Assembly: GCA_001574975.1 (NCBI GenBank)
Contig: KQ965732.1
Coordinates: 1,424,046-1,488,045 of the forward strand
DNA: 64,000 nucleotides
Source of the DNA: Gonapodya prolifera JEL478
Lineage: Eukaryota; Monoblepharomycota; Monoblepharidomycetes; Monoblepharidales; Gonapodyaceae
Direction of reading: 5' to 3'
The notes below the pieces were generated by a model. That model saw nothing but the letters and a program-made list of their open reading frames with translations. It made no database searches and was not told the origin of the DNA. This document shows positions 1 through 64,000 of this stretch, piece by piece; the stretch's first letter is position 1, and every line of letters begins with the position of its first letter. The position numbers and the translations under genes are program-made.

Positions 1-3000
1 AACGCTTTCATAGCTCCCTGTGACATCTGATCGAAATTTGAATGAGATGACAGATGTTTCGAACGGGCGAACTTCAGAACTTGTAAGTTGGGTTTCGAAA
101 GGATTGTACTTCTTTGTCTTCGGGAATTTGAGCTCCCACGTATAGCGGATGTGCGAAGTGTTGCACAGTACAATGTACAAGCTGGGACCATCCGACGTAC
201 CGAGATTTGCTCGAGATTCAACCTTGCCAAAATCAAGCGAGACTTCGTTGAGTTTGTTGGGAATCGGAAAAACAAGTAATTCTGGGCGATGCTTCGCAAT
301 CACTTGAATGGAGGTAAATGTGTGATCTCGTTCCGAGATCCCGGTGGCAAATCCAATGGTAGTCAGAGTGTCACTGATATCAGAAGGTTGGTGATACACC
401 ATTTCCATCACGGCTTCAGATTTCGGGGTGAGTGTTTTTGTACTGGGCTCAACTGCGATATTAGGACTTCCAAAAAATGTAATCATAGAGGAGGACGAGT
501 TCGAAGTGTTCGCCAATACTGTGTGTATCCTTTGCGACTTCCGAAGATATTCGTCGAGTTGCGCAAGCGCTCCTCCTTTGCTTTGAGGAGGAAGAAAAGT
601 GATGACCTTTTTCTGAAAAACAACTTGGGGGGAAAATTCGCTTTTGTTCCCTGAGCTGAAAGACGAAATGTCGAAATATTCTTCCAGCTCGGATCTGGTC
701 GTCGGTAGTTCTTCGGTGACTCGACGAGCTTGACTCATCCATGATCGAATAAACTCAATTCCGTTTTTATCTTTCAGAACTATCGATGGCGCAGTGTTGC
801 TGCCGTCTTCAACTGGACGCAACCCTTCATTTGTGTCCCGCATATATGGTTCAATACATATGCCAAACATCCTGAGTGGTTTGTTCCCCAATCCCGCGGC
901 AAAACTTCTGTTGTGTGGGGGTAGGATCTTAATATTGACGCAGCAGCCGGCGACACCGCGACGCAGAGCGGTGAAGGTGAAGGTCACTATCATCATTGAA
1001 CAGCCTTGAATTTGGAATGGTGATGAGGGTTGATTTACCAGAGATGCTTTAAATGAACTTTGTCGGACATCTTCGCCCAGATTTGGAAGCCCAAGATCCT
1101 CGAAGGTGAAACTCAATGGATACTGGGAAACGTTGACCATGACGAGGTCCAACGTCTCCAATTCATCAATTCGACATGGCCGGAAGAACACATTCTCCCA
1201 ATATGGAAAAACAAGAGGAGATCCCACAAACGCTTTCACGTATATTTGCATCGCCTGAAAGTCGGGACAAACCGCCTCAATACATGTATCCACTGTTCCC
1301 CGAACTCCGTGCTTTTCGTCCGTCAGAAGCTCAACTTCAACGGTCACGGCCATATGAGGAGCAATTTTGACGTGATTAGAACATCGTACACCAGGGTGGT
1401 GTGAGTAGAGACCAACGCCCATGGAGTTGTCTGATAAGTTGAGGAAAGTCACACAGCGCATTCTAGGAACACCGATTGGGCATATCCCAAAGTCCAAAGT
1501 GTGCGCTTCCATCCTTGACACGTAGTCTGCAGTGCTTGAAATTATGTTTCGTAAAATAGCGCGGCCAACATCGTCCAAGGCGACGTGCGGTTTTTCACTG
1601 AGATTTTCACCCCTACTGAGATTCTTCATCATATTGCAGCGCTCCAAAGTAAGAGCTGCTGCACCCGCAAGAGAGCTCGTGTCGTCTTCTGGATAAATGC
1701 CCAAAGGTATTCCTGCAATGCCCTCCAAAGTAACTCGTGTGACGTCGCCACCGGGTGCTTCAATCTTCAATTCTTCTTTGAAACGCCCCAAGTGATTTGG
1801 CTCAAATGTTACTAGAACTTGCCGAAGTTCGTTTGGCTGTAACCTGACATCTGATGCAGTAGTATGGAATGCACGTTGTTTTGCACTTGAAGCTCTTCCA
1901 TTACCTGGCGTCACAATACCCACTGACGTGTCGCCTTCAGGGAAAATTGTCACGGAAATGCTGATGCTAGCATTGCTGATGTTCTCAACATTTACGTGGC
2001 ACTGTTTGCGTCGATCTGGCAGAACCCAACCGGCATTTACAAAGGGAGGGGAGACAACAACAAAAGACTGCCGGGTTCCCAATAGCTGGCATGTTCCGTG
2101 TTTGTTGCCAAACTCATCCATCAATATCAATGTTCCTTCTACTCTGTCAGCCTTCAAGGTTTTGGGTGAAAAGGTCACGGGTATTTCAATCACGCCTTCA
2201 CCCTGAAGCTGAAACCTTGATGTACTGCAAGAGAAAACATCAGATGGGCGCACCGTTACAAAAATATCGTGTTCATCATGGTCTCCACGACTTGTTCGAT
2301 ACCGTAGCACGGCAGTCTTCACCACAGGGTTCCTCACACTTTGGTACTCCAGAGTTCCAGTTTCAAGATATACTCTGATGGGGATGTGCTTTGGAAGCAA
2401 ATCGTGTGAGTCTCGGAGAAATCCAACAACATCTTGTGGCTCCTTCATCCATTCATCTGCTTCGTTTGAGAACGCGGAAAGAAGAGTTTCAGGGTCCATA
2501 AGATCTTCCTCTGCCTCTTCTGCGACAACTGACATCACTGCAGAGCCTTTTGGTCGACGAGTTTTCTTGACGCCCTGGGAGCTTCGTACTGATGGTATTA
2601 TTGTTGTGAGTGAGGAAATGAACTCCTCAATAGTGAGAGGTAAATGATGACGACCATTATCCTCCCCTTCAAAGTTATGCGTGCTTACAAACTGGGTGTA
2701 CCTTGCAACCGCTCCAGTGTCACCAATAGATGTGAGCTCGGCTGGCAGACCGTTTTCCTCTTCTTCATTTCGTAATTTTTCAAAGCGGTCCAAGCTAGTG
2801 TTATTTCGAGTCATTGACGGAAGAAGCATTTTACCCTTTTGTTGAAGTAATGATGCAGCGTCATAATATGGGATACCATCCATTGTGTAACCAGACGGTT
2901 GCGGTAGCAAATATCCTCGAGGTAAAAAGAACGGCTGACCGTTATTATCGTATCCTGCAAGCTGATTACGAGTCGAATCCTTTGACCATTGAAGCTCGGT

Positions 3001-6000
3001 CGAGTAGAACCGGATCCCTGCTGTCGTCATGCCCGCAGGAATCGCCTTTATGGTCGCGGTTTTACCGTAAAATGGTTGTCCATCTGGAGTGTACCCAGCT
3101 GGAACAGCAGGGAGGTTGCTTCATTAGATGTGGAGTGCAAGGAAGGAGTTCAAAATTAGTTTCGGGGGAACGCGAGATCTTACTATGAGCTCACACTGGA
3201 GGAGAAAAATACGGATCACCGTTTATCGTGACTCCTGCCGGTAAAGGCGTGCCTTGCCCTAAGCTTGACTGTGGTGTATTTAATAGATCCATCATTCCTG
3301 ACGCCGGGTGTGCTGGGGTGGTCGTTGACACGACAGAGAGTGACGGCAAAACACTGATACTTGTAGAAAGAGTTGTCGACCCCGAGTTTGACGAAAGCTT
3401 GGAGGAACGCGTGCTTGAATCTGCTCGGACAATTAATTGAACATAACCCTTCCAAATCAACAAGAGCTCTGCACCAACCAACCATCATCATAATCGTTGT
3501 CCACGACTTCCAGGTTTACCACTGCCCAGTCAGATGCTCCACGACTGACAATATACATGGCAAAGACGGAACCAATGTCAAGGTCTCCCGAATCTGAATC
3601 GTCCTCTTCGCCGCGGCTCTGCCTAACCTTCACCGCAGCAACATCACGATCCACCGAAACAACGCGGGCTAGAACACGTTGGAGACGTGTACGACCAGGC
3701 TGGAGAATGTCAAAAACAACAGGTGCGTTTGATGGGAAGTCGGTGGTACGCAAGGGAACTTTTAACAGCCTAATTGGGTTGGTACGGGACGTTGAAATGC
3801 AATCCGAAATCCATCGCAATGATGAGAACCTACGGGTTTCTGCTGGGCCATAGCACGGGGTTTTTATCTGTCGTAAAGCCCTCAGGAACATCCTTCACCG
3901 TCTCCTCCTTCACTACCACATTGTTGCGTTCGCGAATCTCGACTTCTGCATGCCTCCCAACGGCTCGCCTCCCCGTCTGCACACCATATATTGCAGAGTG
4001 TCGGGCTGCTCCACGCTCCCATTTGTTCGGGTCGAAGCCCTGGAAGAATGAGGTGGAAAGGAACCCTACGGGTACCTTTTTCGGGTCTCCGGCAAAGTCT
4101 TTCGGTGGCACACGGCTTGTTCCAGGTGGGACTCCTCTCTTATCTGCAGGAATCAACACTCGATCTGCCTCTGCTCCTGGCCCAATTGTGCCTGCCATAG
4201 ATCTCGACCTCGCCTTCGAAAGTGCAGTGAGACTTGCACGCGAGTTCAAGGCGACGGACCCACGAGAGCGACGAATGGTCGCGTCCTTTGCAAGTGCTGG
4301 CTTCGATCCCACTCGGGAAAGTGGCGAGCTATCAGAAGGTTCTTCGACGTAGACAAACGGGCCCGGTGAATGACTGAAGCCGAACGGGATAGTGGGTATG
4401 TATCCCGCACACTCCTTATACTCGTAAAGGGACATTGGAACCCTTTGCGCGGCGACATAATTCTGGTCCTGATTGTAATAAAATCAGACATCTGTCCTAA
4501 AATGAAGCCCACCGTGAGCCTTGAAATGATTGTCAGAACCTACCACATACACCGGCGGAACAGACGTTGCATTGCTTGGTACTCCTGGAATACCCGGAAC
4601 CGACCTTGTTATCCATATTTTGCTCTGCGCCTGAACAGGAAGGCGTAACACGACCCGAGGAGTGTTCACTAGGGCCGAATCCGTGGTTGCAAAGAACCCG
4701 GGGAAACTTGGTACTGCCTGGAGCTCCGTGGACGTTCCTGGGGGACATAACATTCTCCGGAGAAGAATTGAGCGCATTGTGGCAGTAGACTCTGCCTTTT
4801 TATATTTCTGAACAAAGCAAAACGTGATACAGCCACTCCACAAATTCGCTTGCATCGCCAACATGTCCACCTACCTTGATCAACGCTTTCTCTTCTTCCT
4901 TCCATCCACCCCACGCATCCCTCCCCTTCCTTGCCGCTCTGCCCCCCTGGACCACAACTTCCACCCCTGCCATGACTCCTTCCAACCCTGACCCTGGAGC
5001 CCAGGTGGAAACGAACTGCACCGCTAAAGTTTGGAGGACAGGGTGCCTTGATCGCATCAGCGGTGCCACAAAAGGTTTGAAGAGGGGATACACCACGGGA
5101 AGGAGTGCTTCTGTGGGCGGAAGCTGGAGACGAACGAGGTGCGATTGAAGGGATTGAAGGGATTGGGAGTATAAATCACCAGCTAGGTGTGGAAATGGCA
5201 ATGAGGACGCTCACATCAATAACTAACACCTCCAGAAGCGCTTTGACCACCTGTTCCGCTCCCCCCGTGTCGACCTTCTTCACGTCCTCCGCCGATCCCG
5301 TCGGGCTCTTTCCCACAGCCACACTGGCCCTCCTAGCACCCTGTTTCGCCTCTTTAATCTGCACGTCCCCACGCTCAAACTCCCTGTATGTGACGTACAG
5401 CACGGCGTCGTCAACCTCAGAGAACCTGCCCGCCGATGATCGTACGCATTCCCCTATGGCGCGCAGTAGGACGGTTTTGAGTGTGCGGTTTGTCGAGAAG
5501 CGCGCCGCGCCTTCGTGGGAGTGGTCCCGCTCGTGATCTTGCATGGATATTAGGACGGAGGAGAGGTCGCGGAGGCCAGTGAGACCGAGGGGATGGAGCG
5601 GAGTTGGGAGGAGGAAGGAGGAGATGTGACCGACCAGGTGGGCGGCAAGGAGGCGGTTTGAAGGGTGGGTGTCGAGAAGGAGGAGTCGGAAGAGAACCGA
5701 AACAATACTCTGGGAAAGGCAACAAGTGTTCGAACAAGAGTTGCATGACACGGAGCTCCCCTCAACGACCAGATAGCTCACCTCCCGGACACTGCCGCCT
5801 ACTCCCCCACTTATAATCCCCACAGAGGCAGTCCGCACGGCGCACATGGCGATGTGCCGCGCTGCGGGCTCCTGCTGCCCAAGTCCTATCCGGAGAAGCC
5901 GCCACGCACGCTCCGTCAGGGACACGGGGGCGGAGGGAAAGAGAATTGATGGGTCGGATTCGTCGGAGAAGGTCGCAGGGAGGTTGTCGTCGGCTGGATT

Positions 6001-6950
6001 GGTTGGGTCCGAAGAAGTTGAACCCACGAGAACGGATGTGAGCCTGGGGGAGGACACAGACTCACCTGCGGCGCTAGCAATGCCCTCCCCGATTCTCAAT
6101 AGCGCCCTTCCGATTCCGCCCTTTGGAACGTCGTCCAGTCTGAGGCCCTCCGGGTCCGCCTCCCACAACGCTCTCCGCCCGCTCTGTCTGTGAATGGTTG
6201 GAAAGCCGACTTGGAACGGACCCGACTGGCGCATCCCAAGATGCTGCTCCGCCGCCGGCGCAAGATGGCTCTTGGAGTGCCGGACGACGAGGGCCCACAA
6301 CGTTTCGACGGTTTTACGAAACGATTGTTGGGAGGACGGGTCCTGGTTGACGAGTTGTCGGAGGAATCCTTTGAGCTAGGTGGAAAAATAATCCAAGAGC
6401 GCAAGGACGGTGGGACACGAGCGGGGAAAAATTGTAAATGTAAAACGAAAGCGACGTTCATGCAACACTCCAACCCACAATATTGTGCTTCAGCAGCGTC
6501 CACCTCCTCATATTCTTCGGCGACATATTCGCCCATTCCGGTGGCAGCTTCGTGTCCACTTTTCCCTGCGCCGCGCTCACGGATGCCAGCCAGTGACTGC
6601 CCTGGAACTTGTTCGCACGGAGTACCTGGTCGACAACGGTTTCCCATGTACGCGTCGAGAAACGGACGGACTCAGACGGTGGTGCAAGGGTAGGCTGCGT
6701 GGGGAGGTCGTGAGGGGATGGGAGGGGGGGGAGGGATGGGTCGATATCCGGGCTAATGTGGGACGCCGGGACTGTAAGGGGTGGAATTGAGTCCGGAGGG
6801 GACGAGCCAGCATCGGGCTGCGTTTCCATCGCGCGGAGTGTGTTCCAAAGAACGGAAGGCAGGGTGGAAAATCCCGAGGCAATCGATTGTTGAGAAGGAC
6901 AGGGCACTCACGTCTTCCGTCAGGGGTGTCCACAGCACGAATTCAAACAT
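1..6950 (-). CDS. HEAT-like + ASH-domain flagella-associated protein, partial (3' end outside window)
   Basis: Multi-exon gene starting at ATG 6950-6948 and still open at base 1. Exon 1 encodes MFEFVLWTPLTED and is followed by GTGAGT. I could follow exon 2 (from about 6818), a GTGGGT intron near 6475, and a 67-base intron at about 4812-4878. The N-terminal third (about 6400-4880) is helical, Leu/Ala-rich and HEAT/armadillo-like. The middle (about 4800-2850) repeats a short Pro-x-Gly motif such as VPAGYTPDGQPFYG and IPFGFSHSPGPFVYV. The last exon, from about 3117 to 1, is one open frame of roughly 1,000 codons. It has ASH/MSP-like beta-sandwich signatures, for example LDFGICPIGVPRMRCVTFLN and LRQVLVTFEPNHLGRF. 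ASH repeats are typical of central-pair and other axonemal proteins (HYDIN, CFAP47, CFAP65, CFAP74, DLEC1). I cannot say which family this is. The dynein gene in the window supports an axonemal role. Confidence 0.72.
2850..4420 (-). repeat. Pro-x-Gly-(aromatic/Thr) motif repeats inside the flagellar protein
   Basis: At least seven variants of a 12-15 residue motif occur between the HEAT-like and ASH regions. Examples are LPAGVTINGDPYFSP, VPAGYTPDGQPFYG, IPAGMTTAGIRFYS, QPSGYTMDGIPYYD, VPEGFTTDKNPVLWP and IPFGFSHSPGPFVYV. The shared pattern is P-x-G-(Y/F/V/M)-(T/S)-x3-x-P-(Y/F/V). The motifs are spread over three exons, so this is a protein-level repeat rather than a DNA satellite. I do not recognise the motif as a named domain. 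Confidence 0.6.
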
Positions 6951-7188
6951 TGTGAGAGCGTATGAAATTATTTAAATTTTGAGAACGATTAGACGCTGCA
7001 TTGTATGAGAAGAAACATTGGATCTTTTGATCGCAGGACACGCAACGGGAACGCGCGCGGCGCCAGGATGATGAAGGCGATGATCCGGACGTCACAATGT
7101 GAATGACGGGGGAAAGGGGGGGAAAGTGGAGTCAGACCACTGACATGAGTGGAGGGAAGCTGGCCTAAGCAATATATTGCACACACGA

Positions 7189-10100
7189 ATGGCAGCACCT
7201 CAGAGCGCGCAAGTGTCAGAGTTCTGGGAGGTGGACGCACGGGAAGTGCGATGGACGGAGAAAAAACTTGGATGAGGGGCGTACGGAGCAGTCCATCGAG
7301 GCACCTGGCGGGGGATCGAAGTTGCCTTGAAACGAGTTTCACTGGACGAATCGCGCCTGCAAATCGGACGCGCTCGCAATGCTGCGATCTCTGCGGAATC
7401 GTCCGAAGCTGCATTTGCGGAAAACGCCCCCCCTCCGGACCAGCCAATGCTACAACTGTTGCGGGGAAACAACCGGGCTACGCTACGCGTACATTCTTGA
7501 CGGCAGAAAGCAGCGAGGGAGAAGAAACAGGCTATACTAAGAAGGTTAGCGGGCTGATCTCTTCTGTTCGACAAGTCGGGACGGTTTTCGATGGAATCCA
7601 TTTTCCTACAGGACTTCGACGGAGAGCCTTCGTTTGGTCAACGATGACTTCTCCTTTCGTTCTGCCACTCTACGGTGTTGGTTTCGATAACAAGGGCGTT
7701 CCATTTTTCGTTTGTCCCATTATGGAGGGTGGTAGAGTCGACCATTACTTTGAACGTAGAAAGGAGCAACTGCATGGCCAAACAACTGAACTTGATAGGG
7801 AGTGCATCGGCCTTGTGAGATCTTGTCGCATTAAATGTTGGGGCCGTACCTCATGCATGATTTGCGCTTCAGCTTTATGACATTGCTCGGGGCATGCTTT
7901 ACCTGCACGAAGTTGCAGGTGTCATCCACACCGACCTGAAACCAGGCAATGCGCTAGTCACACGAGATGGTCGAGGACTTGTCACCGATTTTGGCTTCCC
8001 GCTCTCACGACCGGAGATAGCACTATCCCGTTGCCTGGTACATTGTGGTACCTCCCTCCGGAGCGTCTTGGCTACTTTCTCGGGATTGAAGCGCAAGCAG
8101 CAGTATCTCAAAGGCAGGAGATGTTTAAGCTTTTGCGGTTATGATCTGGGTGGTGGGTGATCCTAACGACATGGTAGTCTCAAAGCAAGATCTCATTTGA
8201 CGCTTTCATTACAAAAGCTTTGGTCGATGAACGATTTGCCATTAGGGGAGCAAGACGATGACACAGTGCATGAAATCATGAGCGAGGTCCTTGCAGGCCT
8301 CAGACCAAAAATCCCGAACGAGATGCCACACCACTTGCGGAGTTGATGGTCAAGTGTTGGTCAGCAGATCCAGCTGACCGACCAAACTTCACGAAGATTG
8401 TTACTGAGTTCGAACGCTCTTGGTAATGCACGGTGAAATTATCTGTTCCATCATCCGAATCTGATCAAAGTTTAAAATGGTAGGCCAGATCTGCCACATG
8501 TCCGGCCTGCCCCATCCAACGTCACTATTTTGGACTTCACGGGGGGGCAATTCTTTCGCTGATGCCGAGGCTGCGCTATTGCAAGCCCAGAATGCTCGCA
8601 GTGATGGAACACAGTCCTGACATTGCAATGGTACAAGCGTGCAGCAGAACTTGGCCACCTACAGTCTCAGTATGAGTTTGATGAGTGGTGTCGAATAGGA
8701 CTTGGTTTGCACCATCGCGACGTGGACCTTGCTTCTGAATGGTACCGCAGCGCTGCAGATAAAATGCACCCAGACTTTCAGTGTGCTTTGGCTGACTTCT
8801 TTCTTCATGGTGTCGGACATTGCAGAAAAGATTTTTCGCAAGCTCTCGCGCTCTATCGTAGCTCAGCAGCTCAAGGTCATGCTGTTGCTCACACACGACT
8901 AGGATTTATGCTGCTACATCGGTATGGGTCAAATGGGACCACCACGAGGCAATCCAATGGCTCCAGGCTGCAGCAGATCAAAATTATTTACCGGCCAAAA
9001 TTTTTCTCGCAGAGTGCTACTTGCAAGGATTGGGCGTGGAAGAAAGCCCGAACAAAGCAATAATGTATCTTTCTGATATGGCTGAAGGAGGTGATTCAAA
9101 TGCCCAGTTCAACGTGGGGATAGCACTGGAGTCGCAGAAGGATTTTGATGGTGCAAAGCGGTGGTATGAAAAAACTTTGGCGCAGGGTCATGCAGGTGCC
9201 ATGGTGAATCTAGGTGATCTCTTTTATCATGGGTTGTTGGAAGAGTTCCCCCGAGACAGAAAGATTGCTGTGGCGTGGTATCAACAAGCCAGTGATCAAG
9301 GCCACCCTGGCGCTTGTGAACGACTGGGATATTGCTACTTTAATGGTGTCGGTGTGAGGAGCGACTCTCGTCTGGCGTATGTTATGTCCCGGAGTGGGAA
9401 CAGATCCTAGAGCTGTTCCCGATGGGCTTATAAAACAGTTTATCCTCAAAAATCCGGGGCTCCGGCACAGGTCACGGGTTCCTCTTTACCTCCGAACTGT
9501 TTTTGAGCGCATTTGGAATGGAACTGCTAAGGTAGAAGTTGATCTGCGGGGAAAGTTTGTACCGTCAGACGCCGCGTGGGGTTTGATGCAGACAGGTCGA
9601 ATGACCAAATTGACACTATCAGGTATGCTCCATTTTTGGTACCACGTTTCTGAGGAGGCTATAGATAAACCTACAACCGCTGCAAAACTGTATGTGGAAT
9701 AGAGAATGGTTTAGACGTTAAAAGGGGCATTGCCCTTGCTGACGGACTCCAAAAGAATCCTTCACTCGTGAAACTTGTTCTCCAAAGTAACAGTACTCAC
9801 TCAAGCATGCTTTGTTTTATTGCTGTCCATTATCTGACGTTATTGGTGCTGTACGCTGGCTTTATTTCTACCAATATTCTACAGCTAACAAGATTGGTGA
9901 TCAAGGTGCTCTTGCTTTAGCAAATGTACTCCAAGGTCGCACCAACTTACGCGAATTGAACCTTCAGTGTGAGATTTGATCGTTTGCACGGATTGGACCC
10001 TCCTCTCCTCACCATCCTACTACGTTCACAAGGGAACTTGATTGGTGCCGAGAGTGGTTCCGTACTCTCTGAAAGCATCAGTGGCCTGATTCACCTTCAG

Positions 10101-11878
10101 TTGCTGGACCTCTCTGGTGAGCCATTTTGGTGCCAAAGGGGACTCCAGACTCTGCCCCCCTTTTACAACAACTAACGTCCTTTTTTGACTGAACCCGATC
10201 TAAACTTTCTCCCCAAATAACCTCTTATTGTGCCCCTCTGTGTCGAACCCAAACCTCTCCTCCCACACTTGCTATTTTGTCGTTGTACGTCTCAAGGTAA
10301 CCAGATTGGATTGAGAGGTTTCCGTGCACTTGCTAAGGCACTTCAGAGTCTCACCAGATTGAAATATCTGAAATTGACTTGTAAGTTTAGCCAAAACCTT
10401 CTGATTTACCTTACCTATTATCATGCGTTGAATTCCGATCTTAATGTTCTCTACAAGGGACCGCTATTGGAGAGGAATTTCTGCACTAGCCGAAGTGTTA
10501 CCTGTGCTTTTGGACCTGCAAACATTGTATCTGTGGGGTGCGTTCTAAGCAACAATACATCATACCCAATACTTGTGCCATAGTAGGATGTACCTCAAAT
10601 TGGCATTTATCTCTTTGTTTTTGCCTTCTTGTTCCGGTTTCCCCTCACTCATCATTTTCAAGACAATTCAATCGGTGAAAGTGGTGCACGCGCACTTGGC
10701 AAGGCCCTTTGCAGCTTAACTGGACTCCGGTCATTTGATCTCAAGAGTGAGTTTTATGTCGTTAGCGTCACCTCGATGCCTTTGCTTTTGCCTAGAGGGC
10801 TATCTTGAATCAATCGTAAGATGATATCTGACCGATTTTAACCCCTTGGCTATTGGCCTGCCATCCCATTGCTTTCTATCAAGTAAATGCGATTGGTGCT
10901 GGCGGTGCGTCTGCCATTGCAGAAGCTCTCCGAACCACACAAAACTAGAATTTCTCCATGTATATGGTGAGTCTTGTGCCACTACGTTTGCGAACTTCAA
11001 GCTCCCATTGTCGAATCACACCTTGCCACACCTCACCCTTTTATGCGCGTGCTGTTTGCCACGCCTCACACTTTTACATTCTTGCATTCGTATTTGCCTC
11101 AAACTTGGAAATCAGATCGGTGATGATGGCACTTGCGCTCTTGATGTGGCTTCTAAGACTCTCAACAATCTGAAAGAACTCTCAATTGGCAGTGAGTATG
11201 GAATTCAAAGAAGGGGTGATCATTAGACTCCCATTAATATAATCTCCTGTCCTTTCAATGCATCTTGAACTAGCCAACTTGATTGGTGATACGGGTGCTC
11301 ACGCACTTGCACAAGCATTCCAGGAGAAAATTAGTCTTCAAACCCTGTCCTATGATAGTGCGTTAAAATTGATTTGTTCTTCAACAACCTTTACCTTTTA
11401 TCAAGTTCTGCATGCTGACACACTCATTGATATGTTCAAGATAACGCTGGGGCTTTCACACTTGCAGAGGGACTTACGCATCTGTCTGGTTTAGAGTCGC
11501 TGGATTTGCAAGGTAAGATTATGGTGTATGACGGCTTTGGGACATTTAGAAACCATTCCTCATCCTGACTGTTATGACAATTGAGACTGCTCCATAGGTT
11601 CCGAGGGTGCTTTGCCGCTAGCAAGTGCACTAAAAACTATTAAAAGCTTGCGCAAGGTGTACTTAGCCGGTGAGTTTTAATGATCAACGTTCGGAATGGT
11701 TTGTTTTCTGAAACCTGTCCTCGACTGCAATTGGCCTGTTGGCTGGACTGACCACGTTGTAACCTCAACCCATCATCTTCTGATTTTTTATCCTTTACGC
11801 TCTCAAGGGAATTCGATTTATAACGACGCAGAGAGGCAGATACGTGAAGTCCTCAAGAACGTTGAAGTATTTGTTTGA
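7189..11878 (+). pseudogene. TKL-type kinase - Sel1 - LRR gene, disrupted
   Basis: The remains of one receptor-like gene lie in order. A kinase domain (7189-8426) shows the Gly loop GAYGAVHRGTW, the lysine segment IEVALKRV, the catalytic loop HTDLKPGN (HTD for HRD), DFG, WYLPPERL, and the C-lobe ending KCWSADPADRPNFTKI. Sel1 repeats follow (about 8620-9400; for example ASEWYRSAADKMHPDFQCAL). Then come RI/NLRC-type leucine-rich repeats (about 9540-11878). The kinase cannot be read through. A TGA at 7273-7275 falls inside the Gly loop (LG-stop-GAYG), and more stops and frame changes follow near 7500, 7840, 8040-8160, 8346 and 8930. Introns could explain some frame changes but not the stop within the G-loop. 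The LRR exons look intact, so decay may be recent or the LRR part may persist as a shorter gene. Assembly errors are the main alternative. Confidence 0.7.
9540..11878 (+). repeat. Leucine-rich repeats, about one 84-base exon per repeat
   Basis: Twelve or so 28-residue repeats follow the pattern N-x-I-G-x2-G-x-x-A-L-A-x-A-L-x2-L-x-L. Examples are NKIGDQGALALANVLQGRTN, NQIGLRGFRALAKALQSLTR and ANLIGDTGAHALAQAF. Each repeat sits on its own exon of about 84 bases, cut at the same place in the repeat (after L-x-L-x), with introns of roughly 60-290 bases. Starts lie near 9704, 9884, 10029, 10297, 10664, 10886, 11107, 11270, 11430, 11598 and 11810. The last exon ends at a TGA at 11876-11878. This layout lets repeats be gained or lost by exon duplication without shifting the frame. 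Confidence 0.8.
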
Positions 11879-11937
11879 TTTATTGGGCAGGAAGCATCTG
11901 TGGTATCTATGAGAATTCTTCCATTCTGTCACTTCTC

Positions 11938-12001
11938 TTTAAATGCGATTGGATCTCAACATAGGGGAAGAAAGTGGTAGCGCTCTTGGTGACGTCACCA
12001 C
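11938..12001 (+). pseudogene. Relic of one more LRR exon
   Basis: After the stop of the LRR gene, the sequence still encodes NAIGSQ and, in another frame, EESGSALGDV. These match the start and middle of an LRR unit (N-x-I-G ... G-x-A-L). A frameshift and a stop lie between them. The rest of 11879-12353 holds no gene I can support. Confidence 0.45.
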
Positions 12002-12353
12002 ATGTCACTGTTGCACTTTAAATTGATTTTTAAAATTATTGCGAGCCCGTAGTTCACAAGGAGCGAAGCGGATTGTGGACGGAGGTGCGAACCTAAAAGT
12101 TTGCGATCCTGAGGTTGAGCTCCAGCATACAAGTGTCCCTCGCTATTCCTGTTTCTGTACGCCTTTGGTGTGTAATTTTTACACTTCTAGATCTCTTATT
12201 GACAAATAAATCACAATAGATTACTTAAAAATGCGATTAAAGATAACTTCGGGGCAGGCAAACGAGGGATCAAAATCAAACGTTCTTGTCCGACCCCAAA
12301 ACCGTGTTCGAGTTCCCTGACTCCGCCTCTAGAACCGCGGACTGAGACACTGC

Positions 12354-14200
12354 CTAGCTCTTTGCTGGGTTTGCGGTGGGGGTGGGAGCCTTGCTGTAAT
12401 TGGGTGAGCGAGCGCGGTTGTTCAGGGACTTGTTGCCTGCGGTGACGCAAGGGCGGAGAGTCATTTGAGAGACAGATTGGTGCTAAATATTGATGTTTCC
12501 ATGGATGAAGAGGTTCTGAGAGACTTACGTTGGATGGCCACCGCAAAGACCCTAAGCATCGTCAAGAAGTGCGTCTGGGTCTCGGTAATCTCTGATATGG
12601 CAGAACCTCGCTTCATGGATCCATCTCGCACTGAGGAGAAGTCGAACTTTTGGGGGAGGGCGGATTGAATCCAAGTTTGCGTCAAACCAAGTTGATCGAT
12701 CAAAAGCAAAAGCAAGGAAAAGTCCAACCTACCGTTGTCGCCTTCTTCATGGCGACGAGAATTGCCGCCAAGGGTTGCTCAACAAATATGTGAGCGTAGA
12801 TGAGCGAGGCGAAGCCCATGGCAACTGCAGCACCATATGCTGAAAGAATCAAAAAAAGTGAAGCGCAGCGGCGAGACACGGGGTCATCGTGATAATATCA
12901 GAAGTTTTTCTGTTGCCCAAAATGCAAAATCAACCCACCTGACGCAATCATGATTGCCTGAGCAATCTGCCCTTTCGCAGAGAGTCGGGGTCCGAGCTCA
13001 AACGTACTCCCTAGGTAGTCCGCTTTGGGTACTCCCGAAACAATAGATCCATTTGGGTGGTAGAGCAGAGCATTCATGGTCTGGTACGGATATTCAGTGT
13101 CGGGCTCAGGTGGGTCCATGTAGATGCCCTTTCCCCCGGCTCTCTCGAAGGAAAGAGTAATGTTATTCTTGTAGTAGTCGCCAGTAAACTTGAGGAGGTT
13201 CAGATGGGCGGTGAGCGAGCACAGTTGAACCCCACACCTGTGGACTCACGTTGAAAACCATTTCATTTCCGATGGTATCTCTGGAAGGATTCCACGAATA
13301 TCGGATGGCGTTGCCTACGCTCCCCGAGAGACAGGTTTTTGGACACTTGGTGGTGTTCACACCAACGCCGGGGATGAAGAAGTAGTCCCACCCGGTGGGG
13401 TCGCTCATGGATCGGAAGAAAACCAGTAGAGGTGTTTCGGCGTGAAAATTTGAAGACGATGGCGAGGACTCTGTCTGGATGGTTGGGAAGGGGTTTTTTG
13501 TGACGAGAGGATTTGAGCGAGCACGGTGGACTCTTCTTACCTTTGAAGCCAAACGACGTGCTGGATTTGAAACCAAAGGGGGCGAAGTTGTCCGTGTCGT
13601 TAAGTCGCAAATTTCCCTTGCTGAAAGCCGCTGCAATCGGCGTGAGATTGTCAGCAGCCTTTCTGGCGGTAGAAGGAGCATTGTGAAGGCCGTGAGAAAG
13701 ATAACGGGAGGAGAAAAGACAAGAGCTCAATACGAACGAGATCAAGGAATCTGACGATCGCAGTGGAGATGCGAATACTGGATTCTTTCTGGCGGGCTCT
13801 GGCGAGATCTTTGATGCTGGAAGAGGCTACGGCGATGTCGGGTCAGCGAGATGCGGAGGTGAAATTAAGGCAAGCTTTGATCCGCTCACTCTCGGATATA
13901 ACACTGCATATGGTTGATGTGTTTGTCACACTGCTGATTGAGACGGTGATGATGGCGACGACTAAAATGCTGATCGGTGGATGATGAACAGTGAAGGTGG
14001 TAAGTACAACCACAGACGCCGGGCGCAAGAGCTCGAATTGAATGCGCTCACTTGAGAATAGCCAGAATCAGTATTACAGCTTTGAGTGAATGGGTCCAAG
14101 CGGAACTTTTGCTCGTCGACGAATCTTGATCTCCTGGCGGGCTCGACTTGGATATGCTGGATCGTGCGCTTGGTGCGGGATCGCTGGATGGCTTTAGCAT
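12354..14200 (-). CDS. Two-pass membrane sensor-like protein (Cache-like ectodomain plus HAMP-like linker, no output domain)
   Basis: Start ATG 14200-14198. A Ser-rich cytosolic N-terminus leads into a membrane segment (KAVILILAILNILVVAIITV). That segment is joined across an intron at about 14051-13970, and the frame fits only with phase 2. A large outside domain follows, with N-glycosylation sites (KNNITLS, HPNGS, LNDTD) and motifs such as DPTGWDYFFIPGVGVNTT. The second membrane segment is AYGAAVAMGFASLIYAHIF. Then comes a short linker (PLAAILVAMKKATT ... SAISEITETQTHFLTML) that resembles the HAMP/helical linkers of receptor cyclases and histidine kinases. After a GTAAGT intron the frame ends within 20 residues (TAG, 12356-12354). 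No cyclase, kinase or phosphatase domain follows. The ectodomain layout suggests a Cache-type small-molecule sensor, which is an inference. One intron near 13840-13900 is uncertain. Confidence 0.6.
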
Positions 14201-15607
14201 TGGCGGCTCGTTTAAGAGGAGATGATGTGGAGTGAAATAGATCTGGCGGGAGCAAAGTAGATGCCTGCCTCTTGGCGGGAGCCAGGCTCGAGTCCTTGAC
14301 CGTAGTTTGATTGGACCCCTTGATTAGCTTTGAAACCCACCACGCATTTGCCAGGCGCCGCGAAGAGGTGATATCCTGAAGAGTGGGGTTTGGGTAACAC
14401 GAGCTGCCAGCTTGCATCTCCCCACCTCCAGCACTTCACCCTCTGGATCTTCGATCCTCAGATATCCAGGGCAGTCACCACGTGACAAAAATTGGTGCGA
14501 AATATCCTATACCTTTACCTGGCCCACCGCACGCGTTGTGGGGCGGGTAAAAAGTATGGGATGTTGCGCGATAGTGCGGCTCCCAGACGATGTGATGTGA
14601 TGGTACCGCGGACATGTGGGTTCACAAGCCAATTTTGAAGGGAGGGCTGGAGCTGCCGGTGGGGGCGCGGAGGTGTGGTGTGGGTGGGTGGCAATCGTGG
14701 TGCGGATTACAATCGGAATGAATCGGTACTGATAGCGGATGAAAAGGGCGCGAGGTGGGAGAGAGGAGTGAATTGCGGGGGTGTATTCGAAGGACGGCGA
14801 CGGGGGGCGGGGGACCTCGGGACGAGGTGGAGATTGGTGGATATTCTCATGTCCACACCTTTTCAGGCGAAGACACTTCGGTCATAACCACGAGACTAAC
14901 ATGGGCAGGGTACAATTGTACGATTAGCAACGTACGTAACGTTGGCATATTGGCATGTCGCGACGCCTTGCATGACGATATTCTTTGAAGAAACGCATGG
15001 GGGATCGTGCATGAGAGATGTAATTGTGGTAGACTGAACGGATTACAAATGAGGTAGCGGGTGGGAAAGGTTCGTGCGAGCGACAAAGCCAGGCGAACGA
15101 GGATTCCCCGGTGGGGGAAGGACGAAAGGGCTGTTAGGGCTGAGGAGATGCGACACGCGGGGGACAGGCAGGGCAGCGAGGGAGATCGGGACTGCGCGGG
15201 GGAGGAATCGGCGCGGAGAGGGAGGGAGAGATGAGGAGCAGCGTGCGGGTGTGGAGGGGATGATGCAACGATTGCGATTGTTCCGTGATGTGCCACAGGA
15301 GGCGAAGCTGCGGTCGAGTTAGCGGACTGTGAATCGAGACGACAGAGCGCGGGAGGCGGGAGATCACGCAGGTGAGCGCGGCAGAGGGACGCGGCGAGGG
15401 ATGCGATGTGGGGCTGTGGGGGATGGCGCGGGATGGGCGGATGGGGCGGATGTGAGAGAGCGCGAGGGAGGGGCGAAGGGAAGACAGACGCACCGCGCAG
15501 ATGGCACAGACGATGGGTGGAGCGCGCGTGGGAGGAGGTGCAGGGGTGGCGTGCGTGAGAGCGTGGACTCGCGGCTGCACCCGTCACTCACACACTCCTC
15601 CCAGCAA
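14201..15607. other. Intergenic region without a supported gene
   Basis: This stretch separates two divergent genes. It is mixed near 14400-15000 and strongly G-rich on the plus strand from 15060. Open frames here on both strands are Pro/Arg/Ser-rich products of skewed composition. A CACGTG palindrome lies near 14479. The open frame of the following gene extends upstream to 15329 without a better start, so its first exon could lie in this region. Confidence 0.5.
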
Positions 15608-18505
15608 ATGCCCCACTCGCCGCACGCGCCGCCGCAGCCGCTCGCGCTGTCGCCCCAGCAGCACGACGCTTCCTACAGATCGCGCTACTCGTGGTCGCAC
15701 TCCCTCATGCACCCGTCGGCACCCCCGTTACCATGGGGATCCGTCCTACTCGCATCGCCCCAGTCGCAGTCTCCTTCCTCCGACTCGCACCCATCCACGC
15801 ACTCGCAATCCTCGCGGCCATTCTCCTCGTCCTCCCTCGCCTCGCTCACGTCTCGATCTCCCCTCTCCCCGTCGCACGCCACGGCCGCTGACTCGGACAC
15901 GGAATCTGTCGCTTCCTCCCGCTCCTTTCTCGACTCGATCCGCCGCGTCGCCTCAGAGGGCCTGGTCGATTCCTCACCGCGCTCGCCGGGACGACAGCCT
16001 CAGCCTCAGTCTCGCTCGACTGCACGCGACTCCCACCCTGCCTTGACAGACCACGACGACCACTCCTCCAACTACACAGGACAGAACGCGCCCCGCCGAC
16101 AACCGCCCCAACCCACCTCTTCTACACCGCCCACCCCCCCACCGCGCTCGCGACCGTCCTCCACACCCGCATCCGGCCTCGCATCCCCAATCCGCACCGG
16201 AAGCGCACTCCTGTCCCGCTCCCAGACCGCGCTGCAGGCCGAGCTTGAGGATATGATGATGCGAGGAGAGCCAGGGACGGTCAGAGGGGATCCACGGGGA
16301 CGTGAGAGAGGCGATCCCGGGTGGAGTGGGTCGGTGGAGTCTGGCGCGAGAGGTGACGGCGGATTCAGAGGATCCGCAGAGTCTGGAATGCGGGAAGATT
16401 GGAATAGGGCGTCGGCAGAGTCCGGGGGGATGCCGAGAGGCGAGGTTGGATTCCGAGCATCGGCAGAGTCTGGCGGGAAGCGAGGATCCGTCGAGTCCGG
16501 CGGCGGACGAACACGACCAGACGGAGGATTCAGAGGACCCTCCGACGCCGCCACGCCGCGCTCCACCCGCGGGTCTCGCGACTCACTCGCGCAGACCTCG
16601 TCCACCACCTCACCCTCCCAACCACGCCGCTCCTCCACCGCCCCGCCGCCCATCCCCCCGCGCCCCGCCGCGACAGAACCCTCGCGGCCGCAAAGGTGGT
16701 CCGCGTGGTCCGGCACGTCGTCGTCCTCGCCATACTCCTCCCACACCCACCCGACATCCCCCACCCCCGCCCCCGCCCACGACGCCGAGGACGCGGACGG
16801 GGACGCATCGTACCCGCCACGAATCGACTCGGCGCGCGTGCTGCCCCCCGACGCAACCTTCCCGCCCGGCAGTGTGGGGCCCGGGATGGCGCCCGAGCGG
16901 AGCAGGGACGGCGTGCCGTGGTGGCCGCTCGGGGAGGGCGATTTGGTGCCGCATGGGGAGGACGGCGAAGGTGGCGGTGGTGTGGGCCAGGAGGGGAATG
17001 GTGCTGGTGTAGGTGTGGAACACGCGGGAGCCGCAGATGCTCAGTGGCGTGACCCTAACAGAGACTCGACGGGACCCCCCCGAGGTGACGACCGGAGAGA
17101 TCTCGCCCCGCCGCTAGCGCAGACACAGGCACAGGCGCACGTCGAGCCCAAGCCCTCGCAGGACGCGCGCCGCCCACGGTGGAACTTTCTGCGCTACACC
17201 CCGCGGCCCGTGTCACATCCTCCGCCTCCCATACCCGGGAATGGAGGGGAGGGAAGGCACAGGGACGGCGATACCGACGGCGTCGCGTCCCGCGGGCACG
17301 CATCCCACGACGGCCGCTCCGACACCGACTCGGCCGACTCGGACCGGGACGACGGCGTTGGGTGGCACGCGATACCCCTGCGCGACCCCTCGCCCGGCGA
17401 AGGGAGGGACGATGGCGAGCAGCGCGAACAACAGGCGTCGCGGGGTGGAAGTACGGGGAGTGTTGTAGTGCATGACCCTCCCAGCGGTGGGGGCGGAAGT
17501 GGAGTGGGGAGCGTGGTTTTGGTTGGAAGTGCCATGGCGAGTCGGGTCGGGAGCGTGGGCGATGTTAGTGCCAGTGGTGGGGGGAGCTACGCGCAGGCGA
17601 GGGAGCGGGCGGTTGAGAGGGAGCGCGGGTGGGGTGGTGGGAACGGGAACGGAAATGGGGGTCATGGGGAAGGTGCGGATGCCACGTGGGAGGACCATGA
17701 GCACGACCAACAGTCCCCGATGGAAACGGATGAGAGTGGCGCGTGGGAAGACGTCACGTCGGGGACTTCTGCAGGCGAAGGCGAGGGGGAGGACGTCGAC
17801 GGGGACGACGGTGCGGACTCCCACGCCTCCATAACCGAATCCTACATCGCCCCGCTCCGCGACCGCGACGCAGAGTCCCCCTCTGAACACTCACACGACA
17901 CGCCGCCGGGGCCGGACATCGTCCCGGCCGACCCAAACAATGTGGGGCGCTCGGCAGCCATCATGCTGCGCCCTCCTCCGCCCCGGTCCGCGCGGCCAGG
18001 ACGTCCTGTTCTTCGCCCACGTGGGGTAGGTGGCAGCGACACCAACGCCACAACGCCGCCTCAGCGTCGACGGTGGACGTTGCGGTTTCATGGGCATACC
18101 CTCGTACATCCCGCCCCGCGACATGACCGGCGCGTGCCCCCGCCCGACGTGCTGAGCGATGCAGAGGTGCACGAGTTTAAGCTGCAGGAAGCCGAAATGC
18201 GCCGGGCGTGCGAGGAGGAGCAGCGCAGGGTTTTGCTGTACGGGGCCGGAAATAGCGGCGGCGTGGGCGGTGGTGGAGGGGTGGGTGGTGGTGGTGGCGG
18301 CGGCTTTGAGGGTGGGGATGAGAACTACGGTCCAGGTGGAGGAGGGCAGCACCCCGCCGGTGTGGGAAGTGGCACGGGAAGCTCGGAGCTCAAGAAGCGG
18401 ATCGTCGGGTTCGGGTCTGGGATGGGCGGCGGAGGTGCGGACGAGGAGGAAGCCAAAGCGGGCAAGAAGAAAGGTCTAGCGGGATTGTTTGGGTTCAAGC
18501 GGTGA
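15608..18505 (+). CDS. Long intrinsically disordered protein, function unknown
   Basis: A single open frame of 965 codons from ATG 15608 to TGA 18503-18505. The frame stays open upstream to 15329, so the true start is uncertain. The protein is dominated by Ser, Pro, Gly, Arg, Asp and Glu, with no membrane segment. A degenerate internal repeat (about 16300-16540) carries the unit R-G-S-x-E-S-G, seen as RGSVESGG, FRASAESGG and NRASAESGG. The Ser-rich part turns acidic (about 17250-17900). Near the end is a more ordered block, RRRWTLRFHGHTLVHPAP, followed by a predicted helix (DAEVHEFKLQEAEMRRACEE). A Gly-rich run and a basic tail (AGKKKGLAGLFGFKR) complete it. I recognise no domain. Codon third positions are very GC-rich, like the RVSF-motif protein at 29476. 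It could be a scaffold or a cortical protein; that is only a guess. Confidence 0.6.
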   Translation: MPHSPHAPPQPLALSPQQHDASYRSRYSWSHSLMHPSAPPLPWGSVLLASPQSQSPSSDSHPSTHSQSSRPFSSSSLASLTSRSPLSPSHATAADSDTESVASSRSFLDSIRRVASEGLVDSSPRSPGRQPQPQSRSTARDSHPALTDHDDHSSNYTGQNAPRRQPPQPTSSTPPTPPPRSRPSSTPASGLASPIRTGSALLSRSQTALQAELEDMMMRGEPGTVRGDPRGRERGDPGWSGSVESGARGDGGFRGSAESGMREDWNRASAESGGMPRGEVGFRASAESGGKRGSVESGGGRTRPDGGFRGPSDAATPRSTRGSRDSLAQTSSTTSPSQPRRSSTAPPPIPPRPAATEPSRPQRWSAWSGTSSSSPYSSHTHPTSPTPAPAHDAEDADGDASYPPRIDSARVLPPDATFPPGSVGPGMAPERSRDGVPWWPLGEGDLVPHGEDGEGGGGVGQEGNGAGVGVEHAGAADAQWRDPNRDSTGPPRGDDRRDLAPPLAQTQAQAHVEPKPSQDARRPRWNFLRYTPRPVSHPPPPIPGNGGEGRHRDGDTDGVASRGHASHDGRSDTDSADSDRDDGVGWHAIPLRDPSPGEGRDDGEQREQQASRGGSTGSVVVHDPPSGGGGSGVGSVVLVGSAMASRVGSVGDVSASGGGSYAQARERAVERERGWGGGNGNGNGGHGEGADATWEDHEHDQQSPMETDESGAWEDVTSGTSAGEGEGEDVDGDDGADSHASITESYIAPLRDRDAESPSEHSHDTPPGPDIVPADPNNVGRSAAIMLRPPPPRSARPGRPVLRPRGVGGSDTNATTPPQRRRWTLRFHGHTLVHPAPRHDRRVPPPDVLSDAEVHEFKLQEAEMRRACEEEQRRVLLYGAGNSGGVGGGGGVGGGGGGGFEGGDENYGPGGGGQHPAGVGSGTGSSELKKRIVGFGSGMGGGGADEEEAKAGKKKGLAGLFGFKR

Positions 18506-18796
18506 CGCAGGAGTGGTGGGTTGTTTTGGGGAATCGGTACATGTATATTTAATTCGGGGCTGTGTCAGTGGTGTCAGTGGTGTGTGTTATTCTGGATGAT
18601 GAATAGATGGGTGGTTAGCTGTGGAAGGTGGTCCGGATTGCTGATGTCCAACGACTCGATTCTTGCACCTGAAGTAAATTCAAATGGTTTGCTTATTATT
18701 GGGTTACATATTAGATGTCACAACCAGCTTCTCATGAATCACAACAAACGTATATGACAAGGGCTAGTGTTCAAAATCTTTTCCCCATCACCTCGC

Positions 18797-20858
18797 TCAC
18801 CGCCCCCCTCTCGCCTGACTAGCTTTTCGCTCCAAAATCTCTTTGACCATCCTTTTTTTGTACGCGTCTCGCTTGCGCGTGTGTAAATACCTCACAATCA
18901 TCTCGTCCAGTCTGCGTCGTTCAGTTACGATTTAGTGCAGTGATATGGGTGGTGTAGTCAGAAGTGTAGCAGGTGAGGTAGTTTTGGTGGGCCACCGACA
19001 TATCGAGACGTTCATCGTGAGAAAGGTCAGTTCACACTGATGTGCTCACACATCGCAAGCACTCGCGTAACCCACGTGATATTTCCCCCTATATCCCCCC
19101 TCAGCGTCGCAAACGTCCTGTCCGACGCAAACTTCAAAAAATCGCCTCTGCTCATCGAAATCGTCTCGACCCAGTCCTCCGCGACGACGCTGGCGCCTCT
19201 GCGCACGACGTTGGCAGAGTACACTGCGGACGCGGCCTCCCTCTTGTTTTGGACGTGGGCAACACTGCCCTCGCCAAAGTATTGGCCCGGATTCACTTGG
19301 GCCACCACGAGAAGTTTTGTCGCGACGGATTCCTGCGGCCCCAAGGGGACTCCAGGGTCATGCCGAGATAGTGTCACGCTGTTGTTCCAAAGTGTGGTTT
19401 GGCGGAAGTTGACGAGTTTGACGACGCGGCAGTGACCGCGGAGGAGGAAGTAGATAGTGTCTGAAGCTGTGTCGCCTTCGTAGATAATGGTGGTGTTTGG
19501 TGGGTACTTTGGCGTTCAAGAAGTGGGTCAAGATTTTCAAAAAGGAGGTTTTGCGTAAATGTTGAAGGTCATCCCACCATGGCATCCTCGCACGCACCTC
19601 GTCAATCCGACACGCCTCTGCAACTTTTCTGGCGTCAACCGGGAAGGTTCTGAACAGTGGAATCTCTCTAAACCTCTCAACCCTTTTGAGGATCTCCTTC
19701 TCCGTGGTTTCGCTAATCACGCGCTCAAAGTCCTCCTTTGTCACCATGAGCAGTTCCGTGTATCGTTTGGTCATGATGGAGGCACCTCGCTTGGAGTTCT
19801 GAAGAAGGGCGAGCTCGCCAAAACTGTCTCCGTGGGAGAGGGTGTTGATGATATACGAGAGTGAACGGTTGGAGCGAGGATCTTTCTCGGTCTTGAAACT
19901 GGGTTGGGAAAGTGATCGAACCAGGAGATGTTAACACAACGTACAAGCACGATTCGGGGGAAAAGAATCTCACACGATGACCTCGCCACTCAAAATGATG
20001 TAAAAGTAGCACGGATCCTGACCTGCAATGTTGGCATCGGACTGATTCAATATTAATAGTCCCCTTTCACCAGACAGCGTGCTGTATCACACCTTCTCTC
20101 ATGACCAATCTTCCGCTGGTCAGAGCCTCGTACAGGCCGTACTTTGTCAACTCCTCTTGCACTCGTTTGGGCCACTTAGAGAAGCACTTGAGCCTCACAC
20201 AAAACGCCAATAATCTTTCCGACTCTTCTTTTGTCCTGAGACTCAATGGTTTCTTGAAGGTATCCCTCAAGTCACTGGCGATCATTGTCCGAATGAGCGA
20301 CGCTTCAAAATCCTTTGTGTCGGACCCGCCATCCCCCTCCGCACCGCTCCCCTTGGTCAGGAGCCCCAACCTCTTCCCAAAATGTCTGTTTTCCATCCGC
20401 ATTCGCTCTTCAATCTCCACTCGAAGCTCGGTCGGCATGGGCACCTTGTCCGAGATCCGGTCAGACGCTCGCAACCACGAGTTAAATCGGCGGATTCGCT
20501 CGAATGCGATCCGCCACAGACGGCGATAATGCATGCGCATCATAGCTCTCGTTTCGGGGGAGTCTGTATCGTTGTCCAAAGATTCTGCGCTTCCAGACTC
20601 CATGGGTGAGGATGTCGTCGCGTATGCTGCGGATTCGGTTGAATTGTTTGTAGTGGAGGCATTGGCGGTGGAGAGAAGTGCGTCAGAGGCAGCGATGCGT
20701 GTCTCGGTGTCTGGAATAGTGGATTCGGTCGCCATCGATCCTGCGGACAGGGCCATCCAAACCCGATCACACGGCATTGTCGAACCGGGGAAGATTCCCC
20801 ATATGCCAGCCAACTTTCTAAGTCCCCTTGGTATTCTCAAGGCGTCTCCGAGCTTCAT
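18797..20858 (-). CDS. Cyclic-nucleotide-binding-domain protein
   Basis: Start ATG 20858-20856, stop TGA 18799-18797, several introns. The N-terminal exon (to about 20070) is Ser/Thr-rich and then basic-helical (MRMHYRRLWRIAFERIRRFN). It has no channel-type membrane segments. A first CNB beta-roll follows, with DPCYFYIILSGEVIV and the phosphate-binding-cassette-like HGDSFGELALLQNSKRGASI. The FGELAL and R-x-A-S pattern is the hallmark of cAMP/cGMP-binding cassettes. A second beta-roll (about 19500-19040) reads NTTIIYEGDTASDTIYFLLR and later GQYFGEGSVAHVQNKREAAS, a less typical pocket. The C-terminus is a basic helix (VRYLHTRKRDAYKKRMVKEI). The layout resembles the CNBD2-type proteins of flagellated organisms or a detached PKA regulatory-type tandem. 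I see no PKA docking helix or inhibitor site. Confidence 0.72.
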
Positions 20859-21240
20859 TCGCGCTTCGAAATATGAGCCACTGTCATGAGATCAAAAGCT
20901 CCCCCTAACCAGGATACTGGCACGTCAGAATGACTCAGGCACACTTACCAGCTTCCACTTTGCAAGCAATGGGTCAGAACTCACAAGAAATCAGCTCTCA
21001 GTACACATATCACGTCCAGAAGAACTCAACTTTCGACGGCAAGCCTCACCTGGTTTGCCAGCTCGAAGTTGCTGCAGACATTCCACAGCGACACCACTTA
21101 GCTCTCAGCATTTAATGCAACATCCTCTCGAAAACTAATGTAAACTGACTTGTGTCCTTTTCATCAACTGTGGTCGTAGACGGCAGCAGAACGGACCGAA
21201 AATTTTCATCTTTCTGATTCCCACTCTTTCATAGCACAAA
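20859..21240. promoter_or_regulatory. Divergent intergenic region between the CNB and SDR genes
   Basis: This 382-base gap separates two start codons pointing away from each other, so it should hold both promoters. Near 21190-21240 a pyrimidine-rich stretch (tttcatctttctgattcccactctttc) sits just before the SDR start codon, as is common in fungal core promoters. I see no clear TATA box. Confidence 0.4.
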
Positions 21241-22669
21241 ATGTCCAAGAAATCTCTGCAGGACAAGGTAAGCTTGCCCTCATCACAAACGGTGCACTCC
21301 CAATAGCACATCATTCCCCTACTCTGACCACATTTACTTCCGTGACCGGACTCTGATGCTGTCCTAGGTCGCCATCATCACGGGCGGAGGCTCCGGCTTT
21401 GGCGAAGGAACGGCTAAGCTCTACGCGAGCGAGGGCGCAAAGATTGTCGTCGTGGACTTGAGTGCGTGTGGTTTTCGGTCATTTCTTTCCATTCCGTCAT
21501 CCAAACCTCGCTTACAGACGGTGATGCTGCGAACCGTGTTGCCGAGGAAATCAAGCAATCGGGTGGTAGGCATCTTGTCGTGATGGCTAGGGTGCGATTC
21601 CTCTCAACATCAAACTTGTTCCAGGGGACGCAAGGGGAATCAAGGCCGATGTTACCAAAAAGTGAGTCTCAGCCGATTTTGGACACTCTTAGTGTACTTT
21701 GCCGATGCAATTGTGTTTGAATGGTCTACAGAGCCGATGTCGCTGCTTTCGCAAAGGTGATTTCTTGTGGTGGGCTTTTGGCATAATGACACGACCGATT
21801 GAGACCGTTTTCATGTAGCTGGCACTTGACGCTTTCGGACGAATTGACATTCTTGTCAAGTGAGCTACGGGGGACCAACCATTCCTGTCTTGGAGCGTCA
21901 CCAACAGGTTCTCAACAGCAACGCCGGATACACCCATCGCAACCAGCCCATGCTGGACGTCAGCGAAGAGCAGTTTGACAGGGTGTTCGATGTCAACGTC
22001 AAGGGTTTGTACCATGACGAAAGGTCACCAGTTTGATACTTGTCCTGATTCCAATCTTGCAGCCATTTTCCTCGCGGCCAAGGAGGTCATTCCCGTTTTC
22101 CGAGCCCAAGGAACGGGTGGATGTATTATCAACACTGCCTGTAAGCTCATGTCTCTTCGCTGCTTGGGAAACGCAACATTATCAATATCCCTTTGAACAC
22201 AGCGACTGCCGGACTCCGACCAAGACCCGGCCTTGTTTGGTACAACTCCAGCAAGGGAGCCGTGATCACAATGACCAAATCTATGGGTACGTGGGAACTA
22301 TACCGAAAACCGCACGTTCCCTTTTCTGAATCCCGTCTGACGTTGCTGCAGCCGTGGAACTGGCACCTGAAAAAATTCGCGTTAACGCCATCTGCCCCGT
22401 CGCGGGAGAAACAGGCATGCTCGCCGACTTCATGGGTCAGGACACTGCCGAGATTCGGGCAAAGTTTGTCGCCTCCGTCCCGCTTGGAAGACTCTCACTG
22501 CCTCAAGAGTGAGTTCCCCCTCTTTGCCTCCGAATCGCGCTTCGTGACTCAACCGCGACCGCCGACCGCCGACCGCCTCTGCAGCATCGCCGAGTCGGCG
22601 CTGTACTTGGCCACACAAACCTTCACGACCGGTGTCGCCCTGGAGATTGACGGCGGAAGATGTATCTGA
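21241..22669 (+). CDS. Short-chain dehydrogenase/reductase (SDR), classical type
   Basis: Start ATG 21241; exon 1 is only 27 bases (MSKKSLQDK) and is followed by GTAAGC. Nine or so short exons give a protein of about 255 residues, the usual size for classical SDRs. The cofactor motif TGGGSGFGEG follows beta-1, and an Asp ends beta-2 (IVVVDL), which favours NAD(H) over NADP(H). The NNAG motif is present (DILVNNAGYTHRNQP). The catalytic Tyr and Lys lie in YNSSK, with the Ser region in INTAST-AGLRPRPG. The C-terminus PLGRLSLPQ ... TGVALEIDGGRCI matches FabG-like and glucose-dehydrogenase-like members. The substrate cannot be told from sequence. It faces the LSB5-like gene tail to tail with an 85-base gap. 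Confidence 0.88.
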
Positions 22670-22754
22670 GCATGTAATCTTTGAAATTGACCTATATACA
22701 TAAAATGCTCCACGAGTTTTGTAGTACGCTGTTCTGTCCGCTGTGCTATGTCCG

Positions 22755-24839
22755 TCACCCGCTGTACGGTCGGAAAATATCCATGCTACGTTTTGCGTCC
22801 CCCGACTTGCGCGCAGACGCAGCCGACGCGGCTTCCACGAAGCCTTCCGGCAGCTTCCCCAACTTTTTCTCACCCCACTTCTTGGGTCCCAGGAAACTGT
22901 TCTGTCCCCTCATAAAGTCATTCACGTGGCTGTTTTTCGGCCGAGACTCCTTCCCGTCCACGTCGTACCCAAACTCCTCCAGACTCGGCCGCTTGGCGCC
23001 GTTGGAGCTTGTGGAAGACCGCGGGGTGGGCTCGGATGTGGGATTGACCGGTTGGGGGCGAGTCTCGGCGGGCGTCTCCGACTCTGGTGTTGGCGAACGA
23101 AATACGATTCCCCCACCAGCCGAGGTTCTTGGTCGACTTGGGGAGGTATTGCGAGGTGTTGTTGGGGAGGCGGTAGGTGCAGGGGGGTTTGCGGGTGGAG
23201 TTGTGACTGCCGGTGTAGTCGGCGGAGAAGGGTTCGGGAGAGCCAATCTCAGCTCGGACGAGGGTGGGGAGTCGGTTGTGCCAGTTGGGGAAAGAGGTAG
23301 TGGATCCTGTGGTGTCTCCACAGGTGAAGCGATATCATGGGTGCGGGGCAAGGTTGCCGGGTCGATTGTGAGGTTGGGAACTCCCGGTGTAGGCTTCAAA
23401 TTGGGAACGATAGTTCCACTCGCTAGACGGGTAACGGCGGGGATGGACTCTCCACCAACTGCAGATGGGGCTGTTGACACTGCCGATGCAGAAAACGAGC
23501 CAGACAGGGACCGGGAGACGGATCCACTGGATCCACCGGACGCCGTAGAAATGGGCGACGGTGGCACCTTGCTGGTTTCGTCTTCACGGCCGAGATTCAA
23601 CCACGCCGCCGCCCTCGCGGCGCCTTCTTTCCCTACAGGCGACCCCACGACGGTCATGACCCGCTCGTACCGCTTCAGAGATCCCTCCAACTCCGCCGCG
23701 CACGCGCTGGCACTCGTGAGCACTTCCACGCGGTCCTGATTCCGCCTCATGATGCCGTTTACTTCCTCGAGCGCCTCCTGGCATCGCGCGGCGGCACTGT
23801 CGGCTGCCGACACAAGCCCGGCGTCCGGGGTCACATCCACGGCCCCGCGGGTCTCGATCGCGGCGCTGAGATCGGAAAGAGTCCTGATGAAGGGTTCAAG
23901 GGATGACGCCAGTTGCGCGAGCTGGATGACGGTGTCCCCCGAGGAGAGTTGCTGTGTTTGTTGGGTAGGCGACAAGGGCCAGTTCGGCGCGTCGGGCACG
24001 GTAGGGGATGTGACGTTGGACCCGGACCGCGACAGCGTCGGTTTGATCCCGCTGAACAAAACGCGGCTCGACGACGGCAGAGTGAGTGCCTCATTGGACT
24101 GGTGCTCGAACGCCGTGGCCAGCTTCTTGTCTGGTACAGTCGTCCACCCCTTGATGGTGGCAACGAGGGCGTCCCGGATGACGGAATCAATGTCCTGCCT
24201 GTGAATCGTCCGCTGGATCTCCTTCCATATGACTTTGGACTCGGCTAGTTTGTTGCGGAAACGCGGCTTGCATGACTCGAACGCCGCTGTCATCACCGCA
24301 ATGGCCGCCAGCGCCGACGCAGGTTGATTGTTGTTTACGATCGTGAGGAGGTGCAGGATTGCCAGTTTTGGTCTTTGCCGGGAGGTGGGGGGGGTACGTG
24401 GGATTGGTTGGGGTCGGGGGAGCTGTGAGCTTGGAGCTTCACCACAACGCAACCCCCGGCTCAACACCACTCACGCCTTATCGGCATTGGCATCAATCAG
24501 GGCGACGACCGCCAGCATGCGGTCCCAGTCGATATCGCCCGTGCGCGAGCGGTTCCCGACAACATTAGCTGAGGCCGCGTGAAGTTATTGTTTCCGTACC
24601 ACACCAGCGAGCAAGGCATCGCGTACCCCACGGGAAAAAACCGGTCGAGAAGGGTCAGTTTCGTCGCGGGCGGACGCACGAGCACGCACTCCGCCGCGCC
24701 ATCGCTGAGGCACATCCACCGACAACCCGCGGCACGACGGACGTCGGCTGCGGGGGTAGCAAGGTGACTCACTTATCAGGTCGCACAGCTCCTGGTCGCT
24801 CTCTGCGGTTCCCTTGCCCGTCCGCGTGAAGAAACTCAT
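22755..24839 (-). CDS. LSB5-like VHS + GAT domain protein (actin/endocytosis adaptor)
   Basis: Start ATG 24839-24837. Exon 1 encodes MSFFTRTGKGTAESDQELCDLI. Exon 2 (about 24566-24475) encodes SRTGDIDWDRMLAVVALIDA. A third exon runs to the stop at 22755. Joined, these form a VHS domain (PKLAILHLLTIVNNNQ ... SKVIWKEIQRTIHRQ). A GAT-type helical bundle follows (QLAQLASSLEPFIRTLSDLS ... CQEALEEVNGIMRRNQDRVE). The rest is Pro/Ser/Thr-rich and ends in a basic segment (LGPKKWGEKKLGKLPEGF). VHS-GAT without a GAE ear is the layout of fungal LSB5, which binds ubiquitin and Las17/WASP partners at endocytic sites. GGA and TOM1 are the alternatives; the lack of an ear argues against GGA. Length (about 620 residues) is greater than yeast LSB5 because of the disordered tail. 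Confidence 0.75.
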
Positions 24840-24955
24840 GCTGGGGGAGTGGGTGGGACGAGTTGATGTGGGTGAAATTCAACTGAGGCAAGAGGAGGCA
24901 AAGGCCGCAACAAACCCTGCATTTCCCAACAACCGAAAACCCCGCGCCGCCCCCA
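24840..24955. promoter_or_regulatory. Short bidirectional promoter, LSB5-like / histone H4
   Basis: Only 116 bases separate the start codons of two divergent genes. Both promoters and 5' leaders must overlap here or reach into the neighbouring coding sequence. No CCAAT or TATA box stands out. Confidence 0.5.
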
Positions 24956-25992
24956 ATGTCCTCCTCATCCTCGCAACAACCTCCGCCCCACCCCGTCGCA
25001 TCATCATCAAAAGCATCCCCCTCGTTCCTCCCCGGGCAATCTGCAGGCTCCGGCTCGCAATCGGGCATCCGCGGGTCTCCTCGACCACTCGACAATCCTC
25101 GCACGGGACGGACAGGGTTAGGGGTGGGTGGACCCGCGCCCGCGCCGTGGGCGAGGGGCGCGGGAGCTGGGGGTCGCGGGCTGGGAAAGGGAAAGGGAAA
25201 AGGCGTTGGTAAGCGGCATCGAAGGCAGCAGAGGGATACGATTCTGGGGATTTCGAACCCGGCGATTCGGAGGTGTGTATGGGGGGGTGTTTGGGAGTGT
25301 GGGTCTGGGTGCTGATGCGTGTTGTTAACCGTTGGCGGTGGGTGGGTTAGGTTGGCGAGACGTGGTGGTGAGTGGAAGGAAGGTGGTTTTTGACGACAGA
25401 AAGCTGCTTCTGATGACCTAGTCTTCTTCCTCTGTGTGCTTTCCTTGCGACGCAATGATTTGGCCCTTCCATGGGTTGATTGCTTTCTCCTCGTTCTGTG
25501 ACACTGCTGAAACACAAAAACCTCCACTTCGTCTGGCGTGACGCAACGAACCACCATGTTGTTCTCCAACTCCCTCTGTTTTCACCCTCTACCGCGTGAT
25601 GTCGGCTTTTCCCTGGACCTCTCCCTCCTGTGCCCAAACATCCTCCAACACCTATTGGTTCCCAATCACCAACGAAAACTTCCCTCGTTTGACAAACTCA
25701 AAACTCCTTTCACAACTACTGTATGACTATTTCCAAACATCGTTCCAACCTCGTTCAACACCCCACCATCCCGTCCGCCCATCACCAACGAAACACCCGC
25801 GCAGGCGTGAAACGTATCTCCAAAGGCATCTATGACGACATCCGCACGGTCCTCAAATCGTACCTGTCGGACGTGCTGCAGACGACCTGTTTGTACGTGG
25901 AACACAGGCGGGGCAAGACCGTAACGGCGCTGGACGTTGTGTACGCGCTCAAGTTCAGTAAGGGGCGGACGCTGTATGGGTTTGAGAAGTGA
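24956..25992 (+). CDS. Divergent histone H4 with long N-terminal extension
   Basis: Two exons, 24956-25274 and 25805-25992, separated by a 530-base intron. Together they make exactly 169 codons (168 residues). The 3' part of the intron (25621-25802) has no AG dinucleotide before the acceptor, which supports that splice site. The H4 core is plain: [43 protein letters not shown], then [20 protein letters not shown] and GRTLYGF. About 70 Ser/Pro/Gly-rich residues precede the H4 tail, with no later in-frame Met before the tail. With this splice, the usual LARRGG linker between AIRR and VKRIS is reduced to one Cys. Many core positions differ from the near-invariant H4 (for example QTTCLYVEH for RDAVTYTEH). 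Canonical H4 is 102-103 residues. This is more likely a specialised variant or a decaying copy than the main H4 gene. Confidence 0.82.
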
Positions 25993-26875
25993 TGTTGCGG
26001 GGTGGGGGGGGACGGGTGGGGGGCATGTCGGGGATATAGCGATATACCGGATGTTTTTTTTGATGTACATAGGGTACGCTTAAAAGAAGGGTAATCTACG
26101 ATGGCGTGGGAGGGAAAGATACACGACGATGCAGCGCTGTTCGAGTTTAAAGTGGTCCGTCTGACTAAATCATGTGGAGATGAGACGGAGGATGGTGCGG
26201 GTTGGATGGTGTCGAGGCACATGGGGCAGTTTGGGGGATGAAGTGAGGTGGATGTGTGCGTGTGCAGGGAAGGGGAACGTGGGAGACAGCGGGAGGTGAA
26301 ACGAGGGTTGAGGACGTGGTGGGCGTGCCGGTCAACAATTGAATCCTCGGAGCAGTGGGTGCTTTTCTGAGTCTTTGCCTTGGATATTTTGGAGAGTGTT
26401 GCATAAGCGTCGCGAGAGTGGGTTCGTCCAAAGAAAAACTTTGTCCATTGAAACCCCGAGGAGTGTAACCATCTGTGTTTTTGAGCAGCTTTCTCACTGC
26501 TTGGGTCGTGACTCACGACCTATCCGATATGCTAATCACTTTCCTCGAGGAAAAAGATCCACCAAAGCGCAACGTATGAATTGAGAAGCACAAAACCGCT
26601 ACCGCTCATCTCCTCCCTGCAACGCAAACCAACTCGCAGGAGGCTTCTTTGAACATTGACCAGACTTCGACAATTGAACAGTTTCTGGCTGACGACAACA
26701 GTACATCTCTTAATGCATAGCTCTGATTTCTTCTGGGCCAATCGAATGTCTTCCACACCCTTCTCTTGCAGTCAGGCCGGAGACTAAGCAAACCTTAGCC
26801 ATAAAAAGGCAGCACGCGACCCCAAATGGTCACAACATCAACACATCTTGTTTTTCTCCCGAAGGAAACACCAAC
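25993..26875. other. Intergenic region, no gene seen
   Basis: This stretch holds the H4 3' end and about 0.8 kb without a convincing gene. Short open frames on the minus strand (26165-26756) are Ser/Thr/Pro-rich with no recognisable motif and conflicting frames. No histone-type stem-loop is visible behind the H4 stop. Confidence 0.5.
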
Positions 26876-28061
26876 ATGGATCGCCCCATAATGGCGGGAA
26901 CGGGAGGAACGGGAGCTTTGAATACCGTCATTTCCGCAGCCCTGACCGCATTTTCCACGGGGCAGAACGCCATCACTTCTGCAGCGGAAATCGTCGCCGT
27001 TCCTACAGTTCCGAGCGTCGTCCTTTCCGCGGCGGAGAGCGTCGCCGTGTTTGCAGCGGAGAGCGCTTCTGCAGCCCAGACCATCATTTCTGCAGGACTC
27101 GATATTGCGGCAACTGCCGAAAGAGCGATGGCTACGACACTGGAAACTGTCGTAACAGCAGCAATAACTACGACAGCTGCGACAGCTGGGACTGCGTACT
27201 TATACAACATGGCCACGACAGAAGCGACTGGACCAAAAACTCCAGAGCCGATGCCGATAATCGCCATTGCCAAACAATCTAATCACTCTCCAAAAGGCCG
27301 ACTATGAGAAGTTCGTTGGAGGACCCGCGTGCAGCCCTAAAAGAGTTGTCGAGCGTGCCACCAGCTTCGCCAGCGACCTAAAGAACCAGGAGAAAGAGGT
27401 TGCTTTCCAGGGCGACAGGAAGCTCAAATTTCAGATAACAGATGCCGTTGTGTGTGAGGCTCTGGCAACAGAGGATGCTGCTGCAGAATTGCGTGCAGGC
27501 GTTCAGCAACTTGAAAGTGAGGTGACCCAGCTCATTCGCGACCCAAAGCACGCTCTCAAGCTGAATGTCTCCGTCACTCTTCCGGAGGGAGGTAGATTCA
27601 AAGAACTTGACGTTGGTACTGAGCTGCCCCGATTTGGTGGAAGTGACAACACTTCTGGGATGATGACCCAACGCACCCATGAACCTGGCGGAAATGGTCA
27701 ACTGGAAGGACGTCTCACTTCGCCTCCTCCTCGAAACAATTACCTTCTTGAAGGACAACGTAACACGAGCAGAAGTAGAACGCCTTGCGGAGCAGGTCGT
27801 AAAAAATTCTATTGCCGTCGTGGAATACTGTAGGCCTTTTGCAATCACACTCACAGTGAGTCATGTCAATATGGAAGCGATTGCGGTAAAGATCGAGGCC
27901 TCACCTTTGAGCAACCACCCACTCCCAGATTGTTGTTGCTGGCAATGTGACACTCTACGCGTTGCGTTGCTCAATGCAGATGATGGATATCTCAACAAGA
28001 AGGGCAAGGCTGCCCTAATGGGCGCCGGTGTTGGAGCTGGAATAATGACTGTGGGAGCGTG
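26876..28061 (+). CDS. Unrecognised multi-exon gene with Ala-rich and coiled-coil-like parts
   Basis: Three overlapping segments look coding. 26876-27307 encodes an Ala/Thr/Val-rich chain (VISAALTAFSTGQNAITSAA) that may form amphipathic or membrane-active helices. 27267-27610 encodes a charged helical stretch (ATEDAAAELRAGVQQLESEV). About 27718-28061 encodes DVSLRLLLETITFLKDNVTR and ends in GKAALMGAGVGAGIMTVGA. The last two join if GTTGGT near 27611 is a donor and GAAG|GAC near 27717 an acceptor, in phase 0. The join of the first to the second is not resolved, so these may be two genes. The last codons overlap a GTGAGT, so a further exon is possible. I recognise no family. Confidence 0.35.
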
Positions 28062-29475
28062 AGTTTTCTGGTTTGGCTCGCGTCGTATGAGGCGGTTTTG
28101 GACTGGTCTCGTCAGACATCAACGGACGCTCTGCGGGTCGGAGACATCGAGATGTGTGGCGGCGCTGCGTGTGGGAGAAGACGTGATGATGTTATTTGAG
28201 ACTTTGTCGTAAACATGTATATGTCTACTTTTCTACGTTTTGGCCTTGTGGATGGGTGTTCTGATGAGGCCACCAGGAAGGAGAATTCGTGAACTTGTGA
28301 GATATCTGTTCGAAAAGATGCATTGTGGGTGTGAGACTGTCGTGATTGTCGTACTCCGCATCGATGGTCGAGGTCGGAGGACAGAGATGGTTGCTGACTG
28401 ATGGAGACAGGTATGCAAAGCAGGGCGGAAAAGAGACGCGGTCAACATTGACACATTTGAGGACACCGCCGCATAAGTCGATAATCGATAGTCGATGGTC
28501 CAGAGTGAGTATGCTGGCAAGAACAGAAGACAAGTGGTGGGGACAGAGAGGCGATGGAGGCGTGGTCAACATTAACCAATATGAGGACGCAGAGGCTTGC
28601 TGGTTTTTGTGGGAGAGAGAGAAAAGAAACGAAGCCCGAGGTATGAGGACCATGTGAGGACGCCGCTGGGAGGTACACGGCTTTGCACGGCGTCGGGATG
28701 CCACGGAGATAATACATCTGAGCGGCGGCGGGAGGCGAGATTGGGTGGCTTCAAGCACGTCAGGACAAGGTTAAGCTCGGATCTTGGTGCGCCTCTCGGG
28801 TCTTGTTGAATTGGGGTGCATGCGTGTCCCGCGATCTTTGTCCTGGAGGCTCCGGTTGACGTGATTGCGACGCAAAACAAAAGTCTAAAATCATGGAGGG
28901 TGTGGGGGTAAGCGTGGACGAGGGCCAGAGCAGCGTAGCGATGCGAGATTAGCGAAACGGAATGCGCCAAGAGAAATAAAATAGAAGGGTGGGAGGGGCG
29001 TCCCGCATGCTTGGAAAGAGGGTCCGGCCAGGTCACGTGACTTTACTCGTCAGGATCCGACTCCCTTCACCAGCCCAGAGCCAGCTCCTCACAAGCCCAG
29101 GTGCACGTCAAACACAGCACGCAGCCATGCAGAGTCGCGCGTGACGATTGCGACGCTCAATCGCAGCACACGCAGCAAAGCGACGGGAAGGAAAAAGAGG
29201 ATTACCCCCGCGGACGGAGGGTCGCCTGACACACCGCACCGACCCCTCACGCTCCACTCTCGCACCCACCCGCACCCACTCGCACCCACACCTGCACCTG
29301 CACCCTGCATACAACGATGCTGGCAGCACTCGCAGCGTCGCCCTTTCTGCCCCGCGCAGCCCAACGCGACTCCGCTCCCCACACACCCACGCACGCACGC
29401 ACTCCATCCCTCAACGCGAGCTCGCTCGATGCCCATCTGCTGGCATCAGTCTCACGCTCCCAGTCGGACTCCGTG
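28062..29475. other. Intergenic region, no gene seen
   Basis: About 1.4 kb without a supported gene. Open frames on both strands are short and of skewed composition. The last 300 bases are C-rich on the plus strand with repeated Cys/Ala-poor CGCACC-type runs (cacccacccgcacccactcgcaccca near 29262), which probably mark the promoter or 5' leader of the next gene. Confidence 0.45.
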
Positions 29476-32324
29476 ATGGATGCGGCAGCGAAAAACAAGA
29501 GGAGGCAGCGTCAGGTTCAGCGTAGAGTGTCCTTTAACGAGGTCGTCGAGGTACGTGTCCGGGGGATGGGAGCGGAGGGGAGCCCAAGCGAGCAGCGATG
29601 CCTAGGCACGATAGTGCTGACCGAGACATGCGAGTGGTGCGAGCTCGAGGCCTTAGGCGCGACAGCGCTGACTGACGTTGCCCCGAGCGAAGCGAGTCGT
29701 CCGTCAGAGGCGAATGATCTTGCAAGGAGCGCATTGCGCCTAAGCGCGATAAAAATGACTGGGGGGGTCTACCGAAGGACACCACGGAGTGGATTGGTAT
29801 TGATTTTGATGGATAGGATGCGAGAGGTGCGGGGGGGGGAGGGGATCGTCGCACGTGACGTGGCTCTAATATGGTTGAGAGGATTTATACTCCTTACTCG
29901 AGTTTTCGTCACTCACATGCAACTGATGTGTGACCGCGAAGCGTTTTGGATTGGTATGGATAGGTGGATAGGATCTGCGGGGGTTTGACGGGAGTGCCAA
30001 ACGGGGATGAACTCGAACACGAGTGGATTTGAAGGGGTTATTCCCCCTTCCCGAATTTTCGTCACTCGCATGCAACCCTGTATCCCTCATCCGGGGGTTG
30101 GGGGGGCGGATGGCGAGAGAGGGAGGACGGGGCTGGTCGCTTGTCGCTAAACATGCTTGAAGGGGTTATTCCCCCTCTCCGAATTCGCGTGGCTCACATA
30201 CAACCCTCCATCCCCCGTGCACCCACCTCGTCCCACCTCACACTCTACGCACCTACCACGCACCCACTTGCATCCCTTTATGCACCCACCTGACCCCTCC
30301 TCCCTTCTACTCTCTCACCCTCCTCCTCCGTGCCCTCGCCCCACTTCCAGGTCCGATTCACCTTCCCCGCGACCGTCTACGAACGCACGCCCGTGCCCGT
30401 CTCGCAGCTGACAAAGCAAGAGGTCGTGGACCTCCTCAGGTTCAGATACGAGATGCGCAGGCAGACGTTCGAGCTTGCTCTGCGCTCCGAGACGGCACTG
30501 CAAGCGGCACGTGCGGACGCTAACCTCAACGCATCTTCCTCGTCCTCGTCGTCATCGGGGTCGGGGTCGGGGTCATCAACCCTCGCGACTTCCACACGCT
30601 CATCACGCTCATCAAAAGATCCATCCACCACCTCCACCCTCGATACGCCCCTGCGCTCCGCATCCCTCCTCCCGCCTCTCGACGGCCCCTCCGTCACCAC
30701 CGTCACGCCTGCAAGTCCGACTCCGCGCAAACCCCTCTCCATCGACACCCACGCTGCCACTACGCCACCTGTTACCCACCAGACCCAGGCACAGGCCCCC
30801 TCCAAAGCAAGCTCCATGTCGCCCATCGACCTCGTCAACCCGCGCACGCCGTCGCCGCCGTCGGTCGTGAGGACGGACGTGATCGCTGCTTCGGTCTCGT
30901 ACGGCATGAATGTGAACATGAACACACTCGCGCCGGCAAAGGATCTTGGCGTAGTCGTACCCGCGCCGGTGTCGCAGGATGGAGGCGGTCAAAGTGCAGG
31001 TGTGTTGGTGTTTTTATGGTGCGGGTGGGCACGCGTACTCATTGTCTCTATATATATATATATTTTTTTTTTTGCGTTTTCTGTCTATGCACCTTCACTC
31101 GACCGTTACTTCATCTGCATCTTCATGATGGCTTCACTTAACCTGCATCTTGGACTCTTCACTTCCTCTTCGACTTTCACCTCCACCACCACGACACCCT
31201 ATCTCACCACCACCACTTCCCCGCACCCACCAGCGCCCTCCGCTTCGCTCCCCATCCCCGTCCCGCCCCGCCCCGCCCCATCCCGGCGCCCGCGCGTCGT
31301 CCTCCGGGACGACCCACTACCACCATCTCTCCCCGACTCGCCGCCCGCGACCCCACCGGACCGGTTCTTCCCCCTCGCCCCCGCCCCCGCGGACGCCGAC
31401 ACCATGCAGGCCCAGGCCCAGGCCCATTTCATCCCCGACCGGCGCATGTCCTCGTCTCCGCCCCCGGACACCGACATGGTCTCGGTCACCTCCGACCCGG
31501 CTGAGGCCGCCCCCGGGGAGGAGCAGGAGAACACCACCGCCACAGCGATGCTCATGCTCACCCCGCCCGCCGAGTCGCGGATGCGCGTCGTTGCCAAAGC
31601 GAGAGTCGATGCACGCTCGGCACCCGACGAGAGTCTGCCGTCGCCGCCGGGGACGCCGAATGGGTATAATGACGGCACGGGACCCGTGGAGAGTGACGCG
31701 CGAGAGGTGAAGCAGGATCAGGAGCAGGGGGAAGAGCAGGAGCAGGACGAAACTGAACCAGGGGTGGTGTTCTGCCCGTGCGATTTCTGTCTTGCGAGGA
31801 CACACGGAGACGGGTCCACCACCACCACGACCGACGGCGGCAAGTCGGGCCCGCGCGTGGTGTACTCGCCCAACGTGTTCCCCATGGAAGACGAGCTCGA
31901 GTTCGAGCGCAACCTGGACGAGAACGCGGGCGCCGAGACATGTCGCGCTGCTGCAAGGGGATGTACGGGCGCGGGTGGTGCGGGTGCCAAGGCCGGCCTG
32001 TCCGAGCACCCCGCCATGAACGCCGACGCCGACGGTGGCGCAGACGCAGACACGGAGGAAGAGGTGGACACGTTCTCTGTCGAGTCAGACCCCCAGGCGG
32101 ACGGCATGTTCCTCGCCCCGCTCCGCCCCGCCGCGTCATCTGGCCCGCGCGGGCACACGCTGCCAAGGCTCGGACTGGGTTCGTTGGGCGCATTCGGGTG
32201 GCTCAAGGGCCGCGCGGGCGGCAAGGCAGGAAACCACAAGAGGGTGGACAGCGAGGAGGGCACGTGGGGGGCGTGGAGGGACGATTATAGCGCGACGAGT
32301 AAAGTGGCGATGCGGTTGTGGTGA
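29476..32324 (+). CDS. Disordered protein with an RVSF (PP1-docking-like) motif
   Basis: Three exons: 29476-29550, 30351-30999 and 31234-32324, about 604 residues. Exon 1 encodes 25 residues ending QVQRRVSFNEVVE. Exon 2 continues in phase as VRFTFPATVYERTPVPVSQL and LTKQEVVDLLRFRYEMRRQ. This N-terminal block is the only ordered-looking part; the rest is Ser/Pro/Thr-rich and acidic. R-V-S-F fits the [RK]-[VI]-x-[FW] docking site for type-1 protein phosphatase, so a PP1 regulatory or targeting role is possible. That is an inference from a short motif. Another small conserved-looking block is VVFCPCDFCLARTHG (two Cys pairs). The second intron is 234 bases and keeps the frame open (see separate entry). 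The C-terminus is basic and Gly-rich (GWLKGRAGGKAGNHKRV). Confidence 0.62.
29551..30350 (+). repeat. 800-base intron containing degenerate tandem repeats
   Basis: The intron runs from GTACGT to CCACTTCCAG. It holds three copies of a unit best seen as gaaggggttattccccc followed by cgaatt and a tcactcgcatgcaaccct-like stretch, at 30031, 30159 and, more degenerate, near 29880. A second family, cctaggcacgatagtgctgac / ccttaggcgcgacagcgctgac / gcctaagcgcgataaaaatgac, occurs near 29602, 29651 and 29737. It is several times longer than the other introns in the window. Confidence 0.6.
31000..31233 (+). other. Frame-preserving 234-base intron
   Basis: GTGTGT at 31000 and CACCCACCAG ending 31233 bound 234 bases (78 codons) with no stop in frame. 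Both exon ends are phase 1 (G|CG = Ala). If read through, the segment would encode a hydrophobic Phe/Ile/Tyr-rich stretch unlike the rest of the protein, and it holds a T-rich tract near 31060-31075. Splicing is therefore far more likely than translation. Confidence 0.65.
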
Positions 32325-32416
32325 ATCGGTCGTGGTGGACGGCCGTGGGTGGGGGAAGGGGAACAGGGGGGAATTCATGGGAGCGGTGATTTCAGGTTGT
32401 GGGTGACAGTGAAGAA

Positions 32417-32502
<86 letters not shown>
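32417..32502 (+). repeat. Uninterrupted run of 86 G
   Basis: A pure poly-G tract lies 93 bases after the stop of the RVSF-motif gene, followed at 32564-32605 by T-rich DNA with a run of about 22 T. The whole gap 32325-32773 contains no gene I can support. Such a tract could form G-quadruplex DNA, but it is also a typical sequencing or assembly artefact. Confidence 0.95.
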
Positions 32503-32773
32503 CGCGCGGGCGCTTAAATGTAGCGATGGGTGGAGCACGGCATAGAAGGGATGTCTTTCCCAGAGAGTTTTTTTTTCTCTTCTTTTTTTTTTTTTTTTTT
32601 TTTTTGGCCTTGTGTTACATTTTGGGAGTGTTAGCGTGTTTGTGTGAGCGTATTTCCTGCTCCTTATCTTCTGTACATGCTTTTTCTTGCAATAGCATTC
32701 ACAGCCTGCGTTTTTCTATTTGTACCTTCTAAATGCGTTCATACCAACACAGTCGACACCAATACACACTATC

Positions 32774-36261
<3,488 letters not shown>

Positions 36262-36345
36262 CGAGTTGCAGTTTTCTCACTTCGATGCTGCGGTCTGCCG
36301 ATCGCCGGCTAAACTCGTTTCCTCTGCTTCATGCATTTGCACCTC

Positions 36346-37372
36346 AACTTTTCTTTTCTTTACCACTCAGTTCGCTAAACATTTGGTCAAACAAATCTTG
36401 AATCCCCTGTCCCGACGACGCCGACGTCTCGAAAAACCTGAGCGGGAGCGTTTATACAACGTGACTTTTGTAGCAAGCGAAATATGTAGCGAAGCTAACA
36501 CCTACCGTTTCCCTATTTTCGCACAGTACGACGCAATTTCCGTCGTCGGCACCGTTCGCTGCGCGCTGTCAATCTGTAAGTAATCATTGAGAGAGCAAGG
36601 TATCTGATCAACCTCACGATACAGGTGATGTACTTGATTTACGCCACCTTGTTTCCCACAACAATCAGCACGGCGTCTGTGCCGCTCAGGTTCTTCAGCT
36701 CTTGCAGCCACCTGTCCAGGGACTCGAAGCTTTTCCTTTGTGAGACATCAAATACCAGAAGAACCTGGTGGGGGTTTGGATACAGGTCAAGTGAAATTGC
36801 GTAGACAATGAGGGAGGAGGGAGGAGATGGCCCGATTGAAATTGCGTAGACAATAACTGACATACAAACGTTCACGACGACTCACCCCTTGCGTGTCCTT
36901 GTAGAACTCGCTGCGTATCTCAAAGTAGGCCGGGTCGCCCGCACTGTCCCAAAACGAGACCTTCACTAAGAGCCGTCAAATGTAGTTCCCTCGTCACAGT
37001 CCTTGCTGCGAAACGCTCAACCGACATTCTTGACCGTCCACTATGACCGGCTTCACACCGTAGTCAATCCCGATGGTCGAAATATATTCCTGTACAAACT
37101 GGTTGGAACAGCATGTGATATCAAACCAGATCAGAACCTAATTGGTCTCCCTCTTTTTGGTGACTGAACGTACCCGCCCCTCGCAAAATCGCTTGATGAT
37201 ACAGCTCTTGCCCACGGCAGGGTCGCCCACACTGAAAGATCTCTGTCAACAAGTGTTCCCCACGTGTCAAGGCCGCAGAGGTAACTCACGATAGAACTTT
37301 CACGCGTTTTACGGGATTAGATGTAGGCGGGGCTCGAGGCAGACGACCGCGCTCTCGCTGAATCGCCTTCAT
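36346..37372 (-). CDS. RBJ/DNAJC27-like small GTPase without J domain
   Basis: Start ATG 37372-37370 (MKAIQRERGRLPRAP), stop TGA 36348-36346, five or more short introns. Exons read VKVLSVGDPAVGKSCIIKRF (P-loop GDPAVGKS), EYISTIGIDYGVKPVIVDGQ, KVSFWDSAGDPAYFEIRSEF, YKDTQGVLLVFDVSQRKSFE, LIVVGNK, and FFETSASSGQGIQDLFDQMF. TIGIDYGVK, YEVR/FEIR-N/SEFYKDTQG and the ETSA motif match human RBJ (DNAJC27) closely. The switch II glutamine of Ras/Rab is Asp-Pro here (WDSAGDP), as the position is non-Gln in RBJ too. The animal protein continues into a J domain; here the frame stops about 15 residues after the GTPase (SELSGKEKKS). No prenylation Cys is present. RBJ-type GTPases are linked to flagellated lineages. 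Confidence 0.82.
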
Positions 37373-37438
37373 CGGTTGATGAATGACTGTGGACAACGGC
37401 ACAACATCACGCTGTTCCACGAGGAACCCCGCCCGAAA
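37373..37438. promoter_or_regulatory. 66-base bidirectional promoter, RBJ-like GTPase / CYFIP
   Basis: The two start codons point away from each other with 66 bases between them. An in-frame upstream ATG for CYFIP at 37379 would shorten the gap to 6 bases, which is why the start at 37439 is preferred. Confidence 0.5.
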
Positions 37439-40400
37439 ATGACCCTCGTCGCCGCCCAACCCTACTTGGCTGCCCTGCGCGGCTTCTCCTTCGAGCATCT
37501 GGACGTGCGCGAGTCCCTGTGCTCGAACCCTCCCGTGGTCGTCGCACCTCCGTTCGGCGACACGGGATGCGCCGACTTCCGCGCGTACGACTGGGACCCC
37601 GATCCCTTCTTTCGCGTGCAGGCTCTCTCCCTGGCGAAAATCGTGAGGTCGAGGGTTGAGTTTAGGGGGAACATTTGCGGAACTCAATGAAAACCGACCA
37701 TTGTCCCGTTTGTTGTCGCACCAGGCGGAAGTGGTTGACAAGGGCGAGAGATTGCTCGCGCGGCTGTACGCCACACGTGGATGCTACCGGTCACTGCCTC
37801 AGGTGCGCTTGGAGCACTCCTCCAAAACATTGAGCTTCTATTCACGCCCCTGGTTTCCATGGCTCCAACCGGCAAGGTTCAATCAAATGACGACCCGAAG
37901 CGCGCCGAGCTGTACTCGCGCACGTTCCAAATACTGAAGCCCGAAATCGAGAAAGCCAAGGATCTGATGCACTTTCTGACCTCGTCGATTGCAACGTTCA
38001 AGGAGACCATCGCTACACTGAGCGGTCACTACAAAGATCACTGGGGGAGCAGTGAACTGTTTGCGCAGCTGGCGAAGCTGTTTAACCTGTTTGTGACACT
38101 GGATTATGTGAAGAACATGAAGGGCAGTCTCAACAACGACTTGTCGTTCTACAAGAGGTGAAGTAACCCAAAGTTCCCATTCCCACTTCGCCAACCAAAA
38201 CTTTGGCTTTTTCTTCGCTCTCTTCCCGCCTCCAACACCAAATTCCTATATCCGCTTCTTTCGTTGTGTTGCGCCCTTGACCCCATCGGACCCTCCCCGT
38301 TTTCTTCCCGTGATCCATTATCTTGTTTTGAAGAGCATTGGCAAACATGGGCAGCAGAACGAGTGCCTCCGACGAGGAAACCGCCGAGTTGCATCAACTG
38401 TACCTTTTCCTCGGCAACCACGATCAGTTCATAACACTGCTTCGCAAAGAAGCATCGCAGATGGCAGGACATGAAGACATTATCCTCGACATGTGCACAT
38501 GGTGCGCTGAGAGTCTCGAGACCAACGTCATTATTGTTCCGGAAGAACGTTGGGGATTGTTAAAAGTGAGCGAACGATAAATTCCATGCAACATATCACA
38601 TAACACGAGCACGGGGCAGGCCTTGGCGCTGGGCCTGCTTTTACTGGACACGCTCGGAGATGAGAAGGATTCATATCTCGTAAAGCGGAAGGTCAAGCTG
38701 GACAAGTTTGGCAAGATTTTACGAGTGCGTTTTGGCTTCCATCGCGCGCTTCAGAGCACGCACTGCCACAACATTAAAGTACTACTGCAAGTAGGCAACT
38801 TTAGTGGTTCCTCTTTTTGGAGACGTTCCAATCCGTCTTGGAACCGTCTACATGAGGGGGACATACTTGGCGAAGCGGGGATGGGATCTCGAGTCCGAAG
38901 ACCCGAATCGAAACCAACTTTTGCCTCAATTGATTCCCGCGAAGAGACCCCTGTTCTCGCACTTTATCGCGGACTGGGTCGCCGCAAGGAACACTGTGAG
39001 TTTTCCGAAAACCCACTTGAAATTGCCTTGAAGTTGGTTGATCTCAATGGCTGCCAAGATTGGTGCGGAATGGAGTAATCCAATAAACCTGTCGGAGAGG
39101 AATGCAAGTGACCTCTATCATCTCCTGCATCGTGGCCTTCTTCTTCTGTCATCGCTCACCAGCCAAGTCCTTGAATGCTGTGCTTGGAAATTTGTTCATC
39201 CAGCCAAGCGGGGCGGCGAAATTCCCGAGAGTGCTTTGGATTACGACTTGGTCTGTCACCGGAACTTTTTCTTTTCCTTGCTTAAGTGTCATGTAACCGT
39301 AAACCCAATCAAGGCTCTGGCATACAATTTTTCTCCTCGAGAAAAGGACAGTCTACTTGAAGTGAGTGCAGTGCTGTATGTGGTGCTCGTTCCCGCAATC
39401 TTAGATATGTCCTTGCTCACAGTATTTAGATATGATTGAACGTCTGACAACGTTAATGACCTCATCTGTGGATGTTTTGTCGAAAGCGGTGCAGATTCAC
39501 ATAGGCCACGAAGTACAAGTATTCTGCAAGACTGTGCTTCAAGACATTGCTGCGCTTGCCGCCAAAAAGAAAAAGGGATCAACAGTGCAAGTGTCCTCTC
39601 ATCAGTCTGTCTTTCAACTGTTAGAGTGACCCCTACATCAGTGTGTTGCAGCACGTTCAATCGGTTCTCTCTGATGCGACAGGTGTGGAGACAGGGCGAC
39701 ATTGTACACTGTCTCCAACACAGGTTTGTGCAAAATTTTGCACATAAATGTAACCGCCGTTAATGTAGACCCCCGTCCTTGTATGGGTTATTTGGCAACT
39801 CCCTGCAGCTGCAAGCGATCCAAGCTCTCCTCGATCACTGTACCAATGAAAGGGCGGCATCAATGCGAGGCGGCTTTTTGAAAGAAAAAGATTTCAAAGA
39901 AGAGGATGCAAAGGCGATACAAGGGTTTTTGAGGAGTGCTTTTGGTTGGCTACAGTTGGTCGATATTCGAAAAGTAATCATGCGGTCCAGTGATGTCTCG
40001 GGATTATGGTACAAGGAATTTTGGTTAGAATTGAGCAGAGAGATACAGGTTTGTTCGTGTATCGTTTTTGGTATATTCGGACATCCGTTCCAGACCTGGC
40101 TCCTCCTAGTTTCCAATAGAATCATCTCTTCCATGGGTGCTTCTCACTCACACTATGGATTCAAATAATCCAGAACACATCTCCCGAGTAGCGGCACCTT
40201 TGAAAATCTACAATGATGCTGGATCCAGAACACTCTACGACATGGGCTCCAGAAACTTATACGATGAACTCGTTGCTGAGGTAATGCTCCCCGTTGACCC
40301 CGTTTGCCAAAGCATCTAATGCTGGTATTCGAAGGTAAATCTGCTCGTGGACCAATTTATTTTCAAACTGAGTGAGAAGCTTTACTCGCACTGCAAAGTA

Positions 40401-42183
40401 CATGCATCGATGTAAGTGAATGAGCCATTGTTGATGGGTGATTTCATTTGACTTGTTCCTGTGCCTTCAAAGTGCTGCCTTATCGACAGACCACCACACA
40501 CTCTCTGAGGTTGTTTTTGAGGACGTGTTCCCACTTAGCAAATATGATGAACTTCTCAGTCGATTGAGAGCTTTGCAATTGTTAGGGCGAAGTAGCAACA
40601 TTTCAGCTGCAATTGGACAGTGCTGCAACAATTTTTTAAAGAAAAACGTCGATCTCTTAATCCAACGTTTTGAGGCGAGCGATCTCTCGTACCTTCATGT
40701 GAGACCTCTGCTTTGATCTTAACTTAATTTTGGCGTTGTTATCCAAAGTTTGTCCCATCTCATAGGATTTCAAAACACTTATTGCGATAACCTACAGAAC
40801 ACATACCTTATTATCGCGTCTATTAGAGCTTGATCCATGGGAGGATATTTTACGTGAATGTGACGAATGCATTTATGTCGGTGCAGCTAGCGGAAGGATC
40901 TTAGCTCACACAGTGTTTGAGCTTTTAAACGATCTTTCCACTTGCTGGGGATGGAATGGATCTCTTCATTGGTACGTGGGCTTGTTTTCTATCTGATACA
41001 CAGTAACCCGTGATTCTTTTCCAGCTTTTCACGTACTCCTTTGATTGATGTACCTGAAGTTCTAGCAAGATCGCAATTTCCGAAATGCGGACAGCATCAC
41101 TTGTACGGAAACAAAACGCTGCAATCTCTACACGAATCCAGCAATCAGTGTCAGAAAGACACATTCGGGTTTCAACACTTTGAAAGCTTAATTTGCGTAC
41201 TCGGTGAATGGGGGACTGCTGTTGTAATAGGCGAAGCAGAGAGGAAGCTCACTGAGTTGGTACGTTGCATTCCAGAGTATTGTATCTCATTCGATGACAT
41301 GCAAAATCACTCGCACCCCAAAGGTGAAAGGCTCGATAGCACAATACATAAAAGTCATTCGGAAAGGTGTACCGGAGCAAATCCGCTTACCTCTTTTTGA
41401 GTATGGAGTCTCTGGTAAGACATGCCGACACTACGGAATACCCAGACACTTCAAATCCGAACCTTCTGTATTAAGGGTCAACGCAATTCTTTTCCGCCCA
41501 GTTGAAGCCTCTACTTGGATATACCGAGCTCCAGAGTGGTATATACAATCACTTTCGTCAAGCCGGAAATTTATTGATCTTTGCAACCCACCTACTACGC
41601 GCCACGGAGTTCACGATGCCACATTCCCAGAAGCCTTCTTTAGCGATGCAATCGTTTGATCTCCCTCAAGGAGCAAGTCTGAGGAATGTCCTATTGCGGT
41701 TGCTCGAACAATTCAAATCCTTGTTGAGAGAACAGAGAAATGACTGGGAGGGAATTCGTGGGGAGCCTGGTCATCTACCATTCTGGAAGACTTGGTCTGC
41801 ATTACAGTTTTCACTGTGCTATATGAGCAGGAAGGTTCAATGGGGCACGAGGGAAATGTTTGGAGAAGGATTGGGTTTTATGGGGCAAGTGTTCATTTCA
41901 AGGTCTTTTGGATGACGTGGCTCATATTTTGAACTAAGATATGTGATGGTTGCCGTTCTGGGAGATCGTCATCCACTAGAGGCATTTGGTGAGCTATCTG
42001 TTCCCTTATTCAAAATTCTAGACTAATAAGGCAACCGATGACCCAGATTTCGTATCTCATTGCTTACGAATAAATGAAGCGTCTATGCGGTCAGATGATG
42101 ACAATGGATACGTCTCAGCCAGCGAATACTGGACAGGATTATCAACTGAAACCTTGGACATGATATCCTCGTTCTCTCCATAG
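37439..42183 (+). CDS. CYFIP/Sra1, subunit of the WAVE regulatory complex
   Basis: Start ATG 37439 (MTLVAAQPYLAALRGFSFE), stop TAG 42181-42183. More than 15 exons, collinear with animal CYFIP1/2 over its whole length. Recognisable blocks are LYATRGCYRSLPQ, DPKRAELYSRTFQILKPEIE, LDYVKNMKGSLNNDLSFYKR, LYLFLGNHDQFITLLRKEAS, LFGDVPIRLGTVYMRGTYLA, VNLLVDQFIFKLSEKLYSHC, YDELLSRLRALQLLGRSSNI, GEGLGFMG and HPLEAFDFVSHCLRI. CYFIP pairs with NAP1 and holds WAVE inactive until Rac1 binds; active WAVE then drives Arp2/3 branching. Among fungi, the WAVE complex is kept mainly in chytrid-like lineages that crawl, and is lost in Dikarya. The exon border near 41895-41935 (IMG / YVMVAVLGD) implies a very short intron or a small insertion and is unsure. 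Confidence 0.88.
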
Positions 42184-42511
42184 ACGAAAGCATGGAGAAT
42201 AGATTTTCACTTACTTTCGACTGTTGGACACTGCAAGGAGACGGAATAGGGATAGAGAGTGAAGATGTTTTGATTCATATACTTTGAAATCAATTACAGT
42301 TGCACCCAGAACGTTTCAGACCAAGCGATCAAAATTGAATCGCCCTAAATGAAGGAAGACGAGGAGGAACTAACTCGGAAGGGAAATAATGTCATAGGCG
42401 CCTCTGGGCTTCACTTGGCTTCACTCCGACGCGCTCTTAAAGTCATGCGATTGACGTGCTGTCCATTCCAGATGTATTGAAAGGAAGAAAGTCGAAAGTG
42501 CAATAGTCGAC
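42184..42511. other. Convergent 3' gap, nothing seen
   Basis: This 328-base stretch lies between the stop codons of CYFIP (+) and PEX22 (-). It should hold both 3' ends; I find no further gene in it. Confidence 0.5.
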
Positions 42512-43203
42512 TCAAACTAACGTGGTCAGACCCTGGAGGACAGTCGATACGTGACCAGAAAGTCTATCTAGCAGTGCTGCTGATGTGTCGACATGCACAG
42601 CAGGATTTATGTGCCGCACCACATGAAAACGTCCTTCCTCGCTATTACAGAAGACCAACTGTCGACCATCAAAACCGGCCGTCACGAGATCTGAGTTCAA
42701 AACATATTGTCTAGTGATTGCCTCTTCTTCATCAGAATTAACTTCAGCGATGAGGAAAATGTTGTATTCGTCCGATGACAAGAGCGTAACAAGTTCTGTC
42801 ATGTTTGCCTGCAGAGGTTCAATCTTCCCACCATGGACGTTCCACGTGATCTAAAAACAAAGAATTATCTCCTTCCGTGATAAAACTGGTTCGGTAGTCC
42901 TCTTACACCGTTGACATTAAGAGTTAACTTCGGTTTCCGAACCCCACGAGTCCGAAGCCCACGAGTTCCCCTTTCCCCGATCACCCTGGAATTCGACGAG
43001 CGGGAGGTGTTTGGAGGATCGCTCGATGTCCTCGGCGGGGAACTTGATCGATCGTCCTTGTTCCTTCCGGGGACTTGTCGCGTATACAGCCAGAGAAGTC
43101 CCCCAATTACCGCAGCGACACCGAATACCAAGCCTAAATGTTCCAGCGAGCGTCGGGGAGGCTGAGAAACTGACGTTTTAGAAACATGTCTCCGACTCGC
43201 CAT
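42512..43203 (-). CDS. PEX22-like peroxin
   Basis: Start ATG 43203-43201 (MASRRHVSKTSVSQPPRRS); an in-frame ATG at 43242 is less likely. One intron (about 42906-42850) joins KPKLTLNVNG to ITWNVHGGKIEP. A single N-terminal membrane segment (HLGLVFGVAAVIGGLLWLYT) is followed by a Ser/Arg-rich linker and a compact alpha/beta domain. The domain has LVTLLSSDEYNIFLIAEVNS and LVFCNSEEGRFHVVRHINPA. The order anchor - linker - small Rossmann-like domain, the NITWN start and the FC-x-x-EEG-x-x-H-x-VRH-x-x-P motif are those of PEX22. PEX22 anchors the ubiquitin-conjugating enzyme PEX4 at the peroxisome for PEX5 recycling. About 200 residues fits. Its start lies 46 bases from the stop of VAC14 on the same strand. 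Confidence 0.8.
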
Positions 43204-43249
43204 AGAATCGGCCAGAGGAGTATGTATAAAAAGTATATACATAATAAAA

Positions 43250-46200
43250 TCACAATCTCTTTACTTTCTGCTGGTCATCCCTCTTCTGCGGCTCTGTGTC
43301 CCACGAAGAGCTGAAAATGAACAATTTTCAATCAAAACCTACAGAGAGAATACGAGTTCCTGAAAGATTTTTCCACCCACCGAGGCTCCGGGCTTTCTCG
43401 TGCTTTCCTTGAACATGTCGAAAATGTTGCAGTAGGTCTTGCCACGAAACAAAGGTCTCTGTGTTTGGTCCCGACGGAAGACTTGAGGTACGCTCCGAAA
43501 GGCTTATAGGATTCCTTTTTCACGAGAAATTAGTAGACAATACCATCGCGATCCTTGCCGGACCTACGCACATCATGTCCGAGCGACTCCGAAGAAACTG
43601 TGAGTTTGTAGCACCCGCACCAGACTGCATACGTGATGGCGGATAATCATCCGACGCCACAGTCCTATTATGGGTTGAAAGCATGACCATACTTCCAACA
43701 CTGTTCAGGCGATTACGGAGAGTGGCAAATGCCGATGATTGAGGCAGCAGCATAAGAATACCGTAAAGGCACTTGAAGAGAAAAGGATACTGGTCCGGCT
43801 CGAGTAGTTGCATTCGCAAGTCTAAAATAATGCACAAGTTGTCTCCAATGCACCCAGGAAGGAAATTCGGATGCTCACAAGTAAACACTGGCGATTCTAG
43901 CAGCTGAACAAGTTTGTCCACCTGAATGAGGAGGTTCACAGTAATCTCTAGGTCTGCACTGGACCGTATAACGGCAAATAGAATAAGAACACAGCCATAG
44001 TGTCAAACTGCTCATGTCTCACAATGTTGCAAGTAAGTTTGAGGCATGCTCGTAAGCTTGTGCGAGCAGGCAGAGAGCGAATGTGGCTACCGGATTGTGA
44101 CACCAACTCTTGTACAATGCAACAAACAAAGCCGGGCCATTGTTTCCCGACTTTTGCGTCATGATGCCCTTTGGCGATACGTCCAAGCTCCGAAGCGAAT
44201 CTAGCGATTTAAGGCGCCTTCGTAGGTCCGCAAGCTCTGGCGCTGTTACAAGTATGATATTCAGGTTTTGAACCATGGTAGACGCAAAATCTAGGTCCTG
44301 GTGTACAGTGCTTTGAGCGCTTAGCGGGACGAAAGAGGTATAAGAACGAACTCACCTCATCACGTTCAAGAATCTCAGCCATGCAACGATACATTCTCTC
44401 AGGGTCAAGGCTTAGACACAATTGACGTACAATCAAAGACCCGCGTGTTTCAAGCAGCCTCCGATCTGTCATAAAAAGATTCAAAAGATGTCGAATAAAG
44501 CGAACGAAGTATTCGTCGCTTGGCGCTTGCTCGGCAATTTGGGCCAGAAGCTGAAGATCCCTCTTGACTACTTCCTCGGAAGCATCGCTGAGCATATTAA
44601 GCAGTGTAAGAGGTATTTCAGGAGTAGCGGAAATAACCTTGGGAAAAACGTTTGAAAAAATTCTCAAACTGAAGTCGAGCATTGGGAACTCACACCCTGT
44701 GGTGCTTTTTTATGGAGCATTGCCATCCACTTCACAGCGGCAATACGAGTTTCCTCATGGCTATTTGTGAGTTGAGCCGTGAGAATTTGCATTATAGCAC
44801 GATAGTCGATGGAATCCGTATTGCTTCCATCTTTCTTTTGGCTTTCACCCGCCAAGTCCAAGCTGGACACAAGGTTAAAAAGATTCGTATTTGTTGCTTG
44901 AGCAACGACGCTTATGCTCGAATTTGCATGAGCGAGGCACGGCAAAACAGACCCCACGAGTACAGGGACGAAGGGCACCATCGGCTTTCCAGATAGCGAG
45001 ATGAATTCATTTATCCAGTGCATCGCCGTCTGTTGCATTTGTTCATCTTCATGGCAATGAGTTTTGTCGTCGAGTGTGGCATTGAATCAAACGTACCGGA
45101 ACTGGAAAGATGCGGGCACAGAATTTCGGTCATACGGGGGTACTGTAACATAACACCTTCTCCGGGTTCGTATGCTTTCGACCCAAAAGAGCCATCGCTA
45201 TCTTCATGTTCGCCTTCTGGTTCTTCAACATCCAAGTCAGGATCTGTCTCAACAAAACCTTCTTGCTGTTGAAGAATATCCACAAACTGGCCGTCAGATT
45301 CACGTCTGAGATCCGATCCTGTTCAAGGGACGACGTGTTCTTAAGGAATTATGTGGAATAAACAGTTTGCTTGGCACATACCGGAATTTGACTTTGTCTT
45401 CGACTCAGTGGGTTTTTGTTTACCGAAATCGGTTTCCAAAGCATTTTTCGACGTTTTGTGGGAGTACCCTCTCGTTTGTTTTCCTTTACCGCTCTTCAGG
45501 GTCTTCAGCTTCAGCTTACGCTTATGCAAGTCCTCCACTCTCTTAATTTCCTTAAGAAATTCACCGAGAACATTAAGTGTCAATGTTCGAACATCAGGGT
45601 TCGGATCAGAAAGGTAACTGAACAATCCATCCAGAAACTCCGGCAGATATGCTATAAGCTCCAGATCCGGAATGGAATCTAAAACACCAATCCACAGAAC
45701 TAAAAAGGTTCGAGTGAATGGATTCAAAGTTTGAATTCGTTCCCTTAACAAGGGAATGAATCTCGCAAGTGAAAAGCTGAACGTTCGCGGCATTGCTGGT
45801 GGCACCGCGGTAACATCCAAAGGATCACCAAAACTCGAAACATTCTGGATCACTGCACCAAGATTGCTGTTCAGACTTTCCTGGATGTGTGTTGATCCAA
45901 TCACATATGTCGACTGCTCGGACACAATGTCCTTCAACAACCGGTCAAGCAACTCCGCACCAGACTTTACGGAAAGCTCAGAGTCAGCAGCAAGCTTGCA
46001 ACGTAGAGAAGTAAATCAGATGGCAATGTGCAATTGCGTCTGTCGCAAACACTTACTTTGCTCAAAGCATCGAAAAGGTCGTTGAAATATCGCAAAATGT
46101 CACCCCGAGCAACCTTGGCTATATTGTACATACTCTCGCATGCGTAGTAGCGAACACGACTGTCTTGATCGTTGAAACATGCGAGGACTGGGGGCACAAT

Positions 46201-46657
46201 GTCGTTCAAGTGACCCACCACATCCTGACAATGCTTGGTTAGTATCACACAGGAAAATAACACAGAGTTGTACCCACTTGGCCAAGGGCTATTGCTGCCG
46301 CAGCAAGTCCAATTAGTCCACCGTTTCTCGCATTAGGCTGCTGGAAGTTATATGTAAACTCGTTCACCAATGCCTGAATTATGCTTCGTATTCGTGTATC
46401 ATCCCGGTTCGCTTGAGCTTCTCGCACAAGCCTTCGCAATCAGCTTAGTATTAGTTGAAAAAACACGATCGCGTCGAATAAACTCACTTTTCCACAGCGA
46501 GAGCAGCAGTTTTGCGTTTATCATACCTGGGGTAACACCTGATCGTGAATACTTTCATTCATTTCTTTTCCGGGTGATCGACCAACATTTTATCTTGCAA
46601 TCCACGGGTGATCCCATCGTTGAGGCCGGACGAAGCCGATGCCACGACGGGCTGCAT
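43250..46657 (-). CDS. VAC14: VAC14, scaffold of the PI3P 5-kinase (Fab1/PIKfyve) complex
   Basis: Start ATG 46657-46655 ([20 protein letters not shown]), joined to [23 protein letters not shown] as in animal VAC14. HEAT repeats follow: [103 protein letters not shown], and [17 protein letters not shown]. The conserved C-terminal half has [72 protein letters not shown], and a final [17 protein letters not shown]. Nearly every block of the family is present, so the gene looks intact. The last exon border (about 43370/43311, phase 2) and the stop at 43250-43252 are inferred. The complex makes PI(3,5)P2 on vacuole and endosome membranes. It diverges from the dynein gene with 74 bases between start codons. 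Confidence 0.9.
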
Positions 46658-46731
46658 TGTCGTCGGATTGCCGAATGAAGTGAATGAATTAATGAACAGT
46701 GAGTGACCACAGCAGCCGCCCACTCGACACG
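46658..46731. promoter_or_regulatory. 74-base bidirectional promoter, VAC14 / dynein heavy chain
   Basis: The gap between divergent start codons is AT-rich with repeated attcat/tgaatgaa elements (cattcggcaa, tgaatgaattaatgaacag near 46681). No canonical TATA box is clear. Confidence 0.45.
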
Positions 46732-49700
46732 ATGGCGTCCACGAATTCTCGTGACGTCGCACTCCCCGCTGATCCGAGTGCATACGATTTCCGCATTCAA
46801 TGGCTCAAAGAGCGAGTTGCGAACGGGCTGATGCTGGACATGGCGCAAACACCTTCGCCGGAGAGCAGCGATGGGAGGGCACAGCGGGACTTGTTTGACG
46901 ATTGCATGGAGCGCAATGGACGAAAGAACCTTACGGTATGAGATACTCGATTCAAACTCGGAATCCGCGATAAATTGTGTTGCCTAGTGCTTGATGGATT
47001 TTCTTGAGGATGTATTACCCGCAGCGCACTCTGCGCTTCTTTTTTATGCAGAAGAGGTGGATTTGAACGATCAATGTGAGAGCGGAACGTTTGTGATCCT
47101 GTTACGGTCCAACTCTGACGATTGCCGACACAGTACCTCAAGTTGGCCATTCATCCAATCAGACATCTGAGCAGAGCAGGACGGCGGAATCTTTGCATGT
47201 AATTTCTGCTAAGGAAGTTGATGAAATTGAACCTGGTTATGCTTCGGAATCGCGACGGGAAGACGAGTCCATTAATTCTGCTGTGGATGGAAATGCTGGA
47301 GGAGAGAAAGCGCCTTCTTCTGTTGAGGACTACGCCACGTGTACATCACCCTTAACTCTGTCCAACAATGAAAATCTCGAAGCGGAGCTTCCGCCACTTC
47401 CTGTGGCGAAGGAGAATGAGCAGGACCATTCTACCCGACGACTTATTTTGCACATGTGCATCCAGAAACTACCCGAACGCGTCGCTGAAATCAATTCCAT
47501 TTATTTTTTACGCAATCGATCCGGCCCGATTGAGTGCCCCCGATCAGCAGACGGTGAGTGAAACCCAAGTTTCCTTCTTGCCCCATTATTCTCTTGTTTC
47601 TCATTTGTCGGGATTCGATGCTCTGCGCAAAGAAATGCTCGCAACGATGACCCGCTACCTCGAAACAGGTTATCTCGCCTGTAACGCGTTGCTTATGCTT
47701 GAACGGGTCATGAACGAAATTTATATCCCTCTTCTCTCTGTGCCGGAGGAGCTGTCGTCACCATCATCACGAGATGGCCGGAACGGTGCTTCGTACCCTT
47801 CCACTCAAATGAAGACGTCGGAGATTGCAACAACGGGGATAAATGAAGCCGCAAGAGGAGAATTTATGATGAGTAAGTTATCCTCAACGTGAAGGGACGC
47901 ATTTAATTTTGTTGAAGTTGATATGGACATTGTTGGAAGATCTACAAAAATTTTCGTCGATCATTTCCCAAACTGTGCAGCAAGTGTCCACCCACTCGAA
48001 ACTCTCTGTGCCGCCTTCCTTGTTGGCCATCTTAGGCCCTATATCGGGCCACGGAACGCCCGAGCTTGTGGACCGACTTGCCAAAGATCCTTCCGCAGTG
48101 AAGAGTCTTGAACAAGCTGCGACAGAATGGGCGGAGCAAGTGCTGGGAACGATTGCATTCGAAGGGAAGAAGACCCCCAAGGGCAACGTAAGTGGCAAAT
48201 GAGCTCTCTTTACTGAATAATTCGAACCATGTTTGTTCCGTTGCGCCACAAACCTGCAGGGTCCAATCGCCGAAATAGAATATTGGCGGGATCGCAATGC
48301 CGCACTCTCTGCTCTTCACGAACAGTTAGATCAGCCCCTCGTGCACACAATTCATCAAGTCTTAGCCCATGCGCAATCACCAGTTGCAACGGCTTTGGAC
48401 GGTCAGCTGACCGAGCTTGCTCGACTCTACACCGAAGCGAGGGATAACGTCAAATTTCTTTCAACCCTCGAGCGTCATTTCAAAATAGTTGCACAGGCGC
48501 CGCTTGACACCATTACGGAGTCTTTACCGAGCTTGATGAATGCAGTACGAATGGTTTGGATTATTTCAAGGCATTACAACAGAGATGAAAGCATGGTCCC
48601 ACTCATGCAAAGAATCGCTTGGGAAATCGCGAAGAGGGTTACGAGTCTCGTGGATGCAAAGACGATATTCGATGACCCAGTGAAAGCCAAAACGAAAATT
48701 ACGTCTGCGAGAACGTTACTCGAAGCATGGAGTTCCGTGAGTAACTTTTACAGAGTTCAATTCAAACGAGTTCGCTTCCCATTCGTGCTTTTCAGACATA
48801 CTTCCAAGTTCGCGAACGCATTGAGCAGTCTGGTCGTGATCAACGCTGGGAATTTGATCGCCGGAAGCTTTTTGAGCAGACAAATTATATGGCTCTGCGT
48901 TGCGCCGATCTTGGCCAAATCTGTGAAGTCATGGAACAATTCTACAACATTTTCGGCCCACAATTGAAGGCGGTAACAGGAGATTCACAGGCTATAGATG
49001 AGGTCATAAAGAGGGTGGATGCGTTGGTACAGCCATTTGTGACCGTTGGTTTTGACATTTTCAACAAAAAGTGTGTGATTGCTGCTTTGAGGACAGCATC
49101 TCTTGCTAATGTATCGACATTCCCAAAGGTACAACTCCCAATGGCACACTTTGATGACCAAGTTCCGTGAACAGGTGCTCCAAATCGAGGACATGGCGAA
49201 GCAGTTCATCGATGCTAGCTTTAAAAAGCTACGTTCTGCGGAAGGAGCGTTCGATCTTCTGCAGAACATAAAGAATATCAGGAGCCGTGATTCAATCAAC
49301 AACCAGATGATGAGCAAGTTCAGTGACATACTTGCGCAGTACTCCAAAGAAGTTGACGTCATAAGTGATATTTTTGCAAAGCATAAGTGATTTTCTCAGT
49401 GAGGTTGCCGTTGTTAATGTGCGATTCACTGACAATTGATGCATCAGAGATCAACCTCCGATTGCTAAAAACCAACCTCAAGTAGCTGGCGCCATAGGGT
49501 GGTCACGAAGTCTTTTCCACCGAATAAAGCAAACGATCAAACGGTTCCAATCACTCGAAGGCAAGTGATTTGAGCGAAACTTACTCGTTTTCAACCGCTA
49601 TAAACTCTGAGGCAAACAGAAATGCTCCAAAGTGATCAAGGCAGGGCAGTCACAAAACAATATCTCTTGGTTGCAAAATCTATGAGGGACTACGAGCAAG

Positions 49701-52700
49701 GGGTAAGACAGATTTACTGAAAAAGACTCCCATATCCAACAATCGATAAACTCTCTTGTTAGCTTTACCAAAAGTGGTGCCAGACAGTGGAAAATACTGC
49801 TGCGCAGTACCTTAAATGTCATATTCTAACCAAGCTGGATGGAAGTCTTGGATCAGCTCTTGCATCATCACAACAACCTGGCGGCATGGTGACTCCACTC
49901 AGTAATGCCACCTTTAACGCAAATTCTGGAGGGGTTGCAGCAAGGGTAGAAGATGTCACGGTAATTGAAAACATTGTCGTCAACTTCAGGCATGAACTTT
50001 TGGTCACGATGAGGGAGACAAAGTATCTCGACAAACTTGGGTTTGCTGTCCCTGAGGCAGCCTTAAACATAGTTCTGCAGGTATGATCAAACGCTTTCAG
50101 GAAAAATGAAAATGTACAGTCAAACTTTTTTCCCTCAGGAGGAAAAGTACTACATGTACATAGAACAGCTAAATGCAATGGTCAACTTACATCGACAGCA
50201 AGTCGAACCACTGGACATAGCCGAGCGGAAACTGTTAGGACTTCACATTATGGAGCTTCGACGTGTTATCAGACCAGGATTAACGCGTCTCAATTGGAAC
50301 AGCTTGGGCATCTCAGATTACATCCAAAAGTGTATCACTGTGCGTTATTGAACTGCTGTCTTAACTTCAAGGATGTGATGTGATGCACATCCTTCCCTTT
50401 AGGAAATAAACAAGTTTGCATCAATAGTGAACTCAATCAGGAAGAACTCAGCAAACATCGCGCATATTGTGGAGCAGATTGCACGAGCACAATTAGTGAA
50501 AGAGCCCCCAGCGGGGCAGGAGCTCATGGACGCCCATGTCAGTACAGCCTTCAGTCCTGAAAATGACCACACCAAAACATCTTTTTGATATTCTAGGAAT
50601 TCTTCGAATACTGCAACAAACATCGAAACAATATGGTGGAAATCCTGGTCCAAAAGTATGCTGGAATATCACCATTGCTAATAAAAATTGAGAGTCTCGT
50701 TGCTGGTTCAAACACAGGTCGCAGTCAACAATTAAAGGAATACTATAGTTTTTGGGAAAGAGCTATTTTTAATGCATTGAATCAGGTATGATGTGCATGT
50801 CGTTCCTTGCCCCAACATCACCTAAAAATGCTCGAATTAGATGGTCATTAGCAATATGCTTGTTCTTGAGAGCATGCTGCACAGTCAAATCTCTAAAAAG
50901 AGATCAAAGTGGCGAGAGCAAGCAGCCCATGCACATCGACTGACAGCATTACTTAAGATTGGATCACGTGGAATGCCTTTGTTTCGAGTTCAGGCTTCAC
51001 TTTCTGCACCAGAAATTGTGATTAATCCCCTTGGGGGAGAACTTTTCAAGTTGATGAATAAACTTGTTCGTGGCTTAGTGGATTCGACAAAGCAGTTTCA
51101 TAGGTGGCAGAATGGCTCTTGTGTTTTGGCCACTCCTCAGAGGAACAGTGATGAGAATGAAGCATTCGTATTCAGCTTTCATTCTGATGTTGTAAACAAC
51201 CTTGCTGTAGTCCAAGGACTGCTTGGTCTCAATCAAGTAATAATTAAGACCTTTAGCAATCTGACTAAGTATTTGGATACGTGGCGAAAGTACCGACCAC
51301 TTTGGAAAGTGGATAAAGTAAGGATTCACTTATTGCTGTGTTACATAAATTTTATTAATACTCCACAGGTTGTGACCTTAGAGAAGTTTTCCCAAAAAAA
51401 GCCAAGTGTTGTTGCCTTTGATGAAAAGTTGACATTTTACTCAAAACTGGCAAAAGATGTGGAGAATCAGCAGACTACTGTTGATATTGAATTTATAAGA
51501 GTAGTATCAACACCACTTCAACAAGCCATCCATCAGGAGGCACAAGGTTGGATTGCTTCCATTGGTGAGGATAGTGGTCAAGATACTTAAGCTAATTTAA
51601 TTTAAACCCATGGTTGATTTTGTTTATCTCCAAGGAAAACATCTGAATTCATCTGCCAAAGAGGGTCTTGACTTGGTTTGTAGCAGAATAAAAAAGTACC
51701 ATGAAGACTTAAAACTTGTTCCTGCAACTCTCTCTGACCTTACATTTATTCTCAATGTCATGTCTGAAATGCATCAATCTTCTGAAGACATTGAAATGCA
51801 ATGTTCTATTGTTACAGAAGCATACAGGACCTTGACAATGTATGGAATTCCTGTGGAGAGTGCTGAGATCAGTCTTGCAAACGATTTGTCTTCTAAGTGG
51901 ACTGAGATGTTGTTAACTGCTCAAAAAGTGGATGAGAGTCTTGTTGTTGTCAAAAAGAACTTCACAGCTGAGACTAATGCCCAAGTTCAAAATTTTAAGC
52001 AAGAATTAAAACAATTCAGAGACCGCTTTGTGCTGCATGGGCCTGGTGTTGAAGCAGAAGACTTGGAGTGCGGGCTTGGCAAGCTTTCAGATGCCAAAAA
52101 AGAACTGACCAATTTTCTGTCTAAAAGAGATAGCCTGGTCTCTGCACAAAGACTCTTCAATCTTGATATAGTAACATACCCAGAGCTGTATGAAGTTGAG
52201 TCAGAGATGAAGGCACTTCAAGAGATATATGACCTTTATGTTGAAGTACGGAATAGCATCCAGCAATGGTCTGCAACATTGTGGGTCAATCTAGATATCT
52301 CTGTGCTCACAAAGGGAATGGAAACACTCTCACATCATTTGCGCAAAATGTCAAAGGAATTGAAACAACTCCCCCCATATAATGCGGTAGCTGAAAAGAT
52401 TATTTCGTTCAATGATTCAATTCCACTTTACAGTGATCTCAAGAATGAAGCACTTCGGGAGCGACATTGGAAACGTCTGATGGAGCTCACAGAAAGGACA
52501 TTTGATATGAATCCAGACCATTTTACATTGGAGAAGCTATTTGCAATGAATCTTCACCAATTCAAAGACCAGGTTGGGGAAGTTGTCAATGGTGCTATGA
52601 AAGAGTTGAGCATAGAAAATGGTCTGCGTGATATTGAATCAAACTGGAAAAACATGAAGTTTCTAGTTGTTCGGTACATGAAAGGCACTGAAGAAAGAGG

Positions 52701-55700
52701 TTACATTCTAGGCTCAATTGAGGATATTACAGCAGCACTTGATGATGGTGCTATGAATTTGCAAAGTATGGGTGCGTCCAAATTTGTCAGTGCTTTTGTG
52801 CAGCAAGTACAACATTGGGAGAAGGTTTTATCACATATTGGTGAAGTGACTGAAGTCTGGATGGTTGTGCAACGGAAGTGGATGTATCTTGAGAGTATTT
52901 TTATTGGGAGTGGTGATATACGGCAGCAGCTTCCTGAGGAAGCAAGCAAGTTTGACCAAATTGATAAGACCTTTAAGAAACTTATGAATGAGACTGCTAA
53001 ACATAATGTTGTCATGGAAGCATGTGAGGCCCCAGGGCGCTTAGAGTTGCTCCAAGCATTAAGTGAACAGCTTGAGAGTTGCCAAAAGAGCCTAAGTGAT
53101 TATCTTGGAAATAAGAGAAATTCCTTTCCTCGATTCTTTTTTATATCTGATGAAGAGCTTCTGAGCATTCTTGGAGCTTCTGATACCAATGGAGTTCAAG
53201 AGCATATAATCAAAATGTTTGATAATGTTGTGAAGCTTAACTTTGGGAGTGGAAAATTGGAAAAGTATGTAACAGGCATGGCATCAAGTGAGGGAGAGGT
53301 CCTTGAGTTTCGAAAGCCAACAGCTCTTGAAGGCAGAGTAGAAGAGTGGATGTCAGCAGTTGAGGGGGAGATGAAGCACACAAATAGAGTAATACACAAA
53401 GAAGCAATTTTTAATTATGCATCGATGCCACGTGGACAGTGGATGCACTCATACCAAGGCATGGTTACATTAGCTGGGAGCCAGGTTTGGTGGACATGGG
53501 AGGTTGAGGATGTCTTCCACAAAATTAAAGATGGCAATAAGCTTGCAATGAAGAACTATAGTCGAGCTCTTGCTGCTCAACTTGAGCAACTAGTTGTTGA
53601 AGTTCGAATGGACTTGAGCTCAAATGACAGAAAGAAAATTAACTCGCAAATCATAATAGATGTCCATGCTCGGGATATTGTAGATAGGTTTGTGCGTGAA
53701 AGCATAATGGATGAAAATGATTTTGAATGGGAAAGCCAACTACGATTTTATTGGGACAAATACTCAGATAATCTTACTGTTCAGCAATGCAATGGTGTTT
53801 TTGATTATGGATATGAGTATATGGGCCTCAATGGGCGTCTAGTTATAACTCCATTGACAGACCGGTGCTATCTGACTTTAACCCAAGCTCTCTCCATGAA
53901 GCTTGGTGGTGCACCAGCAGGGCCAGCTGGGACAGGAAAAACTGAAACTGTGAAAGATCTTGCCAAGGCAATGGGACTTCTATGTATGGTTACAAATTGT
54001 GGAGATGGTATGGACTATCAAAGCATGGGAAAAATTTTTGCGGGACTTGTGCAAACTGGTGCATGGGGTTGCTTTGACGAGTTTAACAGAATCGAACTCT
54101 CTGTTCTATCAGTTATAAGTGCACAAATTAAGACAATACAGAATGCTATGGTTATGGGGCTAAAACGATTTCAATTTGAGGGCAATGAAATAACACTGGA
54201 CAAAAAGTCAGGAATTTTTATCACTATGAATCCTGGTTATGCTGGCAGAACAGAGTTGCCAGACAATTTGAAGGCTCTATTTAGACCTGTTGTCATGGCT
54301 GTAAGTCAAGTCCTGTGACACTTGGTTCAGTCTTAACATTTATCTTTTTTTAAGGTTCCTGATCTTGAAATGATATGTGAGATCATGCTATTTTCAGAAG
54401 GATTCACTCTTGCCAGACAACTTGCAAAGAAGATGGTGGTGCTCTACAAGCTAGCCAAAGGTCAACTCTCAAGACAACATCACTATGACTTTGGACTACG
54501 AGCATTGAAGTCTGTGCTGGTAATGGCAGGAAGCTTAAAAAGAGGGTCTCCAGAACTGTCAGAAGATGTTGTTTTGATGAGAGCCCTCAGAGATATGAAT
54601 CTTCCAAAATTTGTTTTTGAAGATGTGCCACTGTTCCTTGGTCTCATAAATGACTTATTTCCAGGGTTAGATTGTCCCCGTGTTCGTTATCCCAACTTCA
54701 ATGACGCAGTTGAAGATGTGATGAAAGAAAATGAATACATCATTGTGCCTGAGCAGGTCGATAAAGTTGTCCAGCTATATGAAACAATGCTTACTCGACA
54801 CACAACAATGGTGGTTGGACCTTCAGGAGGGGGTAAAACTGTTGTCATTGAAACTCTTGCAAAAGCTCAAACAAAGCTAGGTTTGCAAACCAAACTTTCA
54901 ATTTTAAATCCCAAGGCAGTCACTGTGAATGAGCTCTATGGGGTTCTAGATCCCATTACAAGAGATTGGACTGATGGGCTTCTTTCAAACATATTCCGTG
55001 AAGTCAATAGACCTACTGACAGAAAAGAAAAAAAGTACATTGTGTTTGATGGTGACGTGGATGCTGTTTGGGTAGAAAACATGAACTCTGTCATGGATGA
55101 TAACAAATTGCTCACATTGACAAATGGGGAGAGAATACGACTTCAAAAACACGTGTCCTTGTTATTTGAGGTTGGAGATCTGCAATATGCCTCACCTGCC
55201 ACTGTCAGTAGATGTGGGATGGTGTATGTTGATCCTAAGAACCTTGGTTATCTCCCATACTTCCAAAAATGGGTGAACACCCGACCTAAAGGCGAATCTG
55301 AAGTACTGTTAAAATTATTTACCAAATTTCTTGATCCATTGATTGCTTTTATACTGGAAGGTGCATTTGAAGGCTTTCTGGGAGAGCCACTACGGAGTGT
55401 TATTCCTGTGACACCGCTTTCCATTGTGAAACAGTTATGTACACTTGTAGAATTGCAGCTTAATGCTATCAAGCCACAGTCACCAGAAAGTACAATAGAG
55501 GCAGTATTCATTCAGAGCTTAATATGGTCAGCAGGTGCTGCACTTTTGGATGTAGACAGAACTAAGTTCAGCGACACTTTAAAAAAGCTTTGTGAACTCC
55601 CACAAGTTCACACAGCAGCAGTTGCAGCTGTAGGACAACTCCCAGGCAACGACAAAAATTTGTTTGACTATTATTTTGATGCTACAGCTCTGGTCTGGAA

Positions 55701-58700
55701 TCACTGGTCTCACTATGTTCCAACCTACATCCACAAACCAAACACTCCATTTCATGAGATTTTGATACCAACAACTGATACTATTCGTCACACATGGTTG
55801 TTGGAAAAGTTGACAGCTGCAAAACAACCTGTGCTTTTCATTGGTGATGTGGGCACATCAAAATCTGTCACTGTTCAAAATTATCTGCGGCATTTACCAC
55901 CTGAAGCAAACCTACTTCTTCCAATCAATTTTTCAAGTCGAACCAGCTCATTAGACATTCAAAGAAATCTTGAAGTTCATGTTGAGAAAAGAACAAAAGA
56001 CACTTATGGTCCAGCAGCAGGGAAACAACTAATTGTGTTTGTTGATGATCTTAATATGCCTACAAAGGACAAATATGGGACCATGCAGCCAATAGCACTA
56101 CTGAAGCTTCTAATTGAACGTGGGGGTCTATATGATCGCAACAAAGAGTTGAATTGGAAGTACCTGAAAGATCTTCAGTTCATGGGTGCAATGGGTACTC
56201 CTGGTGGTGGTAGAAATGACATTGATCCTCGGTTTGCATCTTTGTTTGCAGTGTTCAACATTGCATTTCCCAAAGAATCTGCACTTCAGAAAATTTACTG
56301 TACTATCCTGGAAGGGAGGCTGCTTTGTTTCCCTCTAGAAGTAAAGGAGACCACAAACAAGTTAACTGAAATGACACTCAAACTTTATGGAGATATAGTT
56401 AGCCATTTACTACCAACGCCCTCTAAATTCCACTATATTTTCAATCTTCGTGACATAAGCAGGGTTTATGAGGGATTATGCCTTGCAACCCCTGATCACT
56501 TCAGCACCGCAAGGGATTTTGTACGGCTCTGGCGAAATGAATGTTTTAGGGTCTTCTATGACCGTTTAACAAATGATACTGATAGAGAATACGTCAGTCG
56601 CTCTCTGAACAAGTTAATTCTGGATAACTTTGAAGCACATGAAGAGTATATTACAAAGTCACCATCACTGTTTGGAGACTTTCGGAACACATTACATGAG
56701 GAACATCCACGTCTATATGAAGACCTGCTTGATTTCCAAGCTGTTCGCTCAATTGTGCATGAAATCCTTGAGGAGTATAATATGAAGCAAACTGCAATGA
56801 ATCTTGTACTATTTGATGATGCTTTGGAGCATTTAACAAGGTTGCACAGAATAATAAGGCTGAAAAGGGGACATGCACTTGTGGTTGGAGTTGGTGGAAG
56901 TGGAAAGCAGTCACTAACAAAACTGGCAGCATTTGCTGCAGGGTACTCTGTTTTTGAGATCACTCTGACAAGAGGTTATGGTGAAGTAGAGTTCAGGGAA
57001 AATTTGAAGGCACTCTACAATCAGCTTGGCCAAGGATTAAAATTAGTCTTCCTTTTCACAGATGCACATATTGTGCAAGAAGGATTTCTTGAGCTCATAA
57101 ATAATATGCTCACATCAGGAATGGTCCCAACACTGTATGAGGATGAAGAAAAAGAGTCTGTGCTTGCAATGCTACAAGAAGAGGTCACTCGTGCTGGCAT
57201 TGTCCAGAGCAAGGAGAATATTTGGCATTATTTTGTCAATAAGTGCGCAGACAACCTGCATATTGTGCTGGCCATGTCACCCCAGGTAAGCCTTCCACAG
57301 TTTGTGTGGTTTGTCTTTGATTTTTTTTTGAGTGCTTCTTTGACTATCCAGGGTGACAGACTGAGAGAGAGATGTCGAAGCTTTCCTGGAATGGTGAACA
57401 ACACAATGATTGATTGGTTCCCCCCTTGGCCAGAACAAGCTCTTTTATCAGTTGCAGATGCATTTCTTCCTGAGGGTGAAATTCCAAATGACAGTCGCTC
57501 AACAATTGTCACACATATGGTGAAAGTTCATCTCTCTGTTGGAGAAGCATCTGTGCAATTTCTACAGAGATACAGGAGACACAATTTTGTCACACCAAAG
57601 AACTACCTTGATTACATCAGCACATACAATTCCCTGCTGAAATCACAACGAGATCTCAATGGAAAACTCTGTACTCGTTTGGAATCAGGGCTCAGCAAAC
57701 TTGAGGAGGCATCAAGCCAGTTGGATGTATTAAATAAACAATTAGCAGAGCAAAATATTGCAGTTAAAAACAAAACTGAAGCATGCAATAAGCTGTTGGA
57801 AGTAATCACAACAAATACCAAAGAGGCAGAAGAGAAAAAAGACATGGCAGAGAAAAAAGGAAGAGAGCTTGAGGTTCAGAATGCTCAAATTGCAAAGGAT
57901 AAAGATGAAGCTGAGAGTGCACTTGCTGAAGCGCTCCCTGCCTTGGAAGAGGCCCGGCTAGCACTTGCAAATTTATCTGCTTCTGAGATTACTGAGATCA
58001 GATCTTTTGCAAAACCTCCAAAAGAAGTTCAGAAAGTATTGGAATGCATATGTGTGATTAAAGGCATTAAAGATACCTCATGGAAATCAGCCAAGGCAAT
58101 GATGTCAGCAATTGATTTCAAAGCCTCCTTGCAGTCTCTCGATGTTGACAACATATCTGCAAATCAGATAAAAACAATAAGAAGTATTCTCAAAGAGATG
58201 GATGTAACACTGGAGAGGATGATAGAGATATCAGTTGCGGGTGCAGGTTTATTGAAATTTGTTCTTGCAGTTGTTGGATATTGCAATGTTGCTAAGACCA
58301 TTCAACCTAAGAGACAAGCAGTGGCAGAACTTGAGCGAAAGTATCAAGAAAGCAAGAGAGAATTTGACAAGATAACACGTGAATTGGCTCACCTAAGTGA
58401 GCAGCTGTCAAATCTGCAGAACCAATTTCACCAGGCAAAATCTGAGCAATTGGAGCTCAAAAACATGGCTGAAGTTATGGAACGTCGACTCTTGGCTGCG
58501 GACCAGCTCATATCTGGTCTTGGATCAGAACGTGGACGTTGGTCAGATGACCTACTGAAGTTAAAGGCCCAAAGAAGTCGCCTCTTGGGTGACTGTTTGC
58601 TTGTTGCTGGGTTCATGTCATACACTGGTGCTTTTAATTGGGAGTTTCGAAATGAACTCATTTACCAGAAGTGGTTTACTGACCTGAAGGATAAATTAGA

Positions 58701-61700
58701 TATCAGTGACAATTTTAAAGTTGAAAAAGTTGTTGCGTCAGATGTGGAGCTGAGCAAATGGGCCTCAGATGGCCTTCCACTTGATGAGCTTTCTGTGCAA
58801 AATGGTATCCTTACAACAAAAGGAAATCGTTTCCCTCTTTGTATAGATCCACAGCAACAGGCAGTAAACTGGATCAAGAAGAGAGAGGCAAAGGACAATC
58901 TGAAAATATCCACATTTAATGACCCTGACTTCCTCAAACATCTTGAAATGGCAATTACATATGGATTTCCATTCCTTTTTGAGGATGTTGATGAATACAT
59001 TGACCCAGTTATTGACAATGTCATTGAAAGAAACATAAAAGTTGCTGGCAGTAGAAAATTTGTTGTTCTTGGAGATAAAGAAGTGGACTATGACACAAAC
59101 TTCCGCTTGTATTTAACATCAAAGCTGTCCAATCCCATTTACACACCTAAAGTATTTGGAAGTGCAATGGTGATAAATTATAGTGTGACATTTAAAGGCC
59201 TCAGTGATCAACTACTTAACGTTGTTGTCAGACATGAGCGCAAAGAGCTTGAAGAACAAAGGGAGAGATTGGTGATCGAAATGAGTGAAAATAAAAAGCT
59301 TTTGAAGGAATTGGAAGATACTCTCTTACGTGAACTTGCATCTTCAACTGGTATGATGTTGGATAATGTGGACCTTATTAAAACTCTGGAGGAGACCAAG
59401 TTGAAGGCAAATGAAATCTCTCAGAAACTTGCACTTGCTAATCAAACTGCTGCCGAAGTGGAGGCATCTCGAGATGGTTATAGACTTGCTGCCAAAGTTG
59501 GTGCAGTCCTATTCTTTGTCATTTCTGAGCTCTCCACAGTCAATCCAATGTATGAATACTCTCTCCGAGCCTTTCTTGATGTGTTCAACCAGTCCTTGCA
59601 CAAAAGCAAATCAGATCCAATCCTGTCCCGAAGACTTTCAAATATAGTAGAAACACTGAAATATGCCATCTACAATTATGCATGTACTGGGTTGTTTGAG
59701 AGACATAAGCTAATGTTTTCACTCCAAATGACGTTTAAGCTTATGGAAGCGGATGGAAATGTGGATTCAAGTGAATTAAGTTTCTTCCTTAAAGGAGACA
59801 TATCATTAGAACAACCAGCAAAGCAAAAGCCTCATTATTGGCTGAGTGATCAAGGGTGGAAAGATTTGTTGATGTTATGCAGCCTTAGCTCAACCTTCTC
59901 AACAGTTGTAGAACATGTATCAGCACATGGTTCTGAGTGGGAACAATGGGCAAACTCCCCAATGCCAGAGGTTTCAGCCATCCCAGGAGGGTTCAATGAA
60001 CACCTGACAAATTTTCAGCAGCTCTGTTTGCTAAGGTGTTTTAGAATTGATAGGGTGTACAATGCTGTGACAAATTTTGTTATCAAGCAGATGGGGGAAA
60101 AATATGTTACACCACCTGTCATCAACTATCAGAACATTTTTGAGCAATCCACTCCATTTTCACCAGTTGTTTTTGTACTGAGCCCAGGAGCAGATCCACA
60201 GGGGGAGCTTCAAAAGCTTGCAGAGTCACTTGGCTTTGGGGGAAGTCGCCTGAAGTTCCTTTCACTGGGACAAGGTCAAGCACCAATTGCATTGCAGTTG
60301 TTGGAAACAGCTGTAGCAAGGGGACAGTGGCTTATGTTACAGAACTGCCACTTGTTGGTTGGATGGCTGAAGACCCTTGAGAAGGTGCTTGAAAAAATTG
60401 AAAAGCCCCATCCTGATTTCCGCCTTTGGTTGACCACGGAACCTACACCACAATTTCCAATTGGTATTCTACAAAAGTCTCTTAAAGTAGTTACTGAACC
60501 ACCAAACAGTCTGAAACTCAACATACGATCTACTTTGGTCAAGCTGACAGATGATATTTTGTCAAGCTGCTCTCACTCAAGATTCAAGCCCTTGGTGTAT
60601 GTTCTTGCATTTTTTCATGCAGTGGTGCAAGAAAGGGGCAAGTATGGCAAGGTTGGGTGGAATGTAAAGTACAACTTTAATGAATCTGACTTCCGAGTAT
60701 CTACAACAATCCTGCAAACATATTTAGACAAAGCAGCTGATGGTGACAAATCAAAGCTCCCATGGACAACACTGCGTTACCTTATTGGAGAGACAATTTA
60801 TGGTGGAAGGGTCACTGATGATTATGACAGGAGAATTGTCAAGACTTACCTTGAAGAATACATGGGAGATTTTCTATTTGATGTGCATCAAAAGTTCTCA
60901 TTTTTTAAGAACCAACACGTTGACTATGCAGTCCCACTTCAAGGATTACGTGAAGACTATCTCAATTTCATTGAGTTGCTGCCACTCAACAACTCACCAG
61001 ATGTGTTTGGCCTTCATCCAGTTGCTGAAATTGGTTACATGACCAATTCAGTAAAAGAAATGTGGGCTCAGTTGCTTAGTTTGCAGCCAAGATCCACTGA
61101 AGGTTCTGGGGGATTCAGTCGGGAGAATTTTATAGGAGGTATTGCTTCGGATATTCAAGGAAAGCTTCCATCAACATTTGACATAGCAAGAATTCATAAA
61201 ACCATTGGTAATCCAACACCCACACAAGTGGTACTGCTCCAAGAATTGGAGCGATGGAACACACTAGTAGAAAAGATGTCATCTTCCTTGCGCGATTTGA
61301 GAAAGGCACTCAAGGGTGAAATTGGAATGAGTCAACAACTTGATGAACTTGCAAATAATGTATATAATGGGGCTCTTCCCCAGATGTGGAAAGGCTTAGC
61401 ACCACAGACAGAAAAGGGACTTGGAAGCTGGATGAGACATTTTGAGCAAAGATACCAACAATATTCACATTGGATAAAAAATGGAGAGCCACATGTAATG
61501 TGGCTTTCTGGTTTACATATCCCAGAATCATATCTTACAGCACTTGTCCAAATGACATGCCGTAAGAATGGTTGGCCTCTTGACCGATCAACACTGTACA
61601 CTGTTGTCACAGGATTCAATGATGCCTCACAAGTCACAGAGCGTCCCACTAATGGCTGCTATGTGATGGGACTGTTCCTTGAAGGTGCCGGTTGGAGAAC

Positions 61701-61959
61701 AGCCAGTGATGGAGGACATCTCATTCGATCTCTACCTGGAGGCCAACTCTTGCAAGAGCTACCAATAATGCAAATAATACCAATTGAAGCTAGCCGATTG
61801 AAGCTTGTGAACACTTTTCGTACGCCCGTCTATACAACACAGCAGAGAAGAGATGCTGCTGGTTCTGGTTGGGTATTTGATGCAGACCTTGCAACTGTTG
61901 AGCATCAAAGCTATTGGGTTTTACAAGGAGTTGCTTTAGTTTTAAACACAGTGAGTTGA
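46732..61959 (+). CDS. Axonemal dynein heavy chain, DNAH10-like (inner-arm I1/f beta type)
   Basis: Start ATG 46732 ([20 protein letters not shown]). The frame runs through about 20 exons to TGA 61957-61959 and encodes roughly 4,300-4,400 residues. The tail (DHC_N1) starts near [20 protein letters not shown] (48261) and the linker is encoded in 51610-53800. Then come AAA1 Walker [11 protein letters not shown] (about 53920) with [22 protein letters not shown]2 [14 protein letters not shown] (about 54820), AAA3 [15 protein letters not shown] (about 55845) and AAA4 [16 protein letters not shown] (about 56890). The stalk coiled coil with the microtubule-binding tip (about 57630-58480), AAA5-6 and the C-terminal domain follow. 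AAA1 is intact, so the motor should be active. The C-terminus, with [19 protein letters not shown]-like and [13 protein letters not shown], is closest to what I know of DNAH10. Exons before about 51.4 kb are short; after it only two small introns remain. Confidence 0.9.
54301..54354 (+). other. 54-base intron in the dynein motor
   Basis: GTAAGT at 54301 and TTTTTTTAAG ending 54354 separate RPVVMA from [17 protein letters not shown] inside AAA1. Removing it rejoins two long open frames in phase 0. Confidence 0.9.
57286..57351 (+). other. 66-base frame-preserving intron in the dynein motor
   Basis: GTAAGC at 57286 and CTATCCAG ending 57351 lie between HIVLAMSPQ and [17 protein letters not shown]. 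These two are adjacent in other dyneins (MSP-x-G-x-x-x-R-x-R-x-R-x-FP). The 66 bases contain no stop, so the open frame seems continuous, but the segment would add 22 hydrophobic residues absent from the family. Confidence 0.9.
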
Positions 61960-62856
61960 TAATGATTTTCTGTTCATTGCAATGGTTAAGTGAATGTTTA
62001 ATTTAAATAAAGAATGTGTAACATTGATTTTGGGGGCAATGGAAAAGGAGTAATGCAGATCATTGGGGTTACTCAGAACAGAGGATATGATGCCACACAG
62101 TGTCAATCATTGAATAAGTTATAATGGACTTTTTAAAAATAAAGCATGTGCAATATCGTGATGTAAATAATTATTTATTTCCCTTCCCCTTTCCCATTGT
62201 TTATTTGAATAATGCACAATAGTGAATTGGTTTCAACCTTTGATTCCTGGTTGTAAGTTATTGAATCCTTCATCAGTCTGTGGGTGGAGATTTGCTTAGC
62301 TTTTCATCATGTAAAATTCCTGTTTGTAGCCACTCCTTTTAAAAATTTATTGTTGAAATGAGATATGACCATTAACTATTTTCCGTGGCAAATTATTCTC
62401 ATAAATTGTCCTATCATGTTTTCATGTTTTTGGAATCTCTTCTGCTGAAAGTTTGGAATCACTTGTTTGATCTTTGTCACGTTTTTTAGACCCCCCATGC
62501 AACTGAAGCCCCCCACCCTGTGAATCAGTACCCCCACATACTAAATTGGGTTTATGCATTTCTGTGTTGTGACCTTTGTTTGCTAAGAGTTTGTATTTGT
62601 TTTCAGAAGGTTAACAAATCTATTTCAAAGCAGTGGAGGAGATCCAGTCATTTTGAGCACATGCCTTGCCATTCCACCCATCTACACAATTGTGTGGATT
62701 TCTTAACTGCACCTTAATTCTGTGGATGGTAATTACTATCATGAACATTACAAACTCCAAAGCAGGCACAGGTGGCAGCAACAATGCCTTTTTAAATTTA
62801 GCTATATTGTCACTCAAAATCCTACATCAACATCATCATATATGTAGTAATTTCAT

Positions 62857-63007
62857 ATGTTGGTTGTGCAAAAAAATAACAGTTGCTACCAATTTGGTGG
62901 GAGTCAATTTTTTGCATGACCAACATTGTAAAAATTTCACATGTTGGTTGTGCAAAAAATCGGTCACTACCGATTCGGTAGCAGCCATTTTTTTGCATGA
63001 CCAACAT
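62857..63007. repeat. Two tandem copies of a hairpin (foldback) element
   Basis: Each unit has a left arm ATGTTGGTTGTGCAAAAAA and a right arm that is its near-perfect reverse complement, TTTTTTGCATGACCAACAT. Unit 1 is 62857-62926 and unit 2 is 62941-63007, spaced 84 bases start to start. Each centre is itself palindromic: ctaccaatttggtgg in unit 1 and ctaccgattcggtag in unit 2. This resembles a small MITE/foldback element. No flanking target-site duplication is obvious. Confidence 0.8.
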
Positions 63008-63843
63008 TGTCCAAAAAAAAAAATTTAATAATACAGATATCACTCTGTTTCTTAAAAGCGTGAATCTACATCTCTAGGCGTCTCTGTCAACGCAATAATC
63101 TCTCATAGCGGTTTTGAGCCCATAACTTGTCCAGTGTTGCAGGAGCACTCACTATACCAACAATATGCACTATACTGTATTAATTGATTCAGAGAGTCTA
63201 AGCTGGTAATATTTGCAGCTTTTCTAGCCCACTCCACCCACATAACAACTTCCAAAAAATTTGCTGATTCATTTTGACAAATACATTACATAGATGTAGC
63301 AGTGTCCATGTTATGATTTCGCATCTTGGAGTAGTTTACGAGTCAATGGGACAGGCCATGTTGACATCCCCATTTTTGTTCCCCCTTGTATTTCCAATTT
63401 CCCCCTCTATACTGATAAAATTGGTCCAAAAGTTTTGAGAGAAAATTGTCTAAATGAACGTAACAATTGCGCTTGGTTGACTATTTGATTATCTCCCTGG
63501 TGTCCCTTAATGTCAAAACATAAGATAATTCATCCTGCCTTCAAAAGTTTTGGAGTCTCTTTGAAATTAGGCAGACAGGTAAATTTATTGATATTCTTTG
63601 ACTGACGTGCCTGCCCCTTTGTTTGCTTTCCTGATGATGGACAGTGAGGTTTGGGCAATGTAGGGTATGGCTGGCTTCAACACCATGAGCCTCTGCTAGC
63701 ACTGTGAACAATTTGAGTGTGATATATAGCTAGAATAGGATTAAGGTGAGGCATCTGACAGAAGCTCCACAAGCACTGGTGCCAGATGTTCCCAAAACTA
63801 GTAAGGTCTATTCTGAACCATAAGATTGAGGATAAAGCCATGA

Positions 63844-63955
63844 ATGAGCGAGTTACTCGCTTGATTTGTAGTTAACTCACAACTCGTAATTTAAATATAT
63901 CGTCGACTCATGAGTACGAGTATATTCTAAATGCAAACTCGCAAACTCGCTTGGC
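63844..63955. repeat. Cluster of GAGT/ACTC-type short repeats and palindromes
   Basis: The stretch holds gcgagttactcgc, ttaactcacaactcgt, cgactcatgagtacgagt and two copies of aaactcgc in a row. The ACTCG/CGAGT core recurs at least eight times in both directions. It may be the edge of a dispersed repeat continuing past the window. Confidence 0.55.
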
Positions 63956-64000
63956 TAAAGTACAAGAATTTGCCGTATTTTTGCCGGACCGTCCAATACC

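Follow-up and report, generated by a model that had tools for sequence, protein, structure and literature searches.

A histone H4 variant with a predicted 72-residue N-terminal extension, encoded beside four canonical H4 genes in the same genome

Variants of histone H4 are rare, and the function of the best-surveyed fungal one, H4E, is not known (PMC10878826). An H4-like gene with a long N-terminal extension raises the question of whether it encodes a functional H4 and, if so, of what kind. The window, a 64-kb stretch of DNA at the end of contig C2, was analyzed together with the rest of the genome (47.6 Mb, 207 contigs); the genome searches score best candidates only, and the gene counts given here are lower bounds. 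Judged from its sequence, the source is most likely a flagellated fungus. A multi-exon alpha-aminoadipate reductase gene on C8 was found as eight colinear pieces that cover, with gaps, model positions 1–1365 of 1390 (best E 2.8e-135). None of the pieces reaches the whole-protein cut-off by itself, and the family also gave a sub-cut-off signal in 12 of 14 prokaryote controls. The flagellar protein IFT57 was found on C16 as three colinear pieces (best E 1.3e-23; sub-cut-off signal in 3 of 14 controls).

Gene structure and H4 identity of the product

The H4-like gene lies on the + strand at 24956–25992. Its three exons (Table 1) join into a 522-nt frame that contains no stop or frameshift and encodes 173 amino acids, and both introns are of the GT-AG type. 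The spliced product across the microexon is ...AIRR-LARRG-GVKRIS..., with R-LARRG-G in frame. The original prediction had placed a single intron at 25275–25804, which joined exon 1 straight to 25805 and reduced the LARRGG linker to one residue. That two-exon model was rejected; there are two introns, and because the microexon between them encodes LARRG, the shortened entry to the histone fold was an error of the splice model. In mononucleotide shuffles of the 532 nt of 25273–25804, where any mini-exon that was flanked by AG and GT and 14, 17, or 20 nt long was counted, RLARRGG was matched at 7 of 7 residues in 0 of 20,000 shuffles and at 6 of 7 residues in two.

Table 1 Features of the H4 variant locus (positions in the window)
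Feature	Position	Strand	Description
VHS-like gene	22755-24839	-	Divergent from the variant; first exons 24497..24839
Exon 1	24956..25272	+	317 nt; Ser/Pro/Gly-rich extension (72 residues), then H4 tail; donor GTGTGT
Intron 1	25273..25350	+	78 nt, phase 2, in codon R36; GTGTGT...TTAG; TTAAC about 20 nt before 3′ end
Exon 2 (microexon)	25351..25367	+	17 nt, encodes LARRG; AG-GTTGGCGAGACGTGGTG-GTGAGT; identical to canonical linker
Intron 2	25368..25804	+	437 nt, phase 1, in codon G42; GTGAGT...GCAG
Exon 3	25805..25992	+	188 nt; remaining histone fold, ends GRTLYGFEK, stop
3′ flank of variant	25993..26800	+	Without the hairpin found on 14 canonical core-histone genes

The joined core of the variant matched 96 PDB sequences, with a best E of 3.1e-33 over query positions 6–104; the best 60 of the 96 were all named H4 (one was named H2A as well). 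Together with the translation of the joined exons, these matches bore out the presence of an H4-like gene at this position. By sequence, the predicted product has all elements of the H4 histone fold, from helix 1 through L1, helix 2, and L2 to helix 3, with a full linker. Against the general Histone model of Pfam (PF00125), the spliced variant scored 16.5 bits, below the cut-off of 26.4. The top-ranked model in that search, AbiEi_4 (E 0.0038, under its own cut-off), was taken as a chance match. The basic patch K16–K20 is present as KRHRR, with K20R, and it was found in the translation along with a second conserved block and GRTLYGF, all three of which had been predicted to be kept. Lysines K8, K10, K12, and K16 are present in the tail; K5 is lost. 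The whole histone fold, including LARRGGVKRIS, is common to the variant and the canonical H4 of its own genome. The variant differs from the latter by a one-residue insertion before GRTLYGF (RQ to FSK), which is accompanied by a C-terminal part 1 residue longer, and by its last two residues, which are EK instead of GG.

The neighboring gene on the − strand is VHS-like, with an E of 7.8e-7 for PF00790, just below the Pfam cut-off (29.5 vs. 29.8 bits; exons joined by eye). Because the two genes are divergent and their start codons are 116 bp apart, they may share a promoter.

Ahead of the H4 tail, the frame contains a single ATG, at 24956, and therefore 72 residues precede the H4-like tail; translation of this extension in full is our best reading of the sequence and agrees with the Ser/Pro/Gly-rich extension of approximately 70 residues originally predicted. 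Its open frame counts as weak coding evidence, because two more forward frames over the same stretch, where the DNA is GC-rich, are also long. Alternatively, the variant could be of nearly normal length, with the extension being a 5′ leader or spliced out upstream, much as the A. nidulans H4E tail is just 5 residues longer than that of canonical H4 (PMC10878826). Among the splice-like sites listed over 24830–25272 are donor-like sites at 24849, 24868, and 24872, and a near-normal-length product may arise by a poor upstream splice from donor 24872 to a purine-rich acceptor at 25190. However, the upstream donors lose the start codon or require purine-rich acceptors, and alternative 5′ ends were judged poor; no other in-frame ATG lies ahead of the tail, and the start codon of the divergent gene is very close. 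We consider a product of nearly normal length improbable and retain the full extension in the gene model.

Canonical H4 genes, introns, and the H4E family

A human H4 query gave 14 exon matches in the genome, which fall into five loci, one each on C150 and C32, two on C47, and one in the window. This check for canonical H4 copies elsewhere found four genes, all encoding one identical, ordinary H4 of 103 residues. The variant was the sole further H4 found, in one copy (a lower bound). An H3 match lay near each of the four canonical genes, and for three of these four the translated H3 sequence was read as well; no H3 match was found beside the variant in the genome search. On C47, an H4 gene with its H3 forms an inverted duplication (186401–187700 and 195701–197000), in which identity spans at least 1,091 bp ahead of the H4 start to 26 bp past the 3′ hairpin.

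The canonical introns follow 19, 84, and 224 coding nt, that is, codons 6, 27/28, and 74 (numbered without Met). None of these three positions is shared with the variant, whose introns fall in codons 36 (phase 2) and 42 (phase 1). By analogy, the non-shared introns fit a cDNA-derived duplicate with later intron gain, as proposed for H4E in PMC10878826.

H4E, or hH4v (hheA of Aspergillus nidulans; hH4v of Neurospora), is a fungal H4 variant encoded beside canonical genes. Its defining traits were taken to include a nuclear location, interaction with H3, and induction by nitrogen starvation. As described in PMC10878826, its introns are unlike those of canonical H4 and are interpreted as those of a cDNA-derived duplicate with new introns. 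The model H4E gene has the order phase 2, 29–32 nt, phase 1, 16 nt, phase 2, 88 nt, phase 0, and in Glomeromycota the H4E gene is interrupted by one intron only, of phase 0 (PMC10878826). The tails of H4E are Lys/Arg-poor, and in A. nidulans the N-tail is 5 residues and the C-terminus 7 residues longer than in canonical H4; no stable H4E tree is reported there (PMC10878826). The Neurospora variant is also mentioned, as of unknown function, in PMC6703697.

The variant could thus be a true member of the H4E family, an ancient fungal paralogue present in this lineage too. The two share the same plan: each is an extra fungal H4 with a conserved fold, a basic patch, a divergent and longer N-tail, and non-canonical introns, and each has a phase-2 then phase-1 pair of introns together with a tiny exon (16 nt in H4E, 17 nt in the variant). 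The comparison was made by published description, with phases and exon lengths only, and by it the variant order of 317 nt, phase 2, 17 nt, phase 1, 188 nt is not the H4E layout. The tiny exon runs from phase 1 to phase 2 in H4E but from phase 2 to phase 1 here. In addition, the N-tail is approximately 72 residues longer as opposed to 5 in A. nidulans, and the C-terminal part 1 residue longer as opposed to 7; the variant tail contains K8, K10, K12, and K16, whereas H4E tails are Lys/Arg-poor. H4E is reported only in Pezizomycotina, basal Taphrinomycotina, and Glomeromycota, and the main text of PMC10878826 makes no mention of chytrids or Blastocladiomycota. Because the intron order, Lys/Arg-poor tail, and longer C-terminus given in the description of H4E were not found in the variant, we did not file it as H4E, and we regard membership in that family as unlikely.

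Divergence from canonical H4 and selection

Over 83 aligned codons, the variant and the canonical H4 are identical at 56 residues (67%) and differ at 27, in keeping with the prediction that many core positions had changed. Left out of the 83 were the tail upstream of K16, the insertion stretch (RQ/FSK), and the last two residues (GG/EK), all of which also differ. The changes are K20R, I21Q, L22Q, N25T, Q27L, T30S, K31N, G48K, L49G, E52D, E53D, T54I, G56T, V60S, F61Y, E63S, N64D, I66L, R67Q, D68T, S69T, V70C, T71L, T73V, A76R, K77R, and R78G. By region, helix 2 has 17 of 28 positions substituted, helix 1 has 1 of 11, aligned helix 3 has 0 of 9, and the C-terminal block has 0 of 7. Three canonical H4s (that of this genome, one PDB sequence, and the human protein) differ among themselves at 8 sites, and the variant is changed at 6 of these (hypergeometric p 0.013).

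Differences at first, second, and third codon positions over the 83 codons numbered 22/19/58 relative to the C150 gene, 22/19/54 relative to C32, and 21/19/53 relative to C47, a third-position excess with a chi-square p of 6e-7. Fourfold sites differed at 23–24 of 32, and 36–38 of the 56 identical residues were encoded by a different codon. By the Nei-Gojobori method, dN was 0.316–0.318, and dS, which is near or at saturation, was 2.1 (C47), 3.0 (C32), or undefined (C150). A run of 16 residues, PAIRRLARRGGVKRIS, is unchanged, despite codon differences at most of the identical residues overall.

These sequence comparisons support long purifying selection with a changed helix 2 instead of decay. 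The prediction that the variant is under selection was supported by the intact three-exon frame, the dN of approximately 0.32 with dS near or at saturation, and the clustering of changes in helix 2; it is also backed by the changes at positions where canonical H4s themselves differ and by the presence of four canonical genes for the bulk load. Because dS is near or at saturation, the constraint may have lasted long but been relaxed recently. That the gene is a decaying, non-functional duplicate, as 67% identity over the aligned residues in one of the most conserved proteins and the lack of a relative in the pattern scans below might suggest, is very unlikely given 522 nt without stop or frameshift, good splice sites flanking the 17-nt exon, the third-position excess, and the unchanged 16-residue run despite mostly different codons at identical residues. 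The variant indicates where H4 can change under selection: mostly in helix 2, with the fold and most DNA-contact residues kept.

Relatives were sought by pattern-based scans of two collections, which reach close relatives only. A viral origin of the variant gained no support at that range: IMG/VR (viral contigs), scanned with six short peptide patterns taken from the one sequence, gave 72 pattern matches, none of them confirmed. In GTDB (prokaryote genomes) there were at least 592 pattern matches, and among the matches listed one was confirmed, which was no histone: this Microbispora stretch shares low-complexity residues only and contains a stop.

Histone 3′ hairpins and a possible replacement role

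The canonical histone genes end in a 3′ hairpin with a 6-bp GG...CC stem followed by ACC. The form GGAATT-N4-AATTCC-ACC had 12 exact matches in the genome, and the reversed control had none; 11 of the 12 accompany a gene for H3, H4, or H2A. The remaining match (C38:76334), approximately 10 kb from the H2A gene, is part of a 90-nt segment that duplicates an H2A 3′ UTR at 92% identity but lacks H2A coding sequence. The H2B form is GGTTTT...AAAACC-ACC, found once as an exact match with a 4-nt loop and twice with a 5-nt loop. The stem is thus A/T-rich and differs between H2B and the other histone genes. All 14 canonical core-histone genes found (four H4, four H3, three H2A, and three H2B, the H2B genes being named by eye from translations) carried a hairpin, although the 14 are not all independent, because some, such as the C47 pair and probably C54/C169, arose as recent copies. 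The hairpin-bearing loci are on C150, C32, C47, C54, C169, and C38.

A relaxed scan (6-bp GG-stem, loop of 3–5, ACC) gave no match on either strand of 60,624 bases from eight other loci. It gave one match on both strands of the window (128,000 bases), inside the neighboring gene region. No GG-stem hairpin with ACC was found near the variant on the + strand from 24900 to 27500. Rfam at the gathering threshold gave 0 matches in the window and 10 loci, and therefore the Rfam models do not recognize the histone hairpin. An SLBP RNA-binding domain is encoded on C10:314483–314863 in two pieces (best Pfam E 2.0e-12, above the cut-off), in keeping with the hairpins on the histone genes. The hairpin sequence suggests that this fungus has a histone 3′ stem-loop of the animal type. 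The early evolution of histone 3′ ends is reportedly the subject of work by Dávila López and Samuelsson from 2008.

Unlike the canonical set, the variant and two CENP-A-like genes (C18 and C25) are without the hairpin. The latter have a lengthened loop 1, and the C25 product had cnp1 as its best PDB match (E 3.3e-44) with ordinary H3 chains nearly equal (5.8e-44); the CENP-A label rests on these two features, the longer loop and the best match. An H2A.Z query of the genome returned the three H2A loci and no separate H2A.Z. Two further matches were set aside: a PF00125 match on C40, NF-YC-like by eye and without a hairpin, was excluded from the core-histone count, and the one sub-cut-off match to CENP-T_C in this genome is an H3-like relic, not an H4. 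On C101 (53775–54041, − strand), there is an intronless H3-like stretch with tail and fold in different frames and a GC content of 0.44 (0.50 in the window); it is a relic, possibly from a mobile element or virus.

Because the 3′ hairpin is absent, this motif argument suggests that the variant is made outside the replication-dependent histone program. It is reasonably likely, in our judgment, that the gene encodes a functional, single-copy replacement H4 with the histone fold and a 72-residue extension, which would be deposited independently of replication and pair with H3 in a minority of nucleosomes. The gene would be expressed outside the replication-dependent program, and the protein would act in the nucleus, pair with H3 (or a CENP-A-like H3), and enter that minority of nucleosomes as a replacement. 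A specialized role in sporulation, at the centromere, or in sperm-like packing, as originally suggested, is conceivable. R35, R36, R39, K44, R45, and K79, which we take to be DNA-contact residues in canonical nucleosomes, are kept in the variant, as are the KRHR patch and lysines 8, 12, and 16. With K20R, K31N, K77R, R78G, the loss of K5, and the 17 of 28 changes in helix 2, histone marks and contacts with chaperones or remodelers would differ at the changed positions, and the extension could offer a new docking or modification surface. More tentatively, the genome as a whole may divide its histones, as animals do, into a replication-dependent set (SLBP plus 3′ stem-loop) and a replacement set, the latter including an H4 that arose independently of H4E and uses its 72-residue tail for docking. 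The contrast between the variant and the stem-loop canonical histones of the same genome provides a concrete way to test whether a fungus deposits H4 independently of replication.

Divergent H4 proteins are known from other systems. Rozella is a flagellated lineage. R. allomycis, compared here by description only, belongs to a fungal lineage that diverged early and likewise has H4 paralogues that depart from the norm, but there all five diverge from the conserved H4 (PMC10878826), whereas here four are ordinary and one is divergent. CpBV-H4 of Cotesia plutellae bracovirus has a 38-residue N-terminal tail and has been likened to fungal H4Es; it differs in being a viral gene with a Lys-rich tail and high similarity to insect H4 (PMC10878826). 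Trypanosoma H4V, Oikopleura testis H4, and human H4G are lineage-specific H4 variants too, with no comparable N-terminal extension described in the text of PMC10878826 used here. In PMC4122937, the N-terminal extension belongs to a telomere protein, and the H4 paralogues are invariant. Neither this variant nor a 3′ stem-loop on the histone genes of a chytrid-like fungus is reported in the parts of PMC10878826, PMC6703697, and PMC4122937 drawn on here. By analogy, the variant would work like H4E but, with introns and tails of its own, is probably a separate invention.
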